Positions 1 to 64,000 of a stretch of 64,000 nt of DNA are shown in pieces (within the stretch, counting starts at the first letter, position 1; each line of letters begins with the position of its first letter). Both the position numbers and the translations under genes were made by a program. The notes beneath the pieces are model-generated. The model was not told the DNA's origin and did not search any database. It saw nothing but the letters and a program-made list of their open reading frames with translations. Source of the stretch: Zopfochytrium polystomum (Eukaryota > Chytridiomycota > Chytridiomycetes > Chytridiales > Chytridiaceae); the NCBI GenBank assembly GCA_025765615.1, contig JAIVFJ010000111.1:1-64000 (forward strand). Reading direction: 5' to 3'.

Positions 1-600
1 CAAGAAAAAGAGCCAAACAAATGGAAAATACTAATTGGAAAATAAGGTAAAAAATCATCACAGAAAGAGAAAGAAAAGCCCTGTCTTCTCATACCACTCA
101 TATGAGGCATTACACATCATGGTAGCTGGGCATCTGGACTTTGCATCTTCTCCCACAGAAGTGGTTCAGTCCTTAGTCATTCCAAAAGTGAGGGGTTATT
201 AGCTGGACATGATGGACTTTGCAGCCCAACAGTCTGCATGTCTCGAACTTGGCACCTTCCCAATTGAAGGGAGCGCTCTAACCACTGAGCAAGGAAGCCC
301 TATGCCAGCAGTTGAGCAGACACTGAGTCACTCGGTCTGCAGCCATTGTACAGAATAATAATAATAATAATGGCACAAATAATAATAGTGACAGGTGACG
401 CAGGCGCGACAACAAGTGTCAGTCGGTGGCTTATGTGGACAAACCAATAATAATAAAATAATAATATATACAGCAGAGTCCAAGCCGAATGCGTGTATAC
501 GCGCTTCGAGACGGGTGGATAATCCTCACAATTATCAGTGAAAAAGTGGGTATACACTCTTTTATTTGAGGTCACAGGCTTGACGGCCTGTCGTCCTCAC
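1..600. repeat. Dispersed repeat, copy A (3' part; runs off the window start)
   Basis: This block is a diverged copy of 17895-18530. Both share, in the same order, an AT-rich start, a 'cacttctcccacagaag'-like segment, a tRNA-like box, an AATAAT-rich stretch and an end reading 'ggtcacaggcttgac'. On the minus strand around 225-300 there is a tRNA-like module with an A-box-like 'CTCAGTGGTTAGAGCGC' and a weak B-box-like 'AGTTCGAGAC', which suggests a tRNA-derived (SINE-like) component. Copy B lies inside a decayed Ty3-like element, so this is a mobile or insertion-derived sequence. No protein is evident. Confidence 0.6.
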
Positions 601-3435
601 ATGCTGGTTCAGGTTGAATCATGCAAGTTGAAAGGAGTGGAAAGTGGGGCAAAGGGCAGCGAGGCAAACTGTCCTTGGAATATCAACCGTTACACTCACC
701 GCCGTCAGTGCTGTGAAATTTCTTGCTCACGCTGCCGGGCATAAACACAGCGAGTACTTCAGTGCGATGAATGAAGGCGGGGGGGCGGGGGTGGTGTCAA
801 AAGCACAGCTGGGCGGAGGGGGGGGGTTGGGAAAGAGGGGAATAGTCTACAGCAAGAAACGCAACATCTTCCACAAAAGGTCTATCACACGTCCACAAGG
901 TGGGGGGTGGAAGCTCTGGTTCAACCGCGCTCGGTGGGGTGCGACGACAGTGGGGACAGCTGCAAGGACAGCTGCGGGGGCGGCGGCTGTGGTGCCGGAC
1001 CCACAGTCGAGGGCGGCGGTGGCTGTGGTGGTGGCAGATTCAAATGCAGCCTCAGCGGCGGCGCAGGCGGTTTTGGGGCGTCGGGTGTGGTCTGGCGAGG
1101 ACTACGACGGGCTAGGACGTGCGGAGAAGGCAGTGGTGGCGTTCATGAGCGAGCGGCGGTCGGCAGGGAGGGGAAGTGACACTGAGAGGGCACCAGGGCT
1201 GGTTGACGGCAATGGTGCAAGTGCAAGAGGACAACGAGGAGTAGCCGCCGCTGCCAAGGCTGGTGTGGACGGTGTGTTGGTTCTCAGTCCTCTCTCTCCC
1301 TACCTCTCGCTGTCTGTTTTTTTTGTTCGTCGTGCTGGTCGCTGAAAGCCCGATTTGAAAAAGACATGTCCAGAGGCAAGGCGCATAACCCAGGGCAGAT
1401 GTTTTGAGCTCAATACAATTTGTTTGAGCGAGCTATCAACGTGCAAACGGCCACTGTCCAGTAGCTACTGGAGTCTTGGACATTTGACCTCAACCTGGGC
1501 AATTCTTTTTTTTTTTTCTTGGAGCAACTGCACCAAGTCAACTGGAAGTTCAAGATTTCTACCAACTGAATCTTACTTTCCTTCAGGGAAAGTGCATTCC
1601 TGGTTGTATTGTTGGCTGTTACACTGAGAGAAAAAAATTAAAAAAAACAAATAAAACGCCTGATGTGGGGGTCAAACACACAGCCTTGTGATTACAGGAT
1701 CCTGCAAGTGTGTCGAAACGCACTTGTCCAGACTCCGCTGGCAGTCCTTACCAAGAGATTATTGCTGGTTTATGCACAAATTGAATCTGGCAGTGCATGT
1801 TTTAACCCACTTTTCTTGAATTTTTCCAAACACCATCAAATGATGCAAAATTGAGAGAAAATACGTTTGTGCTGTTCAGTTCATTATATGATGGCACCCT
1901 GCTGACATTTGAGGATTGGCACCACTGTGAAATTTGTGCATAAAATCATGCTGAGTCCTTTGTAATAAAAGGGAGAGCAAAGATTCAAATCTTGCAAGTC
2001 ACCAGGAAACACGCACCCTCTTTCAAGCTTGATTTCATTCAACTTGAATTTGGCTTTTGGGCCAAGGCAAACTGATTTTCAAGATATTGATTCTAAGAGG
2101 AAACTTCATTGGGTTCAATTTGTTTGACTTGCATCTTGTTGTGATATGTCAAAGCGTTGGTATTGTGATATATGACAGACTGGATTCAGGACTCGTGCTG
2201 GTACAGCTGGGTGACGAATGTTTTTCAGCCGCCACTCAAAACTCTTTTACACGCAATAACTTCATCAATTATCAACCATTTGCCATCAAAATTGGTGGGG
2301 CAAATAGCCTGATTGCAGCACATCATAATCTATTAGTCTTTTGGATTTGCTGCAGGGAGGACATATTTTTTGCAGACATCAAAGCTTGCGAAATAGAACA
2401 GAAAATTGCAATGACTGGAAGTTCGTGGAGTTTGACGTTCCACACCCCTGCAGTTAGCAGAACCTACATGAAATTGGTTGATGGTTACTTCCAAACTTGA
2501 ATGGGTGCGCCAATTGTACAGTGGCATTTGCGAAAACAGAATAAAGGTTAAACTGATTGTTAGACTGTCATAAGAAATTTTGAAGTGGCTGAACACATTT
2601 CTCACCCCACTGTACAATATGAGCCATTGAGCGTTGAGGAGTTGGATCAAAAGTATAAAGAATGCCACACACTTGGATTTCAGCTCACAATCACGTCTCT
2701 GGAAGAGCTGTTGATTGATATTGTCCTCCAGATTCTTCCACTGTAGGTGGAATAGTCATGTACCAAGTTGACACAGGGCGGACTGACAGTTGGCACCTTT
2801 TCTGGAAGTGTTGTACGAGCTTCTACTTTGATCCTATTTATGCAGACCTTCAGTCATCCTGTTGTCCTCGCTTAACCCTTCCTTCCAGTTGATTTTTTCT
2901 TCCCATTTCTGTTTGGTTAGTTAGAGTTGATTGTTTCTTCTTGAACTTCTGTTTCACATTATTTTTCTGGTTTCACCTTGCTGATTGTCAGTTCTTTTCC
3001 CCAGTTAATCTTGCATCCCTTGCAATATGACACCCTGGACGCGGATCCGAATGGTACGGGCTGATGCCGTAGTCCTTCTGCCACTAGATCGTGTCAGTGC
3101 GAGCAACGCAGAACGCGTGCCAACCAAAGAGTACGCAGCCCGCATGGAACGGGAATCCGAACGCTGCATCGTCCTCCACCTTCGTAGAAAGTGCTTGCTG
3201 TGGCCCCGTAGCCCATGCCACAGCTACGACAGTGAGTGACCCACTGTGAGCTATATGACCGAGTGCCAGGAGAGTGGAGTAGAATAGGCTGCGTCCCCGC
3301 ACTTGTGAGAGAGCGGACTTGCGTCGCGAATTGAGTGAGAGTTTTCTCGGGTTTGCTCCACAATGCGCATTTTTGAAGACCTCTCTCTCTCTCTGGTTGG
3401 CACACCCAAGAACCTCGCCCTACACAAGCGCAGCG
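601..3435. other. No convincing gene
   Basis: Positions 770-1345 are G-rich and low in complexity (Ala/Gly/Arg reading frames). From about 1355 to 3000 the DNA is AT-rich, with only short open frames that use non-ATG starts and match nothing I recognise. A tRNA-3'-half-like segment occurs on the minus strand near 1655-1700. I see no promoter, splice pattern or domain here. The stretch is probably old repeat-derived DNA. Confidence 0.5.
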
Positions 3436-3597
3436 ATGACCCACTCGCGCGTGCACAAGCGCTTCTCGCTCTCCAACCACAGTGTTGGAGATGATGGCGA
3501 CGAAGATGCTGCTAGGGATGTCGGCGGCGAGGGCGATCGGGCCGAGGACGATGACGACAACGAGATCGAACGTTATTTGCCCAACAACGATAGCGAG

Positions 3598-3629
<32 letters not shown>

Positions 3630-5617
3630 TGAACACTCGGACACGCCATCCGATGGTGACTTCAGCATATGGATCGATCTCGATCGCCTAGACGCAGTCC
3701 ACGACAACGGGCTCGATTCCGTCAACTCGTCTTTGCAGCACAGCACCGTCAAGTTCCACTTCACCCTGGACGAGCCGTCGGCGAGCGCAGCGATGGGATC
3801 CGACAGGTCGCTGTGCAGCCCGCCCCTGCGGTACACTTTGGCAGACAGCTTCGCGACCGGCCAGCCATCGGCCCCGCCCACTCTCTCGTCCTCGATCTCA
3901 TTGCCTCCCATCTGCCCAGCCACGAACGCTTCCTCTTTGCAACCCTCTTCCGCGCCGCCCATATCCAGGCGCGCGCTCTCTTTGGTGTTCCCGCCGCTTC
4001 GCTGCGCGCGGCGTGCGAGCGGGGACGCCTTGACCTTCTCGACTTTCGGCTCCGCAATATTCTCGCCAGTTCAACCTCAGCGCCTCTTACCGCGCCGTTG
4101 CTGGAGCCGCTCTTCTGGTCCTTGCACTCGCGCGCAGTGCCCAGATCCGACGGCTCGGAGATGTTACTCGAATGGTGGCGCAACGACAGCAATCCCGCAA
4201 TCGCGATCGCTGCTGCCTCCCGGAACGGCCACGTTGGCGTGCTGGCGTGGTTGAAGTCGTCGCGGTGGCCCGTTTCGATGTTAGCCAGGACTCTCTCGAT
4301 CGTCCAGGCAGCCCTTGCTGCTGGTCACGTCGCTGTCCTGGACTGGTGGAACTGCAGCTGCGCCGACAGCGTCATCGCATCGCACGATCTGCGAGCCGCG
4401 CTGGAAATCGCGAGCCACGCGGGTCATTCTGCGGTTCTCGACTGGCTGTACTCCCACTCGTACTTCACGCAGGAGGCGGTCCTCAAATCCACGCGCAAAG
4501 CCCTTGTTTCCGCCGCCGCAGCCGGCCACATCAACGTACTGGAGTGGTGGACACGCCACGGCGCTCGCCGGCGTGACTTCAGGAACTGCCTCGTCGCGGC
4601 GGCTAAGCAGGGCCACATTGCCGTTCTCGACTGGTGCTGGAACAAAAATATTCGATGGCGAGACGCAAATTTTGGCGATTTGCTTCGCGCGTCCCGCCTC
4701 CGGCTTGCCGTTCTCCAGTGGGTGTGCGAGCACGCCGCCCACAGAACGTCCAGTGCTTCCGTTTTTGTGGGGCTTCTTCCGTTCGAGGATTCGGGCGATC
4801 TTGACGTCTTGCAGTGGGGCAAGCGACAGTTCCACCAGACGTGGACGCTTACCCCGGAGATTCTGGACTGCCTGTGCACCTGGGACATCGACTTTGACCA
4901 GCTGATCAGCCTGTTTGACAACGCGTCAGACGCCCCGGACTACTGGACCAACCGCCACCTCCGCATCGCCGCAAGGGCCGGCCGCCTCGGACCTTTCAAA
5001 TGGTGGCTGCAGCACGTGGCCCCGCGCAAAAAGCGCCCGGCCTTCCAAAACGACGCCGTCAACGGAGCCACCGCCAACGGCCACGTGCACCTCCTCCAGT
5101 GGATGAAAGACACCGGCCTCCCATCCACCACTCACCTTCCGGCTTCTCGACACTCTGCGAGAACCTTGAGCTCTCGGCCTCTCGCAAGATCGCCGTCCTC
5201 GAATGGTGGACGACCCAAAGCGGCCTGCCCCTTCGATTCTACTTTGAAGGGAGTGGCAGAGACGTCATCGCGCTGTCCGCGGACCAGAAGGACCTCCTCG
5301 TCTGGTGGGACCGCAGCGGCCTCGTCGACGCGTGGCCGCAGCACATTGCGTTCGACGTGCTCCCCTACCGCGGCGCGGCTGTCGTCGACGCGTGGCAGTG
5401 GTGGCAGGACCGGGCTACCGCGGCGCCATTGTCGGTGGCCCTGGAGTGGATCGCGAGCTCTATGAATGAGCGCGACGTCCACACCGTCGGGGTTATAATG
5501 CTCGAGTGGTGGCGCAAGAACGGTTTGTACGACGAGGTCAAAAAGTTTGAAAAGCGCTGGGGCGTGCCGGCGGGCGCGTGGTTGGAGCCAAGGCGGTTTG
5601 CGTTCTCGCATGTGTAA
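3436..5617 (+). pseudogene. Trp-rich ankyrin-like repeat protein with F-box-like segment (two frame breaks)
   Basis: The ATG at 3436 opens a frame with an acidic N-terminus (a run of about 11 Asp near 3597-3630). Near 3850-3880 the coding sense moves to another frame, which carries an F-box-like helix ('HSLVLDLIASHLPSHERF'). Many roughly 30-residue helical repeats follow, with signatures such as 'HVAVLDWW', 'HINVLEWW' and 'HVHLLQW', like degenerate ankyrin repeats. Near 5130 the sense moves again ('KIAVLEWW') and runs to the TAG-free end at 5617. Both shifts equal one missing base, and correcting both gives about 727 codons. Such proteins form a large family in some Rhizophydiales (recollection) and their role is unknown. 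Whether this is a pseudogene or an intact gene with assembly errors cannot be told from one sequence. No good intron fits either shift. Confidence 0.6.
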
Positions 5618-6429
5618 GTTGGGGTTGCTGTTTTTGTTTCTTGTTTTTCATTCTGTTTCGCGTGTGTGTTTTTTTTTTTTTTTTTTTGTTGTGCCACTGG
5701 CCCTCGGTGTTATCTAATTGAGTGTTTCTTTGCGGCTGGGACTGGTGAGCTTCGCTTGAATCGCGTGAACTCGGTAAACATAACAATGGACTCTGGCTTA
5801 CCGAGCGGGGCTGGACGGTGGACGGCTGCTCTTTCGTTGACCGCACCGACACCGCCGAAAGGTCTCTCTGGAGTGCGCTCCGCCATTTTCAAAAAATTTA
5901 GCTTGAGGATTACACAATCCACTGCAAACCAAAGGTGCTTTCTGCTCCCCTCACCACACTGTGAGGCCACGTCCAAACCTTACAGCAATTAAACCGGGAG
6001 CTTGGAAAAGAAAAATGCATTAGGGCAGCGGCCGGCCCAATCGTCTTCCTCTCTTCGTGCTTGAGCACCGTTGGTGAGCGCTCAAACAGACGTTCCCCAG
6101 ATTTATACTTCGCTTCGCAATCGGTTCTCGGGCGACGGTGAAGAGCTTTCGAATGGGAAGCTGTCGTTTGAAGGGGCAGAAAGGAGGGGAGGGGGACCTC
6201 GCAATGGTGCTTCTAGTGAAGGATTCGTGGAAGAGTTGTTAGGTGAGTAACAAGATGGCTTACTACATCGAGTTGTAGTGGTAACATGTTTCCCTCCGAA
6301 GGAAAAGAGCCTGGGTTCAAACCCCCAGCTTGGTCGTATGTGGTACTCGGGAGCAACGTTTCAGTGGCATAATCATCGTTTCTGAACCGACCGACGGATG
6401 TGAGTGGGGATTGGCAAGTGAGGGCGGCC
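5618..6429. other. Intergenic, with a poly-T tract and a tRNA-like segment
   Basis: A T tract lies at 5669-5687. Around 6268-6333 a tRNA-like segment shows an A-box-like 'TAGTGGTAACATG', a 5-bp anticodon stem TTTCC/GGAAA with loop CTCCGAA, and a T-arm-like 'CTGGGTTCAAACCCCCAG'. Its acceptor strands do not pair and the T loop has an extra base, so I do not call a functional tRNA. No gene is seen. Confidence 0.4.
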
Positions 6430-6605
6430 GTTCCCGATTGGAAGGCCAGGAAACGACCGATCTCCCTCACCCGGGCCTTCGCTGCGAGCTGGAGCGCCTC
6501 GTCGAACGACGCGCGCGACGCGATCGAGTACATAAGCAAGAAACTATCGCCGACCCGGATGCACAGCGCGAGATCAAGGGCGAGCTCTATTTCCCTCGAT
6601 GGTTA
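6430..6605 (-). pseudogene. Ras-family GTPase relic (central part)
   Basis: The minus strand reads 'RVGDSFLLMYSIASRASFDE', which matches the strand/helix after switch II in Ras-type GTPases ('R.G..FLL.YSI.SR.SF.E'). The P-loop, the DTAGQE switch II and the NKxD motif are all missing, and the frame loses similarity after about 35 more residues. It is a fragment of a small GTPase gene, unlikely to make a working protein. A second relic, from the C-terminal half of a similar gene, lies on the opposite strand at 9090-9484. The two relics bracket the tandem array. Confidence 0.6.
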
Positions 6606-6931
6606 CCGTCCGGTTGTCGTCGAGAGGGCACAGCCAGCGGTTGTGTTTATAGGGCTGGTGCTGGTAAAATATCGCTCTGCAGTGAATAACATGAATAGAA
6701 TAGAGGGCAGTGTGCTAGTAGTTAGTCTCTCCTCTATCCGTTCTTTTGCTGTTACGTCAGCCGCAGATTTTGGTTTTTATTTATTGATTTTTTATTTACT
6801 TCAATAACAACAACAAGACCAGACGAGACGCGAATTTCCACACTTGTTGTCGATGCCACTTAAAACTTGCCTTTTTTGAGCAGCAGGCTTGCAGGCAGGC
6901 AGAAACAGTCATGGGCGCAGACCAAGCACAC

Positions 6932-6938
6932 TATAAAT
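6932..6938 (+). promoter_or_regulatory. Candidate TATA box upstream of the tandem array
   Basis: The sequence CACTATAAATACTC contains TATAAAT. It is followed by CT-rich, leader-like sequence (6950-7060) and then by the tandem array from 7260. No coding gene starts nearby, so if this is a promoter its product would be an array-derived non-coding RNA. This is a weak call based on motif and position only. Confidence 0.25.
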
Positions 6939-7259
6939 ACTCAACCTCCTCTCCACACAAGTCTCAACAACAATCGTGCCGCCCACCTCCTTCACTCGCT
7001 TCCCCCACGCCATCCTTCGCCTCACCGAACATTGCCTCTCCTCAACGAGGGAGATCGCGCAACTTACCACACCCACCGTAAAGCGGTGACGACGCGTCCA
7101 ACCCAACCTTCTTGCTCCCTTTCACCCTCCGTTCATTCTTTTTCTGCCTCGTATGCAACAACCCTGCTCCACCGCGGCATCTTCCTTTGCCGATCACGAC
7201 CTCCCCCCGCACCCGATCATCCCCCTCCCCCTTTGACGCGGCTTGCCAGTAGGTTCTCG

Positions 7260-8996
7260 TATGAGGTCGAAAACAAGTCCAATCCACGGCACTCTCACGC
7301 GTTATCGTCGCCGTTGATGGGCTTGTTTCGATTTCACTTCGAGAGCCCTCCTGCCTCTTCCCCACGATACATTTTTTTTGCCCTCACGCGCCCGCCATAT
7401 GAGGTCGAAACAAGTCCTAGCCGCGATCCTCGTGATGTACCACTCGGGCTTGTTTTGCTTCTCTCACTTGGCGCGATGGAATCCCCCCGCCCCCTTGATA
7501 ACCCCACCCTTGAAGAAACAATTCTATGAGGTCGAAAACAAGTCCTAGCAGGTGGCGAAGTATTACACTACAGCTCGGGCTTGCTGCTCTTCGCCTCATT
7601 GGAACGGCTCGTTCTAAGTGTCTGACGTTGCTTTTTTTTCGCCATATGAGGTCGAAAACAAGTCCTAGCCGCGATCGTTGTTGATGCGCCGCTCGGGTTT
7701 GTTTTGCTTCAATCACTTGGCGGTTTGATCATTCTCGTCGTGAAGATGATGAAGATCATTTCTATGGTTCGAAAACAGTCCTAGCCGTGGAGTGGATCGT
7801 ACCGCTGTTGGGGTTTGTTAGGGTGATCCCACCTGATTTTGGTTGGCCCTTGCATCCATGAGGTCGAAAACAAGTCCTAGTCGATTTGTCACCAGACGAT
7901 TCTGCTCTGGCTTGCCTTCTACGCTCATTGGTGTAAGGGCCTACCGCTGCTGATTCCACTTTTCAGCAACCGTCTATGAGGTCGAAACAAGTCCTAGTCG
8001 TGGCGAATTTATTCCACCTACCGCTCGGGCTTGCTTATCTCGCCTCATTGGAGCGACCTCGTTCTAAGCAGCTTACCAATCCACGTTATGTTTTCAGCCA
8101 TATGAGGTCGAAAACAAGTCCTAGCTGTGATCGTGGTTGATATGCTGCTCGGGCTTGTTTTGCTTCTCTCATTTGGCTGTGATAGATCACCGTCTGGATA
8201 TTAACACCCAGACACCTGATGATGGGTTCTATGAGGTCGAAACAAGTCATAGCCGTGGATCTGGTAGATCCGCTGCTGGGGTTTGTTTTGGTCCTCACTG
8301 AGCGCACCTTCTCCTTTCTCCTCACCTGATTTTAATTGGAATTGCATCTATGCGGTAAAAAAAGCTGTCTTGTCCCCCGACGGTTACTGCTCGGGCTTGC
8401 ATTCTTCTCTTACTGGTGTAAGTGCGTGCAACCATGGATTCCATTTGCCTCCAAATCGTCCTGGGGGTCGAAACAAGTCCTAGTCGCCTTGTCGTCCAGA
8501 AGAGACCGCTCGGGCTTGCCTTCTAACCCTCACCGAGTGGTCGAAAACAGTCCTTGTCGTTGCAAAATTGTTCCACTACCGCTGGGCCTGCTGATCTTCG
8601 CGCATTGAAACGACTCGTTCCAACCCAACCCAACCCATGTTGATCTTCAGCCATATGAGGTCGAAAACAAGTCCTAGCCGCGATCGAGGTTGATCTGCCG
8701 TTCGGGCTTGTTTTGTCTCTCACTTGACGCAACTGGTTGCCCCCCTGAATACCTCTCCCCTCGAAGAACGATCCTATGAGGTCGAATAAAAGTCCTAGCC
8801 GCGTAACTGGTACTTTCGCTGTTGGGGTTTGTTTTGACCCTCGTTGAGCGCGCTTATTTCGTTTCTCCCACTTGATTTGACACTTCATCTACGAGGTCGA
8901 GATCAAGTCCTTGTCGTCTTATCATGTCGCCAGACTACTCAGGCTTTCCATACACTACCCTTCATCTATGAGGCCGGAAACAAGTCCTAACAGAGA
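7260..8996. repeat. Satellite-like tandem array with higher-order structure
   Basis: About 16 monomers each open with a core close to 'TATGAGGTCGAAAACAAGTC' followed by CTAG. Cores start near 7260, 7398, 7526, 7645, 7763, 7857, 7975, 8101, 8230, 8349, 8464, 8537, 8654, 8775, 8890 and 8967, a usual step of 115-129 bp. Most units carry a second conserved box, 'CCGCTCGGGCTTG' or 'GCTGTTGGGGTTTG', about 45 bp after the core. Sorted by their variable part, the units form four types in the fixed order D-A-B-C: 7526-7974, 7975-8536 (with one extra C-type unit at 8464) and 8537-8966. That is a higher-order repeat of about 430-450 bp, or 562 bp with the duplication. No protein is encoded. Confidence 0.85.
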
Positions 8997-9089
8997 GAGA
9001 GATACACAGAGGATCGTGGGCCGTCTGATGCTCTCTGATTGGGCGATGCCGGGGCAAGTTACCTTCCCGCCTCCAAATAAAATCAGCTC

Positions 9090-9484
9090 ATCCTTCACTC
9101 CAAATACAGTGCGATCGCGTCGCGGGAGAGCTTCGACGCGGCCGTCCAGCTGCAAGCGGAAATAGCCCGCCGGAGGCTGAGCGGGGCGGTGGTGTGACGG
9201 CTGCGGCGGCGGCGGTGCGGTTCCCGTTGGATCTGGGCAGCAACCGGAAGGTCTCCGAGTGGGAGAGGCGGGCCGCGGTGCAGGCGATGGGGGGCGGTGT
9301 GTGTTTTTGCGAGGCGTCGGCGAAGACGGGTGTCGACGTGGACGTGGAGTTCCACGCGCTGGTGAGGAGGATGCAGGACGAGAGGACGGTAGAGGATGGT
9401 GCTGACAGTCGCGGCGATGCGAAGGCAGAGGGCGATGTTCTTTCTGCGAAACAGGGCCGGTCGTGCAAGTGCGTGCTGATGTGA
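9090..9484 (+). pseudogene. Ras-family GTPase relic (C-terminal half with CAAX box)
   Basis: The first part reads 'YSAIASRESFDAAVQLQAEI', a Ras-type helix, and is broken by a TGA near 9197. A shifted frame then gives 'LDLGSNRKVSEWE', the G5 motif 'EASAKTG' and a C-terminus ending CKCVLM, where CVLM is a prenylation-type CAAX box. The expected G4 NKxD is replaced by FPLD, so guanine recognition would be lost. P-loop and switch regions are absent upstream, where the tandem array ends at about 8996. It is a 5'-truncated, frameshifted Ras-like gene, close in sequence to the relic at 6430-6605. Confidence 0.7.
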
Positions 9485-9840
9485 ACGTCGGCGAGAAAAC
9501 TGTGTTCGTTAGTTGTGTATATGCCTTTGCGCCGTGTCGAAGACCCTTTTCGCTTTACTTGTGGTCGTCTACGTATTTACAGTAGTGCAATAAGGACCGC
9601 AGTACACCACACGAACTTGTGTGAGGCAGGCAGTGCTTGCGACTGCCTGGCTGAGCCCTTTGTTGGTCTCTGCCCGAAAGCATTTGGGTCCAGTTGACAG
9701 TGATCGCAGCCGATGGTGCAGAAAGAAGAGAGCGTCAAAGAGGGTTCAGAGTTCGCTGAGTCGTTTTTGGGCGACAGTCTCCAAATATTTAATGCTTTCA
9801 CATTATTCTCATCCCCAATGCATTATCTCACAACAAAGCC

Positions 9841-10245
9841 TCAATTTGGACGGCTTCTTCCGCTCAGCTCCCAGCTGCGCTCGCGCCACCACTGCCACTC
9901 TTGAACAGATGCAGGCCGTCGCCAGAAATCCGCCAGAGACACCCTGGAAGCTGCGAGCCTCCTACGAGATTGATTTGCCCTGCTGTCACTGCAGTAACTG
10001 CAGGAACAACCCGCACTGTTTGCACTATTCGAAAAAAAGAGCTCAAGCAAGGCCCCTTCCTGGAGGTCTGACAGGCGGAACAGGGAAGCCGCAACAAAGC
10101 GATCTTTGGCTGATCCAGTGTAGCGGCAGATCGCGATCGCAGCCGTCAAGGGAAGTTGAGGCGGTGGAAACAGGCCCGGGATGCTGAAAGGCTCATTATC
10201 TCGATCTGCGCGCACGACAGAGGGAGCGATTGATGAGCTTGTCAT
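9841..10245 (-). pseudogene. F-box-like N-terminal fragment of the Trp-rich ankyrin family
   Basis: On the minus strand an ATG at 10245 opens a frame with 'KDRFVAASLFRLSDLQEGAL'. This resembles the 'HERFLFATLFRAAHIQARAL' segment of the large gene at 3436-5617. No WW-type repeats follow beyond a single 'EWQWW', and the open frame ends at 9841. I read it as a truncated paralogue, but the match rests on one short segment. The surrounding 9485-11030 holds no other gene I can support. Confidence 0.35.
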
Positions 10246-11030
10246 CGCGGGCTCCGCGGGAGGCCGATCAGATTGGTGTTGCATCGCGGCGTTCAGCGTT
10301 GAGCGAAAGCTCCGTGACTGCGCCACCCTGGCCAACGAAGCGTTGACGTGGCACAAAGAGAGATTACCTCTTCATTGGGGCTTCCACGTAGTATATGCCG
10401 TTTCACAGTGCGCTAAGAATTCATTCCTTTTCCCTCAAGCGTTAACGGTCCGTTTGGACAGTACACAAGCAACAAGTAGTAACCTTTCAAAAACCAAGCG
10501 CCTTTCAGGTGGATTCCACACTAAGCAGGCAGCTCCATTCCTCAAGTGACTATATCAACAATCGGCAGAACAAGACAGCGGACAACGAGGTGAACCGCTC
10601 AGTGATGGTCCACTATGACATGCGCCACTGTAACTTTAAAGAACAATCAAGAGAAACTGGGGGAGGAGGGGCGATGTGGGTTGTTGGGGTAGATGTACTT
10701 TCCGATGCCCGGAGACAGGCTCATGGTTGGAAGCGTAAATGTTGGTGGGCCATGCGCAACCCAACCCCCCCAAAATGGGACTTGCAGCGAAAGGCAAGAA
10801 GAAGGAAGGAGTAGGGGCCGGAATGAAGAAGGGAAGAAAGAAGAAAAAAAAAACAACTAGGGGTACCTGCACGCTTGCTGGAGCGCCCCTTCGCAACCGA
10901 CATTTGTTCAAAAGGTCACAAAAAGTGAAGCGACGACAACAATCATCAATCATCAATCTTTGTTACAAGAAGCGACTTCGCAATCAACTCTTAATAAACC
11001 ACTCCATTTCTCCCCAACCGGACGACCGCG

Positions 11031-12525
11031 CTACGACTCGACCGCCCCCGACGCTTTCAATAATTCCACAATTTCCCCAAATCCTTCGAGCTCCGCGAGC
11101 TCCAACGGCGGCATGCCGTCCTGCTTGGCTTGGTTGGGATCCACCTTGCCCCGTTCCAGCAGCAGCCTGACGATCGCCGCGCTCCCCTTTGCGATCGCCA
11201 GCGTCAGCGGAGTGTGGCCGTCGGGCCCGTAAACGGCAAGCGCGCACTTTCTATCCACCAGCGCCTCCACCACGGGGAGCGCGCCCCCTTCGCCGCCGCG
11301 GTAGATGGCAGAAAAGATCGGGTGCAGCAAGTCGACGCTGGCGCCGGCGTCCAGCAGCTCCAGCGCGCAGTCGAAGTTTCCGAGCTGGATGGCGAGCGTC
11401 AGCGGCGTGAACGGCGCGGTCGTGACCGCGTCGATGTCGACGCCGCCGCCGGGCGCCGCCAGCAGCAGCTTGACGACGTCGCGGTTGCCGCCCTCGGCGG
11501 CGCCGTGGAGCGGCGTGACTTTCTGCCAGCCGTTCTTGCCCGTCGACTCGGCGCGGGCGTTTGCACCGCGCGCGAGGAGCAACCCGGACAATGTCCGGCT
11601 TTCCGGCCATGCAGGCGTGCAGCAGCGGGGACTCCCGGTTGGGCGGCTTGGCGGCGTTGACGTCGGCGCCGGCGTCGAGAAGCGCCTCGACGGAGGCTGT
11701 GTCTCCGTAGACGCAAGCGCCCATGAGCGGGGTGCTCACTTTTCCGTTTCGGGTTTTGTTCGGGTCGGCGCCGCGGGCGAGGAGCAGGCGCAGCACGTCG
11801 GCGCAGGCGCGGCCGTCCGGGACGGTTGGGTTTGTGGTCGCGGCAGCCATGTGGAGGGGCGACAGGCCGTCCGGGTCTGCGGCGTAAACGTCGGCGCCGG
11901 CGTCGAGGAGGGCGGTGACGACGTCGGTGTTGGCTGCGGCGCCAGAGGCGAGGAGAAGAGGGATGAAGAAACTGTCTCGATTGGCCCCAGGCGGAGTGAC
12001 GCCGTTCGGATCGGCTCCGTGCTGGAGAAGCAGGCGGACGATCTCGGCGTTCTTTATCGTCACGGCGGCCATCAGTGGGGTCCGGGGCATCCTGGGATCG
12101 TTGGCCACGATGTCTGGCTTGGAGCCACGCTCCAGTAGGAGGCGCACGTAGTCAACGCGCACGTTCTCGTCGTAGATGGCCATCAAGAGCGGAGTGCAAC
12201 CCATTTCGTTAAGAACGTTTGGGTCGCCGCCGCCCTTGTCCAGTAGGAGGGGCAAGATGGTGAGGGCGTTTGGTCCGCTGGAGGAGACGAGGTGCATGAC
12301 TGCGGAGGCGGGGAGGGGTGTCTCCGCCGTCGTGGGAGTCGCCCATTCGTTGAAATTGATCAAGGCGTTTGGGTCGGCGCCCTGGGCGAGAAGCTTTTCT
12401 ACCTTGGCGACATCGCCCTCGCCGACGGCCATCAAGAGCCGAGGCTCGAGGGGGCCGGCGTCGGCGTCGGTGGAGAGCAGGTAGTTAAAGGCGGCGGAGA
12501 TGGTCGAGGCGACAGCGCGGAACAT
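11031..12525 (-). CDS. Ankyrin-repeat protein (single exon, one-base frame break)
   Basis: The frame starts at 12525 (MFRAVAST) and is packed with canonical ankyrin repeats of about 33 residues ('ADPNVLNEMGCTPLLMAI', 'DGLSPLHMAAA', 'VSTPLMGACVYGD', 'DGHTPLTLAIAKG'), roughly twelve in all, with no other domain. Near 11575-11590 one extra G in a GGG run moves the frame. Without it, 'GKPDIVR' continues directly into 'LLLARGANARAE', and the gene is a clean 497-residue protein ending at 11031. Ankyrin arrays bind partner proteins, and no partner is suggested by the neighbours. The single shift sits in a homopolymer, so assembly error is as likely as decay. No intron is needed. Confidence 0.8.
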
Positions 12526-13198
12526 TTCCTTTGGGTCAAGGAGGGGGGAACAGAATATAATTGACTGACTGGCTTAGAGACTGACAGACTGACCGACCCC
12601 CCACTGGCAAGCAGACAGATCGGGCGGCAGCTCTGAAGACGACGACTTGACAGACAGACTCGCGACCGCCAAATAGGGCGTACCGAACAAGGTGGCTGAG
12701 CGAGACAGACAGACAGACAGACAACAGACGAGAGACAAAGAAATTTGCACCCCTTTTTTTCGCTTCGCGACGGAACGGGGAAAGAAGGATGAAAAGTGAT
12801 TGATGTCGTTAGCCCTTTTCGATGACGGGCGACGGATCGCCCAGCCGCGTCGGGGGACTGACTAGCTAGCGGAAGAAACAAGCGTAACAAGCTTGCTGTT
12901 GCTGATTGTAGCTTAATTGTACCAAACTTTTTTTCCACAAGAGGCTCCCCTAGGCACCGTCATCTTCACCAAAAAAAGAATATTCCGCTTTCGTGCAGGG
13001 AAAAGCAGCAACTCATTCGTGTCGCCCCCCACGCGCCAGGCATAGCTTTTCTATCAACGACCAAATAACGCGACGCGTAGAAAATAGTAGGACAAACTCG
13101 CGACCGGCGTGCCCAGTCATTGACCTTGGGAAAAAAGCATCAGAGATGTCGATACACGCCCGGCGGCGGCGAAGCGCAACAGGCCCAAAAAACCGCCC
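12526..13198. other. Intergenic; no gene seen
   Basis: This is the upstream region of the ankyrin gene. It has a CAGA-type short repeat near 12705-12725 and CT-rich open frames of low complexity. I see no TATA box at a useful distance and no coding signal. Confidence 0.4.
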
Positions 13199-14740
13199 GT
13201 GGCCCGTCGGGGTGCATCACCAGCGCGGACGCAAGCCAGCGCGCGCCTGGATTGCGCTGATCTCCCCCCGCCACCGCCGCCAGCGACGCCGTACCCGTAC
13301 CCGTTGGTTTTGGATCACTGTCAGCCGGCCCCCGGCTCGACGTGGAGCTACGCTCGGTACCAACAAGACGCTGGGCCAGTCCCTGCAGCTCTGGCCGCCT
13401 CCTTGCGTACGACCGCATCTGTCCCAATTCATGCTGCCTCGGAGCAATCCGCTGAGTCGATTGACTTCCACAACTTGGCCCACGACGAGGATGGAGACCA
13501 GAGTATGCTCAACCCTGATGACGAGGTGCGCTGGCTCCGGACAGACGTAGTCATGACCGACGCTTCCACTGCCGCCAGGCCCTGCACTGGGCAAGTCAAT
13601 CACCAAGCAACCCCGCGCCCTGCACCACACGACGCCAACCAGCGCCAAGTGCCACGCACCACTGGCGCCCACGTCGCTGTGCCACAGAGTGCCAACCGGC
13701 GCGCTGCTGGTGGCACAGCTCGCCTGCAACGAGACAATTCAGCATGACACGCTCCCAGGCAGCGCGCCGCTGCCGTCGATCTCGCTACTATTCGCGGACT
13801 CAACCCCCTCCTTGCCGCCCTTCCCCAGACAATCTCGAGCAAGGACATTGCTTCTGTTTGCGACGTTGAAGGAAATAATGTCGGACGCAACCGTGCAGAG
13901 AAGATTCAACACCAGTACAACATTGCTGTGCAAGGTGTTCAACAGATTGCGACGTTCCTCCATGCGTCCAATGCCACCAGCGTAGGTGACGCCGCCCTAC
14001 AGATTTTCGCCCAGCAGCTTGCTCCCCCGCCAAAATCCCATGGACGCAAAGCTGCTGCCCCACCGGCGCTCCCTGTTCCTGCTAGTGTTAAAGGAAAGGA
14101 GCACGCTCTTTCCCGCTCGCCGAGGAAGAAGAAGCGCGCAGCTCGCACTGCGAAGTCAGCCACTGCCGATAGTAGTGCCCCTGTTGCCAGTCCCTCAGTG
14201 GCAACAGCCGTTCATATGGTTGCCGTCCCCAACATAGTCCTTGCGGCCCCATCTATCCCTGAGTTGCCCCAAAAGGACCCTTCACCAACCTCTGCCTCAG
14301 CTTTTCTGAATAGTCTTCCACAGAAGCTCCGATTGGAAGTGATCGCTGCAGCCCAAGGTCTTGCACCTGCTGCTCCAGTGTTACCCCCAGTTCCCGCCAG
14401 CAATCACGGATATTGACGCGCTCTTTTTGGGCACCCTGCTCAAGGAAACACCGGCCATTGATGCAACAAAGCTTGCTGCAGTGCCTTCAGAGGCCACCAC
14501 TGCCCCCACCGTTGGTGCAGTGTCCACTGACGCCTCTGTCGACCCCACTGGTGCTATGGACTCTGCCACCGCCGACACACCTGATTCTGCAGCTGTGGCC
14601 ACGGAATTTGTCATCGATCTAGATGTGTCTGACAATGAGGCTGCATCTGTCACGCATGATTCGACCCCTGATGGAGCCCAATCTCCTGCTGCTGACAGAC
14701 TCTTAACGCCATTGACAACCTTGGCGCCACCCGCTGATTA
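13199..14740 (+). pseudogene. Gag-like region of a decayed Ty3-like retroelement
   Basis: The frame from 13199 is Pro/Ala/Thr-rich, stops once at 13745 and continues in the same frame with 'IRGLNPLLAALP', 'KIQHQYNIAVQGVQQIATFL' and 'SFLNSLPQKLRLEVIAAAQG'-type helices plus a basic patch 'SPRKKKRAARTAKS'. Near 14400 it shifts by one and stays open to about 14740 in a Thr/Ala-rich stretch. The identification rests on position, style and the CCHC knuckle found downstream at about 15795, not on a firm domain match. It belongs with the pol region at 18560-21530. Confidence 0.5.
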
Positions 14741-15449
14741 TGTGTTTTCTTTTTTTGTACACATCATCATCATATGTCTATTCTCTGTTGATAGTTTTCT
14801 GCGTTCCCGCATGGTAACGCGCATTTGGTTATCCTATGTTTTATGCCATCTTGCGTTTCTCCATGGAAATGCACATTATGCAAAATTTTTCTGTATCCCT
14901 GGTGGTTTTACGCATTTTTGTGTCCTACTACCTGTTTATCACCATTATTCATTAATATAGCTGAAATTGTCACCCTTCTGTCAGACAATTTGAAATAGTC
15001 GGAGATGCGGATTTCCGTGTGGTGTCTCCTCAGTAGCTTGGGGCATTGAACTTCACTCCATTTTCCTGAGCCACCGAGTGTCCTTCTGAAACTGCCCAAT
15101 TTGGCCCAATTCCAACCTCCCAGAGTTCCACCACCACGTCCCCCCAGTCGGACATGGAGTTTTCCTGCTGTGTGTCTTCTCTGCTGGGTAGGGCTTCACC
15201 CCATATCTGGTTGAGTGTCTCTCCCACCAAAAGCGGAGTTTGAAACAGACAAAACCAGACAATCCCAATTGTCTGATCCACTAGTATGCCCATTTGCGTG
15301 AGGGCCCACTAAGCGGCATGTTGCATAAAAATATATGCAAATTATTTGCATTTATTGGTAATTATAAAAGCGAAAATGAAGCTAGGAAAGAGCACCCTGT
15401 TTTTTTTTTAAAGCAAACAAAACTTGCTTCAGGAAAAACCCCAACTGCT
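14741..15449. other. AT-rich insertion between two gag parts
   Basis: Base composition changes sharply at about 14740 (T-rich, 'catcatcatc', then hydrophobic frames of no meaning), and gag-like coding sense resumes only near 15450. There is no open frame with a recognisable domain. It is probably an inserted repeat fragment whose ends I cannot fix. Confidence 0.35.
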
Positions 15450-15995
15450 CCACTCCAGCTTCGCTTCATGGCTTCAACTACTGTGGTGTACGAAAGTTCC
15501 ATGACCTAGACATTACTCCCCTCCAAGTCGCGGAGCGTATGTCCTTAGTTCAGGCCACCTACAACCGTTGCTCAGAGACGATTCGACTCGACGGCCACCG
15601 TGATCGCCATGACAAAGGCGACAGTCGCAACTCCCGTGGAATGTCACCCCCGCCGCTCCTATGTCAGCAAGGACTTCAGTTTGAGCTTTTTCCAGCAGCC
15701 TGCTGCTGGCTCTCGCTGCGATGACCACTGCTTGGACGCACGCCACAATGAGGCCTCGCTTGCCCGCTCTGTCTCCTGCGACCGTGCCTCAATGCCCTGC
15801 CACCGCTGCAAACAGACTGGCCACCTTCGCGACGAATGCCCATACGCTGCTGAGATTGAAGCACTCATTGCTAAGAAGTATGATTCTTCTGCGCCCACAA
15901 CTTCTGCTAATCAATTTCCAGACTTGCCTCTGGCAGTGCCCCTGCTGTTTGATTTCCTGAAGTCTGGCCCTGACATCAAAGTCTCTGGTTTGAAT
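15450..15995 (+). pseudogene. Gag zinc-knuckle region of the decayed Ty3-like element
   Basis: Frames in this stretch read 'YCGVRKFHDLDITPLQVAER' and then, after a shift near 15600-15700, a CCHC-type knuckle 'CHRCKQTGHLRDEC' at about 15800-15840 (C-x2-C-x4-H-x4-C). The knuckle binds nucleic acid in Gag. The frame remains open to 16235, but the sense becomes unlike Gag after about 15990, where a further insertion seems to begin. Its pol partner is at 18560-21530. Confidence 0.6.
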
Positions 15996-18535
15996 TGGGG
16001 ATTCTTTAATGCGCTTAACTCCCTTTTTGCTGAATTGGGAGCACAGCACATTTCCTGTGTTGGTAACACCAACTTCTCATCTCATTTGAAACATTTTGAG
16101 CCAAATAAAATTGTTTTTAAAGAAGTACTTCATTCTATTTTTGAACACACTTCTCACTTTGTTTGGGTTTGTAAGGAGATAAACACTCTCCATATACAAA
16201 CACTACAATCTGTTTGCAACCGCATGTTGACTTGACATTAATCCTCCACCGTCATGTTGATATCCCACCTGAACTTAATGCGTGACCCTAGACTTGGTTT
16301 TACACTAGCCAAAGTGTGAGACTGTGCTCTCTAAATCCTCACCCTGGGCTATGGGTGGCAAATAGAGCAATGGCCTAAATACCAATCCTGAAAAGTGAAA
16401 AAGGGCAAAAAAGGAGATGTCTAGGGGTCACTAGACAGGACAATGTATTTGGAGTTTTAAGAAGCCCAAGAAACACAAAGAAACTCTCTTACTACACACA
16501 AAGAGAAGACTCTCACACTCAGACCAAAGGCAGCTGTGAAAAGGTGGCACACTAGCAAGAATGTGCAGGGTTCTCTGGTCCATGACACAGAGTGGGCCCA
16601 ATGGGAGGCAAAAGCCAAAGCCAAAGGGGACTGGGAAATCCGGTAACAATGCTGGAGGTGCAAGATGCAGCAAGCTCCAGGGAGCGGCACTAAGTGCAGC
16701 ACTCCAATCCAACTGAAGAAGACAAGAGAGTGGGGAGGAAAGTGGCCAGACCCCGGTCTGTTGGAGCCACCACCATGGAGCAAGGCTCCCTCTCTGTCAA
16801 AGACAAGCCCTAAGTTGGAGGGGGTTGGACACAAAGGGCAAACACAAGGAACAGTTAGTGTGGCAGAGGTGTCTGTTGAATTAAATCAGAACTGTTTTCC
16901 ACTTAACAGGACCAGACACAACTTGTCTCACTCCAAGGAGAAGTTCCAACTCAATCCAAGGAGGGGGCACACAGGGGTGGGAGACAGTGGGACTCTCTTA
17001 CTTCATCCTACTAGGACACAGACATCTGCTTCACCAAGCCAGAGGAATTCCCTATCTTAGAAGCAAGGAAGGTTAACACCCACTCCCTCACCCAAATGTG
17101 GCACCATGACATCACAGGCATTAATCTGAGAGAAAGAGGGTCTGAACCCAGTGAAGACCAGGCCCACCAGAGGCCACAGGAGCCAACAACCAGGGAAGAG
17201 GGGGCATACCTGAGAGACCATTCCTGCAGCAGTACCTGACCAGACAGCTCATTCATATCCCCTTGAGAGACCTGGATTTGACTAGATGTATTGACAGGAA
17301 CCTAGAGGCACCACCACAGATTTACCCTCCATCCTTCCATCACCAAGTGGCTCCTACCCAGTCCAACCTAAACAGCATGCAGAATTGGTGAGGTGCACTG
17401 GGGCTTGAACCCAGCACACTGCCATCATGGCCAAGAGGACTTCAACCTCCTGTCACACACCAGGGGACTGCCACCCCCCAGCTCTACATACAGTCAGGAA
17501 GAAAAGGGCAGGCAAAGGACTTCAGGCACAGGTTCTCACAGTCAACAAGATGGGGGGCAGCTGCTTAAATAGGAAAAGGGTTGGAATCAGCAGGGTGAAG
17601 GAAGAAGGAAGAGAAAAGAGGGGAAAACATATACAAAAGAACAAAACAATAAATAAAACAGCAAAGAAGAGAGAGGAGGAGTGAGTCACCAAACAATGGG
17701 GCTGAGCCATCAAACAAGGAAGACAGCTCAGAGAATCATGGGGCATTTCTTGGCATCAGCTGCCAAGAAAGATGGAGGAGATGGAGAGGGCTGGTTGGTG
17801 CAAAGAGGAAGACAGTCACTCTCAGCCACACAAGAAAGAAAAGACACAGACAGAGACAACAAGGAATAAATAAAAGAGAAAACAGGAAAAACAGGAAAAA
17901 CAGGATAAATTACTAATTGGAAAAATAAGTAAAAATCACCAATGAAAAGATAAAGAAAAACCCTGTGATCTCATACCCTTTTATGAGGTATTACATCATG
18001 GTAGCAGGTGGTAGGGCTTGTTAGCTCTGCCATCATCTTGTTAACTCTGTCCATCTGGGCTTAGCACTTCTCCCACAGAAGTGTTTCAGTCCTAAGTCAT
18101 TTCCAAAAGTGAGGGGCCATTGGCCAGCATAGTAGGACTTTGCATTTCTGCCCAGTCTGTCAACTAGCATGTCTCAAACTTGGCACCTTCCCAATTGAAG
18201 GGAGCGCTCTAACCACTGAGCAAGGGAACCTTGTATCAGCAATTAGAATCAAGACTGAGTCTTTCTGTCTGCAACATCGTCAATAATAAATAATAATAGT
18301 AGAGCTCAGAGGCAGACATACGGAGCCAGTCACAGACATACGGAGCCAGTCAGAGGCCGTATGGAAACCCAATAAATAATAAGAGAGTAGGAATCCAAGC
18401 CTTGTCACGTTTTGCCAGCAAAACGCGGGTCGAGACGGGGGTGGTAATCCTCACAATTACCAGTTAAAAAGTGGGTATAAACTTAATTTATTTGAGGTCA
18501 CAGGCTTGACAGCCTGTCGTCCTCACAAAAGTGTT
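15996..18535. repeat. Repeat block inserted between gag and pol; contains dispersed repeat copy B
   Basis: About 2.5 kb of low-coding, A/G-rich DNA separates gag from pol. Its right part, 17895-18530, matches 1-600 segment by segment. It holds tRNA-like modules on the minus strand. One, at about 17386-17425, has a perfect T-arm (CTGGG-TTCAAGC-CCCAG); the other, at about 18170-18240, has an A-box-like 'TGGTTAGAGCGCTC'. No protein domain is visible. Because the Ty3-like element resumes right after 18530, the block is younger than that element. Confidence 0.5.
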
Positions 18536-18559
18536 TCCTGACTGCCTACAGCGCGAACC

Positions 18560-21530
18560 AACTTGGATTGGTTATCATTTCCCAATTAAGTCGCATTCGA
18601 CCCTCAAAAACAACTTACCATACTTGTTTTTTTCCCACAGCTGACAGTTCTGAATGGACCTGTCAGGCTTATGCTGTTGTTAAACCGCTCTCTAAAGAGC
18701 TCCGTGCTTTTGTGAGTGGTCAATCTGAGTATAAACGCGTTCACAGTCATGTAATTTGTGTCCGCTCTATTACTCCACCTTTACCTCACATCACACCAAC
18801 AGTTGCTCGTTCACTGCGAATGCAACAGCTGGCCCGCCCTTCTCCGTTTAAGGTTCACTTAGCGCCTGCTCCGCCTCCGAAGGAGCCTGCCAACGCCATC
18901 ATTTCCTTCAAACACAAGGCAATTATGTGGGAGACCACTACTGCCACGTGGAGAAGACTGCTGGTTTAAGACCCCCTTGCTGTACTACTTGTGTAGTTCT
19001 GAGTCTATGCAGGCTGAAGCAGTACCAAGCGACATAATTGATCTTGTTGTCGCAGAAAAGACTGTTCTTGACCCAAAATGCAGCCATTCGGTGAAAGTAT
19101 GTCTACGCCAACCACTCCATTTCAAAGAATCAACTGTACATGCTGTACCTGTTGGCTCATTAATGGATAACCAGATACATTTCCCTGGATCTATATTTAC
19201 AGCTGCTGACCTTCATAATGAAGATGGTAGTCCAAAGGTTTTTAAGATCCCATTATTGAATCTGCGCAATAGGGCAGTTTCTTTGAAAAAAGGTACCTGT
19301 GTTGCCCACCTTACTGATGTACCACCAGACCCAGAGTCTTACATCATTGACGTGCCTGGCACACTCCATGAGGAACCTGAGCAGCTTTTGACAATGGTAA
19401 ATATTGCCTACTGTCATAACCCAACAGACACGGAATCCTTCCTTTCTGCTCTTGATGATGTAGATCACATGGAAACATCCTTTTTTCCCCGTTTCCCTGA
19501 AGCTGGAAAAGGATATACCACGCAGGGCTCAACTGAGACTTTCCCTGATGCTATTGTACCGCCTTCTTATGATGAGATGGCTGAAATAGAACGCATTTTC
19601 TCTTCAGATGCAGAAGAAACACTTGCGAATGAAGACGACATTGAAGCTGTAGCCGCACCTGTAGCTGATATGCCTCGCCGCAATACGACGCAAGGAGATA
19701 AATTAGAATATCTCCCACCTGAGTCCCAGATGGCCGATGATGAAATCTGGGCCAAATTGAGGACAGAGCATATCACTAAAGCTTTTGGTGCAAGATGTTG
19801 TTGCTCGCCTGAAAGAACTGGTATATCGCTATATTAACATCTTCCGACCCAGGTAAAATTACTGGCAAGAAGTTCCCACCACCACACACTATCGAACTCC
19901 AAGAAGGTGCGCGGATTCCTGCAAGCAACCCTTACCCAGAGGGCCTTGGCAGAACAGAAGTGTTACGTGAACACATCCAAAAAATGAAGGAAGCTAACGT
20001 GATTGCGAAAGCAAATCTCCGTTTGCTGCTCCTGTTGTCTTAGCAAAGAAACCTGATGGCTACTTGGCGTTTCTGTGCGGACTTTCGTAAAGTGAACGAA
20101 ATCACGATCAAAGACCGTATCCCCTCCTGCGAATAGAGGAAGTCTTTGATGCAATAAGCAACAAATACGTGTTTAGTGCTATGGATTTACTTAGTGGATT
20201 CTGGCAAATTCCTGTTGCTGAGGAAGATCGTCCATAAGACTGCTTTTATCTCCTCGCAAGGACTTCATCGAGTTCAATGTAATGCCGTTTGGACTTTGCT
20301 AACAGCCCTCCGACCTTTCAGAGAGCAATGGATCACGTTCTTGCTGGAATTAAGTGGTTGTACTGTATGGTTTATGTTGATGATGTGGTAGTTTACTCAA
20401 ACTCCATCGATGAACATTTCATACATCTTGAGAGCGTTTTCTCCCGCTTCAGCGAATACAACCTTAAGCTGAAACCGTCCAAGTGTAATCTGTTTCACCT
20501 GGACCTTCCATTCCTTGGACACCGCATTTCCAAGGACGGGACTGCGCAAAGACCCCACAAAGACTGTTAGCCTGGATGAATACCCCGTGCCACGAACATT
20601 GAACCAGCTGCAACATTTTTTGGCTTTGCAAACCACTTCAAGCGATTTATTCAGAATTTCTCTGAGAAAGCCAAACCGCTGTACAACCTTCTTTCGGGAA
20701 AGAACCCTTTCCTTTGGGGACAATTTCAGGAAGAAGCTTTCAACAACCTACGACACGAGCTGAAACGCGATATCGTACTTGTGACACCCGGTCCCAACGA
20801 CAAGCTGCTTATTGAGTATGATGCCTCTGGTTACGCCCTTGGTGCTGCGCTCTATGTCGTTGACCCTGACGACCCACACAACCGTGAGAAAAGGAAACCT
20901 GTTGGATTTGCCTCGAGAGTTCTGAGCGATGCAGAAACTCGCTATTGGACTCACGACCGTGAAGGACTTGCCATTGTTTGGGCTGTCGACACGTTTGAAC
21001 GATACATCTTCAACCGCTCTGTGATTATTGAGACTGATCACGCTCCGCTCATCCAGTTGTTTAAGAAAGGACCTCTGACTGGTCGCTTTGCACAATGGGC
21101 TTATGCACTCTCTGACTACGACATTGAACTTGTTCATGTGTCAGGCAAACAGAATGTTGTTGCTGACTCTCTTTCACGTGTTCTTATTGGACCTGCTGCA
21201 ATGAAAGGAAAGCGCCTCGTTTTCACTAATGAAGCTGCTACACAGACAGAAATGTCTCCCACCAAACCTGCAGCCTCCCCTGATGAGACAACATCAGGCG
21301 GAGATGCAGCGAAAAAAGAGGTAGCTGATGCTACTGACGAAGATTTCGGGTATGAAATCAATAGACTGTACTCTGAGGATTCTGACTCTGAGAGCAACGT
21401 GTTGGAATCTGAAAATGCAAACCAACCACTACGTGAAGTATCTCTCTTTGACCCTGTGATCCGGAAAGATATACTTCGCCACCATCTCATACGACAGCAC
21501 GAGCCTGCTGTTGTAGAAGTGTACGAATGA
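18560..21530 (+). pseudogene. Ty3/gypsy-type pol (pre-RT, reverse transcriptase, RNase H), decayed
   Basis: 18568-19837 encodes a linker with 'VFKIPLLNLRNRAVSLKKGT', typical of the stretch before RT in gypsy-like polyproteins. RT follows in pieces through several frameshifts: 'FCADFRKVNEITIKDRIPS', 'MDLLSGFWQIPVAEED' (19.9-20.25 kb), then 'SPPTFQRAMDHVLAGIKWLY', the catalytic 'VYVDDVVVYS' and 'PFLGHRISKDG' (20.29-20.57 kb). RNase H at 20781-21180 has 'LIEYDASGYALGAALYV', 'THDREGLAIVWAV' and 'ETDHAPLIQLF', ending in the tail 'SGKQNVVADSLSR'. At least four shifts show it is dead. No integrase was found downstream and no LTR pair is recognisable. The same frame reads past its TGA (21528) into the next feature. 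Confidence 0.85.
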
Positions 21531-21533
21531 CCT

Positions 21534-21840
21534 AAATGGACCCCTACCTTTAACATCTCCTCCTGGAATGTTAATGGTTTGTACTCCTGGCTTAGGGTCG
21601 CTCACAAATCTGGTGTCGACTTTGCACAACAAACTGATCCAGCGAAGCGATTTGAGGACTTCCTCAATTCCCAATCCTCTTGTATGTAGAGAAGTTGCCA
21701 CGCAGTTTGTCATTCCCAAGAGTTGTGAAGGGGCAGCCAACAGTGTGGCCTGCTTGGATGGGTGTTCTTGACGGACACTCTGATTTTGTTTTATCTGCAG
21801 AACTCAGTCCTGATGAGCAGTTTGTTGTGTCTGGATGCTG
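21534..21840 (+). pseudogene. AP-endonuclease (ExoIII/APE)-like fragment
   Basis: Directly downstream of the pol stop, and in the same frame, the sequence reads 'FNISSWNVNGLYSWLRVAHK' followed by SGVDFAQQTDP. That is the N-terminal strand of ExoIII/APE1-type nucleases ('i.SWNVnGLrawl...gldf....pDi'). The frame then ends. A different frame gives 'KLPRSLSFP' and a segment reading 'GVLDGHSDFVLSAELSPDEQ', which looks more like a WD40 blade. The APE match is short but specific. It could be a domain of the retroelement polyprotein or an unrelated host-gene fragment beside it. Confidence 0.45.
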
Positions 21841-23108
21841 ACGAGACCGAGTGGAGATGTGTGTTTGTGGGTGGTCCTTCTCCCCAACTTGGAGAGAAAG
21901 AGAAAAACTTGTGAGACTATACTCACTCCTTTGACCCTGGGATCTGGGCCTAGAGTGAGGGGAAGCAAATAATAGGCTGAAACTAACTTTATTGGGCTGT
22001 TGTCTAGGGGGTGTTTCAACCCTACTACTTGCCTAGTCCACGAAGTATCCCTACTGATCTGTCTAACAGGGTCTCAAACACAAAGAATGAACATTCAGAG
22101 GGACAATCCTCTGAGGGATCGGTGCTGGAGCACTGATTTCTCACGTGGCCACAGGCTGATGTGAGGGGAAACGGAAGGGCACTCCCAAGGGCGCAACACA
22201 ACCACAGAATAAAGAGAGAGAAGAGGGAAACAGGCGTTTTTATCTCAGGAACCTAATCTCAAATACAACAGGAGCAGTTAATAGTAACGGGACAGACAGG
22301 GTGCAACCCAGTGCCCCTTGTTGTGGACAGTGCTGCAGGAGCCCTCGTCGTCGCCAGCAACGGGGGAGAGAGAGAAGGGAGTCGACTATGTAGGGGTCAG
22401 AAGGTTGCAAGCAGGGAACTCGCACGCAGAAACACCTGCGATCGTAAACACACCCCGCCCGGGCTGCGTCGGCACAATCACTCAACCAACAGGCTTTATC
22501 GCATCACACTCATGCTCACACATCTTACTCTCACAGCAATAGGACTGAGGCAGGCATTTGTAGATCAAATTCTCAGGCGTCAGGGTCTGCACAGAGTGCA
22601 GCCACCAACACCCTCGCAGGGACGGGAAGGTTGGGGACGACAACGCCGTTGTCGTCGCCACCACCACCACTGTCGTTGCAGCAGGCAAGTGCCAGGGATC
22701 CTCACTCCAACACAGAGCCAGCAATGTCACACAGTCACTGGTGGGGCCAGGTGCATTCCCCACCCAGAGCCCCTTAAGATCAGCCCCACTAAGGGACCAT
22801 GTACACACCCGGGTGTGCACCATCTCTCACTACCCTCACCTTTGTGAGCCAGATGGATTTGAAGGGACTCTGTATTGGTGCCAAAGGACAGAAATCAGAT
22901 TGAAGAAAAAAGCAAAAAAGATAAATGGCCCAAAAACAGAGAGAAGGAAAATTGACAAGTCAACCCCTGACTTGGAGCATCCACCACAAATGCTCTAAGT
23001 CCCCCAACCCTATGCGTGTATGTACAAGTGCTGAAAATAAATAATAAATTAGGTGGGCTTGGGGTACGGCCTGTCAGGCACCCCATCCCTAGGCAGTCAG
23101 GCAGTCTC
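21841..23108. other. Non-coding repetitive DNA
   Basis: 21851-21908 is nearly identical to 38243-38300, differing by one C. A 14-bp perfect palindrome, CACACCCGGGTGTG, lies at 22804-22817. The frames are short and lack domains. Copia-type LTR sequence begins at 23109. Confidence 0.5.
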
Positions 23109-23346
23109 TGTTAGTCACCGAAAAAGAAAATACATTGAGAAAACTCTGGCGCAACGGAAACTGTAAAGACAAAAGTAGTAAAAGCAGGCCCAATAATAAA
23201 GACGGGTTAGCCGCAAATACACTTTGATAACACCTTGGAAGGAATAATAATAGGAGTCCCGATTCTTGCAGTTTTATGACAGGTACGCTTGTTTTTGCAA
23301 ATAAAATCCCTAGACTTTATCACTGAGACCTCGGTGTAGTCTCACA
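23109..23346 (-). repeat. LTR of a copia-type element (3' LTR position), type B
   Basis: Read on the minus strand, the segment begins TGTGAGACTACACC at 23346 and ends CTAACA at 23109 (TG...CA, 238 bp). It is preceded on that strand by a purine-rich tract (AAAAAGGAGG), as expected for a polypurine tract at a 3' LTR. Its first 110 bp recur inverted at 37270-37383. It is unlike the LTR at 31657-31935, so the two may not belong to one element. Confidence 0.6.
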
Positions 23347-24044
23347 GTACCTCCTTTTTAACCTCACATCCACAGGTGTGACAATGCCAGACTCTTCTGT
23401 GGTAGCAACATACTGTGCCACCCGTTCTGCTGTGATGAGGTGATGACGTTGAGGTTCTGACAAATCTCCCCCAAACATTACATCATCAACATGTACAAGG
23501 CTGACTAATAGCCTCTGAACCTCAGGTGGACCGATCTCTCGCGTAAACATGCATCGATCATGATCCACCCAAGTGCTTCCATTGCTTCACTGAATATATC
23601 GTACCAGGTTCGGGCAGCCTGCTTGAGTAGATTGCCGGTTGCAGTCAACAGACAAGATTGTGGCTGCGAACTTCAAGACCCTCTGGGATCTCGAGATAGA
23701 TCTCGACATCCACCTTGCCATTCAAGAATGCCGTCAAGATATCAACAGAGACAAGGAACCATGATCAAGCCGTTGTGATTGCAAAGAAAATCTGTGTTGT
23801 TGTCTGCTGTAAGGAATCTTCAAAGAATCTTACACTCCTTACTCTCCTTATCACATTATCGCTGAGGTGAAGAACTTGATAAATCTGGCTGGTGTCACCC
23901 TCATAGCTGATCTGGACACTGCACCATGTGTGTGGCCTGAAGACACTCTTCCTGTCTTCTTTCTCGATATGGGCGTAGACCTCGAACCTTTATGCCCAGA
24001 GGTTCGCCAAATTGGGTTTCCTACCATATAGTACCTTGTAAGGA
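23347..24044 (-). pseudogene. Copia-type pol relic (integrase C-terminal part and RT)
   Basis: On the minus strand, from right to left, the pieces are an integrase tail ('PNLANLRAFG'-like, then 'YAHIEKEDRKSVF') and an RT segment ('DILTAFLNGKVDVEIYLEIP', 'SSRLPEPGTIYS') ending in the catalytic region 'LVHVDDVMFGGD'. After this about 20 residues remain before the polypurine tract and LTR, so RNase H is missing. Several stops and shifts make it non-functional. The chromodomain element at 24045-29259 splits this copy from the rest of the copia coding sequence at 29260-31633. Confidence 0.7.
23900..24044. repeat. 145-bp direct repeat flanking the chromodomain element (left copy)
   Basis: The 145 bp ending at the 5' LTR (CTCATAGCTG...TTGTAAGGA) recur, by eye without change, at 29260-29404 immediately after the 3' LTR. 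Ty3-type integrases normally leave 4-6 bp duplications. The repeat consists of copia integrase sequence. Confidence 0.9.
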
Positions 24045-24062
24045 TGTTATGAATCACCCTCT

Positions 24063-24127
24063 GGAAACCTCTGGAACCTTCCAGAACATTCCTTCATGGA
24101 ACCTTCTGGAACCTTCTGGAACCTTCT
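24063..24127 (+). promoter_or_regulatory. Heat-shock-element array in the LTR (13 contiguous modules)
   Basis: From 24063 the sequence divides into thirteen contiguous 5-bp units alternating nGAAn and nTTCn. Eleven are perfect; the imperfect units are CCTCT at 24068 and TTCAT at 24093. HSF trimers bind three or more inverted nGAAn units, so this is far beyond the minimum. The same array is at 28970-29034 in the 3' LTR. Heat inducibility is inferred, not shown. Confidence 0.8.
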
Positions 24128-24190
24128 TTGCTTTCCTGACTTGTCTTGTTGTCATTGGTATCATTGGTATCATTGCATTACTAATTGCTC

Positions 24191-24205
24191 TTTCTGGAAC
24201 TTTCT
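24191..24205 (+). promoter_or_regulatory. Second heat-shock element near the TATA box
   Basis: TTTCT-GGAAC-TTTCT is a perfect three-unit nTTCn-nGAAn-nTTCn element, about 32 bp upstream of the TATA box. Its 3' LTR copy is at 29098-29112. Confidence 0.65.
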
Positions 24206-24236
24206 TGGAGTCTTGACAAGGAACACTCTCAAAAGG

Positions 24237-24243
24237 TATAAAA
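24237..24243 (+). promoter_or_regulatory. LTR TATA box
   Basis: TATAAAA within GGTATAAAAGGGGG. It places transcript initiation at about 24266-24272, just where the 11-nt self-priming complement begins. The 3' LTR copy is at 29144-29150. Confidence 0.75.
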
Positions 24244-24271
24244 GGGGGATGGGGGACCTGTCCCATCCCTC

Positions 24272-24282
24272 AAGTGAATTAT
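24272..24282 (+). promoter_or_regulatory. Predicted 5' RNA end, complementary to the primer binding site
   Basis: AAGTGAATTAT is the exact reverse complement of 24355-24365, and pairing stops at exactly 11 bases on both sides. It lies 29-35 bp after the TATA box, where the transcript should begin. Confidence 0.65.
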
Positions 24283-24354
24283 TGTTTCCAATACAATCAT
24301 CACTCCTCTCAGTTCCTTGTCTGCCTTGTCCTGTCCTGCCCTGTTCCTGACATC

Positions 24355-24365
24355 ATAATTCACTT
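24355..24365 (+). promoter_or_regulatory. Self-priming-type primer binding site
   Basis: ATAATTCACTT begins 2 nt after the 5' LTR. It has no evident match to a tRNA 3' end but is exactly complementary to 24272-24282. In Tf1/sushi-group chromoviruses the first 11 nt of the RNA fold back, are cleaved and prime reverse transcription. The length and placement here fit that scheme. Confidence 0.7.
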
Positions 24366-24392
24366 CACCCTCTCCCACTACTCTCTGCCATC

Positions 24393-25316
24393 ATGTCTGA
24401 CCCAAACAACACCTTCCCTGATGCAACTGCCTTCCAAGCCTTGATGGACCAATTACAAGCCCTCTCAAGACAGACACACCAACTTCAAGAACAAGTCCTT
24501 CACCAGCAGCACCAGCTTCAACAACAACTTCACCAACAAGAACATCAAGCTCTTCCCCTGCCTCAAGCCAACCAAGCAAGAGAGCCCAAGGTTCCCAGCC
24601 CTGACAAGTTCACTGGGCTGGCCAAAGACCTTAGGAACTTCATGGCCACTGTGGAGAATGTCATCCTTCTCCAACCTTCAAGATTTCCCAGTGAGCAAGT
24701 CAAGGTTCTTTTCACAAGCACCCTCCTGTCTGGTCAAGCTCAATCATGGTACAGATCTCTCCCAAGCACACCCACCACCCTGCAAGAGCTCTGGGAGGGG
24801 CTGGAAGCTACCTTTGGTGACCCCTACGCATCTTGGACAGCAAGATCCAAGCTCAAGCATATCAAGCAAGGAAAGCAATCTTGTGTGGCCTACACCAACC
24901 AATTCAAGCAACTAGCCAGAGACTCTGGATACAATGATGCAGCTCTGATGGAGCTGTACCATGATGGTCTCCATGAGTCTATCCAAGACATGCTCTCCCA
25001 GTCTCTGCACATCCCTGAGACCTTGGAAGAGTACATTCTCCTTGCCATCAAGATTGACAACAGACTCTACTCCAAGAGGCTGAAGCAAAGACAAGTAGGA
25101 ACTACATCAAGACCTACCCCAGTTCCTCAAGCTCTTACAGTTCCTGAACCCATGCAAGTGGATGCAGTTGAGACACTTCCTAAGGGTCCTCTGAGCCAAG
25201 AGGAGAAAACAAGGAGGGCCCAGCAGGGACTGTGTTTTTACTGTGGCTCCAAGGAGCATGCTGTCAAGGACTGCCCAAGGAAGAAGCACCCAAACTCCCA
25301 GGTCCAGGCTCACTGA
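24393..25316 (+). CDS. gag: Gag of the chromodomain retrotransposon
   Basis: The frame encodes 307 residues from ATG 24393, 41 bp after the LTR. The N-terminus is Gln-rich and coiled-coil-like (residues 15-55, 'LQEQVLHQQHQL'). A retrotransposon-gag core follows (about 75-210, with 'FTGLAKDLRNF' and 'YTNQFKQLARDSGY') and one CCHC knuckle near residue 281 ('CFYCGSKEHAVKDC'). It should form the particle and package RNA. The last 85 bp overlap the pol frame, which lies one base back, so Pol is probably made by -1 frameshifting. No classical slippery heptamer stands out. The reading frame is undamaged. Confidence 0.9.
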   Translation: MSDPNNTFPDATAFQALMDQLQALSRQTHQLQEQVLHQQHQLQQQLHQQEHQALPLPQANQAREPKVPSPDKFTGLAKDLRNFMATVENVILLQPSRFPSEQVKVLFTSTLLSGQAQSWYRSLPSTPTTLQELWEGLEATFGDPYASWTARSKLKHIKQGKQSCVAYTNQFKQLARDSGYNDAALMELYHDGLHESIQDMLSQSLHIPETLEEYILLAIKIDNRLYSKRLKQRQVGTTSRPTPVPQALTVPEPMQVDAVETLPKGPLSQEEKTRRAQQGLCFYCGSKEHAVKDCPRKKHPNSQVQAH

Positions 25317-28300
25317 GGGGCAATTCCCTGGACCCTCCTCCAAGCTGCCCCTGTTTCATCACCACCACCAGCACCACAAACACCTCAGATTCCAAGCCCC
25401 ACCAACTCACCATGGATGTCAAGATTCAACTCTCACCCAAGTCAACCATCACAACCAAGGCCCTTATAGACTCTGGATCATCCTGCAACATCATTGATGC
25501 CACCCTTGCCAAGTCTTGTGCCATTCCTACGATCAAGAAATCCACACCCCTCAAGGTCCACTTTGCCAATCATGCTCTGTTCAAGGAAATCAGCCATGAA
25601 ACCAAGCTAAACCTCCACATCCAAGACTTTCCACCATCCATGGTCAATCTGGAAGTATTGGACCTTGGCTCACCCACATTCTCTGTCATCCTGGGATTAC
25701 CATGGCTGCAAGCCCAGAACCCTGCCATTGATTGGGTCACTGGTCAAGTCCAACCTCCACCAATTGGAACAGTCACCCAAAACTCAAGTCAAGCCCCCAA
25801 GTCTCATGCTCTCAAGCCCTTGATTCAAGATTCACAGCCAGCCAAGACTCCAGTTCCACAGTTCACAGTTCACAGTCAAGATTCAAGTAGAGCTCATAGA
25901 GCTCACAGTCATGGCCATGACTCTTGTTCACAGAACCCACAGTCAAAGATTCAAGTACCACAGTTCACAGTCCACATTCAAGATTCAAGTTCCACAGCTC
26001 ACAGTCTTTGCCAAGAACAGAACTCTCAGTCAAAGATTCAAGAATCACAGTTCCCAGTCAAGAATTCAAGCCCCACTGCTGAGGAGCACGACAACCTGGA
26101 CCCATCAGACCTTTTGCTGGCACCCAAGCTACCAAAAGAATATCTCCCTTATGCTGATGTGTTTTCCAAGACCAAGGCAGACCTGCTACCAGCTCAGAGG
26201 CCTTATGACTGTGAAATCCCACTCAAGGATGAAACTTGCAGCCCACCTTTCAAGCCACTGTACCACCTCTCTCCACCAGAAGCCAAGGCCCTCCAAGAAT
26301 ACATTGAAGAAATGCTGAACAAGGGATTCATCCAACCTTCCAAGTCACCAGCTGGAGCTCCCATCTTTTTTGTCAAGAAGAAGGATGGGGGACTGAGACC
26401 CTGTGTGGACTACAGAGATCTCAATGAGATGACAGTCAAGAACCGCTATCCACTGCCTCTCATCTCTGAATTACTGGACAAACTGAGCCATGCAAGGATA
26501 TTTTCCAAGATTGACCTCAGAGGTGCCTACAATTTGGTCAGAATTAAGCCCCAGGATCAATGGAAGACTGCCTTCAGATGCAAATACGGTCACTTTGAGT
26601 ACTTGGTTATGCCCTTTGGACTTACCAATGCTCCAGCTATTTTCCAAGGCATGATGAATGACATCTTCAGGGATATTCTGGACCTTTTTGTCATTGTCTA
26701 CCTGGATGATATCCTGGTATTTTCATCTGACACTGCAAGCCATATGGGACATGTCAAGACTGTCTTGGAGAGACTCAGACAGCATCACCTCTATGCAAAG
26801 CTGGAGAAGTGTGAATTCCACAAGACCTCCATTGAGTTTTTGGGGTTCATTGTGTCTGACAAAGGGATCTCCATGGCACCAGACAAGATCCAAACTATTC
26901 TTGAATGGAAGGCTCCAAATTCCATCAAGGATGTTCAAAGCTTCCTTGGATTTTGCAACTTCTACAGAACCTTCATTGCCAACTATTCTGCCATAGCCAA
27001 GCCTCTCACTGATCTCACCAAGAAGACCACCAAGTTTGAATGGACCCCAGCAGCAGAGCAAGCCTGGCTAGCTCTTAAGACAGCAACCACAAGTGCACCA
27101 CTCCTTAAGCATGTGGATCCCTTGCTTCCCTTCACCTTGGAAACTGATGCCTCAGACTATGCCCTTGGCGCTGTTCTGTCCCAGCCAAGCTCTCAGGAAC
27201 CCTCTGCTCCTCTGCATCCAGTGGCATATTACTCCAGGAAGCTGAACAGTGCTGAGTGTAACTACACAGTCCATGACAAGGAGTTGCTTGCAATTGTGGA
27301 AGCATTCAAATTCTGGAGACACTACTTGGCTGGTTCTAAAGGCATCTCTGTCTATTCTGATCACAAGAACCTCACCTTCTTCAGGGCAAGGAGGTTGCTC
27401 AAGCAGAGGCATGCCAGGTGGGCTGAACTGCTCTCTGAGTATGATTTTAAGCTGTGCTATTCTCCTGGCCACCTTAACACTGTGGCTGATGCCCTGTCAA
27501 GAAGAACAGACCTTGCACCTGAAGGGGGAGATGGTTTCACCCCACCATCCAAGACACACCTTTCATTGCTTCCTGACAGTGTGTGGGCCCATGCTATTTC
27601 CAAGGACCCCAAGCCTCACAAGATTCAAATCAGCCAAGAAGAGGAAAAACTTGAGATACTCAAGACAAGGCATGATGCAGCAACAGCTGGACACCCAGGA
27701 GAGCACAAGACATATGAGCTTGTTTCCAGAGACTTCTACTGGCCAGGCATGAGGAAGTACATCAAGAACTATGTCAGCAGCTGTGAAACCTGTCAAAGAA
27801 ACAAATCCAGCAGACACAAGCCCTATGGACTTCTGGAGCCCCTCCCAATTGCCATCAGCCCTTGGTCATCAATATCCATGGACTTCATTGTGAAACTGCC
27901 CCCATCCCATGGATTTGACTCTATCCTTGTTGTCATCTGCAGAAGGACAAAGTTGGCCCATTTCATCCCCTGCACTGAGAATATAGATGCACAAGGAACA
28001 GCAGACCTGTTTTTGCAGCACATATTCAGGCTCCATGGGCTGCCTCAGTCAATCGTCAGTGACAGAGGACCACAGTTCAGATCTCAATTTTGGAAAGCAC
28101 TCACAGCAGCCCTTGGAATCAAGTCTCAACTGTCAACTGCTTATCACCCTCAGACTGATGGACAAACAGAAAGAACAAACCAGACTCTGGAGCAGTATTT
28201 GAGGTGCTATGTCAGCTATCAACAGGATGATTGGCCCACCCTCCTTCCACTGGCAGAATTTGCTCTCAACAATTCTCTCCACTCAAGCACCCAGCTATCT

Positions 28301-28951
28301 CCTTTCTTTGCAACCTATGGCTTCAATCCAAGAGGAGATCTTCTGGGACAAGAGACCCTATCCAATGTCCAAGCTCCTGCTGCGGCTTCACACTTACATA
28401 AGCTCAAGATCATCAGCACCTTCCTGGACTCCACCCTGAAGCAAGCCCAAGAAGATGCCTCAAGATTTGCCAACACTCACAGAATGGACCATGACCTTGC
28501 TGTGGGTCAGCAAGTTTGGCTTCTGAGGAAGAACTTGCAGACCAAAAGACCAAGTCCCAAGCTAGACAACCTCAAGTTGGGTCCTTTCAAGATCTTGGAG
28601 CAAATCAATCCAGTCACCTTCAAGCTGGATCTCCCTGCATCCATGAAGATCCACCCAGTTTTCCATGTCAGCCTTTTAGAGAAGTTTGTGGCCAATTCCA
28701 TTCCAGGCAGAGTTGTTCCTCCTCCTCCTCCAGTTGAGGTAGAAGGTGAAGAGGAATTTGAGGTTGAACAAATCTTGGATGCCAAGTGGTTTGGAAGGAC
28801 ACTCAAGTTCCTTGTTAAGTGGAAAGGTTACTCAGATGCTGACAACACCTGGGAGCCTGAGTCAAACCTCACTCACTGCCAAGACCTTCTGCTCGAGTTC
28901 AAGACCAGGTACCCCACCAAGTTGCAGAAGAGGCCTAAAAGGGGGAGATGA
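25232..28951 (+). CDS. pol: Pol of the chromodomain retrotransposon (PR-RT-RH-IN-chromodomain)
   Basis: One open frame of about 1239 codons, in the -1 frame to gag. It has no ATG until the segment MDVKIQLSPK (about 25412), so it is likely expressed as Gag-Pol. In order: protease with 'LIDSGSSC' (about 25470); RT with 'PFGLTNAPAIFQ' and catalytic 'YLDDILVF' (26700); RNase H 'ETDASDYALGAVLS' (27140); integrase zinc finger (H-x-H...C-x2-C, 27690-27800) and core with 'MDFIVKLP', 'VSDRGPQF' and 'QTDGQTERTNQ' (27870-28190); and a C-terminal chromodomain 'FLVKWKGYSDADNTWEPE' (about 28805-28865). Chromodomains on integrase guide insertion to marked chromatin. The frame ends at the LTR boundary, and all catalytic motifs I checked are present. 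Confidence 0.95.
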   Translation: MFLLWLQGACCQGLPKEEAPKLPGPGSLRGNSLDPPPSCPCFITTTSTTNTSDSKPHQLTMDVKIQLSPKSTITTKALIDSGSSCNIIDATLAKSCAIPTIKKSTPLKVHFANHALFKEISHETKLNLHIQDFPPSMVNLEVLDLGSPTFSVILGLPWLQAQNPAIDWVTGQVQPPPIGTVTQNSSQAPKSHALKPLIQDSQPAKTPVPQFTVHSQDSSRAHRAHSHGHDSCSQNPQSKIQVPQFTVHIQDSSSTAHSLCQEQNSQSKIQESQFPVKNSSPTAEEHDNLDPSDLLLAPKLPKEYLPYADVFSKTKADLLPAQRPYDCEIPLKDETCSPPFKPLYHLSPPEAKALQEYIEEMLNKGFIQPSKSPAGAPIFFVKKKDGGLRPCVDYRDLNEMTVKNRYPLPLISELLDKLSHARIFSKIDLRGAYNLVRIKPQDQWKTAFRCKYGHFEYLVMPFGLTNAPAIFQGMMNDIFRDILDLFVIVYLDDILVFSSDTASHMGHVKTVLERLRQHHLYAKLEKCEFHKTSIEFLGFIVSDKGISMAPDKIQTILEWKAPNSIKDVQSFLGFCNFYRTFIANYSAIAKPLTDLTKKTTKFEWTPAAEQAWLALKTATTSAPLLKHVDPLLPFTLETDASDYALGAVLSQPSSQEPSAPLHPVAYYSRKLNSAECNYTVHDKELLAIVEAFKFWRHYLAGSKGISVYSDHKNLTFFRARRLLKQRHARWAELLSEYDFKLCYSPGHLNTVADALSRRTDLAPEGGDGFTPPSKTHLSLLPDSVWAHAISKDPKPHKIQISQEEEKLEILKTRHDAATAGHPGEHKTYELVSRDFYWPGMRKYIKNYVSSCETCQRNKSSRHKPYGLLEPLPIAISPWSSISMDFIVKLPPSHGFDSILVVICRRTKLAHFIPCTENIDAQGTADLFLQHIFRLHGLPQSIVSDRGPQFRSQFWKALTAALGIKSQLSTAYHPQTDGQTERTNQTLEQYLRCYVSYQQDDWPTLLPLAEFALNNSLHSSTQLSPFFATYGFNPRGDLLGQETLSNVQAPAAASHLHKLKIISTFLDSTLKQAQEDASRFANTHRMDHDLAVGQQVWLLRKNLQTKRPSPKLDNLKLGPFKILEQINPVTFKLDLPASMKIHPVFHVSLLEKFVANSIPGRVVPPPPPVEVEGEEEFEVEQILDAKWFGRTLKFLVKWKGYSDADNTWEPESNLTHCQDLLLEFKTRYPTKLQKRPKRGR
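28937..28951 (+). promoter_or_regulatory. Polypurine tract
   Basis: AAAAGGGGGAGATGA directly abuts the 3' LTR at 28952. It overlaps the last codons of pol and is the usual plus-strand primer site. Confidence 0.8.
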
Positions 28952-29259
28952 TGTTATGAATCACCCTCTGGAAACCTCTGGAACCTTCCAGAACATTCCT
29001 TCATGGAACCTTCTGGAACCTTCTGGAACCTTCTTTGCTTTCCTGACTTGTCTTGTTGTCATTGGTATCATTGGTATCATTGCATTACTAATTGCTCTTT
29101 CTGGAACTTTCTTGGAGTCTTGACAAGGAACACTCTCAAAAGGTATAAAAGGGGGATGGGGGACCTGTCCCATCCCTCAAGTGAATTATTGTTTCCAATA
29201 CAATCATCACTCCTCTCAGTTCCTTGTCTGCCTTGTCCTGTCCTGCCCTGTTCCTGACA
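28952..29259 (+). repeat. 3' LTR of the chromodomain element
   Basis: This 308-bp copy reads the same as the 5' LTR throughout, including both heat-shock clusters and the TATA box. From here the LTR promoter would drive transcription outward into the copia relic and toward the GH28 genes. Confidence 0.95.
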
Positions 29260-29404
29260 CTCATAGCTGATCTGGACACTGCACCATGTGTGTGGCCTGA
29301 AGACACTCTTCCTGTCTTCTTTCTCGATATGGGCGTAGACCTCGAACCTTTATGCCCAGAGGTTCGCCAAATTGGGTTTCCTACCATATAGTACCTTGTA
29401 AGGA
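29260..29404. repeat. 145-bp direct repeat flanking the chromodomain element (right copy)
   Basis: Same sequence as 23900-24044. The copia integrase reading continues through this copy without a break into 29405 and beyond, so this side keeps the original copia context. Confidence 0.9.
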
Positions 29405-31633
29405 GTCCTGCTGTCTGCTCGCGGAATCTGGTTGTGCAGTAAAGCTACCGTCTGCATGGCCTCTCCCCACCATTGGATTGGTAAATTTGCACTGAGCACC
29501 AGGGATTGTGTTTGGTCTTTCAATGTCCTGACAGTGCGTTCTGCATGACGGTTCAAATCTGGATTTCTTGGCACCGTCTGCTTGAGTCAGATGCCCAATG
29601 CGGTCAATTGCTGCAGAAATTCATTCAAGATAAATTCTCCTCCCCCATCTGAACGAATTGTCAAGACTTTCTTGTTTGACTCCCTTTCCATTTTGGTGAT
29701 CGAAAGGAGAACTTACGCGGCTGCATCACTTTTTAGACTTATTGGGATGGCTGCCAATGCCGATCCAGGTTTGATGCTGACGACCAGTGCATATTTGTCG
29801 TCAATGCTTGTCGGGCGGTGGGAGCAGGCCAGCCAGATTGACGTGTAAAATCATTTTTCCATCAGGGACAACCCTGTTTGTCTCCGAATGTGGTTGTCAT
29901 GTCGATTTAGATTGTGCGCAGATACGACATTCCGTCTCTCCTTCTGTGTCAATCTGTGGCACACCAGTGACACCCTTCCTCATCTGGACAGAAATCTGGG
30001 AAGGGGCACCTGGTGTCCAAGCCGCCTGTGTAGCACCGTGGAAGAAACTGTTGCAAGTGCCACTGACTCCCCCAACAAAGTAATTGGGTAAACATACAGC
30101 AGTGTCTCTGCACCATGGGAAAACGATCCTCGTACTCCCATTCTGTCCAAATATCACTACTACTGCGCTTTCATTTGTTAACTGCTGTTCTGAAAGATGG
30201 TTATAGTGGAAGGTCGGGATGTGTAAAGCAATCGTCTTAACAAGCCGTTTCCTGTGTGCCTGTCGTCCTGGGAGCGGCTCTGCCCAGGATCATATCTGTC
30301 GGCAAGAGAGACACTGGGCTGATTTGCGCTCATTGGAAAATATTCCTTTGGGAAGCATGCCCGCTCATGCACATAATGGCACGTGGCGCCGGAGTCCAGT
30401 ATCATTGTATAATCCTGTGCATGCTCTCGTTGCTCTTGGGACATCAACACCAAGTGTGCTGCACTGTTTCCAAATTTGTCCAAAATTTGTCTGTTTCCTG
30501 ACAGCTGTCCCTCCCCTTATGTTTACTGCTGCTGCCTCCAAAACGCCCATTTCTCTCCCATCGTCCTCGATTGCTATTGTGGGGGTTCCGCCGTGCCAAT
30601 CGACATTCCGCAGATTTATGGCCCTGCTTCCTGCAGTTGAAGCAGTTGCCAGTGAAGCGTGAGGATGTCGCCATCAATGCCGAGCTGGAGGACAATGACG
30701 TCGGCATAATAGTTTTCCCTAGATCAGCAGCCCCCACATACACTGGAGACTCTTGGGCCGCCGCTTCCAACATTTGCCACTTCACAAATTCAACTGTGAG
30801 TGGTGCAGTGACAAGATTGCGATTTATTGTCATGGTGTCGCGAAAACTGCGCCATACTGGGCCGTCGATCGGGACTGAATTTAGGTAGAATCCCACTTCA
30901 AACCTCATGCCTGCAGCTTCCAGCTGATAAAACACCAGGGAAAGCCTTTGGATGTGGGAATGCATGTTTGTTCCTGGCTTGTAAATCGTGGTAAAAAGTC
31001 GTCATTGGATCTCATATGCTGTTGCTGCCTGAACTTTGTCGTAAGTGCCATTCAGGGCTTTCCACATCTCATATGCCATTGTAGCCAATCTGCATGCCAC
31101 AAACGGTGTGAGTGAATCTTGTCCAAGATATATGATGCTGCCTGGCTGTCCAATTTTCGTTTGTCATCTGTCATTGCCTTGCCTCGATCCATTGTGACAG
31201 AGTCTTTGAGACCCTTTGAGGCAAGAAGAAAAAGCATCCTTGTTTTCCACTGTTGGAAGTTTGCAACACCAAAGACAGGAAAATTCTTGAATTCATCGGA
31301 AGACGTGGAGATGTTAACAATCAGTCCTGATTTTACTGGGGAAGATACCCTTGACATGTCTGTTGGTTGTGGAGTTGCTGTTGGTGGAGCAGAGGACAAT
31401 TGAGGAGATGATTGAGGTCGAGGGGGGATGGGAGGAGGTTCTTGTCGTCGAGGAGGTACTTCTGGTGTAGGGGATTGGGATTGTGGGGATCTTGTGTACG
31501 ATGTGGTACTTGAGAACGGAGACGACAGTCTTGATGGCCTTGGGGTAGCCGAGGCTGGTCGTGGACGATGTAGTCTTGCGAAGTTAAGGGAAGTCAAGGC
31601 CTTCTTGTATGTCAAAGAATTTGTCGTCGTCAC
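29260..31633 (-). pseudogene. Copia-type gag-pol relic (gag, protease, integrase)
   Basis: On the minus strand gag opens at 31633 (Pro/Ser-rich start, then 'NFPVFGVANFQQWKTRMLFL', the usual copia Gag core). It continues at 30965-30480 with 'NTMTINRNLV'-like helices and a zinc knuckle 'CFNCRKQGHKSAEC'. The protease has 'ILDSGATCHYVHERACF' (about 30400). The integrase end is at 29350-29574 ('DLNRHAERTVRTLKDQ', 'IPRADSRTPYKVLYGRKPNL'). Several frameshifts separate these parts. The coding sequence continues at 24044-23347 beyond the inserted chromodomain element. Its 5' LTR and primer site are at 31641-31935. Confidence 0.8.
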
Positions 31634-31640
31634 CCTGGGA

Positions 31641-31656
31641 GCCTGGGTTCATAACC
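31641..31656 (-). promoter_or_regulatory. Copia primer binding site (initiator-tRNA half type)
   Basis: Directly after the LTR the minus strand reads GGTTATGAACCCAGGC. This resembles the reverse complement of an initiator tRNA anticodon arm (...GGGCUCAUAACC), the half-tRNA primer site known from Drosophila copia and Ty5. Two or three positions differ from the common form. Confidence 0.5.
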
Positions 31657-31935
31657 TAATAGGAATTTGTACCCACTAGCAGTGTAGTGGGGTAACTGCG
31701 TACAAGGGCTATGAAGGATGAGAGATGGTTTCAGGGTAGAGGGGTATTTATTCAATGAGGTTCTTCTACTCTTCACTACTGTTTCCCTCTCACACCCTTC
31801 TGCTTTTTATTGTGCTCAGGAGGAAAGGCACTTCCCCTGATTTTGAGGATGCTTGGGCCACTTTGCACTTTACCAAGTGCAAGTGCCATACTGCAGACAA
31901 ATCCTCCCAAAATTCTGCCTGCCCAAATTCCAACA
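31657..31935 (-). repeat. 5' LTR of the copia element (type A)
   Basis: On the minus strand it begins TGTTGGAATTTG at 31935 and ends CAAATTCCTATTA at 31657, giving near-perfect terminal inverted repeats (279 bp). Inside are AATAAA-like motifs. Primer site and gag follow at once. Its right edge lies about 75 bp from where GH28 similarity stops. Confidence 0.6.
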
Positions 31936-32012
31936 GAGTGGAGAGTGAGGTTAGGTATAAATAGCGGCGAAAACAGGATGGCTTTGGTTTTTAAGGTGGA
32001 TCCCCGTTTACC

Positions 32013-32560
32013 AAAGGCATCGGTATTGTGTCCGAGCGGCAGCTCGTTCTGCAGCACGTCCCCGTCCGTGTTGTCGTACGTAATCTGGTCGAACGTGGTG
32101 CCGGACCCTCTGATGCTGAAGCAGTGGATCGGAGAGTTGTCATCGTGATGCCCTTGATCAGCGAGTTGCCCATCGTCAGTATCTTGAAGAACTTGGGCTC
32201 TAACGTTGTGGGAGTAAGAGTCGTAGGAGAGCGAACGAGTGGGAGGGAGGACACGTCTGCACGCATCTCCCCAGATGTCCAGAGGTTAAGCACAAACAAT
32301 AGTAAACAACAAAACTCAACTATTGTCCACAACATTCGCGCCCGTCGTGTCCCAGTACATCTGCCCGTTCCCGTGGAACGTCCCCGCCATCCCGTCAAAC
32401 GTGACCCCCGCCCCGCCCAGCTTGAACAGGAAATCCGTCTTCGTCAATGTCGCGCTCTTGCCCACGTCACCGTGCCCGTCACGGTTACCGTCGTCCCGGC
32501 CTTGAGCCCGGACATGTCGATCTTGGTCTCGGCGGACACCGTGGACGGTGGCGGTGATGG
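32013..32560 (-). pseudogene. GH28 polygalacturonase gene, truncated at both ends
   Basis: Two exons match the neighbouring gene at 33519-34844. Exon 1, to 32321, carries 'KIDMSGLKAGTTVTVTGTV'-type and 'TFHGNGQMYWDTTGANVVDN' segments. Exon 2, from 32199, carries 'PKFFKILTMGNSLIKGITM' and 'GHNTDAF'. The intron sits at the same place and phase (donor GTTGAG, acceptor TTAG). Small shifts occur in exon 2. Similarity stops at about 32013, right after NTDAF, so the catalytic DD, GHG and RIK motifs are gone, and the signal peptide is also missing. The break lies beside the copia LTR, which suggests the insertion or a linked deletion destroyed it. Confidence 0.75.
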
Positions 32561-33518
32561 ATAGGAGGTGGAGGAGTGGTGGTGGTGCAGGATTTGGAGG
32601 AGCGGGAAGGCGCGAGATGGGCAGAGGTCGGGATGGCGGAGGTGCGCATGGCTGGACTATTTGGTTCCGGTCAGAATCTATTGCGGGAGGAGGGGAAAGA
32701 AGGTGTGTTGGAATGAGGGATCCGAAGATGGGATGGTTGAGCAGAGTGGGAGGCGGGGACAGGGCGTATATGTTATGCAAGCAGCAGCGCTGGAAGGATC
32801 CGCTCAGTTCTAGACGTTCTCTTTCTTTCTCTTTCCTGTATTTATTAATATATAGGCGTAAACGAACAACATTGGCCAAAGTGTCATTAATCAGAGCGCA
32901 TGTAAATAAAATAATAATTCTCACATCAAAGAAGCGCATTGCTCGTGTCGCCATAAGCGTGGGCCATCGTTTTTTTCTTTTTTCGTCTCTTTCCTGGGAA
33001 GGGTTAGGGTTACGCACTGAGCAGACTGTGAAAGTGAGCGCTGCTTTGGATATTCGGGTTCGTTTTATATTCTTCTGTATCTTTGACGGGGAAGAGGGGG
33101 GGGGGGGAGACAGCTCCATGGCAAGACAAATGGAGAAGGAAGAAAGGCGTAGCGGGGGCAAAGAAGAAAAAAAAGAATATAGCGATTTGGTTTGACCCAC
33201 ACCCGATAGGAACTGTATGGGCCCCACCGGAGAGTGTATGTAAAAGAAGCAGAATCGGGTCCGGGGGGTGGAATCGGTTTGGAGGGGGGTCCGTGAGAGG
33301 CTTCGCAAAAACATGGTCATAAAGGAAACAAGCTTCTGGGAGGAGAAAAAAGGGTTGTTTTTTTTTGGGTCTTATCGAGTTTGTTGTATCTTTCTGATTT
33401 CAATGAGGGTTCAGCTACTCTAATTGTAAGGAGGGATTTGGGGAGGGGTGCGTGAGCCCTTCCGCCACGTGCCGGGCCGTGCCGGGCCGGGCCGGGCCGT
33501 CAAAGGCCAAAGGAGCGC

Positions 33519-34844
33519 TCAAGAGCATCCGGCGAGCGACGTGCTGACGCCGGTGCAGCTGGGGTTCTTTGGCGTAATGTTGATCTGGCTGAACGAGAAA
33601 CCTGAGCACGCGGCGCACAGAATGTACGTGCTGTGCGTGGCGCCGCTGGCCATGGTGCCGTGCACGTTGGTCAGCGTGACGCCCGAGATCGGGATGCCGG
33701 CCGTCGGGGTGCCGGTAGGCCCGCCGTTCAGGTAGTCCTGCTCGATCACGATGCCGTACTTGCTAATGTTCGACAACGTGATATCCGTGTACGCCACGTT
33801 CTTGACCGACCCGCCAGTCGCGCCCGAGATGGTCTTGATCCTGACGCCGTTCTCCGAGTTCGAAATCGTGCACCCGGACACGGTCACGCCGTCGACGGTC
33901 TTGCCGCTGTCGATCGACCCGATCGAGATGCCGTGCCCGCCCGCGCAGTTGTTCGACAGGAACTTGATGGTGCTGCCGCTGTTGATCGCCAGGCAGTCGT
34001 CCTGATTGTGCACGTTCGAGTTCTGGATCGTGATCCCCGTCGCGCTCACGTCGAACGCGTCCGTGTTGTGCCCGAGCTTCTTGCCGCCTGCTCAGTGTGT
34101 CGCCGTCCGCGTTGTCCACCGTAACGTGGTCGAACGTCGTGTCCGACCCGCCGATGCTGAAGCAGTGGATCGGTGAGTTCTTCATCGTGATGCCCTTGAT
34201 CGTCGACTTGCCCGTCGTCAGGACCTTGAAGAACTTGGGCTCTGGTGTGTGGGTATTTTTTTCACATCAAGTCGTTGGTGAGCAGGGGATAGGTTGGAGG
34301 TAATAGTGGGGTGAAGTGTCCGCCATTTCGGGATCAAAAGTCCACAGGGCCACAAACAAAATAAAATAAAAATAAAATAAAATAAAATAAAAATAAAATA
34401 AAATAAAAATAAAATAAAGAGTCAAGTCACTCAACTGTTGTCAACGCCGTTCGAACCATTCGTGTCCCAGTACAGCTGGCCGTTGCCGTGGAAAGTCGCG
34501 CCGGTGCCGTCAAAGGTGATGCCCGAGCCGCCGAGCGTGAACAAAAAGTCCGACTTTGTGTACTTGGTGCCCTTTGCCCACGTCACTGTGCCCGTCACGG
34601 TGACGGTCGTTCCAGCCTTGAGGCCAGACATGTCGATCTTGGTATCGGCGGGCACCGTGAACGGGCCCTTGATGAGGATGTTGGTTGACGTCGCCACGCA
34701 GTTGGCCACCTGCGACGCACTGGTGATCGTGCATTGCGTCGACGACGCTGGCGCCGCGAGCGGCGCGGCGGTGGTGGTGGTCGCGGGGGCGAGGAGGGCC
34801 AGGAGCAGGGTCCCGAGGGGGACGAGGGTGGAAAGCGCGTGCAT
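33519..34844 (-). CDS. Secreted GH28 polygalacturonase (pectinase)
   Basis: It hydrolyses alpha-1,4 bonds of polygalacturonate in plant cell walls and is predicted to be secreted. Exon 1 is 34844-34436, exon 2 34241-33519. The signal peptide is residues 1-26 ('MHALSTLVPLGTLLLALLAP'). Splicing creates the family-typical 'DNKPKFF'. Family motifs follow in order: NTD (about 196), QDDC (about 214), GGHG (about 236) and RIK (about 270), so all catalytic residues are present. One extra base near 34090 ('CTGAGCAGG') breaks the frame just before NTD. Without it the gene is 376 residues, the usual GH28 size. The intron is rich in (TTTTA)n on the sense strand. A truncated tandem paralogue lies 1 kb downstream. 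A pectinase fits a saprobe or parasite on plant material. Confidence 0.85.
34350..34418. repeat. (AAAAT)n short tandem repeat in the GH28 intron
   Basis: About 65 bp of AAAAT/AAATA units in the single intron of the GH28 gene. The equivalent intron of the truncated paralogue lacks it. Confidence 0.9.
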
Positions 34845-35210
34845 GTTTCCAATTCTTTATGTGTTGCGGGTAGGGCTGGGTCGGTATAAGGAGCAGATGA
34901 GGTTTTCTGTATGAGAGTCAAGTCCTGTCGTGTGCCAGTGGGATGAGCTTGTTTTGGGGGAGGGAAGGTGCGCACGTACTTATACGAACAGTTCGGTAAT
35001 TGTAAAATAGCATTTATGAAATTTTTTTTTTTCTTTTCTTTTTCATCTGTGCGTAGATGTGACAGCAGCTGGCTTGGGCGAAGAAAACGGAAAGGCGCGA
35101 AGAGGCCGCCATTCCGGCAAAGAAGAAGGGGTTGGACTTGCGTGGGGGGGAAAGGAGTTGCTGCATGGCACAAGCAATCAGAGGAGGAGAGTGAGAGGAT
35201 GCGTGCTTGG

Positions 35211-35325
<115 letters not shown>

Positions 35326-35540
35326 GCAGTAATGAATATTGAATCAGTCGGATTTCTCGTGGTTGCGGTGGATTGAATAGTTCTGCGTTGCTCGTGGTCA
35401 ACATGCCAGATGTGAGTGAGGCTATTCTCTCCTTCGTTTAATTTTGGTTTTTGTGTTTTTCGCTTGTGCGTGTGGGTTTGTGTCTTCATCTCTTCTTCTG
35501 TCTCTCTGTCTGTCTGTCTCTCTCTCACTCGGCACGTGCA

Positions 35541-35541
35541 T

Positions 35542-35579
<38 letters not shown>
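35541..35579. repeat. (CA)n microsatellite
   Basis: A run of about 19 CA dinucleotides between the GA and CT tracts. No gene is seen from 34,900 to 37,260 apart from these simple repeats and a poly-A tract at about 36411-36430. Confidence 0.9.
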
Positions 35580-35581
<2 letters not shown>

Positions 35582-35964
35582 GCTGTCTCTCTCTCCAGTG
35601 CATAGGTCATACGGTCTTTGTTCTCCTCCACTCGCCAGTCCATCTTCGGTCGGCCACACGTGCATGTCGCGGCTATCGGAATATTGCTGGCCGCGGGGCG
35701 GTAACTTGCCTGAAGTGGGGAGGGAGAAACAGAGAGAGAGAAAAAGTGGAGGCAGAGGGATAGAGACAGAGAGAGTGGGCAGAGTGAGGACCGCAAGAGA
35801 GGCGTTTGCGGAAAAAGGAAAAGAAAATAGTGTTCACGTGCACGAGTCGGTTGCGTTCTGTGCGTTGTTCCTCTCACTCACTCACTCACTCTCACCACTC
35901 ACTCTCTCGCTCCACACCCAAAAACCTCTCCTCATTCCTCTCTCTCCCATCTCTCTCTCGCATC

Positions 35965-35971
35965 GCTCTCG

Positions 35972-36004
<33 letters not shown>

Positions 36005-36008
36005 CTCT

Positions 36009-36065
<57 letters not shown>
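35965..36065. repeat. (CT)n microsatellite
   Basis: About 100 bp of CT repeats, the complement of the GA tract at 35211-35325, so the two could pair as stem arms across about 640 bp. Confidence 0.95.
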
Positions 36066-36067
<2 letters not shown>

Positions 36068-37269
36068 GGTGGAGGGCCGCAGTGGAGTCGTTCACCTTTC
36101 AGCTGTCGCTTCCCCTTTTTTGGAAAGGGAACCGCAACCCGTCCCGCTTTGGCAACCCGTCCCGGGCGTCGGCGGGCTTGAGAAGAAGAAAAAGAGGCTT
36201 CCTCCCCCACCCTAAAGCGAGAAATTCGAAACGCCCGTGGAGGCGGATTTCAGTTCTTGCGTGGCTGCGATCGACGAAACAAAACAAGGAAGGCGTGGTC
36301 GGGGTGGCTTCGTGGCGTGCTGTTGTGCTCTTTTATAACAGAAATCTTTTTTCCGTTTGGGGGCTGTCGCAATGTTTCACACACGGGGCTTTCACGGGTT
36401 TCAAAACAAAAAAAAAAAAAAAAAAAAAAAGAAGCCTCGAACTCCAGCCTGCTCGGAGGCCAACAAGAAAAGAGTACTTTCCACCTTTGGTTCCTGTCGT
36501 GGTTCCCGTCAAGGATATCTTGGCCTGAGTGCTGTGAACTGCGCTGCATGGCATTTCACCTTCTCCCTGTTGCGTTACCCTGGCTGGGTGGAATATTACA
36601 AAAAATAAAAAAATTATCATCACCACACCAGTTCATATGCACACATACGCATATATTTTATCTTCTGACCTAACAAAGTTTCTACACTTTGGAGCACATA
36701 TGTGAACTTTTAGTTTTTCCGTTTCCAGTCTTTGTTGTCGCCAAACTTCTTGTCGGACCCAGCCAGCGCGGGCCTCACAGGAAAGTCCAATCACAATCTA
36801 GAATATATGTGCGACTTGCTGTTACAGGCATTGCACGCCTGTTTCGACCATGGACGGACTTCATCCCAAACTGCTCTGCCTCCAATAGGCATGAGACAGG
36901 GCGCTTGTTGCCTGTCCCCCCGGCAGTCGCAATTTGCAAACTCCCTCTGTCGCCCCAAGGGTATCCCTTCATTGTGATTTTCAATCTTCTGTTCAAAAAA
37001 TTGCAAAGATGATTGTCCAAATCTCATCTCCTTGTCTGTCTTTAGACACATAGTACTGAGAAAAACAGTCAACTTTACTTCGCACGGAAAACAAAATTAA
37101 ACAGATGGAACTTTCAACACTTATGCCACATTTCAAGGTTTCAGCCCACAAGACTGCAGCCTTCCTGCTGGTAACAAAGACCATCACAGACGCGATCAAG
37201 CACTTCCTCCCAGAGTCTGAACATTCGACTCAATCCCAGATTGACCACCATTGACTTTGAGAGGCAAGG

Positions 37270-37383
37270 GTGTGAGACTACACTGAGGTCTCAGTGATAA
37301 AGTCTAGGGATTTTATTTGCAAAAACAAGTGTATCTGTCATAAAACTGCAAGTATCAGGGCCCCTATTATTATTCCCAGTTCT
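37270..37383 (+). repeat. Truncated type-B copia LTR
   Basis: TGTGAGACTACACTGAGG and the next ~100 bp match the start of the LTR at 23109-23346, in the opposite orientation. It is cut after about 110 bp and abuts the copia relic at 37384, which runs on the other strand. That indicates a rearranged or nested junction. Confidence 0.6.
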
Positions 37384-38300
37384 TCAGTTTCCAAGGCGTT
37401 GAGATGCAAGGGTAGCAAGATCAAGAAGAAAGACAGAATCTTGAGTGAATAGCATCCCAGCAGTTGGGTCTTGGAGGACATGCGACACAGAGAGGAGCAG
37501 TTCCTTGAGTGATGGGGCATGAAGCACATTGTGGAGTACCACATCAAAACCAGGAAAAGTGAGAGTGACAGATCCAATTCCTTTGATGTGGCATTCATGG
37601 TCATCTGCTAGGCGGGCATGGTGTTTGGTTTCAAATTGTTGGTACTCAGTGAATTGCTCCTGTTGTAGGATCATTGTGGGCACAGCTCCAGAATCGATCA
37701 TGTACGGAAGAGAGGCTATGCCTGTGTGTGACGCACTCACTGTTGCAGTGTTCACAAAGAAGTAGAAGCAAGAGGGACTGTTTATTTGAGAAGAAGAAGA
37801 AACAGATGGCCCTCCTGCAGCAGGTTGAGGGTGAAATCCAGAGAAAGGAACAAAAGTTGCTTGCAGTACAGCCACAGTTGCTGAGGCTGAAGCATTTGGT
37901 TGAGCTGGTGTGAAGTGCTGCCCTTGGAGCCTGGCTGAGATAGCATTGACTCAGTGCATTTGCAGGCAGTGCTCAGGCTTGTGCGTTGGTGACAAAAAGT
38001 GACTCTAGGAGTTGTTTGATGCTGTACTTGATGGAAAATGGTCCAGAATAGAAGATGTGTGTTGCACACAATGCGTGTTGCAAGCTGATTGATGGACGGA
38101 AAATTCTGAAATTGGAATAGCAGGTTGGCAGGTGGTAGAGAGTGTTTTTCAGAGCTAGAATCTGTGGTTGATGCAGCCAGATAGCTGGCACGCTGATGTG
38201 TAAACATCTACTCTGAGTGAGTGAGTGGAAGGAGTGAATGAAGTGGAGATGTGTGTTTGTGGGTGGTCCTTCTCCCAACTTGGAGAGAAAGAGAAAAACT
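37384..38300 (-). pseudogene. Copia-type gag/protease relic
   Basis: The minus-strand frame at 37875-37384 contains a retroviral-type protease start 'YMIDSGAVPTMIL' and the copia-typical 'HAPSLKELLLSVSHVL'. Gag-like fragments lie upstream to about 38280 in shifting frames. 38243-38300 repeats 21851-21908. RT and integrase are absent; the frame ends at a truncated LTR in the opposite orientation. It is a dead fragment. Confidence 0.65.
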
Positions 38301-38479
38301 CTGTTAGGAATTATTGAAACATGATGATGATATACATGCTGTAATATTGCTAGGCAAGCGTGACTGGCACAGGGTAAAAACCTCTCCTAAATTATCTGCT
38401 TGAGCAGAGGAGGAGGAAAACTGTTGACACCGGGTTTCTGTTCCACTTAATACTTGGAGTATTTGTCATCAGCGCAAGC

Positions 38480-39180
38480 CAGCGCCCAGGTCTGCATTGG
38501 CGGTGTCTTGCTACCAAGATCTGAATTCTTTTGTGAGCGAGATTGAGCGACTTCAGCGACTATTCATCCAAGGTCAAGGTCAGAACGGACTTGATGAGTT
38601 TGTACGCAAACTGTAGAGCAAACTGCGCACAGACCTTGCACGCAGAGTCGTTTTGGACCATTTGTGGCAGCACTTCGAAACAATGACGCCTGCTTCAACA
38701 ATCTACAGAATATCATGGATGAGCTTACTGCTGTCTTGACTGCCCTTGAGGCAGATGAAGAGGAAGACTGCAGGAACCGCTGCAACAACTGCAACAGGCG
38801 TCATGTGGGCAACAACCACCGTGACAGCCATGACGACCAACGAAGATAGATGCCACTGAAGTGACCACATCCAAGGAGGTCGCAATGACCTTGAGCAAGC
38901 AGAACGAAACAATCACCAAGGAAGCAACTACAGGAACGATGACAACAGGGGTCGCAACATCCATGACAACCACAACCGCTCTTGCTCCCCTTGTCATGGG
39001 GATAGGCCAAGCTACTGGTGTGGTTACCACAAGGCATACGTTCACCACATGAAAAGGGACTGTCGTGACTGCTGCAAGCCAGGAGTCACCCAAAGGCTGG
39101 AGCCAAAGGCAAGAACAATGATGGACAACACAGCAACATTTCCAGTGGCACTGGAGATCACAGCGAGCACCTTGAATTTG
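38480..39180 (+). pseudogene. Gag-like relic of another LTR retroelement
   Basis: The frames read 'LDEFVRKL', 'ALRNNDACFNNLQNIMDELT' and an Asn/Arg-rich stretch. A Cys/His cluster 'WCGYHKAYVHHMKRDC' follows (about 39015-39065), like the nucleic-acid-binding knuckles of some gypsy Gags. At least three frame changes and stops show decay. No matching pol follows. Confidence 0.45.
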
Positions 39181-39191
39181 TGAGGTTCAAT

Positions 39192-39449
39192 TCACGCTGG
39201 AACAAAGAGAGAAACAAGGACAAAAAAAATGAAGAACCTTACTCTCCACTTGTAATTCTGAGAAAGCAGACTTGGCAGATCATCACTGGTGTCAAGGACC
39301 ATTGCATCGCTGGTGGCAGAGTCCATGTACACCAACTCAATGGCAGGAGAGATCTGGAACCTTGCAGCGACAAGCTGAAGCAAGCCATCAAAACCTGTGT
39401 TGGTTGGGGTGGATCTTCCTTCCAAGGTCATTGTAAACAAATGCCACAA
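39192..39449 (-). pseudogene. PB1-domain-like fragment
   Basis: The minus strand reads 'GFDGLLQLVAARFQISPAIE' then 'LVYMDSATSDAMVLDTSDDL'. That has the layout of a PB1 domain: a helix after the first hairpin, an acidic 'D.D' loop and 'SsddL'. No other domain is attached and there is no clear start codon. It may be a host-gene fragment picked up in the retroelement zone. The call is tentative. Confidence 0.3.
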
Positions 39450-40420
39450 TCCATGCAGTTGTTTGGCTGGTCATTCTCCTACGGAAGCACAATTGGTGAT
39501 GGGCTCTGCAAAGAAGATTTGAATGTTAGATTTGGTGTAAAAATGTTTGAGACAGAGCTTTTGAAGGGAGACTGTCGAGGCAGAGGGATTCTGGAAGCAC
39601 TCAGTGTCAGTTTAAAAGGAGTTGGCTGGTCAGTTTCCAGAACCTGATTTGTGCAAGAAAAAGAGAGAAAAAGAAAAGAGCAAATAGGGATGCAACGGCA
39701 GGGATTGAGCCAGAGATGTTCATTCTGGGGCCGTTATAAGACAGTAAATGAAACAATTGAAGATGATTGTTGATTATCACATTCCAAAAGGGTTCAAGAT
39801 TGCTCACCACTGTTGATCCTGGTCAGCCAGAAACGAAATCTTGATTCGTGCAAAGAGAGGGGATGCTGTTTGTCGGTACCGTCGGCTGGTTAGTGGCGTT
39901 GTCTTCAAACAAGACAGAGGTTTGCTCGCTCACTGTGTCGTTGTTGCATTGAAGTTGTCGCCCTCAAGGCTGAATCCAACTGAGCATCGATGCGTCTGGG
40001 GTCCGGCCATCATGCAAAGGAAGAGAGGGCTGTGTGGGTGGGCGAGTGGACTGCAGGTCGTCTGTCTCTCAGAGGCAAGCAACGTTCCTCACTTGCGGTT
40101 GTGCACTAAATTTCGGTACTTCGCCGACAGGCCTGATCCGACCTGATCCAGACGTCGCCTGATTGATCTGAGCGATGTGTCCACGGGCCGGCGAGCCTGT
40201 AAAAGGAGGGAGGGAGGCTGGCGGAGGGCGATCGCATGTGTCGACGAAAATCTTGTTTCTTGTCCATTTCCCCCTTTTTCCAACCAGACCCACACGACAC
40301 AGGCTCACGCCGTCCCACATAACACTGGGCGGAGGAAGAGCCTCGTATGTTGCTCTCTCTTTCGTTGTCTGGCTTTCTCTCAGCGTCACTACGCGGACTG
40401 CCGCGCGATCGGCATCCTAC
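39450..40420. other. Intergenic; no gene seen
   Basis: The frames are short and without domains. A weak tRNA-like stretch occurs on the minus strand at about 39690-39760. This is the transition from the retroelement zone to the gene-rich part. Confidence 0.4.
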
Positions 40421-40794
40421 TCAGGCACAGGCACGCCTACGCCGCTTGCGGCGTCGGCGTCGGGCGTCGCTGGACAGTCCATAAACGCTGCCGCCCGTTC
40501 CCCCGAGAGAGGCCATTTGCTTCAGCATTCTATCGATCTTCGTCCATAACATCGCTTTCAACTCTTTTCGCTTTTCAGCGGAGGTTTGGATACCCCCATT
40601 TTGTTCTTGTTGTTGTTGCTGTTGTTGTTGTTGCTGTTGCCGTTCTTGGTGCTGTTGTGGCTGCGCCGCTTTTGCCTTGCAACACCCTGCCTGTGCGTGG
40701 CGCAGACGATCGAAACACTTTCTCTTTTCCAACTTGAAACAATACACACAGGACTGTTGACCATCTTGCAAAAGCAGCCCTTCCTACAAAGAAA
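40421..40794 (-). CDS. Possible terminal exon of an unidentified Gln-rich protein
   Basis: After an acceptor-like TTTGTAG (minus strand, about 40795) an open frame reads 'QQSCVYCFKLEKRKCFDRLR'. It then has a run of about 11 Gln encoded by mixed CAA/CAG, a helical 'EKRKELKAMLWTKIDRMLKQ' segment and a basic tail, ending at 40421. The Cys spacing (C-x2-C-x7-C...CC) resembles a zinc cluster but does not fit Zn2Cys6 exactly. No upstream exon is found; the SDR stop codon lies only 97 bp away on the same strand. It could be a real last exon, a zinc-binding fragment or chance. Confidence 0.25.
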
Positions 40795-40890
40795 AGACAA
40801 GAAAAAGGCATCTCAGGCTTCCCGCCTCGACCCGACCTCCCGCACCGCACCCCGCCTACCGGCACCCCGGCAACCAGCGCGCACGCGCGC

Positions 40891-41947
40891 TCAAAACGCC
40901 AAAAACGCGTTGTCGACGGGCACCTCTGCGCCGCTGATGCCGTCGGCGGCGTCGGACGCCAGGTGCACGGCGAGGGCGGCGACCTTGTCCATGCCGACCA
41001 TCATGCGCTCGCCGCCGAGCAGCCCTGCGGCTTTCCCCGCCGTCTTTGCGCCGTCGACGCTGGTGGGGGCGCCCGGGCGGACGATGGCGGTCGCCATGCC
41101 GTTGGGGAGGATGAGGTTGGAGCGGACGCCGCGGGCGGCGTACTGCACGGCGATGTTTTTGGAGAGGCCTGCGAGGGCGTGTTTGCTGATGGTGTACGCG
41201 CAGCCTGTTTTGTTGTTTGTTTTTATCAAAACCCACAAACACGGGGGGAAAAAAGCCAGAAGCTGTTTTACTTGCACGCACACACACGCACACACATACA
41301 TACCTGGGAACCCCGAGTGCGACGCGACCGAACCGATGTTGACGATGGCGCCCTTGGGCGTGTCCTTTGCCAGGAAAACAAGGGTCGCGTGCTTTGCGAG
41401 GAAGGTCGGCCCGGTGATGTTGACGGCCTGCACCTTGGCGTACAGCGTGGCGTCGAGCTCGTGGACCTGGAAGAAGCCGTCCATGATGCCGGCGTTGTTG
41501 ACGAGCACGTCGAGCGTGCCGAATTCGTGGACAGCCTGGTTTTTTTCGGGTTAGGTGTTTTTTTCAAGTCTTTGCTGCAAAACTCGCGCGCCGCCTCTCT
41601 CTCCGACTTAAACAACCCGCCCGCTCCCCCACCCCCCCCCCCCAAAATACCCTGTCGACGGCCGCCTTTGCGCCGGCCTCGGTCGAAATGTCTACGGCGG
41701 CAGTCGCGACCCTGGTGGCGGCGGCCTCGGGGCCGAATTCGGTGGCCAGTTCGGCGCGAAAGGCGTCGAGCGGGGCGTCGGCAATGTCGACGACGAGGAC
41801 GCGGGCGCCCTCGGCGACAAAGGCGCGGACAATGTGACGGCCGAGGCCGCCGGCGCCGCCGGTGACGATGACGCTGCGCCCGGCGAGGTTGCGGGAGGCG
41901 ACGGGGGTGAGGGTACTGCTGGTGGTGGTGGTGGTGGGGTTGGACAT
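40891..41947 (-). CDS. Short-chain dehydrogenase/reductase (classical SDR)
   Basis: A NAD(P)-dependent oxidoreductase of 280 residues; the substrate cannot be told from sequence. Exons: 41947-41651, 41535-41304 and 41204-40891, joined at GTATTT...CCAG and GTATGT...ACAG, with the frame kept exactly. The Rossmann glycine motif 'VTGGAGGLG' is at residues 28-36, 'NNAG' at 112-115, and the catalytic set is Ser168, Tyr180 and Lys184 ('YTISK'). Length and order are those of the bacterial FabG-like classical family. A TATA box 47-56 bp upstream favours the ATG at 41947 over one at 41995. Intron 1 has a long G tract on the sense strand. It has no functional link to its neighbours. Confidence 0.9.
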
Positions 41948-41993
41948 TGTAGGCGGGGGTGTGTTGTGTGAGGGGGGCGAGGGCAGTTCTGCC

Positions 41994-42003
41994 ATTTATA
42001 TAG
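41994..42003 (-). promoter_or_regulatory. TATA box of the SDR gene
   Basis: CTATATAAAT on the minus strand. It overlaps the alternative start at 41995 and so supports initiation at 41947. Confidence 0.6.
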
Positions 42004-42099
42004 TGTGGGCGTCCTTCGACTGTTAGTAATAAATGGTCAGTGTCAGGCGGCCCTAGAAGCCAGCTGGCGGGGGAGCTGAAACATGTCTCTCCCTGTCTC

Positions 42100-42202
<103 letters not shown>

Positions 42203-42311
42203 AATCTCTGTCTCTGTCCGCGTCCACCATGCAGGCGGGTTCCGCCCCCACCCACACACAAAAACACACACACGCACTCGCTCACGTGCCCCACATTTTC
42301 GCGCTCGTTCG

Positions 42312-42386
<75 letters not shown>

Positions 42387-42390
42387 CGAC
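42312..42390. repeat. (GA)n microsatellite, inverted partner of 42100-42200
   Basis: About 75 bp of GA repeats. Together with the CT tract it can form a long imperfect hairpin with a roughly 110-bp loop. From 42391 to 43009 no gene is seen; an A tract lies at about 42580. Confidence 0.95.
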
Positions 42391-42964
42391 CCAGTCTTCG
42401 CCCCGCCTCGACTGGACAGACGGACCCAAGGTCGAAGCCGACGGACGGAAGTGAGCGGATTTCAGTATTAATTTCCCTTATTCGTGCTTTCTTGTAACAT
42501 TTAATTGCATCGTCGTGTACTGTATGTGTTGGGGAAAAAAAACCAAAAAAGGGAGCAACACTTTTTCGGGGAAAAACTAAAAAAAAAAAAAAAAGACCAA
42601 AGTTCTGAGGGAGAAGCGAGTTCCCCTGCCGGACACGGAACCGATAGTACCGACCTCCCATTGTCTTGCCCTTGCTAACACCTTACCCTCCCGCACCCTC
42701 CTTCCAAACAATAGAGGGCGCATTCAAATATTAGCAGGGGAAAAGAAAAAATAACGAGAGAGAGAGAGACAGACCCGGAATAGCATTGCAGAGGCTGGGG
42801 TTGGGATCAATATGGAGGTGAGAGTGAACACGAAGAAGACGAAGATGAAACCAAGAGAAAAAGCAAAGTCACCGAAACACTTGCGCATCGCGCACGACAG
42901 GGCAGACCCGGCCGACCCCCCCACTCGTCTAGCGAAGCCATTTGTTTTCTTCTACTTTTTTTTC

Positions 42965-43421
42965 ACGAGTAGAACAGGTTCTCGAGACCACTGGACCCAA
43001 GCAGGTTGCCGATAGCCTGGTACCGGCACCCGATCATGACGACGTACGGGAACTGGCTCGACGACAGCAGAGTCGGCGCACGCAGCCGACGCGGGTGGTC
43101 GAGCTCCACACGATCTCGGTTAAAAAAGTAGCCGACCTCCTGGCCGATGGACGTGGCGAAGGCCCGGGCGTCGTCGGGGTTGGATCCGCCGCCAGACCAG
43201 GCAAAGTAGTTTCCGGCCTACTGGTTCCACGAGTCGACGGCATTGCACGCCGTCGGCGGGGACGGTGTACACCTGGCCGCCGACGGTGGCGGTCGAGGAC
43301 GTCGAGTTGGACGAGGACGACGACGAGCTCGACGAGCCGCCGGACGAGCCGCCCGAGTTATGGTCGGACGGGTCCGAGGTGGAGGTGGACACAGTCGAAG
43401 GAGGAGAATGATAAATTTTAG
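42965..43421 (-). pseudogene. Unidentified Ser-rich secreted-protein-like relic
   Basis: The minus strand has a Ser/Gly-rich linker followed by 'TATVGGQVYTVPADGVQC'. After a one-base shift and an in-frame TAG (43222), 'AGNYFAWSGGGSNPDDARAF' and 'ATSIGQEVGYFFNRD' continue to a stop near 42967. Such low-complexity Ser linkers join domains in fungal secreted enzymes. I do not recognise the fold. Because only one shift and one stop interrupt it, it could be a recent relic or a misassembled exon. Confidence 0.3.
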
Positions 43422-43870
43422 CCTTTCAACCAAGAAAGAAAACCGAGCTCCCTCAGTTTCTGGGGACCCCTTTGTCACGTTTTGCGGCAACAGTTCGCGT
43501 TTATGGAGCAACTATGTCACACAACTCTCAAACAAAAACGGGTTATGATGGAAGAATACGTGCTTTCGCTGTGACCACTTCGATTGAGCCGGCAGATTTT
43601 GGACCGAAAAAACCGACCGCCCCACCGCGTGTGTGTGAAGGAGAAGCGCGCGTGCTGTGAGCCGCCGCCAACCAGGTTTTCGTTTCACGGCCTCGATAGA
43701 ATGAATGAATTCTTCCATTAGTGGCATGGCATTCTTGGTCGACTTTTTCATGTGTTGGTCTGCGCTCCGATCATCCCTCCTTCTCCTTTCGCCATTTAAA
43801 CCATTTTCCGTGTCACATGCGTAGAACGACAGGGATAGATTGGAAAACACGGGAAAAAGAAACCCAAACT

Positions 43871-44290
43871 TTACGACTCGGTCAGCTCCCTGACGCGTCC
43901 CGCGACGGTCTCAAACTGCGTGTCAAACATACAACGCGTCCGTCTTTGCAACGGGCCACCTTCCACTTGCCCTCCGCCGCCATCTCCCGCATAAACCCGC
44001 GGGACGCCGCAAAACAAAACCTCGTTCGTCGTTGAACCCTTGCGCCGCGCCGGAGACGCGAGGCGGAACACAAAGTGTGGGCTCTGCAGGAATCGGGCGA
44101 GTCTGTCCAAATCGAGGAAAATGACGACGAGGCGGGCCAAGACGGTGGTGTTCTCTCCACCTGCCTGCCTCATCCAATCCCTGCCCTTCCACCTGCCCCA
44201 CGTCGCGACGGCGCGTCGAACACAGTGACGCTAACACCATGAAGGCCCGCAGGGCCGTCTGCTTCGCTTCCGCCACTTGGCACACCCGTC
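43871..44290 (-). other. Possible decayed coding region, not identified
   Basis: Two minus-strand frames look coding in turn: 'LARLVVIFLDLDRLARFLQS' (about 44130-44070) and 'FMREMAAEGKWKVARCKDGR' (about 44000-43940), with a tidy end 'FETVAGRVRELTES' stop at 43871. No family is recognised. It may be the 3' end of a gene whose 5' part is lost, or chance in GC-rich DNA. Confidence 0.2.
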
Positions 44291-45117
44291 TCTGCCGACC
44301 CTCTCTTCCAAAAAACTTTCATGGTAAGGTCCAGCCGCGTGTTGGCACTCTAAACAAAACTTAAGAAGGACAACAACGACTCGCCGCAACGGTTTGGGAC
44401 CAGCGACGTGCAGCCTCTCCTGGACCGGCGATGAGAGACATTGCGATGCTTGTTGAGTAGCTTAATGCCGCTGACGATGGTGACGGCGCCGACGACGACA
44501 TCTCGCGCATCTGCTCGGCGCTGTCCCTTGCCAACGTAGGGCGCTCGAGGTGCCTGCAAGGCTTCTGAAGTGCAAGTAAAAAAGCTTTCTCGTGATGGGT
44601 ACACGTTTCTGTTTTAATAGCGCAGAAGGATTCAAACAAACAAGTGCATCAATATAAATAGACAAGCGTATCTGATGATGAGGAATGTGGTAGAATACAT
44701 ACGCACTGTTGTGGTCCAACGCCGCCTTCGGCGGCGTCCGAACCCCGTCGGAGCGTCGGAGCTTTTCTCGTCGGCGTCGGAGCGCTGCCGACCTCGGTCG
44801 GCAGCATCCGCCATAGGCCCGATGGTGTCGTCGAGGCGGCCGGCCTTGCAGTGGTGCGTTGACCTGCTGCCCCCCGCCGCCGCCGCCGCCTCCCCGCAGC
44901 CCTCCTCCTCGTCCTCCCTCTACGCTTCCTGTCGCCGCCGCCGCCGCCGCCGCCGCCGCCATTGTCATCGTCGCTAGCCCATCGCCCCCATCGCCACCTT
45001 CGGGAAAAGCGATGCGTGAAACCACATAAAGCGTCACAAGCATAATTTGGTTGTGCAATGAAGTCGCCAAGGCATTTTTCGGGGAGGGAGAACGAAGGGG
45101 CAGGATGGGACGGTGGT

Positions 45118-45242
45118 ACCTTGACCGAGCACGCAGTCTCCCCAGAAAAGGCCGCCCTCCTCCTCCAAGAACACGCAGACGTGGTCGTCGCAGTGGCCCG
45201 GCGTGTGCTGAATTTTAGCGTTGCGCCTTCGACCGAGAAGGT
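45118..45242 (-). pseudogene. LACTB2-like metallo-beta-lactamase fold fragment
   Basis: The minus strand encodes 'FSVEGATL', then, after one missing A in a short A run, 'KIQHTPGHCDDHVCVFLEEE' and 'LFWGDCVLGQGT'. These are the hallmark strands of the LACTB2 family (HTPGHtdDH and GDcvLGqGT, with His and Asp metal ligands). The HxHxDH metal motif expected upstream is absent between here and the next gene (45696), and no convincing later exon was found to 44350. Family members are metal-dependent hydrolases or ribonucleases. This copy is a fragment or one exon of a badly interrupted gene. Confidence 0.5.
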
Positions 45243-45695
45243 ATGACAGACAGGCTGCAACGGCACAGCCATCAATCATTCATCGAGTCGGTGACAAGAC
45301 AGCCACGTCCGCAAGCGCGACCCGAACTTCCGACATTTCTTCTTTCTTCTTCTTCATTTTCTATTTTTTTTTTTTTTTTTCTCCCCCTCCTTTTTTCATA
45401 CCTTCTTTTTGAATTGCTACTCGCCCCCCCACGATGCAATTGATCGATTGCGAAGTACAGGCGCTTGCTTGATCATGAGGAAGCTTTTTCGCGTCCTTCC
45501 TCGCTTTGCCGCGGTGAGTAGTAGCCCAGGCTGCCAGGATCGCAAGCTAAAAAGTGCCTTCCCTCCTTCCGTCCGTCTGTCTGTCTGTCTTTCTCTCGGC
45601 TGGCTCCAGGGCATCTTTTCTTTCCGACCCTTTTTGAATCGATCCTTGTTCCACACGACGACACCCACTTCTTCAGCAACCAGCAACCAGCCATC

Positions 45696-46752
45696 ATGAA
45701 ACCCGTCGCCCTCATCACCGCCGTTGCCGTCGCGACTGTCGCCCTCGCATCCTCCCCTGCCTACTACGTCAGCGCCAACCCGAACTACCCGGGCCAGTGC
45801 ACCGTCTTGCAGGTTCGTTTCGCGCGCCTGGAAGAGTTGGAATAATCGTCATCGAATGCTGTGGTGGCCTCTTCGCTCTCTCTGTCTCTGGCCCCACCCC
45901 CCGTCTCCGCCAATCTCTACACTCCTTTCGATTTCCTCCCTTTTCCGCCCTTCGCTCTAAGATCGAGTGCATGGGCCCCGTCCGTCGCTGTTGCTTCGAG
46001 TTCGCGGAGCTCTTTTTTCCCCTTCCTTTTTGGCTAAAGCCGCCCTCCGCCGCCTTGTGACAGAACGTGTACAACACATGCGTGGACAACACTCTGACCG
46101 ACACTTCTGGAAACGTCGCGGACACCGCCGAAGCGTACTGCGCAGCTAAAATCGACGACAAAGTGTCGTACTACGACTGCCTCTGCAGGACGTTTGGGAC
46201 TCTGGTCACCTGGTGAGAGCCAATGTGGCCCCATATACTTGTCAAGGTCCTTGTGTAACAATACCCTACCTCGTTCCCCCAATTCTCGAACAACCACCGC
46301 CGATCGCCGCTCGCCCCTTCAGCCTCACCAACTCGTGCCCATCCGACGCAACAAACATCCAAGCACGCAAGCAGTCGCAGGCCTCAAACTGCAGCACCTA
46401 CTCTGCATACCTCAGCTCGTCGCTGCACCCTTCGACCTCCGCCTCCACTTCGGGCGCCGCGACCACCAGCACCTCGGCCCCGACGACGAACTCGGTCAGC
46501 TTCATCTCCACCGGCGGTGCGACTCTGGGTCTGCCCGACGCCTCCTCCGCCGGCGGTGCGACTCTGGGTCTGCCCGGCGCCTCCACCATTGCCACCACCG
46601 GCGGTCCGACTCTGCCCGGCCCCTTCTCCACCACTGCGACGAACGGCGATCTGAGTCTGCCCGGCCCCTTCTCCAGCGGTGCAGGCAGGAACGGCGTTGC
46701 CGGCGTGTGCATTTCCGCAGCGGGTGTCGCGGTCGGTGCCCTGCTGCTGTAG
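45696..46752 (+). CDS. Secreted Cys-containing, Ser/Thr-rich surface protein (likely GPI-anchored)
   Basis: 231 residues in three exons: 45696-45812, 46064-46212 and 46323-46752. The introns GTTCGT...GACAG and GTGAGA...TTCAG keep the frame. Signal peptide at residues 1-19 ('MKPVALITAVAVATVALAS'). A domain with about seven Cys follows (40-115, including 'CLCRTFGTLVTC'). A Ser/Thr-rich stalk contains the repeated unit 'GGATLGLP' and the related 'TLPGPFS', and the hydrophobic end 'GVAVGALLL' fits GPI attachment. The layout is that of fungal cell-surface proteins, CFEM-like in style, though the Cys pattern is not a clear CFEM. Promoter-side DNA shows CT-rich tracts only. The role is unknown. Confidence 0.75.
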
Positions 46753-47372
46753 ATTGAAGGAGATCTTTCTTTTCTTTTTTCTTGTTAATACTCTTGCTTT
46801 TTTCTCCCTCCCGTTATCTCCTTTTTGCTCACCCTACGTTGTACGAAGCGTAGTTCCTCAACTGTCATTCAGCTCTTGTGGTGTGCTTTTTTTTTTGTTA
46901 TTCCACAGTGCCATCATCTATTTTTAAACCAAAAAAAAAAGAGATGTTTATCCGCTCTTACACTTTTGCCAGTCTACCTTTACCTGCCCCGGCCCAGCTC
47001 CCCAGTACATCTCCCTCGCACCTCTGCGAAAACATTACCCACGTTACATACTGGACCGAAAAATCTTTCCGCGAACCTTCTCCCCTTCCCTTCCCTTTCC
47101 CTTTTTTTTCGTTTTTCCTCCGGAGCCTCAGTTAAAGAACCAAAAATAGAGCTTCCCCGCCTTTTTCTTACCTCCCAAACGTCTACCCGATTACTTCAAA
47201 AATGGATTGATGGAACTGGAAGAGAAATCCCCAACTGCACGAAGTGTGTCGAATTTTCTCCCATTCTCGCCATGAGAAAACGCCAACCCCGATTTCCACC
47301 AAGAAGTGAATATTTGGCAATAACAGAAATTACATTACTTTCACCATAAGATCCATAAAGCAAACGAGTCGT
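46753..47372. other. Intergenic; no gene seen
   Basis: CT- and T-rich DNA after the surface-protein gene. A short A tract at about 46930 may belong to a terminator or polyadenylation region. No coding signal. Confidence 0.4.
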
Positions 47373-47683
47373 TTATGGAATCTCGAGCGACGAGTTTGAC
47401 GCGCAAAAATTTCCACAGGCTGCGGCAAGAGAGGATGAACGTCGCAACCTTCGGGATGATCTCAACGCGGAGGTGTTTGCGACCGTGCAGGCGGGCGCTC
47501 AGCTTGGCGAGCTGTTTCAAAGCTGCTGGGCTGTCGACCACACTACACGACCATCGTTCCCCGAAATCGCCACTAAAACGGTCGGATTCTCCGGCCGGCG
47601 GCAGCGACAGCGTGCCGGCCCCAAGCTCGACTACTCCGCGCCCCGACAAGTCTTTTTGCGACTCCGAATCGACGGCGGTTGAC
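47373..47683 (+). pseudogene. Protein-kinase C-terminal lobe relic
   Basis: The frame reads 'LGELFQSCWAVDHTTRPSFP' (about 47495-47560), the end of a tyrosine-kinase-like catalytic domain ('l...CW..dp..RPsF.ei'). Only this last helix pair is left. A stop lies just upstream of 47373 and no ATP-binding or HRD/DFG motifs are present. A Sel1-repeat region begins right after it in another frame. Kinase-Sel1 fusions occur in fungi, so both pieces probably come from one gene, now 5'-truncated. Confidence 0.55.
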
Positions 47684-47690
47684 TTCGGCT

Positions 47691-49772
47691 ATGGTTCCTT
47701 GGGGAACTGTTCCAACCAAGCACTGCAACGACGAAAAATGGAGCCGGCGATTCCTACGCGTCGGACGCCACAGTCGTCGTGGATTTCGCCTCCATGAACA
47801 TTTTTCCCAACATGGATCTGCAAAAGACGAAGAGCGACAGCTCTGGTCCCAGACGATCCATTCCGGCGCTACTTCTACGCGTCCCAAGTCAGATTTCGCT
47901 GAAGTCGAAACTGCGTTGGTAAAAAATCTCATCGAACTGGCGTCTGGCGGAGACTCTCACGGCCAGTACAATCTCGCTCTCCGCTACCATTTTGGGATTG
48001 GGACGGCGAAAGACGTGGCGAAAGCGGCTCAGTGGATCAAGCTAGCCGCAGAAAACACTTTGGACTCGCGGAACTTAGCGGCCTGTCACTTTGCTCGGCT
48101 CCACATTGCCGTCATGGTGTCCGTTGGCGAAGGATTTCCAGCAGGTGGAGATCTTCCAGAGGGTTTGAACCTTGAAGAAATGGATGCAACTGTGAAAGAC
48201 TCCTATAAATGTCTCTATTCCGTCGATTCTTCCTTGGAGGCGGTAGCAGAGACGGCACTTTCCTGGTTGCTCTCATGCGCCAGTCAGGGTGATATGTTTG
48301 CTCAATTCGCGGCCGCAAGATTCTACACTTTTGGGTACGGGACAACGCAGAACGCTGACGAAATGATCAAACGGCTTTTACGATCTGCGTGGCAGGGGCT
48401 GCCTGATGCCCAAGTGGAGCTGGGAGACTGTTACCGACTAGGCAAGAGTGTGCAGCAGGACTTATCTGAGGCAATTAAAATGTACTGTCAGGCAGCTGAG
48501 CGAAAATATCCATACGGTCAGTTCCGGCTCGGAGAGGCGTACTACGAGGGGAGTGGTGTCCCGCAAAATAGAACTGAGGCAGTCAATTGGTTCCGCAAGG
48601 CAGCGAAGCATGGAGACGCAGACGGTCAGGTTTGTCTCGGAAAGGCGTATTACGAGGGGAACGGTGTCCCACAAGATCATTCTGAGGCCGTCAAGTGGTT
48701 CCGCAAGGCAGCCGAGCAGGGTAAAATAGATGGCCAGTTCTGGCTCGGACGTGCGCACTACGCGGGGAACTGTTCAACGTAATTTTTTTTCCGAGGCAGT
48801 CGATTGGTTTCGCAAGGCAGCCGAGCCGGGAAGTGTGGATGGTCAATTCTGGCTCGGGCGTGCGCTCTATGCGGGAAACGGTCTCAAAATCATTCCGAGG
48901 CAGTCCGCAAAGCAGCAGAGCAAGGGCATGCAGGTGGTCAATTCTGGCTCGGCAACGCGTACTATTATGCGAATGGTGTCCAGCAAAATTATTCCGAAGC
49001 AGTCGATTGGGTTCGCAAAGCGGCCGAGCAGGGCCATTTGAACGGTCAGTACATGCTCGAGAAGGCGTACAACGAGGGAAGCGGCGTCCCGCAGAATCAT
49101 TCCGAGACAGTCAATTGGTTCCGTAAGGCAGCTGAGCAGGGCAATTTGAATGGCCGCTCGGGAGTGCGTACGACGCGGGGATGAGCGTCGCGCAAGATCA
49201 TTCCGCGGCAGTCAATTGGTTCCGAAAGTCAGCCAACCAAGGACATGCAGACAGTCAGTTCAGGCTAGGGAAGGCATACTACGAGGGGAACGGTGTGCCA
49301 CAAAATCATTCGGAGGCAGTCAATTGGTTTCGCAAAGCAGCTGAGCAAGGATTCCCAGACGGTCAATTCTGGCTCGGGAAGGCGTAGCACGAGGGGAACG
49401 GTGTCTCGCAAAATCATTCCGAGGCAGTCGATTGGTTTCGTGAGGCAGCCGAGTAGAGATATGAACGGGCAATAATGGCTCGGGAAGGCGAACCGCGAGG
49501 GGAACGGTGTCTTACAAAATCATTCCGAGGCGGTCAATTGGTTCCGCAAAGCAACCGAGCAAGGACACGCAGACGGTCAGTATCTCCTCGGTGAATGTCT
49601 ATACCACGGATTTGGGGTCGAAGTTGACCGACGTGTTGCCGTGGATTGGATGCGCCAAGCAGCCGATCAGGGACACGCGGATGCCCAAAAATTTTTGCGG
49701 GAAAAAGAGCTAGCGATCTCTCTTCACGGTTTGGGAGACGTTTTGAGACGGTTCAATAGAGGAACCCAATAA
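47691..49772 (+). pseudogene. Sel1-repeat protein, decayed
   Basis: Long series of 36-residue Sel1-like repeats, each close to 'YYEGNGVPQNHSEAVNWFRK' plus AAEQG..DGQ..LG. The first frame is open from about 47691 to 48782. Further repeats continue in changed frames at about 48780-48890, 48900-49180 and 49181-49387, past TAG stops at 49385 and 49454, and on to about 49772. At least four shifts and two stops fall outside homopolymers, so it looks truly dead. About 12-14 repeats can be counted. Sel1 arrays act as scaffolds. The repeats are very similar to one another in DNA, so unequal exchange may have damaged the gene. A kinase relic precedes it. Confidence 0.8.
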
Positions 49773-50052
49773 ATTACGTGACGATGAAGATTTTTGGGGA
49801 AACGAAACCTTTGCGGTGAAGAGATAGATTTTGAATATCGTCTACGCGACCATAACCAGTCCCTTGTAAACTGCAGCAACAATCGGTGCCGACAACATTG
49901 TCGCGTGGTGACATGCGGACACGCAGAAAAGTAAGCATTGCTCAGGTTCACACTCACACTTTTGTCCCGATAAGATTGAAAAACCACCCTCAGAGGAACA
50001 AAAGCAACAAAAAATACAGCGAAACCCCCAACCCTCGTCAACCTACAACCTA

Positions 50053-50316
50053 CTACCCCCCCCTTCGCTCCCCCTCCCTCTCGCTCCTCTCCCTCTCCCT
50101 CAACACCCTCCTCAAAATCTTCCCACTCGCGGCCTTTGGAATCTCGTCGACGAACGCGACGCCTCCCCTCAGGCGCTTGTGCGGGGCGACGCGGGCGGCG
50201 ACGTGGGCCTCGATCTCGGCCGCGGTCGCGCCGGCCCCGGCGGCGCCGGGTTTCAGGACGACGTAGGCGCGCGGGAGCTCGCCGGCGGAGTGGTCGGGGC
50301 GGGGGATGACTGGTTT

Positions 50317-50361
<45 letters not shown>

Positions 50362-50832
50362 CGCGGAAGGGGTGGTTAGAGGGGGAGGTTTCCATGGGGG
50401 TCGATCTCGTTCTCACCCGCGGCGTCCGCGACCTTCGGATGGGTCAGCAGCACAGCCTCCAGCTCCGCCGGCGCGACCTGCAGGCCCTTATACTTGATCA
50501 ACTCCTTGATCCTATCGACGACAAACAAGTCGCCTCCCTCCCTGTCCAGCACACCAACATCGCCGGTATGCAGCCACCCGTCCCGATCGATGGTGCCGGC
50601 GGTCGCGGCCGGGTTGTTGTGGTACCCGCGCATGATGTTGGGCCCGCGGAGCCAGATCTCGCCGGGCGGGGTGCGGTGCGGGTGCCCCGGGTCCGCGGCG
50701 CCGGCCACGTCGCGGCCGGTGTCGGCGTCGACGAGGCGGAGCTGCATGTTGGGGACCAGGATGCCGGAGGAGCCGTTTTTGAAGGTTGCTTTTTGTTTGT
50801 GTGTGTGTGTGCGTGGTTAGGATCGGAATGCA

Positions 50833-50875
<43 letters not shown>

Positions 50876-52484
50876 GAAATGATGGGACGAGATCCTCACA
50901 AATGGCGGCGAGGGTGCCGATGGGCGAAGTTTCGGTCATGCCGTAGCCCTGGACGGGCCACAGACCCAGACGGCTTTTGACGAGGGACGAAACTTCGCTG
51001 GACAGCGGGGCGGCGGCGGACATGATGCGCTTGAGTTTTGGAAACTTGAACTTTTCGACGATGGGGTGTTTTGCGAGGCCGACGACGATCGGGGGCACGA
51101 TGTGGGTCGTGCCGATGTCGTAGTCGACGAGGAGGCGGAGGTACGACTCGAGTTCTGCCGTTTGGTGTGTTTTTTTTTTTGTTTGTTTTATTTTTTTTGT
51201 TTTGTTATGTTGATAAAATGTGAGTGGGACTCTTCGGATGAAACAACGACGCCAAGTATCCCACCAAACTTTGGCATGACAACGACGCGGTGGCCGGCAA
51301 ACGGGGCCCAGTGGCAGTACATGAACAGTCCGTACAAGTGGTACAGCGGGAGGACGGCGAGCCACGATTCCCGCTCGACATACTGGCCAAAGTGCTTCTC
51401 AAAGTAGTAGGCCTGGAGGGTGGCCGCGACAACGTTGCGGTGGGAAAGGACGACGCCCTTGGAGCGGCCGGTGGTACCGCTCGAGTAGCAGAGGTAGGCG
51501 GGGCAGTTTGTGAGTTCGTCCTTTGTGAAGGCGACGGCAGGGGGCGGGGGCAGGGTCGACGACGGGTCGATTAGGGTGTTGCGGACCCAGCGGACGCCGG
51601 CGGGGAGGGTGACGTCGACACGGCGGCCGAGGGGCGTGAGCACAAAGACGCGGCTGTGCGGGATGGACGCGGCGTCGGCGGCGATCAGGGCGGTGCCGAG
51701 GACCTCGAGCGAGGTGACGAGGGCGGTCGCGCCAGAGTCTTTGAGCTGGTAGGCGAGCTCGTCGGCAGTGTACGTGGGGTTTGCGGTGGTGAGCGTTGCG
51801 CCTGTTTTGGATGGTGGTTTTTATGTTTCGCAGGTCAGCCTCTTCTTTTTCACTCGGTCTTCCGATTCACCTGCGCGCAGCGTGCCGTGGGCCACGACGA
51901 TAAAGTCCGGGTGGTTCGGCGTAAAGACGGCGAGAACCTCCCACTTTTTGAAAGCGAGGACGTTGCGAAGCGAGTGCGTGAAGCGGCCAACGTCGGCGAG
52001 GACCTGGGCGTAGGTGGCGGAGGTGCCGGTCACGGCGTCGACAAGGAACGGCGCGTCGAGCGAAAAGAGGCGCGGGTGATCCGAGGCGCGTTTCGGGCCC
52101 AGCACCAGCGAGGATATGTCGACTTTTGACGATAGAGGGTGAATGGGGGCGGGGGCGGTGCGTGTATGCTTGTTTGTTAAAAAGACTTCTCAAACGGAGG
52201 CCTATGAGGGCGGGGGCGGACGGAAAGGGTAGGAGGGAAGAGAGATCCCCCGGAAATTATTGAGGGCCAGGGCCGGTGGCACGACGAGCATGCTGGGCGC
52301 AACGCAACGCACCGTCAGGCATCAGAAAGTCGGGAACCGCAGACCGCACGATGAATGGTTGTTGCGAGGACGACGACGACGCGCAGCTGTTGAGGCGGAC
52401 GCCGCCGACGGACGAGTCTGGCGGGGGGGCCAGAGGCGGCGGCGAGCGGAGGAGGTGTTCATTGGTTTTAGTGTTGGCAGTCAT
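50053..52484 (-). CDS. 4-coumarate-CoA-ligase-like acyl-CoA synthetase
   Basis: ATP-dependent ligase that adenylates a carboxylic acid and transfers it to CoA; the substrate is unknown. Six exons: 52484-52313, 52122-51871, 51801-51265, 51154-50900, 50788-50417 and 50309-50053. All introns are GT-AG and the frame is kept through 614 residues. The AMP-binding P-loop 'YSSGTTGRSKG' is near residue 246, 'GYGMTET' near 390, 'TGDVG' near 479, 'DRIKELIKYKG' near 500, and 'GKILRR' with the catalytic Lys near 596. Joining exons 1 and 2 gives 'PDFLMPDVDISSLVLGPK', as at the start of plant and fungal 4CL proteins. There is no peroxisomal SKL-type end. Introns 4 and 5 carry T/A tracts of about 40 bp. Confidence 0.93.
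50317..50361. repeat. Poly-T tract in intron 5 of the ligase gene
   Basis: An uninterrupted run of more than 40 T; the partner poly-A tract of intron 4 is at about 50832-50871. True lengths are likely uncertain. Confidence 0.9.
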
Positions 52485-53059
52485 ATGGCGGCTCCGTCGA
52501 TGGTTGGCTGTGGGTTGACAAGGCTGGAGATGCTCTTAGTTTGGTTGAGGGAGGGAGCCGAACAGGCCGAGCGGGGAGAGGCGAGGGGGGGCGAGTGGTC
52601 GAGGTCTCGAGGGTTGAAGCGGGTGTCGGGCGCGGTTGCTGGGGATGTGTGTTGTTGGAGCGGCACAATAGATGTGAGAGAGTGAGAGGGGGGAGAGAGA
52701 GCAGAAGCCGACTGATAGATAGACTGGCAGCCAGACAGACGAACCTTGCTCACGTGCGCCCTCCTGCGTCTTTCTTTTGAATCCGCCGAGGTGCCGAAAG
52801 ACGATCTCCGATCCGAAATCAAAATGAAAGGAGTGTAGTTATTTTTTGAGAGACAGAAACACAGACAGAGACAGAGACAGTGACAGAGAGAGACAACGGG
52901 GACTATCCACCACGCAGCACGCGATCTATCCAACTACCGCGGAAACTGCCCAATTGAAAGGGGTTAAAACCAATATTATTTAGAGCATAATGTGTTGTAT
53001 ATGGGGTTTGTTAGTTGGTATGTTTGAATAATGCTCTATAATAATAGTACTGATGCTGT

Positions 53060-53165
53060 GATGACAATGATGATGATGATGTTGATGATGCTGTTGATGA
53101 TGATGTTGATGATTATGCTGACCACCGCGATGCCGGAGGAGGAGGAGGAGGATGACGAGGATGAG
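53060..53165. repeat. GAT/GTT and GAG trinucleotide repeats
   Basis: Imperfect (GAT)n with GTT variants at about 53060-53115, then (GAG)n at 53136-53160. They are intergenic, upstream of the ligase gene. No gene is seen from 52485 to 53902. Confidence 0.85.
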
Positions 53166-53296
53166 GGAGGGGGACGAGTCTAGCGCGCGGGGCTCGGCGG
53201 AGCAACTTGAGGCGCATCGCGGGATGCGCGAAATTGGGAAAGTATTTGTTTACCAGAATCCAAGTTTTTATATACAGTGGCTTGATGTATTCCTAT

Positions 53297-53322
53297 GCCG
53301 CACGTGCCAGGCCACGTGCGGC
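53297..53322. promoter_or_regulatory. Perfect inverted repeat with two CACGTG boxes
   Basis: GCCGCACGTG and CACGTGCGGC are exact inverted partners separated by 6 bp, each holding a CACGTG E-box (bHLH factors of the Pho4/Cbf1/USF type). A third CACGTG lies at about 53408. It is 0.8 kb upstream of the ligase start and 0.6 kb beyond the phosphoesterase stop. Function inferred only. Confidence 0.45.
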
Positions 53323-53902
53323 GCGGGGCAGTGGAGAGGATGCTGGTGGACGCGTGCGGGCGGGTGGGGGCAGCGCGGCGTTTGAGAGGGAGCGGGAGGA
53401 GCGGAACACGTGGCAGGGACGAGATGGGCCAGTCGGGCGCGGCTCGTCGCCCAGTTGAAAGGAGTTTCGCGAGGGGCTCGAGGCTCCGGACTCTGGCAGG
53501 TTGGCCGACGACTTGCTTGAAATGCTTGCAAAGCGTGGACGAACGTGCGGCGAAAATGGCGAACGAAAATATACATATGAATATATACACGCGGATAGGG
53601 AGCCGACGGTGCTGAGAGATGCGATTGCGGGCGAAAGGGCGAAATGGTATTGAAAATATAACTGAATAGCTGACTACCAGTCAAAGTTAAAGTTGACGCA
53701 ACGAAAATGACGGCGACGAGACGGAAGAGTAAACAAATCAAGTATGCAGTGAAGATAGCAAGGCGAAGAAGGTGGCGTCCAATATTCAGCTCCACAACCG
53801 CTGCTCCCCGTCGCTCCCTATTTCTCCGCCGACCCTTCCACCTGATCCGCGTCCAATCCTCGTCTGGCCCGTCCCCACAACCACCACCGCCACAACCTAT
53901 AA

Positions 53903-55105
53903 TCAAACCTCAAACACCTTGAAACGACCATACCCCCCCGCCTCGCGGTCCCTGTCCGGGTCCTCGCCGCCTCTGCTCAAGTTCCACGGGTACCCGACCT
54001 GGTTCGCGACGACGCGAGTTCCCGCGACGTCGATCTCAGTGGAGTAGTGTGTGTGGCCAAAGCACCAGGTGTGGACGCGGTCGCGGCCGAGCATGGCGCC
54101 CTCGAGGCTGGACGCGAAGGCGTGGTTGAGCGGGTCGGGCGGGGAGGTCGTGAAGCGCGGGTGGGACGTGCCGGAGAGGGTCGGCGCGTGGTGTGTGACG
54201 ACGACGACGCGGGGCGGGGAAGGGTGCGGGTGGTGGCGGCGGCGGTGGCGGGACGCCGCGTCGTCGTCGGTTTGCGGGTCTCCGGAGGCGGCGGAGGCTG
54301 CCGCGGGGTCGTCGTCGCTGCCGTCGTCGTCGTCGTCGACGTAGTAAGTGCGCCAGATGTCGTCGAGCTCGGCCTGCAGCCAGGCGCGGTCTTCTTCGTA
54401 CATTGCGCGGTATCCGGCGGCGGAGAGCGGGCGCGCGCCGCCGTCGGGCGTCGGCTCGTGGATCGTGTGGAAGTCCGCCAGCCGCTGGACGATGTGGTAT
54501 TCGGTGGCGAGGTCGGGCGGCAGCTGCGACCAGAGCGTGCAGCCCAGGACGATGACGTTGTGGGCGGGGACCAGGTCGTCGATGCGGGTGCGGTTGAGGA
54601 AGACAACTTGCGGAGGCGGGTGGTGCTGGTGGGAGGCGGCCGGGTCGTTGTTGTCCGCTGCGATCTTGGCGGCGGCGGCGGCGGCGAGACGCGCGTTGCA
54701 CTCTGCCGCCATGGTCTCCATGGCGGCGACGGTGGTGTCGGTGCGGGAGTGGTAGAACTCGTGGTTTCCGGCGACCAGGAACACGCGGCGGAAGCGGCCT
54801 TGCGTGGCGGCGTGGACGACAAAGTCGGCGTACGAGCGGCCGCCGCCCGCGCCGTCAAAGCCGCCGCCGTTGGGCCGCTCGCGGTGGCCGGCACTCGGCT
54901 GGTGGTGTGCGAACGGCGAGCCCATGTCGCCGGCGAGGACGAGGTAGTCTGCCTTTCCGGTGGGGTTGATCTCGCGGACGGACGGGTGCGCGAAGTGGGC
55001 GGGGTCGGAGAAGCACTCGGTGTGCATGTCCGACATGAGGCAGAACCTGAAGGGCGTCGCCGTCGCTGTAATCGCCGTCGGCGCCGCCGTGCTTGCGGTC
55101 GCCAT
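53903..55105 (-). CDS. Calcineurin-like metallophosphoesterase
   Basis: 400 residues, one exon. Two-metal phosphoesterase of unknown substrate. The motifs are all present and in order: D-x-H in 'SDMHTE' (about residue 23), 'LAGDMG' (about 60), 'GNHEFY' (about 112), 'VTHHAP' (about 302) and 'GHTHYS' (about 349). The low-complexity inserts (Asp-rich, His/Pro-rich) are compatible with a cytosolic fungal protein. The frame is open upstream to 55264, but a TATA box at 55247-55253 places the transcript start near 55215. I therefore chose the ATG at 55105, just before the Thr/Ala-rich lead-in. A long plus-strand frame over it is only a GC-rich shadow. Confidence 0.88.
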   Translation of the reverse strand: MATASTAAPTAITATATPFRFCLMSDMHTECFSDPAHFAHPSVREINPTGKADYLVLAGDMGSPFAHHQPSAGHRERPNGGGFDGAGGGRSYADFVVHAATQGRFRRVFLVAGNHEFYHSRTDTTVAAMETMAAECNARLAAAAAAKIAADNNDPAASHQHHPPPQVVFLNRTRIDDLVPAHNVIVLGCTLWSQLPPDLATEYHIVQRLADFHTIHEPTPDGGARPLSAAGYRAMYEEDRAWLQAELDDIWRTYYVDDDDDGSDDDPAAASAASGDPQTDDDAASRHRRRHHPHPSPPRVVVVTHHAPTLSGTSHPRFTTSPPDPLNHAFASSLEGAMLGRDRVHTWCFGHTHYSTEIDVAGTRVVANQVGYPWNLSRGGEDPDRDREAGGYGRFKVFEV

Positions 55106-55246
55106 CGTGCTCCTCGTCGTCGTCGTCGTGATCGGCGTCGTCCCGACGATGGCAAATAAGAATACTGGCTGTTCAAGCCGCTCAATTCTTTCTCGTCCTT
55201 GTCTGGCCCACCAAGAAGTTCTGAGACTAATTCCGAGTCGAAGCAT

Positions 55247-55253
55247 TTTTATA
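55247..55253 (-). promoter_or_regulatory. TATA box of the metallophosphoesterase gene
   Basis: GATATAAAAATGC on the minus strand. It argues against translation from the ATG at 55264. Confidence 0.5.
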
Positions 55254-55264
55254 TCTGACCCCAT

Positions 55265-55958
55265 GGCTTCGCCACCTTATCAGCTTCCTCCATCGACTGC
55301 GGAAAAAGGAGATACACGCACAGAGGCGTCGCTGCAGGCAAAGTCGCACCCCGTACCCTGGGGCCAGCAAAGAGACGACGGTCAACCGCGTACGGTACAG
55401 GTGGAAGGAGAGGAGAGCTGCCTTGAGAGGCCCCTTGGCTGACAGACCAGGAAGCACTAGATAGAGTACATGTATGTGCGGTGCAGGAATGGCGGTAGCA
55501 GCAGCACCAGCAGCAGCAGCAGCAGTGGCAGCATTGGCAGCCTGGGGAGGGGGGGGGCCAAGCGGCCGACGTTGAAAGCAGAGCAGAACCTCTCTATGCA
55601 TTCCAATTAAAGCGCCCCCAAAATGAGAACGAACGGGATGTCGCCGGCAGTGTGCGCGAAAAACAGCGCCCATCAATTAATCGATGGCTGAATGAAAAAA
55701 AAAAGTGAGTCGTCGAAGAGGGGAGGGAGGTGGGAACGTGCGTGTGTGTATCGTCGTCGTGGTCGCGTTGGGGGAATATGGAGCTCCCCTTCAAGCAAAC
55801 CGAAAAAAAAAGAGGATTCAACGGGAAAGTGAATGGGGATCTGAAAAAAAAAAAAAAAAAGCGGAAAAACTTGGTCCGGGTGAGGGAACAGGGGAACTGT
55901 CCAAAGCTTTCAGGCTCGTGGCGCCCGCCGCAGCCTCGGTCGCGTTCTACCGTTAAGA
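55265..55958. other. Intergenic; no gene seen
   Basis: Holds a (CAG)n-like tract at about 55500-55535 and an A tract at 55843-55860. It lies between the stop of the TRP gene and the promoter of the phosphoesterase gene. Confidence 0.5.
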
Positions 55959-57491
55959 TCACTTGAACCTCGGGGACCTCGGCGACCTCGGCGGCTTCGG
56001 GCTGGTCGGGGACCTCGGCATGACGGGCGACCAGGGCGACATGGTGGCTTTCCGTCCGCGGCCGCCGGCGCCGATGGGCACGCCGGCGGCGGCGCCGCCA
56101 GAGCCCGCGGCGTCCACGCCGCCGCCGGGGCCGACGGTGCCGACGCCACCGGTGGCGGTGCCGCGCTCAAACTCAAACAGGCTGAGCTGCGACAGCGGCG
56201 TGGTGGACCACGGGTTATCGCGCAGGTTGGAGCGGCCGTACAGTGGCGACAGCGCGTTGGTCGACGCAACCATGCGGATCGGGAGGTCCATGTCGTCGCG
56301 GAATTCGAGGATGGCGTTCTGGGGGGATGAGGCGGTGAGGTGGGGTGGGGTCGGGTGCACGTTTGGATGGATGTTTCGTTAGCGAGAGGCATCGGCGCGA
56401 AAGAAAAGAAAAAAAAATGTAAAGTAAGCTCAACAGTAAAAACGAAACTCCCCATCGCTTCGAAACTCACGTATCGGTAAAACCCAACCGCGTCCTCCTC
56501 GCCCTCAAACTCCTCCTCCCCATTCCTCCTCCTCCACCACGACGGGGCGACGGCGCCGCAGACTCTCCACCACCGGCGCTCCTCCCTCTGCAGCTTTCTG
56601 TTCCTGTAGTCCCTGAGCTTCCGCGCGTCGTAGACCTGGGTCCTGGTGGGGAAGCCGATGCGGCAGACCGGGGTGGGGCCGTTGATGCGGCGGGCGTAAG
56701 GGTCCTTGGTGTGCTTGATCAGGATGGTCTCGTCAAACTTCATGATCAGCTCGGCCCAGACCATGCGCCACTGCTTTTCGGTTTCGGTCATGATCTAGTA
56801 GCGTTTTCCCCCCCAAGGACAAGGAGGTGATGCGTTAGAAGACGGAGAAAAAGGAGTCTGTCCCGTTGCGCCGCCCGGATCGCGCAAACTCACACTCGAA
56901 AACGTAGCGTTCAGCATGGCGATAAAGACGTTGAGCATGAGGATAATGAGAGTAAAGGCAAGCACGAGGAAGAGTATCATTGCGAGCCACGAGTTGTGGG
57001 CCCTCCTGTAATCATCTGTGCACCAAAAAAAATAGGTCAGCACCCCAAATTTCAGTGATGGGCCCGCGTGGACAGATGAGGGGGTTGCTCCCCCTCCCAA
57101 AAAAAAAAAAAAAAAATGGAAAAAAGAACAAAGAAAAGAAAGCGACAACTCCCACCCCTCCCTCACCAAAGCTCCCCTGCTGCAGCAAGATCCTCAAAGG
57201 CCACAAGAAGGCGGTGCTCAACGAGCCCCAATCGGTGTACCCCGGGTTCGCGGGGAACTCTGCGGCGACGGTTTCGTTTGCCGAGGCCGAGTAGTAGGCG
57301 TAGTACTCTGCAAAGGGGGCCATTTGGAGGAAGAGGGCCTCGCCGAAGCCGAGGATGAAGACGCTGATGAGGACGACGAAGCGGAGGAGGTCGCCCTGGA
57401 GGATGCGGGTGAAGACGAGGAAGAGCGTGCCGATCTGCTTGAAGCCTTTGGAGAAGTACATGAGGTAGAGCCAGCTTGATTTTGTGCGTGC

Positions 57492-57552
<61 letters not shown>

Positions 57553-57656
57553 CGGTGGAATTATGTTGGTTCGTTTTTTTTTTGTTTTTTTGTTTTTTTT
57601 TTTTTTTGGTTGTTGGTTTTTTTTTCGTTCGTTTTTGTTGCTTTGGCTGTCAGGTG

Positions 57657-57689
<33 letters not shown>

Positions 57690-57806
57690 ATACGCGAGAA
57701 GCTCTCCCTCACCACACGGCAAGACGCCCGCCCCCCCCCCCCCCCCCCGCAGCAGCAGCCCCCGGACGCCCACACGCCCACACATTATTTTGCATTCCTA
57801 TCCTAA

Positions 57807-57853
<47 letters not shown>

Positions 57854-59332
57854 CACACTCTCACACACGCACGCCCCCCAAACTCACCCGGTAACCGCGT
57901 GCAACCCGAGCGCGGCGACCTCAGTGTCATACGCGCTCGCAAACCTCGCAAACAGGGCGAAAAAAAAACGACAGCATATTGAGCCACTGAATGATGTTTT
58001 CCCCGCGGCCGCTGCCCGCAAAGTACTGCCTCGGGTTGACGATCACGTCCTGCAGCTCGTCGGCGAGGGTGGTCGCGTTGGACGCGAGGACCATCAGCTC
58101 GATGACGAGGCGGGCGATGCCGCGCGGGCCGAAGGAGGTGTAGCCGAAGCGGTTGGGCGGCGGGAACGCCGGGTCCGGGACGGACGTGTAGAACTCGCCG
58201 CCGTTGGGGAGGAGGGCGATCATGACGGTGAAGAGGCACATGTAGGAGAGGGAGGCGAGGAACTCAAAGTAGAACATGCGCCGCGCGTAGGAGGCCCATT
58301 TGGCCTCGAGGAGGCGCTGGAAGAGCGGGAGGGAGACGATGGACATGTGCTGATTGGTTTTTGTTTTGTGTGTGTGTGTGTGTGTGTGTGTGTAGGGTTG
58401 GGTTGGGGTTAGTTCAAGTGTGTTTAACCCCACCCGCCACGAACCACCGCACCTTTTTATTAATCGCAATCTCCAGCGCGCCCCTCGTATGATTCATCAC
58501 GTACGGATCGACGTACGTGTCGACCTCGCTGAGGTCGTACACATAGGACGATCCCTTGCCGTAGACCCAGAGGACCTGTCGCTGCTCGGTCAAGATGGCG
58601 TGGACCATCTCAGTGTTCCCGCGCGAGACGGCGACCTGTAGCGGGGTCATGCCGTCGTAGTTTGCGACGCTGTCGTCTGCGTGGCGTTTGAGGTAGAGGT
58701 AGAGGCCGCCGATGGTGGCGTGCTGCGGGTGGGCGGTGCGGTGGAGGTGGTGGAGGTTGTTGTGCGGGTGGTGGGCTCCTGCGGCTGCTGCTGCTGCTGC
58801 GGTTGCGGTTGCGGGGTTGGACGGGTCGACGAGCGAGAGGTGCGGGGAGCGGGTTGGGTCGTTGAAGTAGCCCCACCAGGCCAGGACGTGGAGGACGTTG
58901 TTGCCGTAGTGGTCCTTGCTGATTGGGTCAAAGTGGGCTTCTTCGATGAGGTACTTGACAAAGTCGAGGTGGCCCATGCACGCGGCAAAGGCGAGGACCG
59001 TACCGCCGAGCTGGCGGTTGGTTGGGGTTGATTGGAGGGTTATCGTGGGGAAATCAAAATAAATCGGGGGCGAGAGGTAAAGCCGGCGTGATGCGAAAGA
59101 ACCGCAACAACAACAAGGAAAAAAAAAAAAAGAAAAGAAAAAAAAAGCTGCGTCATATTACATACGTATAGTGTGCCAGACTGGCGAAAGAACTTGCCCG
59201 TTGCGCGCGGCGTGTGCACGTCGGCGCCGAGCTCGACAAAGCGGCGGAGCATGGCGAGCTTGTTCTTGACGGCCAGGATGTGGCAGACGCTCTGGCCCAT
59301 GTAGTTGTGCGACTCGTACACGGCGTTCACTG

Positions 59333-59379
<47 letters not shown>

Positions 59380-60837
59380 GGGGGTGAGGAGAGGAGGTAC
59401 GTGAGCACGAGAACGTTTGGACGGGGGGGGGGCCAAAACGAGGCAACCCACCCAAATCGGGTCTCCTCTCTGCAATCCACTCGGCGACAAGATCGCGATC
59501 CCTCACGACCGCCAAATGCAACAGCGTCTCTCCGTCCGCGCCGCGCTCGTCCAAAGCGGCCGAGCCCCTCCTCTCGACGATGGCCTTCACCCTCGCCAAC
59601 TCCCCCGCGGCGACCGCGCCCCACAGGGTCTCCGCGTCCCGCAAAAACTCCCGCTGCCGGATCTCGGGGGGCGCGAATCCGGTCGCGGGGAAGCGCGGGT
59701 CGCCGTTGTCTGCGCCGCGGGTGAGGAGGGCGAAGGCGAGGCGGCGGAGGACGGTGGCGAGCGGCGCGCGCGGGGCGAGGAAGCCGGCGCCGCGGGCGCT
59801 GTCGCGGATGCCGAGGACGCCGGCGGCGGGTGAGCCGGCGGTGCCGGGGGAGGTGGCGCCGCCGCCGCCGCCGGTGTCGGCGGCGTCGGCGGCGTCGGCG
59901 TCGTCGGCGGCGCGGAGGGTTTCGAGGGACGCGGTGATGAGGCGCTCGGCGGACTCGCGGGCGGCCTGGGAGTCGTGGTAGTACTGGTGGTGCTGGGGGG
60001 GCAGCTGCTTTTTGGCCGCTCCCGTCGGGGCGGCGGCGATCCGCCAGCCGCGGGTGGTGGTCGTGGTCGCGGCGGCGGCGGCGGCGGGGTAGCCCTTTGC
60101 GCCCGAGAAGCTGCCGAGGCTTCTGCGTTGGCCGGTGGTCGGGGTGGTTTTCGGTTGCGGGACGGCGGTGCCCGCGAGGGACTTGCGTCGCTGCTGCTGC
60201 TGTAGCAGCGACGGCGGCGGGCCGACGGACTTGCGAGCGGCGTCTTCGTCGTCGGGGTCGAAGGAGTGCGGCGGGGGCGGCAGCGGGGGCGGTGCGGAAG
60301 AACTCGAGGTGGCCGACGGAGCGGCGGCCGGTGTCCGCGTCGATCTGTTGCTGCGGGTGCGAGGGCTGCGACGACGGCTGCGACGGCGGCGGTGGGATGG
60401 CGATGGTCAAGCCGGCAGCGGCGTGCGGGTGTGGATGTTGATGTTCTTGTTGATGGTGATGGTGGTATTGCTGCTGGCTGGGGGGGTCGACGAAAGGGTC
60501 GGACGCGACCGAGGCGCGGTGTTGCGGTGGCGGCTGTGCCGGCTGTGGCGAAGGGGGCGGGAGGGCGAAGAGGACGCCGCGGGACGTAGCGTCAGCGGGG
60601 CGTTGCGGTCGGCCCCCCGTCGCACGGGACGGATCCGCGACGGCGGCGTCTGGGACCCTCGTCGCAGTAGCCGGTGGAGGTGTGGTGCCTGTTTGGGGTG
60701 GTATGGCGGGCAGGTCTCGCTGGGGCGCGCCCGCAGCATTTATGTCGACCGCCAAGATTAGTCACAGAAGCAGAAGAGTGTAGAGAAGGGGCAGGGGGCG
60801 CCATCGGGAGCGCGGAACTCACGGGACGGTCAGCCAT
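55959..60837 (-). CDS. Ankyrin-repeat TRP-type cation channel
   Basis: About 1192 residues in nine exons: 60837-60823, 60719-59452, 59329-59166, 59010-58453, 58349-57888, 57474-57167, 57015-56894, 56794-56471 and 56318-55959. All junctions keep the frame. After a Pro/Gln-rich N-terminus come ankyrin repeats ('DGETLLHLAVVRD', 'MGHLDFVKYLIEEAHFD', 'DGMTPLQVAVSRGN'). Six membrane segments follow: S1 'FEFLASLSYMCLFTVMIALL', then S2, S3, S4-S5 'LLRFVVLISVFILGFGEALF', a pore loop 'AFLWPLRILLQQGSF' and S6 'MILFLVLAFTLIILMLNVFI'. A TRP-box-like helix with 'KQWRMVWAELIMKFDETI' and a Pro/Ser/Arg tail end it. Two single-base breaks exist, one near 60290 and one in a T9 run at 57960-57968; removing one base at each restores the frame. 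Exon 1 is short and its junction is the least certain. Probably a calcium-permeable sensor channel. Confidence 0.85.
57484..57850. repeat. Cluster of simple repeats in intron 5 of the TRP gene
   Basis: (GT)n at about 57491-57549, T-rich DNA to 57640, poly-A 57657-57687, poly-C at about 57730-57748 and (CA)n 57810-57846, all within one 413-bp intron. The GT and CA tracts are inverted partners. Confidence 0.9.
59333..59378. repeat. (GT)n microsatellite in intron 2 of the TRP gene
   Basis: About 22 GT units ending at the splice acceptor of exon 3. Confidence 0.9.
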
Positions 60838-61189
60838 CGATCGCACGGCAGTTTAGCTAAGCGTCAGACGACGACGACGGCAACAGGCGACGGGTAGATT
60901 TCACGGGTATGATGTCTTTTTGCGTTTCCGCCCCGCGCGCGGCCGGCGGCAGAGTGGACAGCGCGATGCACGTACGTAGTAGGCACGTACGTGGGCCCGG
61001 CTCGTTGGTGGGGGTTGGGGTAGAGAGAGATTTTGGCCTGGCTGACCAAACGGAGTTTGAAAATAGGAAAAGGGGCATGAGAATTGTCGCGAGGCCGTGA
61101 CATGACATGTCGAGAATTTTTTGTTGTTATGTTTTTGTTGGGGGGAAGAGGATATGGAGAGGGGATGGGACAAACAGTATTTACATGCA

Positions 61190-61252
<63 letters not shown>

Positions 61253-61395
61253 ATAATTATTTATCCTGGGTTCATTCTTTTTTTTCTCCTCGTATTCTTT
61301 TGTATTCCACGCGGAAAAGTATGCTGAGGCTGTGAGGTCCCGTGGTGGGGTGGTAGTGCGTGGTTGGTGAGGAGGGGAAAAAGGCAACAACTACA

Positions 61396-61427
<32 letters not shown>

Positions 61428-61929
61428 GGACAGACAGGCAGACAGATAGGAGGGGAAAGAAGAAGAAGAAGATAGAGTAAAGAAACACACATCAACGCGA
61501 AAAAATAACTGACCAACTGAAAAAAAAAGGACCGAGAGAACACAAAAGTTTAAAAAAAAAAAAAATTGGGGGGACCGCCGCGAAGGTAATAAGGGGGGAG
61601 CAACCTCCTCCCAACGGGGAAGGGAGAGCAGATAGAGAAAGGAAAAAAAAAAAATACGCGGTAGCCATTGATGAGAAGAAGCGGAGGGGGGAGGGTCCTC
61701 GCTTCATGGGTTCAACCTAAAAACGGGCCGTACCGACGACTCGCGGACCATCCAACCGCCCCCGTTGCGCGAGAGAGAGCGCTCTATGAAATGGGGAATC
61801 GAACGGTTGTTTGCGGCCGCGCGCGGGTGCGTGGAGAATTGGTGGGGGGCAGGTTTGGGGGGTGGGCGACATAGAAGGTTTGTGCAGTGCGGATTTTGCC
61901 AAGGATAGGAAAGGGGGGAGCCATAACAC

Positions 61930-61960
<31 letters not shown>

Positions 61961-62039
61961 AAAGGTTGGGTAGGGTGATTGAAGGCGGGTCTGTTGCGCG
62001 CACGCGTCTCGCGTCCCTTCCGCCCCCCCTTGGCCACTT
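60838..62039. other. Intergenic with CA microsatellites; no gene seen
   Basis: (CA)n at 61196-61246 and about 61401-61428, A tracts at about 61552-61564 and 61931-61958. It separates the SH3 gene's 3' end from the TRP start. The open frames here are low-complexity artefacts. Confidence 0.6.
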
Positions 62040-62841
62040 TCACTGCTTGTACCCGCCCGCTCCGCTGCTGCTACTGCTACCGCCGCCGTCCTCAGTCGCC
62101 AGCGTAAACTGACTCGCGCGGTACGCCCCCGCGTCGCTCCCGGCCGCCGTTGCGCCGCCGCCGAGTCCGGTGCCGTCCGCGAACCCGTTGAACCCGCTGG
62201 GCGGGCCAAAGATGCTGCTTCCGCGCTGTCGAATCTGGAAGCTGGCGCGCTCGATGCGGGACCCAGCGCCGTCGATCCACTCGTTCCGCGTCGCCCCCGG
62301 CGGGGTGCTGCCGCCACCACCACCGGCCACGTCGGACTCGTTGACGTAGGGCGCGACGCAGGCGAGCGGGAAAGAGCCCTCCATCTTGGTGGTCATGTTG
62401 AAGCCAAAGCCCCAGCCGTCGTCGAACTTGCATTTGACGATGACGGGGTCGCCGACGTAGAGGTAGATTTCGTCGGAGAGGTTGGGGACGTAGTTGAAGA
62501 CGACTTCCATGGTTTCCGACATGACGGACGCGCCGCCGTTGCCGCCGTTGGCGCCGTCCATCAGGCCGCCGCCGAGCGAGGACAGGCCCGGCGGCAGCGG
62601 GATGACGTTGCCGCCGCCGCCGCCGCCGCCAGACACGTTTGAGCCGACCGCCGACGCCGCGGCGCTGCCCGCCACGAGGTTGCCGGCGAGCGGCGCCTGC
62701 TGCATGTACTGCGCGGTGGTGATGGGCTGCTGCGGCGCCTGGTACTGCTGCTGCTGCTGCTGGCCGTACGCGTCGTACCCGCCGCCGCCGCCCGGCGACG
62801 CAAGGCCCGTTCCGTACATGCCGCCGACGTTTTGCATTCCG

Positions 62842-62873
<32 letters not shown>

Positions 62874-63962
62874 GTTCCACGTCGAGTACCCCGCAGCGCC
62901 GCCGTCGAGGCCGCCGTCAAACTTGGACGGGCTGCCGGAGCGGCCGCCGGCGCCGCCGACCGTGGTGCCGCCCCTGTTCTTTCTGCCGCGGACAAACATG
63001 ATTGTGCCGACGATAATGGCAATGAGGACCGCGGCGCCGCCGCCGACGGCGCCGATAAAGATGGGCTGGGAGAGACCCAGGATGGTCGAGTCGGCGGTGG
63101 TCTGCGTCGCCGGGGAGGAGGGCGAGGCGGACGGGCTGGCGGTCGTCGTCGTCTTTGGCGAGGACGACGACGACGCCGTCGCCGCGTTAGCGCTGCTGCT
63201 GCCGGACGAGGAGGTCGCGGACGATGTGGACGACAGCGTGGAGGACGGGGTGAAGCCGGCAACGTTGGCGCAGCAGGCGTCGGAGGAGAGCTCGTTGCAG
63301 TGCGCGATGGCTGCTGCGTTGTCGTAGTAGCCGCAGTTGGAGTTTTCGGCGGATCCGGTGGCGGCGGCGACGCAGTTTGCGGCGTTGTCGCCCATGTGGG
63401 TGACGAGGAGGTTGACGGTGGTGGCCAAGGAAGTGCGCTGGTTGACGACGTCGGCGGACGGGTTCTGGTTGCAGATGCTCGCAGTCGAGAAGAGGGTTTG
63501 AGCGGACTGGATGAACGCCTTGGCCGAGGTCGTGCAGGTGGACTTGCTCGGGGCGACGCCGTTGTTGCACTGGTTGTTGATGTACGCCGTGTCGACGTAG
63601 AGGCCGCACAGGGTGGTGATGTGGTAGCGGAGGCCGACGCCGGTGAAACCGGGGCAGTCGTAGGTCGCTTTGAACAGGTCGATGGAGCTCTGCTTGGTGT
63701 CGACCTGCGAGGCGATGTAGGCGTCGAATGACGAGACCGAGTTGTCAAAGGGCGACGAGCCGGCCCCAGAATAGTACACTTGGTAGGAGGACCAGTCCGA
63801 GCAGCTGGTGGAGCCGGTGAGCGACAGGCACTGGGCCATGGCTGCTGACGGACCTTGCACGACGACGATGGCAGCGGCGACGACGGCGGCGACGACGGTG
63901 CGGGCCTGACGACGGAGACGGTGTCGCCGGAAACGGTTGGCGTGGTATCCGTCCGTCATCAT
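62040..63962 (-). CDS. Single-pass membrane protein with cytoplasmic SH3 domain
   Basis: 640 residues, one exon. A hydrophobic signal or anchor ('TVVAAVVAAAIVVVQ', residues 22-36) precedes a Cys-rich ectodomain (about 44-240, with 'CSDWSSYQVYY', 'ITTLCGLYVD' and 'CNELSSDACC'). A Ser/Thr stalk, one membrane helix ('AVLIAIIVGTIMFVRGRKNR', about 300-320), Gln- and Gly-rich linkers, and an SH3 domain at about 484-540 ('VVFNYVPNLSDEIYLYVGDP', 'WGFGFN', 'GSFPLACVAPY') follow. This design resembles fungal Fus1- or Sho1-type sensors, where the SH3 recruits proline-rich partners; chytrids carry many such proteins (recollection). The start at 63962 (two Met codons) fits the signal sequence. Probably a cell-surface sensor or adhesion protein. 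Confidence 0.85.
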
Positions 63963-64000
63963 CTGTCTTCCTGGTTACTCTTTTTTTTGCAAAAACAACG

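Follow-up and report, generated by a model that had tools for sequence, protein, structure and literature searches.

A chromodomain Ty3/gypsy retrotransposon with a probable HSF-driven LTR promoter in the chytrid Zopfochytrium polystomum

Introduction

Does the LTR of a chytrid retrotransposon carry a promoter that would be read by the heat-shock factor (HSF) of its host? The question is raised by a stretch of 64,000 nucleotides, here called the window, from Zopfochytrium polystomum, a chytrid of the Chytridiales (assembly GCA_025765615.1, contig JAIVFJ010000111.1, positions 1 to 64,000). An initial annotation, based on the letters of the window, had described a young chromodomain element with identical LTRs, intact reading frames and a long series of alternating nGAAn and nTTCn units, i.e. 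of potential heat-shock elements (HSEs), upstream of a TATA box. We analyzed the element, the LTRs of its family in the 80.16 Mb assembly (about 80 Mb), and the HSF genes and chaperone promoters of the host. A host-type protein of the window matched Z. polystomum at 90% identity over 88%. In PMC9926174 an assembly of Cladochytrium polystomum of 81.2 Mb with 12.3% transposable elements is the largest Chytridiomycota genome; we took this to be the same organism as Z. polystomum because the reference list of that paper cites the Zopfochytrium genus paper beside it.

Results

Anatomy of the element

The window carries one complete chromodomain Ty3-type element, bounded by positions 24045-24352 and 28952-29259. 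The following features were assigned:

23900..24044, forward strand: left copy of a duplicated 145-bp flank, which stands where a 5-bp target duplication would be expected
24045..24352, forward strand: 5' LTR, 308 bp, TG...CA, 0 differences from the 3' LTR
24393..25316, forward strand: gag ORF, 307 aa, with a Retrotrans_gag match
25232..28951, forward strand: pol frame, 1239 aa in the ORF list, in a frame different from that of gag and overlapping it
28952..29259, forward strand: 3' LTR, 308 bp, with the HSE array at 28970-29034 and the proximal HSE at 29098-29112
29260..29404, forward strand: right copy of the 145-bp flank duplication, a direct repeat of the left copy

Pfam matches in pol followed the order protease (74-158), reverse transcriptase (RT, 381-541), RNase H (629-737), integrase (803-973), SH3 and chromodomain. 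The SH3 match after the integrase was Tf2-1-like, and the integrase C-terminus ended in the chromodomain (PF00385 at 1176-1226, E 3.5e-16). The domain order and the C-terminal chromodomain are those of a Ty3/gypsy chromovirus; the pol domains do not have the order of Ty1/copia elements such as ONSEN. Paired TG...CA LTRs, together with 5-bp target duplications in 9 of 13 other LTR pairs of the family, identify an LTR retrotransposon. In a protein search with the RT region the nearest matches by identity, among the best 120 of 7977, were two metagenome proteins (P0010 and P0013; 75% and 74% over 88%), and proteins with similar domain sets were among these 120. Viral contigs searched by single protein gave 10 pattern stretches and those searched by alignment gave 18 stretches, none of them a relative.

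The identity of the two LTRs and the integrity of both frames were thus borne out, with 0 differences over 308 bp and open frames for gag and pol. The element is young-looking, structurally intact and has its chromodomain. A 5-bp target duplication was looked for at both ends of the window element and was not found; instead, 145 bp of flanking sequence were duplicated. This points to recombination or mis-assembly as the source: exactly such flanks would result from a crossover between two insertions separated by 145 bp, and equally from a mis-assembly. Therefore the LTR identity of the window copy need not date one insertion. Among the 13 other pairs checked for target duplication, a set not the same as the 13 pairs scored for mismatches below, 5 bp were duplicated in 9 and none in 4, two of which abutted other element sequence.

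Elsewhere in the window, open frames at 18977-21530 and 30444-31633 resembled, by eye, pieces of other retroelements (RNase H-like, CCHC gag-like). Diverged direct repeats 2.0-2.1 kb apart at 32058-34664 lay over frames that by eye looked pectin-degrading (polygalacturonase-type).

The HSE array in the LTR

The 5' LTR contains these elements upstream of the coding region:

24063..24092, forward strand: HSE block 1, GGAAA cctct GGAAC CTTCC AGAAC ATTCC, 5 of 6 units exact, the second degenerate (nCTCn)
24093..24097, forward strand: spacer unit TTCAT, 5 bp, at which the GAA/TTC alternation is broken
24098..24127, forward strand: HSE block 2, GGAAC CTTCT three times, six exact units
24191..24205, forward strand: proximal HSE, TTTCT GGAAC TTTCT, 46 bp upstream of the TATA box

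The array at 24063-24127 consists of 13 contiguous 5-bp units, of which 11 are exact (GAA or TTC), in the order GAA, ctc, GAA, TTC, GAA, TTC, [TTCAT], GAA, TTC, GAA, TTC, GAA, TTC. The 13 modules of the initial annotation are therefore present, but their alternation breaks once at TTCAT, which leaves two six-unit blocks; the second, three-unit element that it had reported lies at 24191-24205. The longest perfect runs were 4 units in block 1, 6 in block 2 and 3 in the proximal HSE, so that each contains the at least three contiguous inverted GAA units in 5-bp phase that make an HSE. A three-unit run also occurred outside the element at 31278-31292 of the window, and therefore three units alone are unremarkable.

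Longer runs are a different case. When the whole window was simulated 60 times with a second-order Markov model, 30 simulations contained no run of at least three units, and the longest run was three in 29 and four in 1. Genome-wide, the exact six-unit pattern was found at 2188 places versus 0 for the reversed control, where the 2188 are overlapping windows, several per long array, and the two strands give identical places, as the pattern reads alike on both. The simulations and the count of 0 for the reversed pattern led us to reject chance or simple composition as the origin of the array.

Growth by repetition is another alternative. Tandem Repeats Finder reported a 10-bp repeat with 3.6 copies at 24091-24127. 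The array could be a minisatellite, with CTGGAACCTT as its 10-bp unit, that expanded in U3 by slippage and unequal exchange, looks like an HSE because of its composition and lacks a regulatory function. The proximal three-unit HSE stands apart from this repeat, and the copies of the element in the genome bear on the matter further.

Copy number in the genome

In the assembly of 80.16 Mb the exact LTR start occurred 2109 times and the exact junction of polypurine tract and 3' LTR 601 times; LTR counts may be inflated by allelic contigs because some host genes occurred in near-identical pairs by score. Assembly-wide, 888 LTRs fitted a shorter-array pattern, 100 rows of which were inspected for array variety and excluded from the statistics. 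All 45 pol copies scored, the best 45 of 1400 candidates and hence a description of the youngest copies, showed about 100% identity and no internal stops. The LTRs of 13 other elements, picked by spacing, differed by 0-2 mismatches in 8 pairs, 4 in 1 and 7-9 in 4, and some of the pairs with 7-9 mismatches may be recombinants.

A four-unit pattern with spacers excluding the usual ones of the family occurred at 3 places in 80 Mb. One of them, on C23, considered as an array outside the family, proved to be a family LTR (95%); of the others, that on C45 lay inside a long open frame and that on C189 was without an LTR match. From the one spacer class tested we infer that most of the genome's perfect arrays are those of the element family.

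Several further observations were made on the contigs. Matches with equal or near-equal scores on different contigs (HSF on C17/C403, Hsp70 on C174/C709, larger Hsp70-like proteins on C156/C16/C6/C88) are either paralogues or the products of both haplotypes having been assembled. LTR starts or 3' LTR junctions formed ladders of constant step at C6:359820-372517 (3171 bp), C6:235583-239058 (1725 bp) and C18:210470-218815 (4160 bp), and these resemble multi-LTR concatemers of the family in tandem. Inverted partial LTR copies, 91-100% alike, were situated immediately beside the LTRs L007 (C170) and L022 (C63).

Retention and variation of the array

Array retention was assessed in contigs C1-C5, from which all 81 listed LTR starts were taken. 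They had been selected by an exact 14-base start, which leaves out badly decayed copies; with the window copy the sample comprised 82 LTRs. A perfect run of at least 4 units was kept in 78 of the 81, and 80 of the 81 had phased U3 runs with 7 or more exact units, the proximal HSE included. In this survey the array was thus neither absent nor scrambled in the other copies, as the proposal of a heat-responsive LTR would have it, and as would not be anticipated of a repeat without function. One LTR, L154, diverged from the family after unit 4 and had 2 exact units in U3. The commonest number of exact units per U3 was 11 (31/82 LTRs) and the maximum 27 (2/82); for the 11 of 82 LTRs without TATAAA the first 250 bases were used as U3.

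Of the 81 LTRs, 47 had the common array length, 28 deviated from it by a multiple of 5 and 6 were out of phase; length was measured to an end marker that may itself be mutated. The copies varied by 10- and 45-bp steps. These steps count for an origin by simple repetition, and slippage of a 10-bp repeat would likewise produce a change of length that is in phase.

Loss of a unit was common. A change of CTTCT to CTTGT at LTR column 62 breaks unit 9. Among close copies it was present in 19 of 27, and among sampled LTRs in 55 of the 67 in which this column is filled. The commonest sublineage is this unit-9-lost form; therefore not every unit is needed. The window copy, unlike most sampled LTRs, has unit 9 intact and is on the strong side. 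A weakened array in the commonest sublineage would be expected if the array were a relic that hitch-hiked while the family amplified for other reasons, e.g. poor silencing. Moreover, the best-scoring copies, among the matches listed, were near-identical, so that retention alone says little. On the other hand, the commonest weakened arrays still retain two perfect four-unit runs and the proximal HSE, and sublineages with longer arrays coexist with the weakened one. On balance we regard a relic as unlikely.

Variation per column was determined in 70 near-complete LTRs, 12 of the 82 having been dropped as incomplete, and amounted to 1.0% in the unit cores, 2.8% in the spacers and 1.8% in the rest of the LTR. 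A variant shared by at least 2 copies was present in 1/33 core, 5/22 spacer and 31/228 remaining columns, and in 0/15 of the proximal HSE. Rank tests gave p about 0.03, while permutation of the means gave p 0.11-0.13. The invariance of the proximal HSE is not exceptional, as the LTR has 209 other windows of 15 bp and 22 of them were equally invariant. In six more divergent LTRs the unit cores differed from the window copy at column 62 only, once each, versus changes at 13/121 spacer positions and 50/1339 positions of the rest; two of the six (L180 and L181) had been found via array patterns, which biases core conservation. The data suggest a sequence constraint on the array cores that is statistically weak. 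This weakness is in keeping with a repeat devoid of function, whereas the cores kept in the divergent copies, with the bias in two of them, and the proximal HSE outside the repeat are not. Together with the chaperone promoters described below, these points lead us to consider a minisatellite origin without regulatory role quite improbable.

Promoter and self-priming

Downstream of the array the following elements were located:

24237..24242, forward strand: TATA box, TATAAA
24272..24282, forward strand: AAGTGAATTAT, predicted 5' end of the mRNA, at the start of R; perfect 11-nt complement of the primer-binding site (PBS)
24355..24365, forward strand: putative PBS ATAATTCACTT of Tf1-type self-priming, just inside the 5' LTR

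The TATA box claimed at 24237 was confirmed as TATAAA. In self-priming of the Tf1 type the 5' end of the mRNA is complementary to the PBS. Here AAGTGAATTAT begins 35 nt downstream of TATA, a plausible distance, and is the exact complement of 24355-24365. This 11-nt match, an estimate of the transcript start in its own right, suggests that transcription starts 35 nt downstream of the TATA box, near 24272, which would place the array about 145-210 bp and the proximal HSE about 67-81 bp upstream of the start. The 11 nt were kept exactly in 66 of the 82 LTRs, and the spacing from TATA to AAGTGAATTAT was 35 nt in 58 of the 63 LTRs that had both exact strings among the 82 examined. Because of the self-priming match we judge tRNA priming of the element less likely. 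Tf1 has gag-pol in a single frame; the chytrid element has two overlapping frames and differs from the Tf1 type in this respect.

HSF genes and chaperone promoters of the host

HSF-domain exons gave 14 matches in the assembly, 3 of them with an internal stop, and the recognition helix SFVRQLNMYGFHK was intact in 5 of 5 HSF loci fetched. By eye the host HSF-domain genes were of at least two sequence types.

Upstream regions of 37 chaperone genes were examined, one of them 124 bases long: the 2 of Hsp90 first, which had no strong HSE, then 15 of Hsp70 and 20 of small HSP chosen from 58 and 33 exon matches, respectively. A region was scored positive if a four-unit HSE in it matched 11 or more of the 12 core letters. 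By this measure 18 of 37 regions were positive; among 740 shuffles from a first-order Markov model there were 8 positives, and among 36 tiles of the window there were 0. The counts include paralogues and alleles, which are not independent of one another. By class, an HSE was found in 4 of 15 Hsp70 and 14 of 20 small HSP regions; a strong HSE was not found upstream of 2/2 Hsp90, 11/15 Hsp70 and 6/20 small HSP genes.

The 18 of 37 positive regions share the GAAnnTTC architecture of the LTR. Among the 14 small HSP regions scored positive, 11 had the form GAAnn[GA]TCnnGAAnnTTC, and 12 had an HSE starting 34-93 bp before a TATA word; in the LTR the proximal HSE starts 46 bp before TATA. LTR block 1 follows the order of the small HSP HSEs and likewise has a degenerate second unit, nCTCn in its case. 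That a part of the chaperone promoters has this architecture, including its degenerate unit, argues against a mere repeat in the LTR. HSEs with GTC or ATC as second unit (GAAnn[GA]TCnnGAAnnTTC) were seen in small HSP and Hsp70 regions L084, L086-L094, L102, L069, L070 and L075 and are possibly a lineage-specific HSE.

The same comparison bears on the stimulus. Fungal HSF-type factors also serve oxidative stress. The array might be bound by a factor with an HSF fold in response to a life stage or another stress (zoospore germination, oxidative stress, a Skn7-like factor) and not to heat as such. The several host HSF-domain genes of at least two types would accommodate this, and the MAGGY element is activated by heat, copper and oxidative stress according to the title of Ikeda 2001. 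Yet the same architecture lies upstream of 14/20 small HSP and 4/15 Hsp70 matches, and we find a stimulus other than heat rather doubtful.

Discussion

Taken together, the data favor the view that the family is a recently expanded, intact chromodomain Ty3/gypsy element with an HSE-cluster LTR promoter that is driven by HSF under heat or proteotoxic stress, and we hold this view with good confidence. HSF-driven transcription is the best reading of the array, judged from its sequence, and heat stress may be the driver of the element's expression and spread. In such a scheme heat or other protein-damaging stress would cause HSF trimers of the host to bind the two-block array and the proximal HSE cooperatively. 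HSF would activate transcription from the TATA box, with a start about 35 nt downstream, near 24272. The first 11 nt of the transcript would then prime reverse transcription at the PBS adjoining the 5' LTR, and the chromodomain integrase, with targeting presumably aided by its chromodomain, would insert new copies, again array-bearing. Heat induction of this kind would go along with an element that may be mobile at present.

The closest precedents come from plants. According to PMC5059998, ONSEN (ATCOPIA78) has four nGAAn motifs in its LTR, is bound by HSFA2 and is induced by heat, TERESTRA of A. lyrata has a heat-responsive cluster of six nGAAn, and the heat response of Brassicaceae Ty1/copia elements follows the class of element. 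The chytrid element resembles them in its LTR-borne nGAAn cluster, but they are Ty1/copia elements of plants while it is a Ty3/gypsy element with a chromodomain. Compared with four units in ONSEN and six in TERESTRA, it has 11 exact array units plus 3 proximal ones, up to 27 per U3, in thousands of LTRs, with a predicted heat response. If it works, it works like ONSEN in another superfamily.

In fungi, PMC12810828 describes two putative LTR HSEs in TCN3 and one in TCN12 of Cryptococcus, both mobile at 37 C, and states that activation of transposons by heat shock via host machinery has been demonstrated in plants and animals and is undescribed in fungi. TCN3 and TCN12 are thus LTR retrotransposons of fungi whose LTRs, too, contain putative HSEs. 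They have two or one of these and a mobility that was measured; the chytrid element has two six-unit blocks plus a third element, and its mobility is predicted.

MAGGY of Magnaporthe is a chromovirus. It is, like the chytrid element, a fungal Ty3-type element, and is activated by heat shock according to the title of Ikeda 2001; we found no description of an HSE array for it, and four HSE/HSF terms were absent from the main text of PMC3978060.

The self-priming chromoviruses of the Tf1/sushi type share with the chytrid element the 11-nt match of predicted 5' end and PBS and the Tf2-1-like SH3 and chromodomain after the integrase, but gag and pol of Tf1 are not split into overlapping frames. We know of no Tf1 promoter with such an HSE array.

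Titles in the open-licence literature yielded none on the chytrid element or on HSE arrays in chytrid transposons. Hence the earlier statement that no fungal chromovirus with so long an array had been described is uncontradicted there, although putative HSEs in fungal LTR elements have been published (PMC12810828). Already published, then, are the putative HSEs in fungal LTRs (TCN3/TCN12) and the four-to-six-unit clusters in plant retrotransposons. New are the array length, its length polymorphism, the copy number and the occurrence in a chytrid.

The element family is a strong, testable fungal case of a putatively heat-driven transposon in an early-diverging lineage. Its arrays are longer than the four-unit cluster of ONSEN and the six-unit cluster of TERESTRA as given in PMC5059998, and dose-response tests could draw on its natural variation, which spans 7 to 27 exact units in a U3. 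The copy number is very high, within what PMC9926174 gives as the largest Chytridiomycota assembly. If heat-driven, the family would tie temperature to the growth of a chytrid genome and could flood that genome with HSF sites. More tentatively, and as a possibility that we ourselves think somewhat unlikely, the retrotransposon would contain most of the host's perfect HSF arrays and heat would drive its bursts via HSF; its thousands of LTR arrays may titrate HSF or put nearby genes under heat control, and element and heat response would have co-evolved in the largest chytrid genome.
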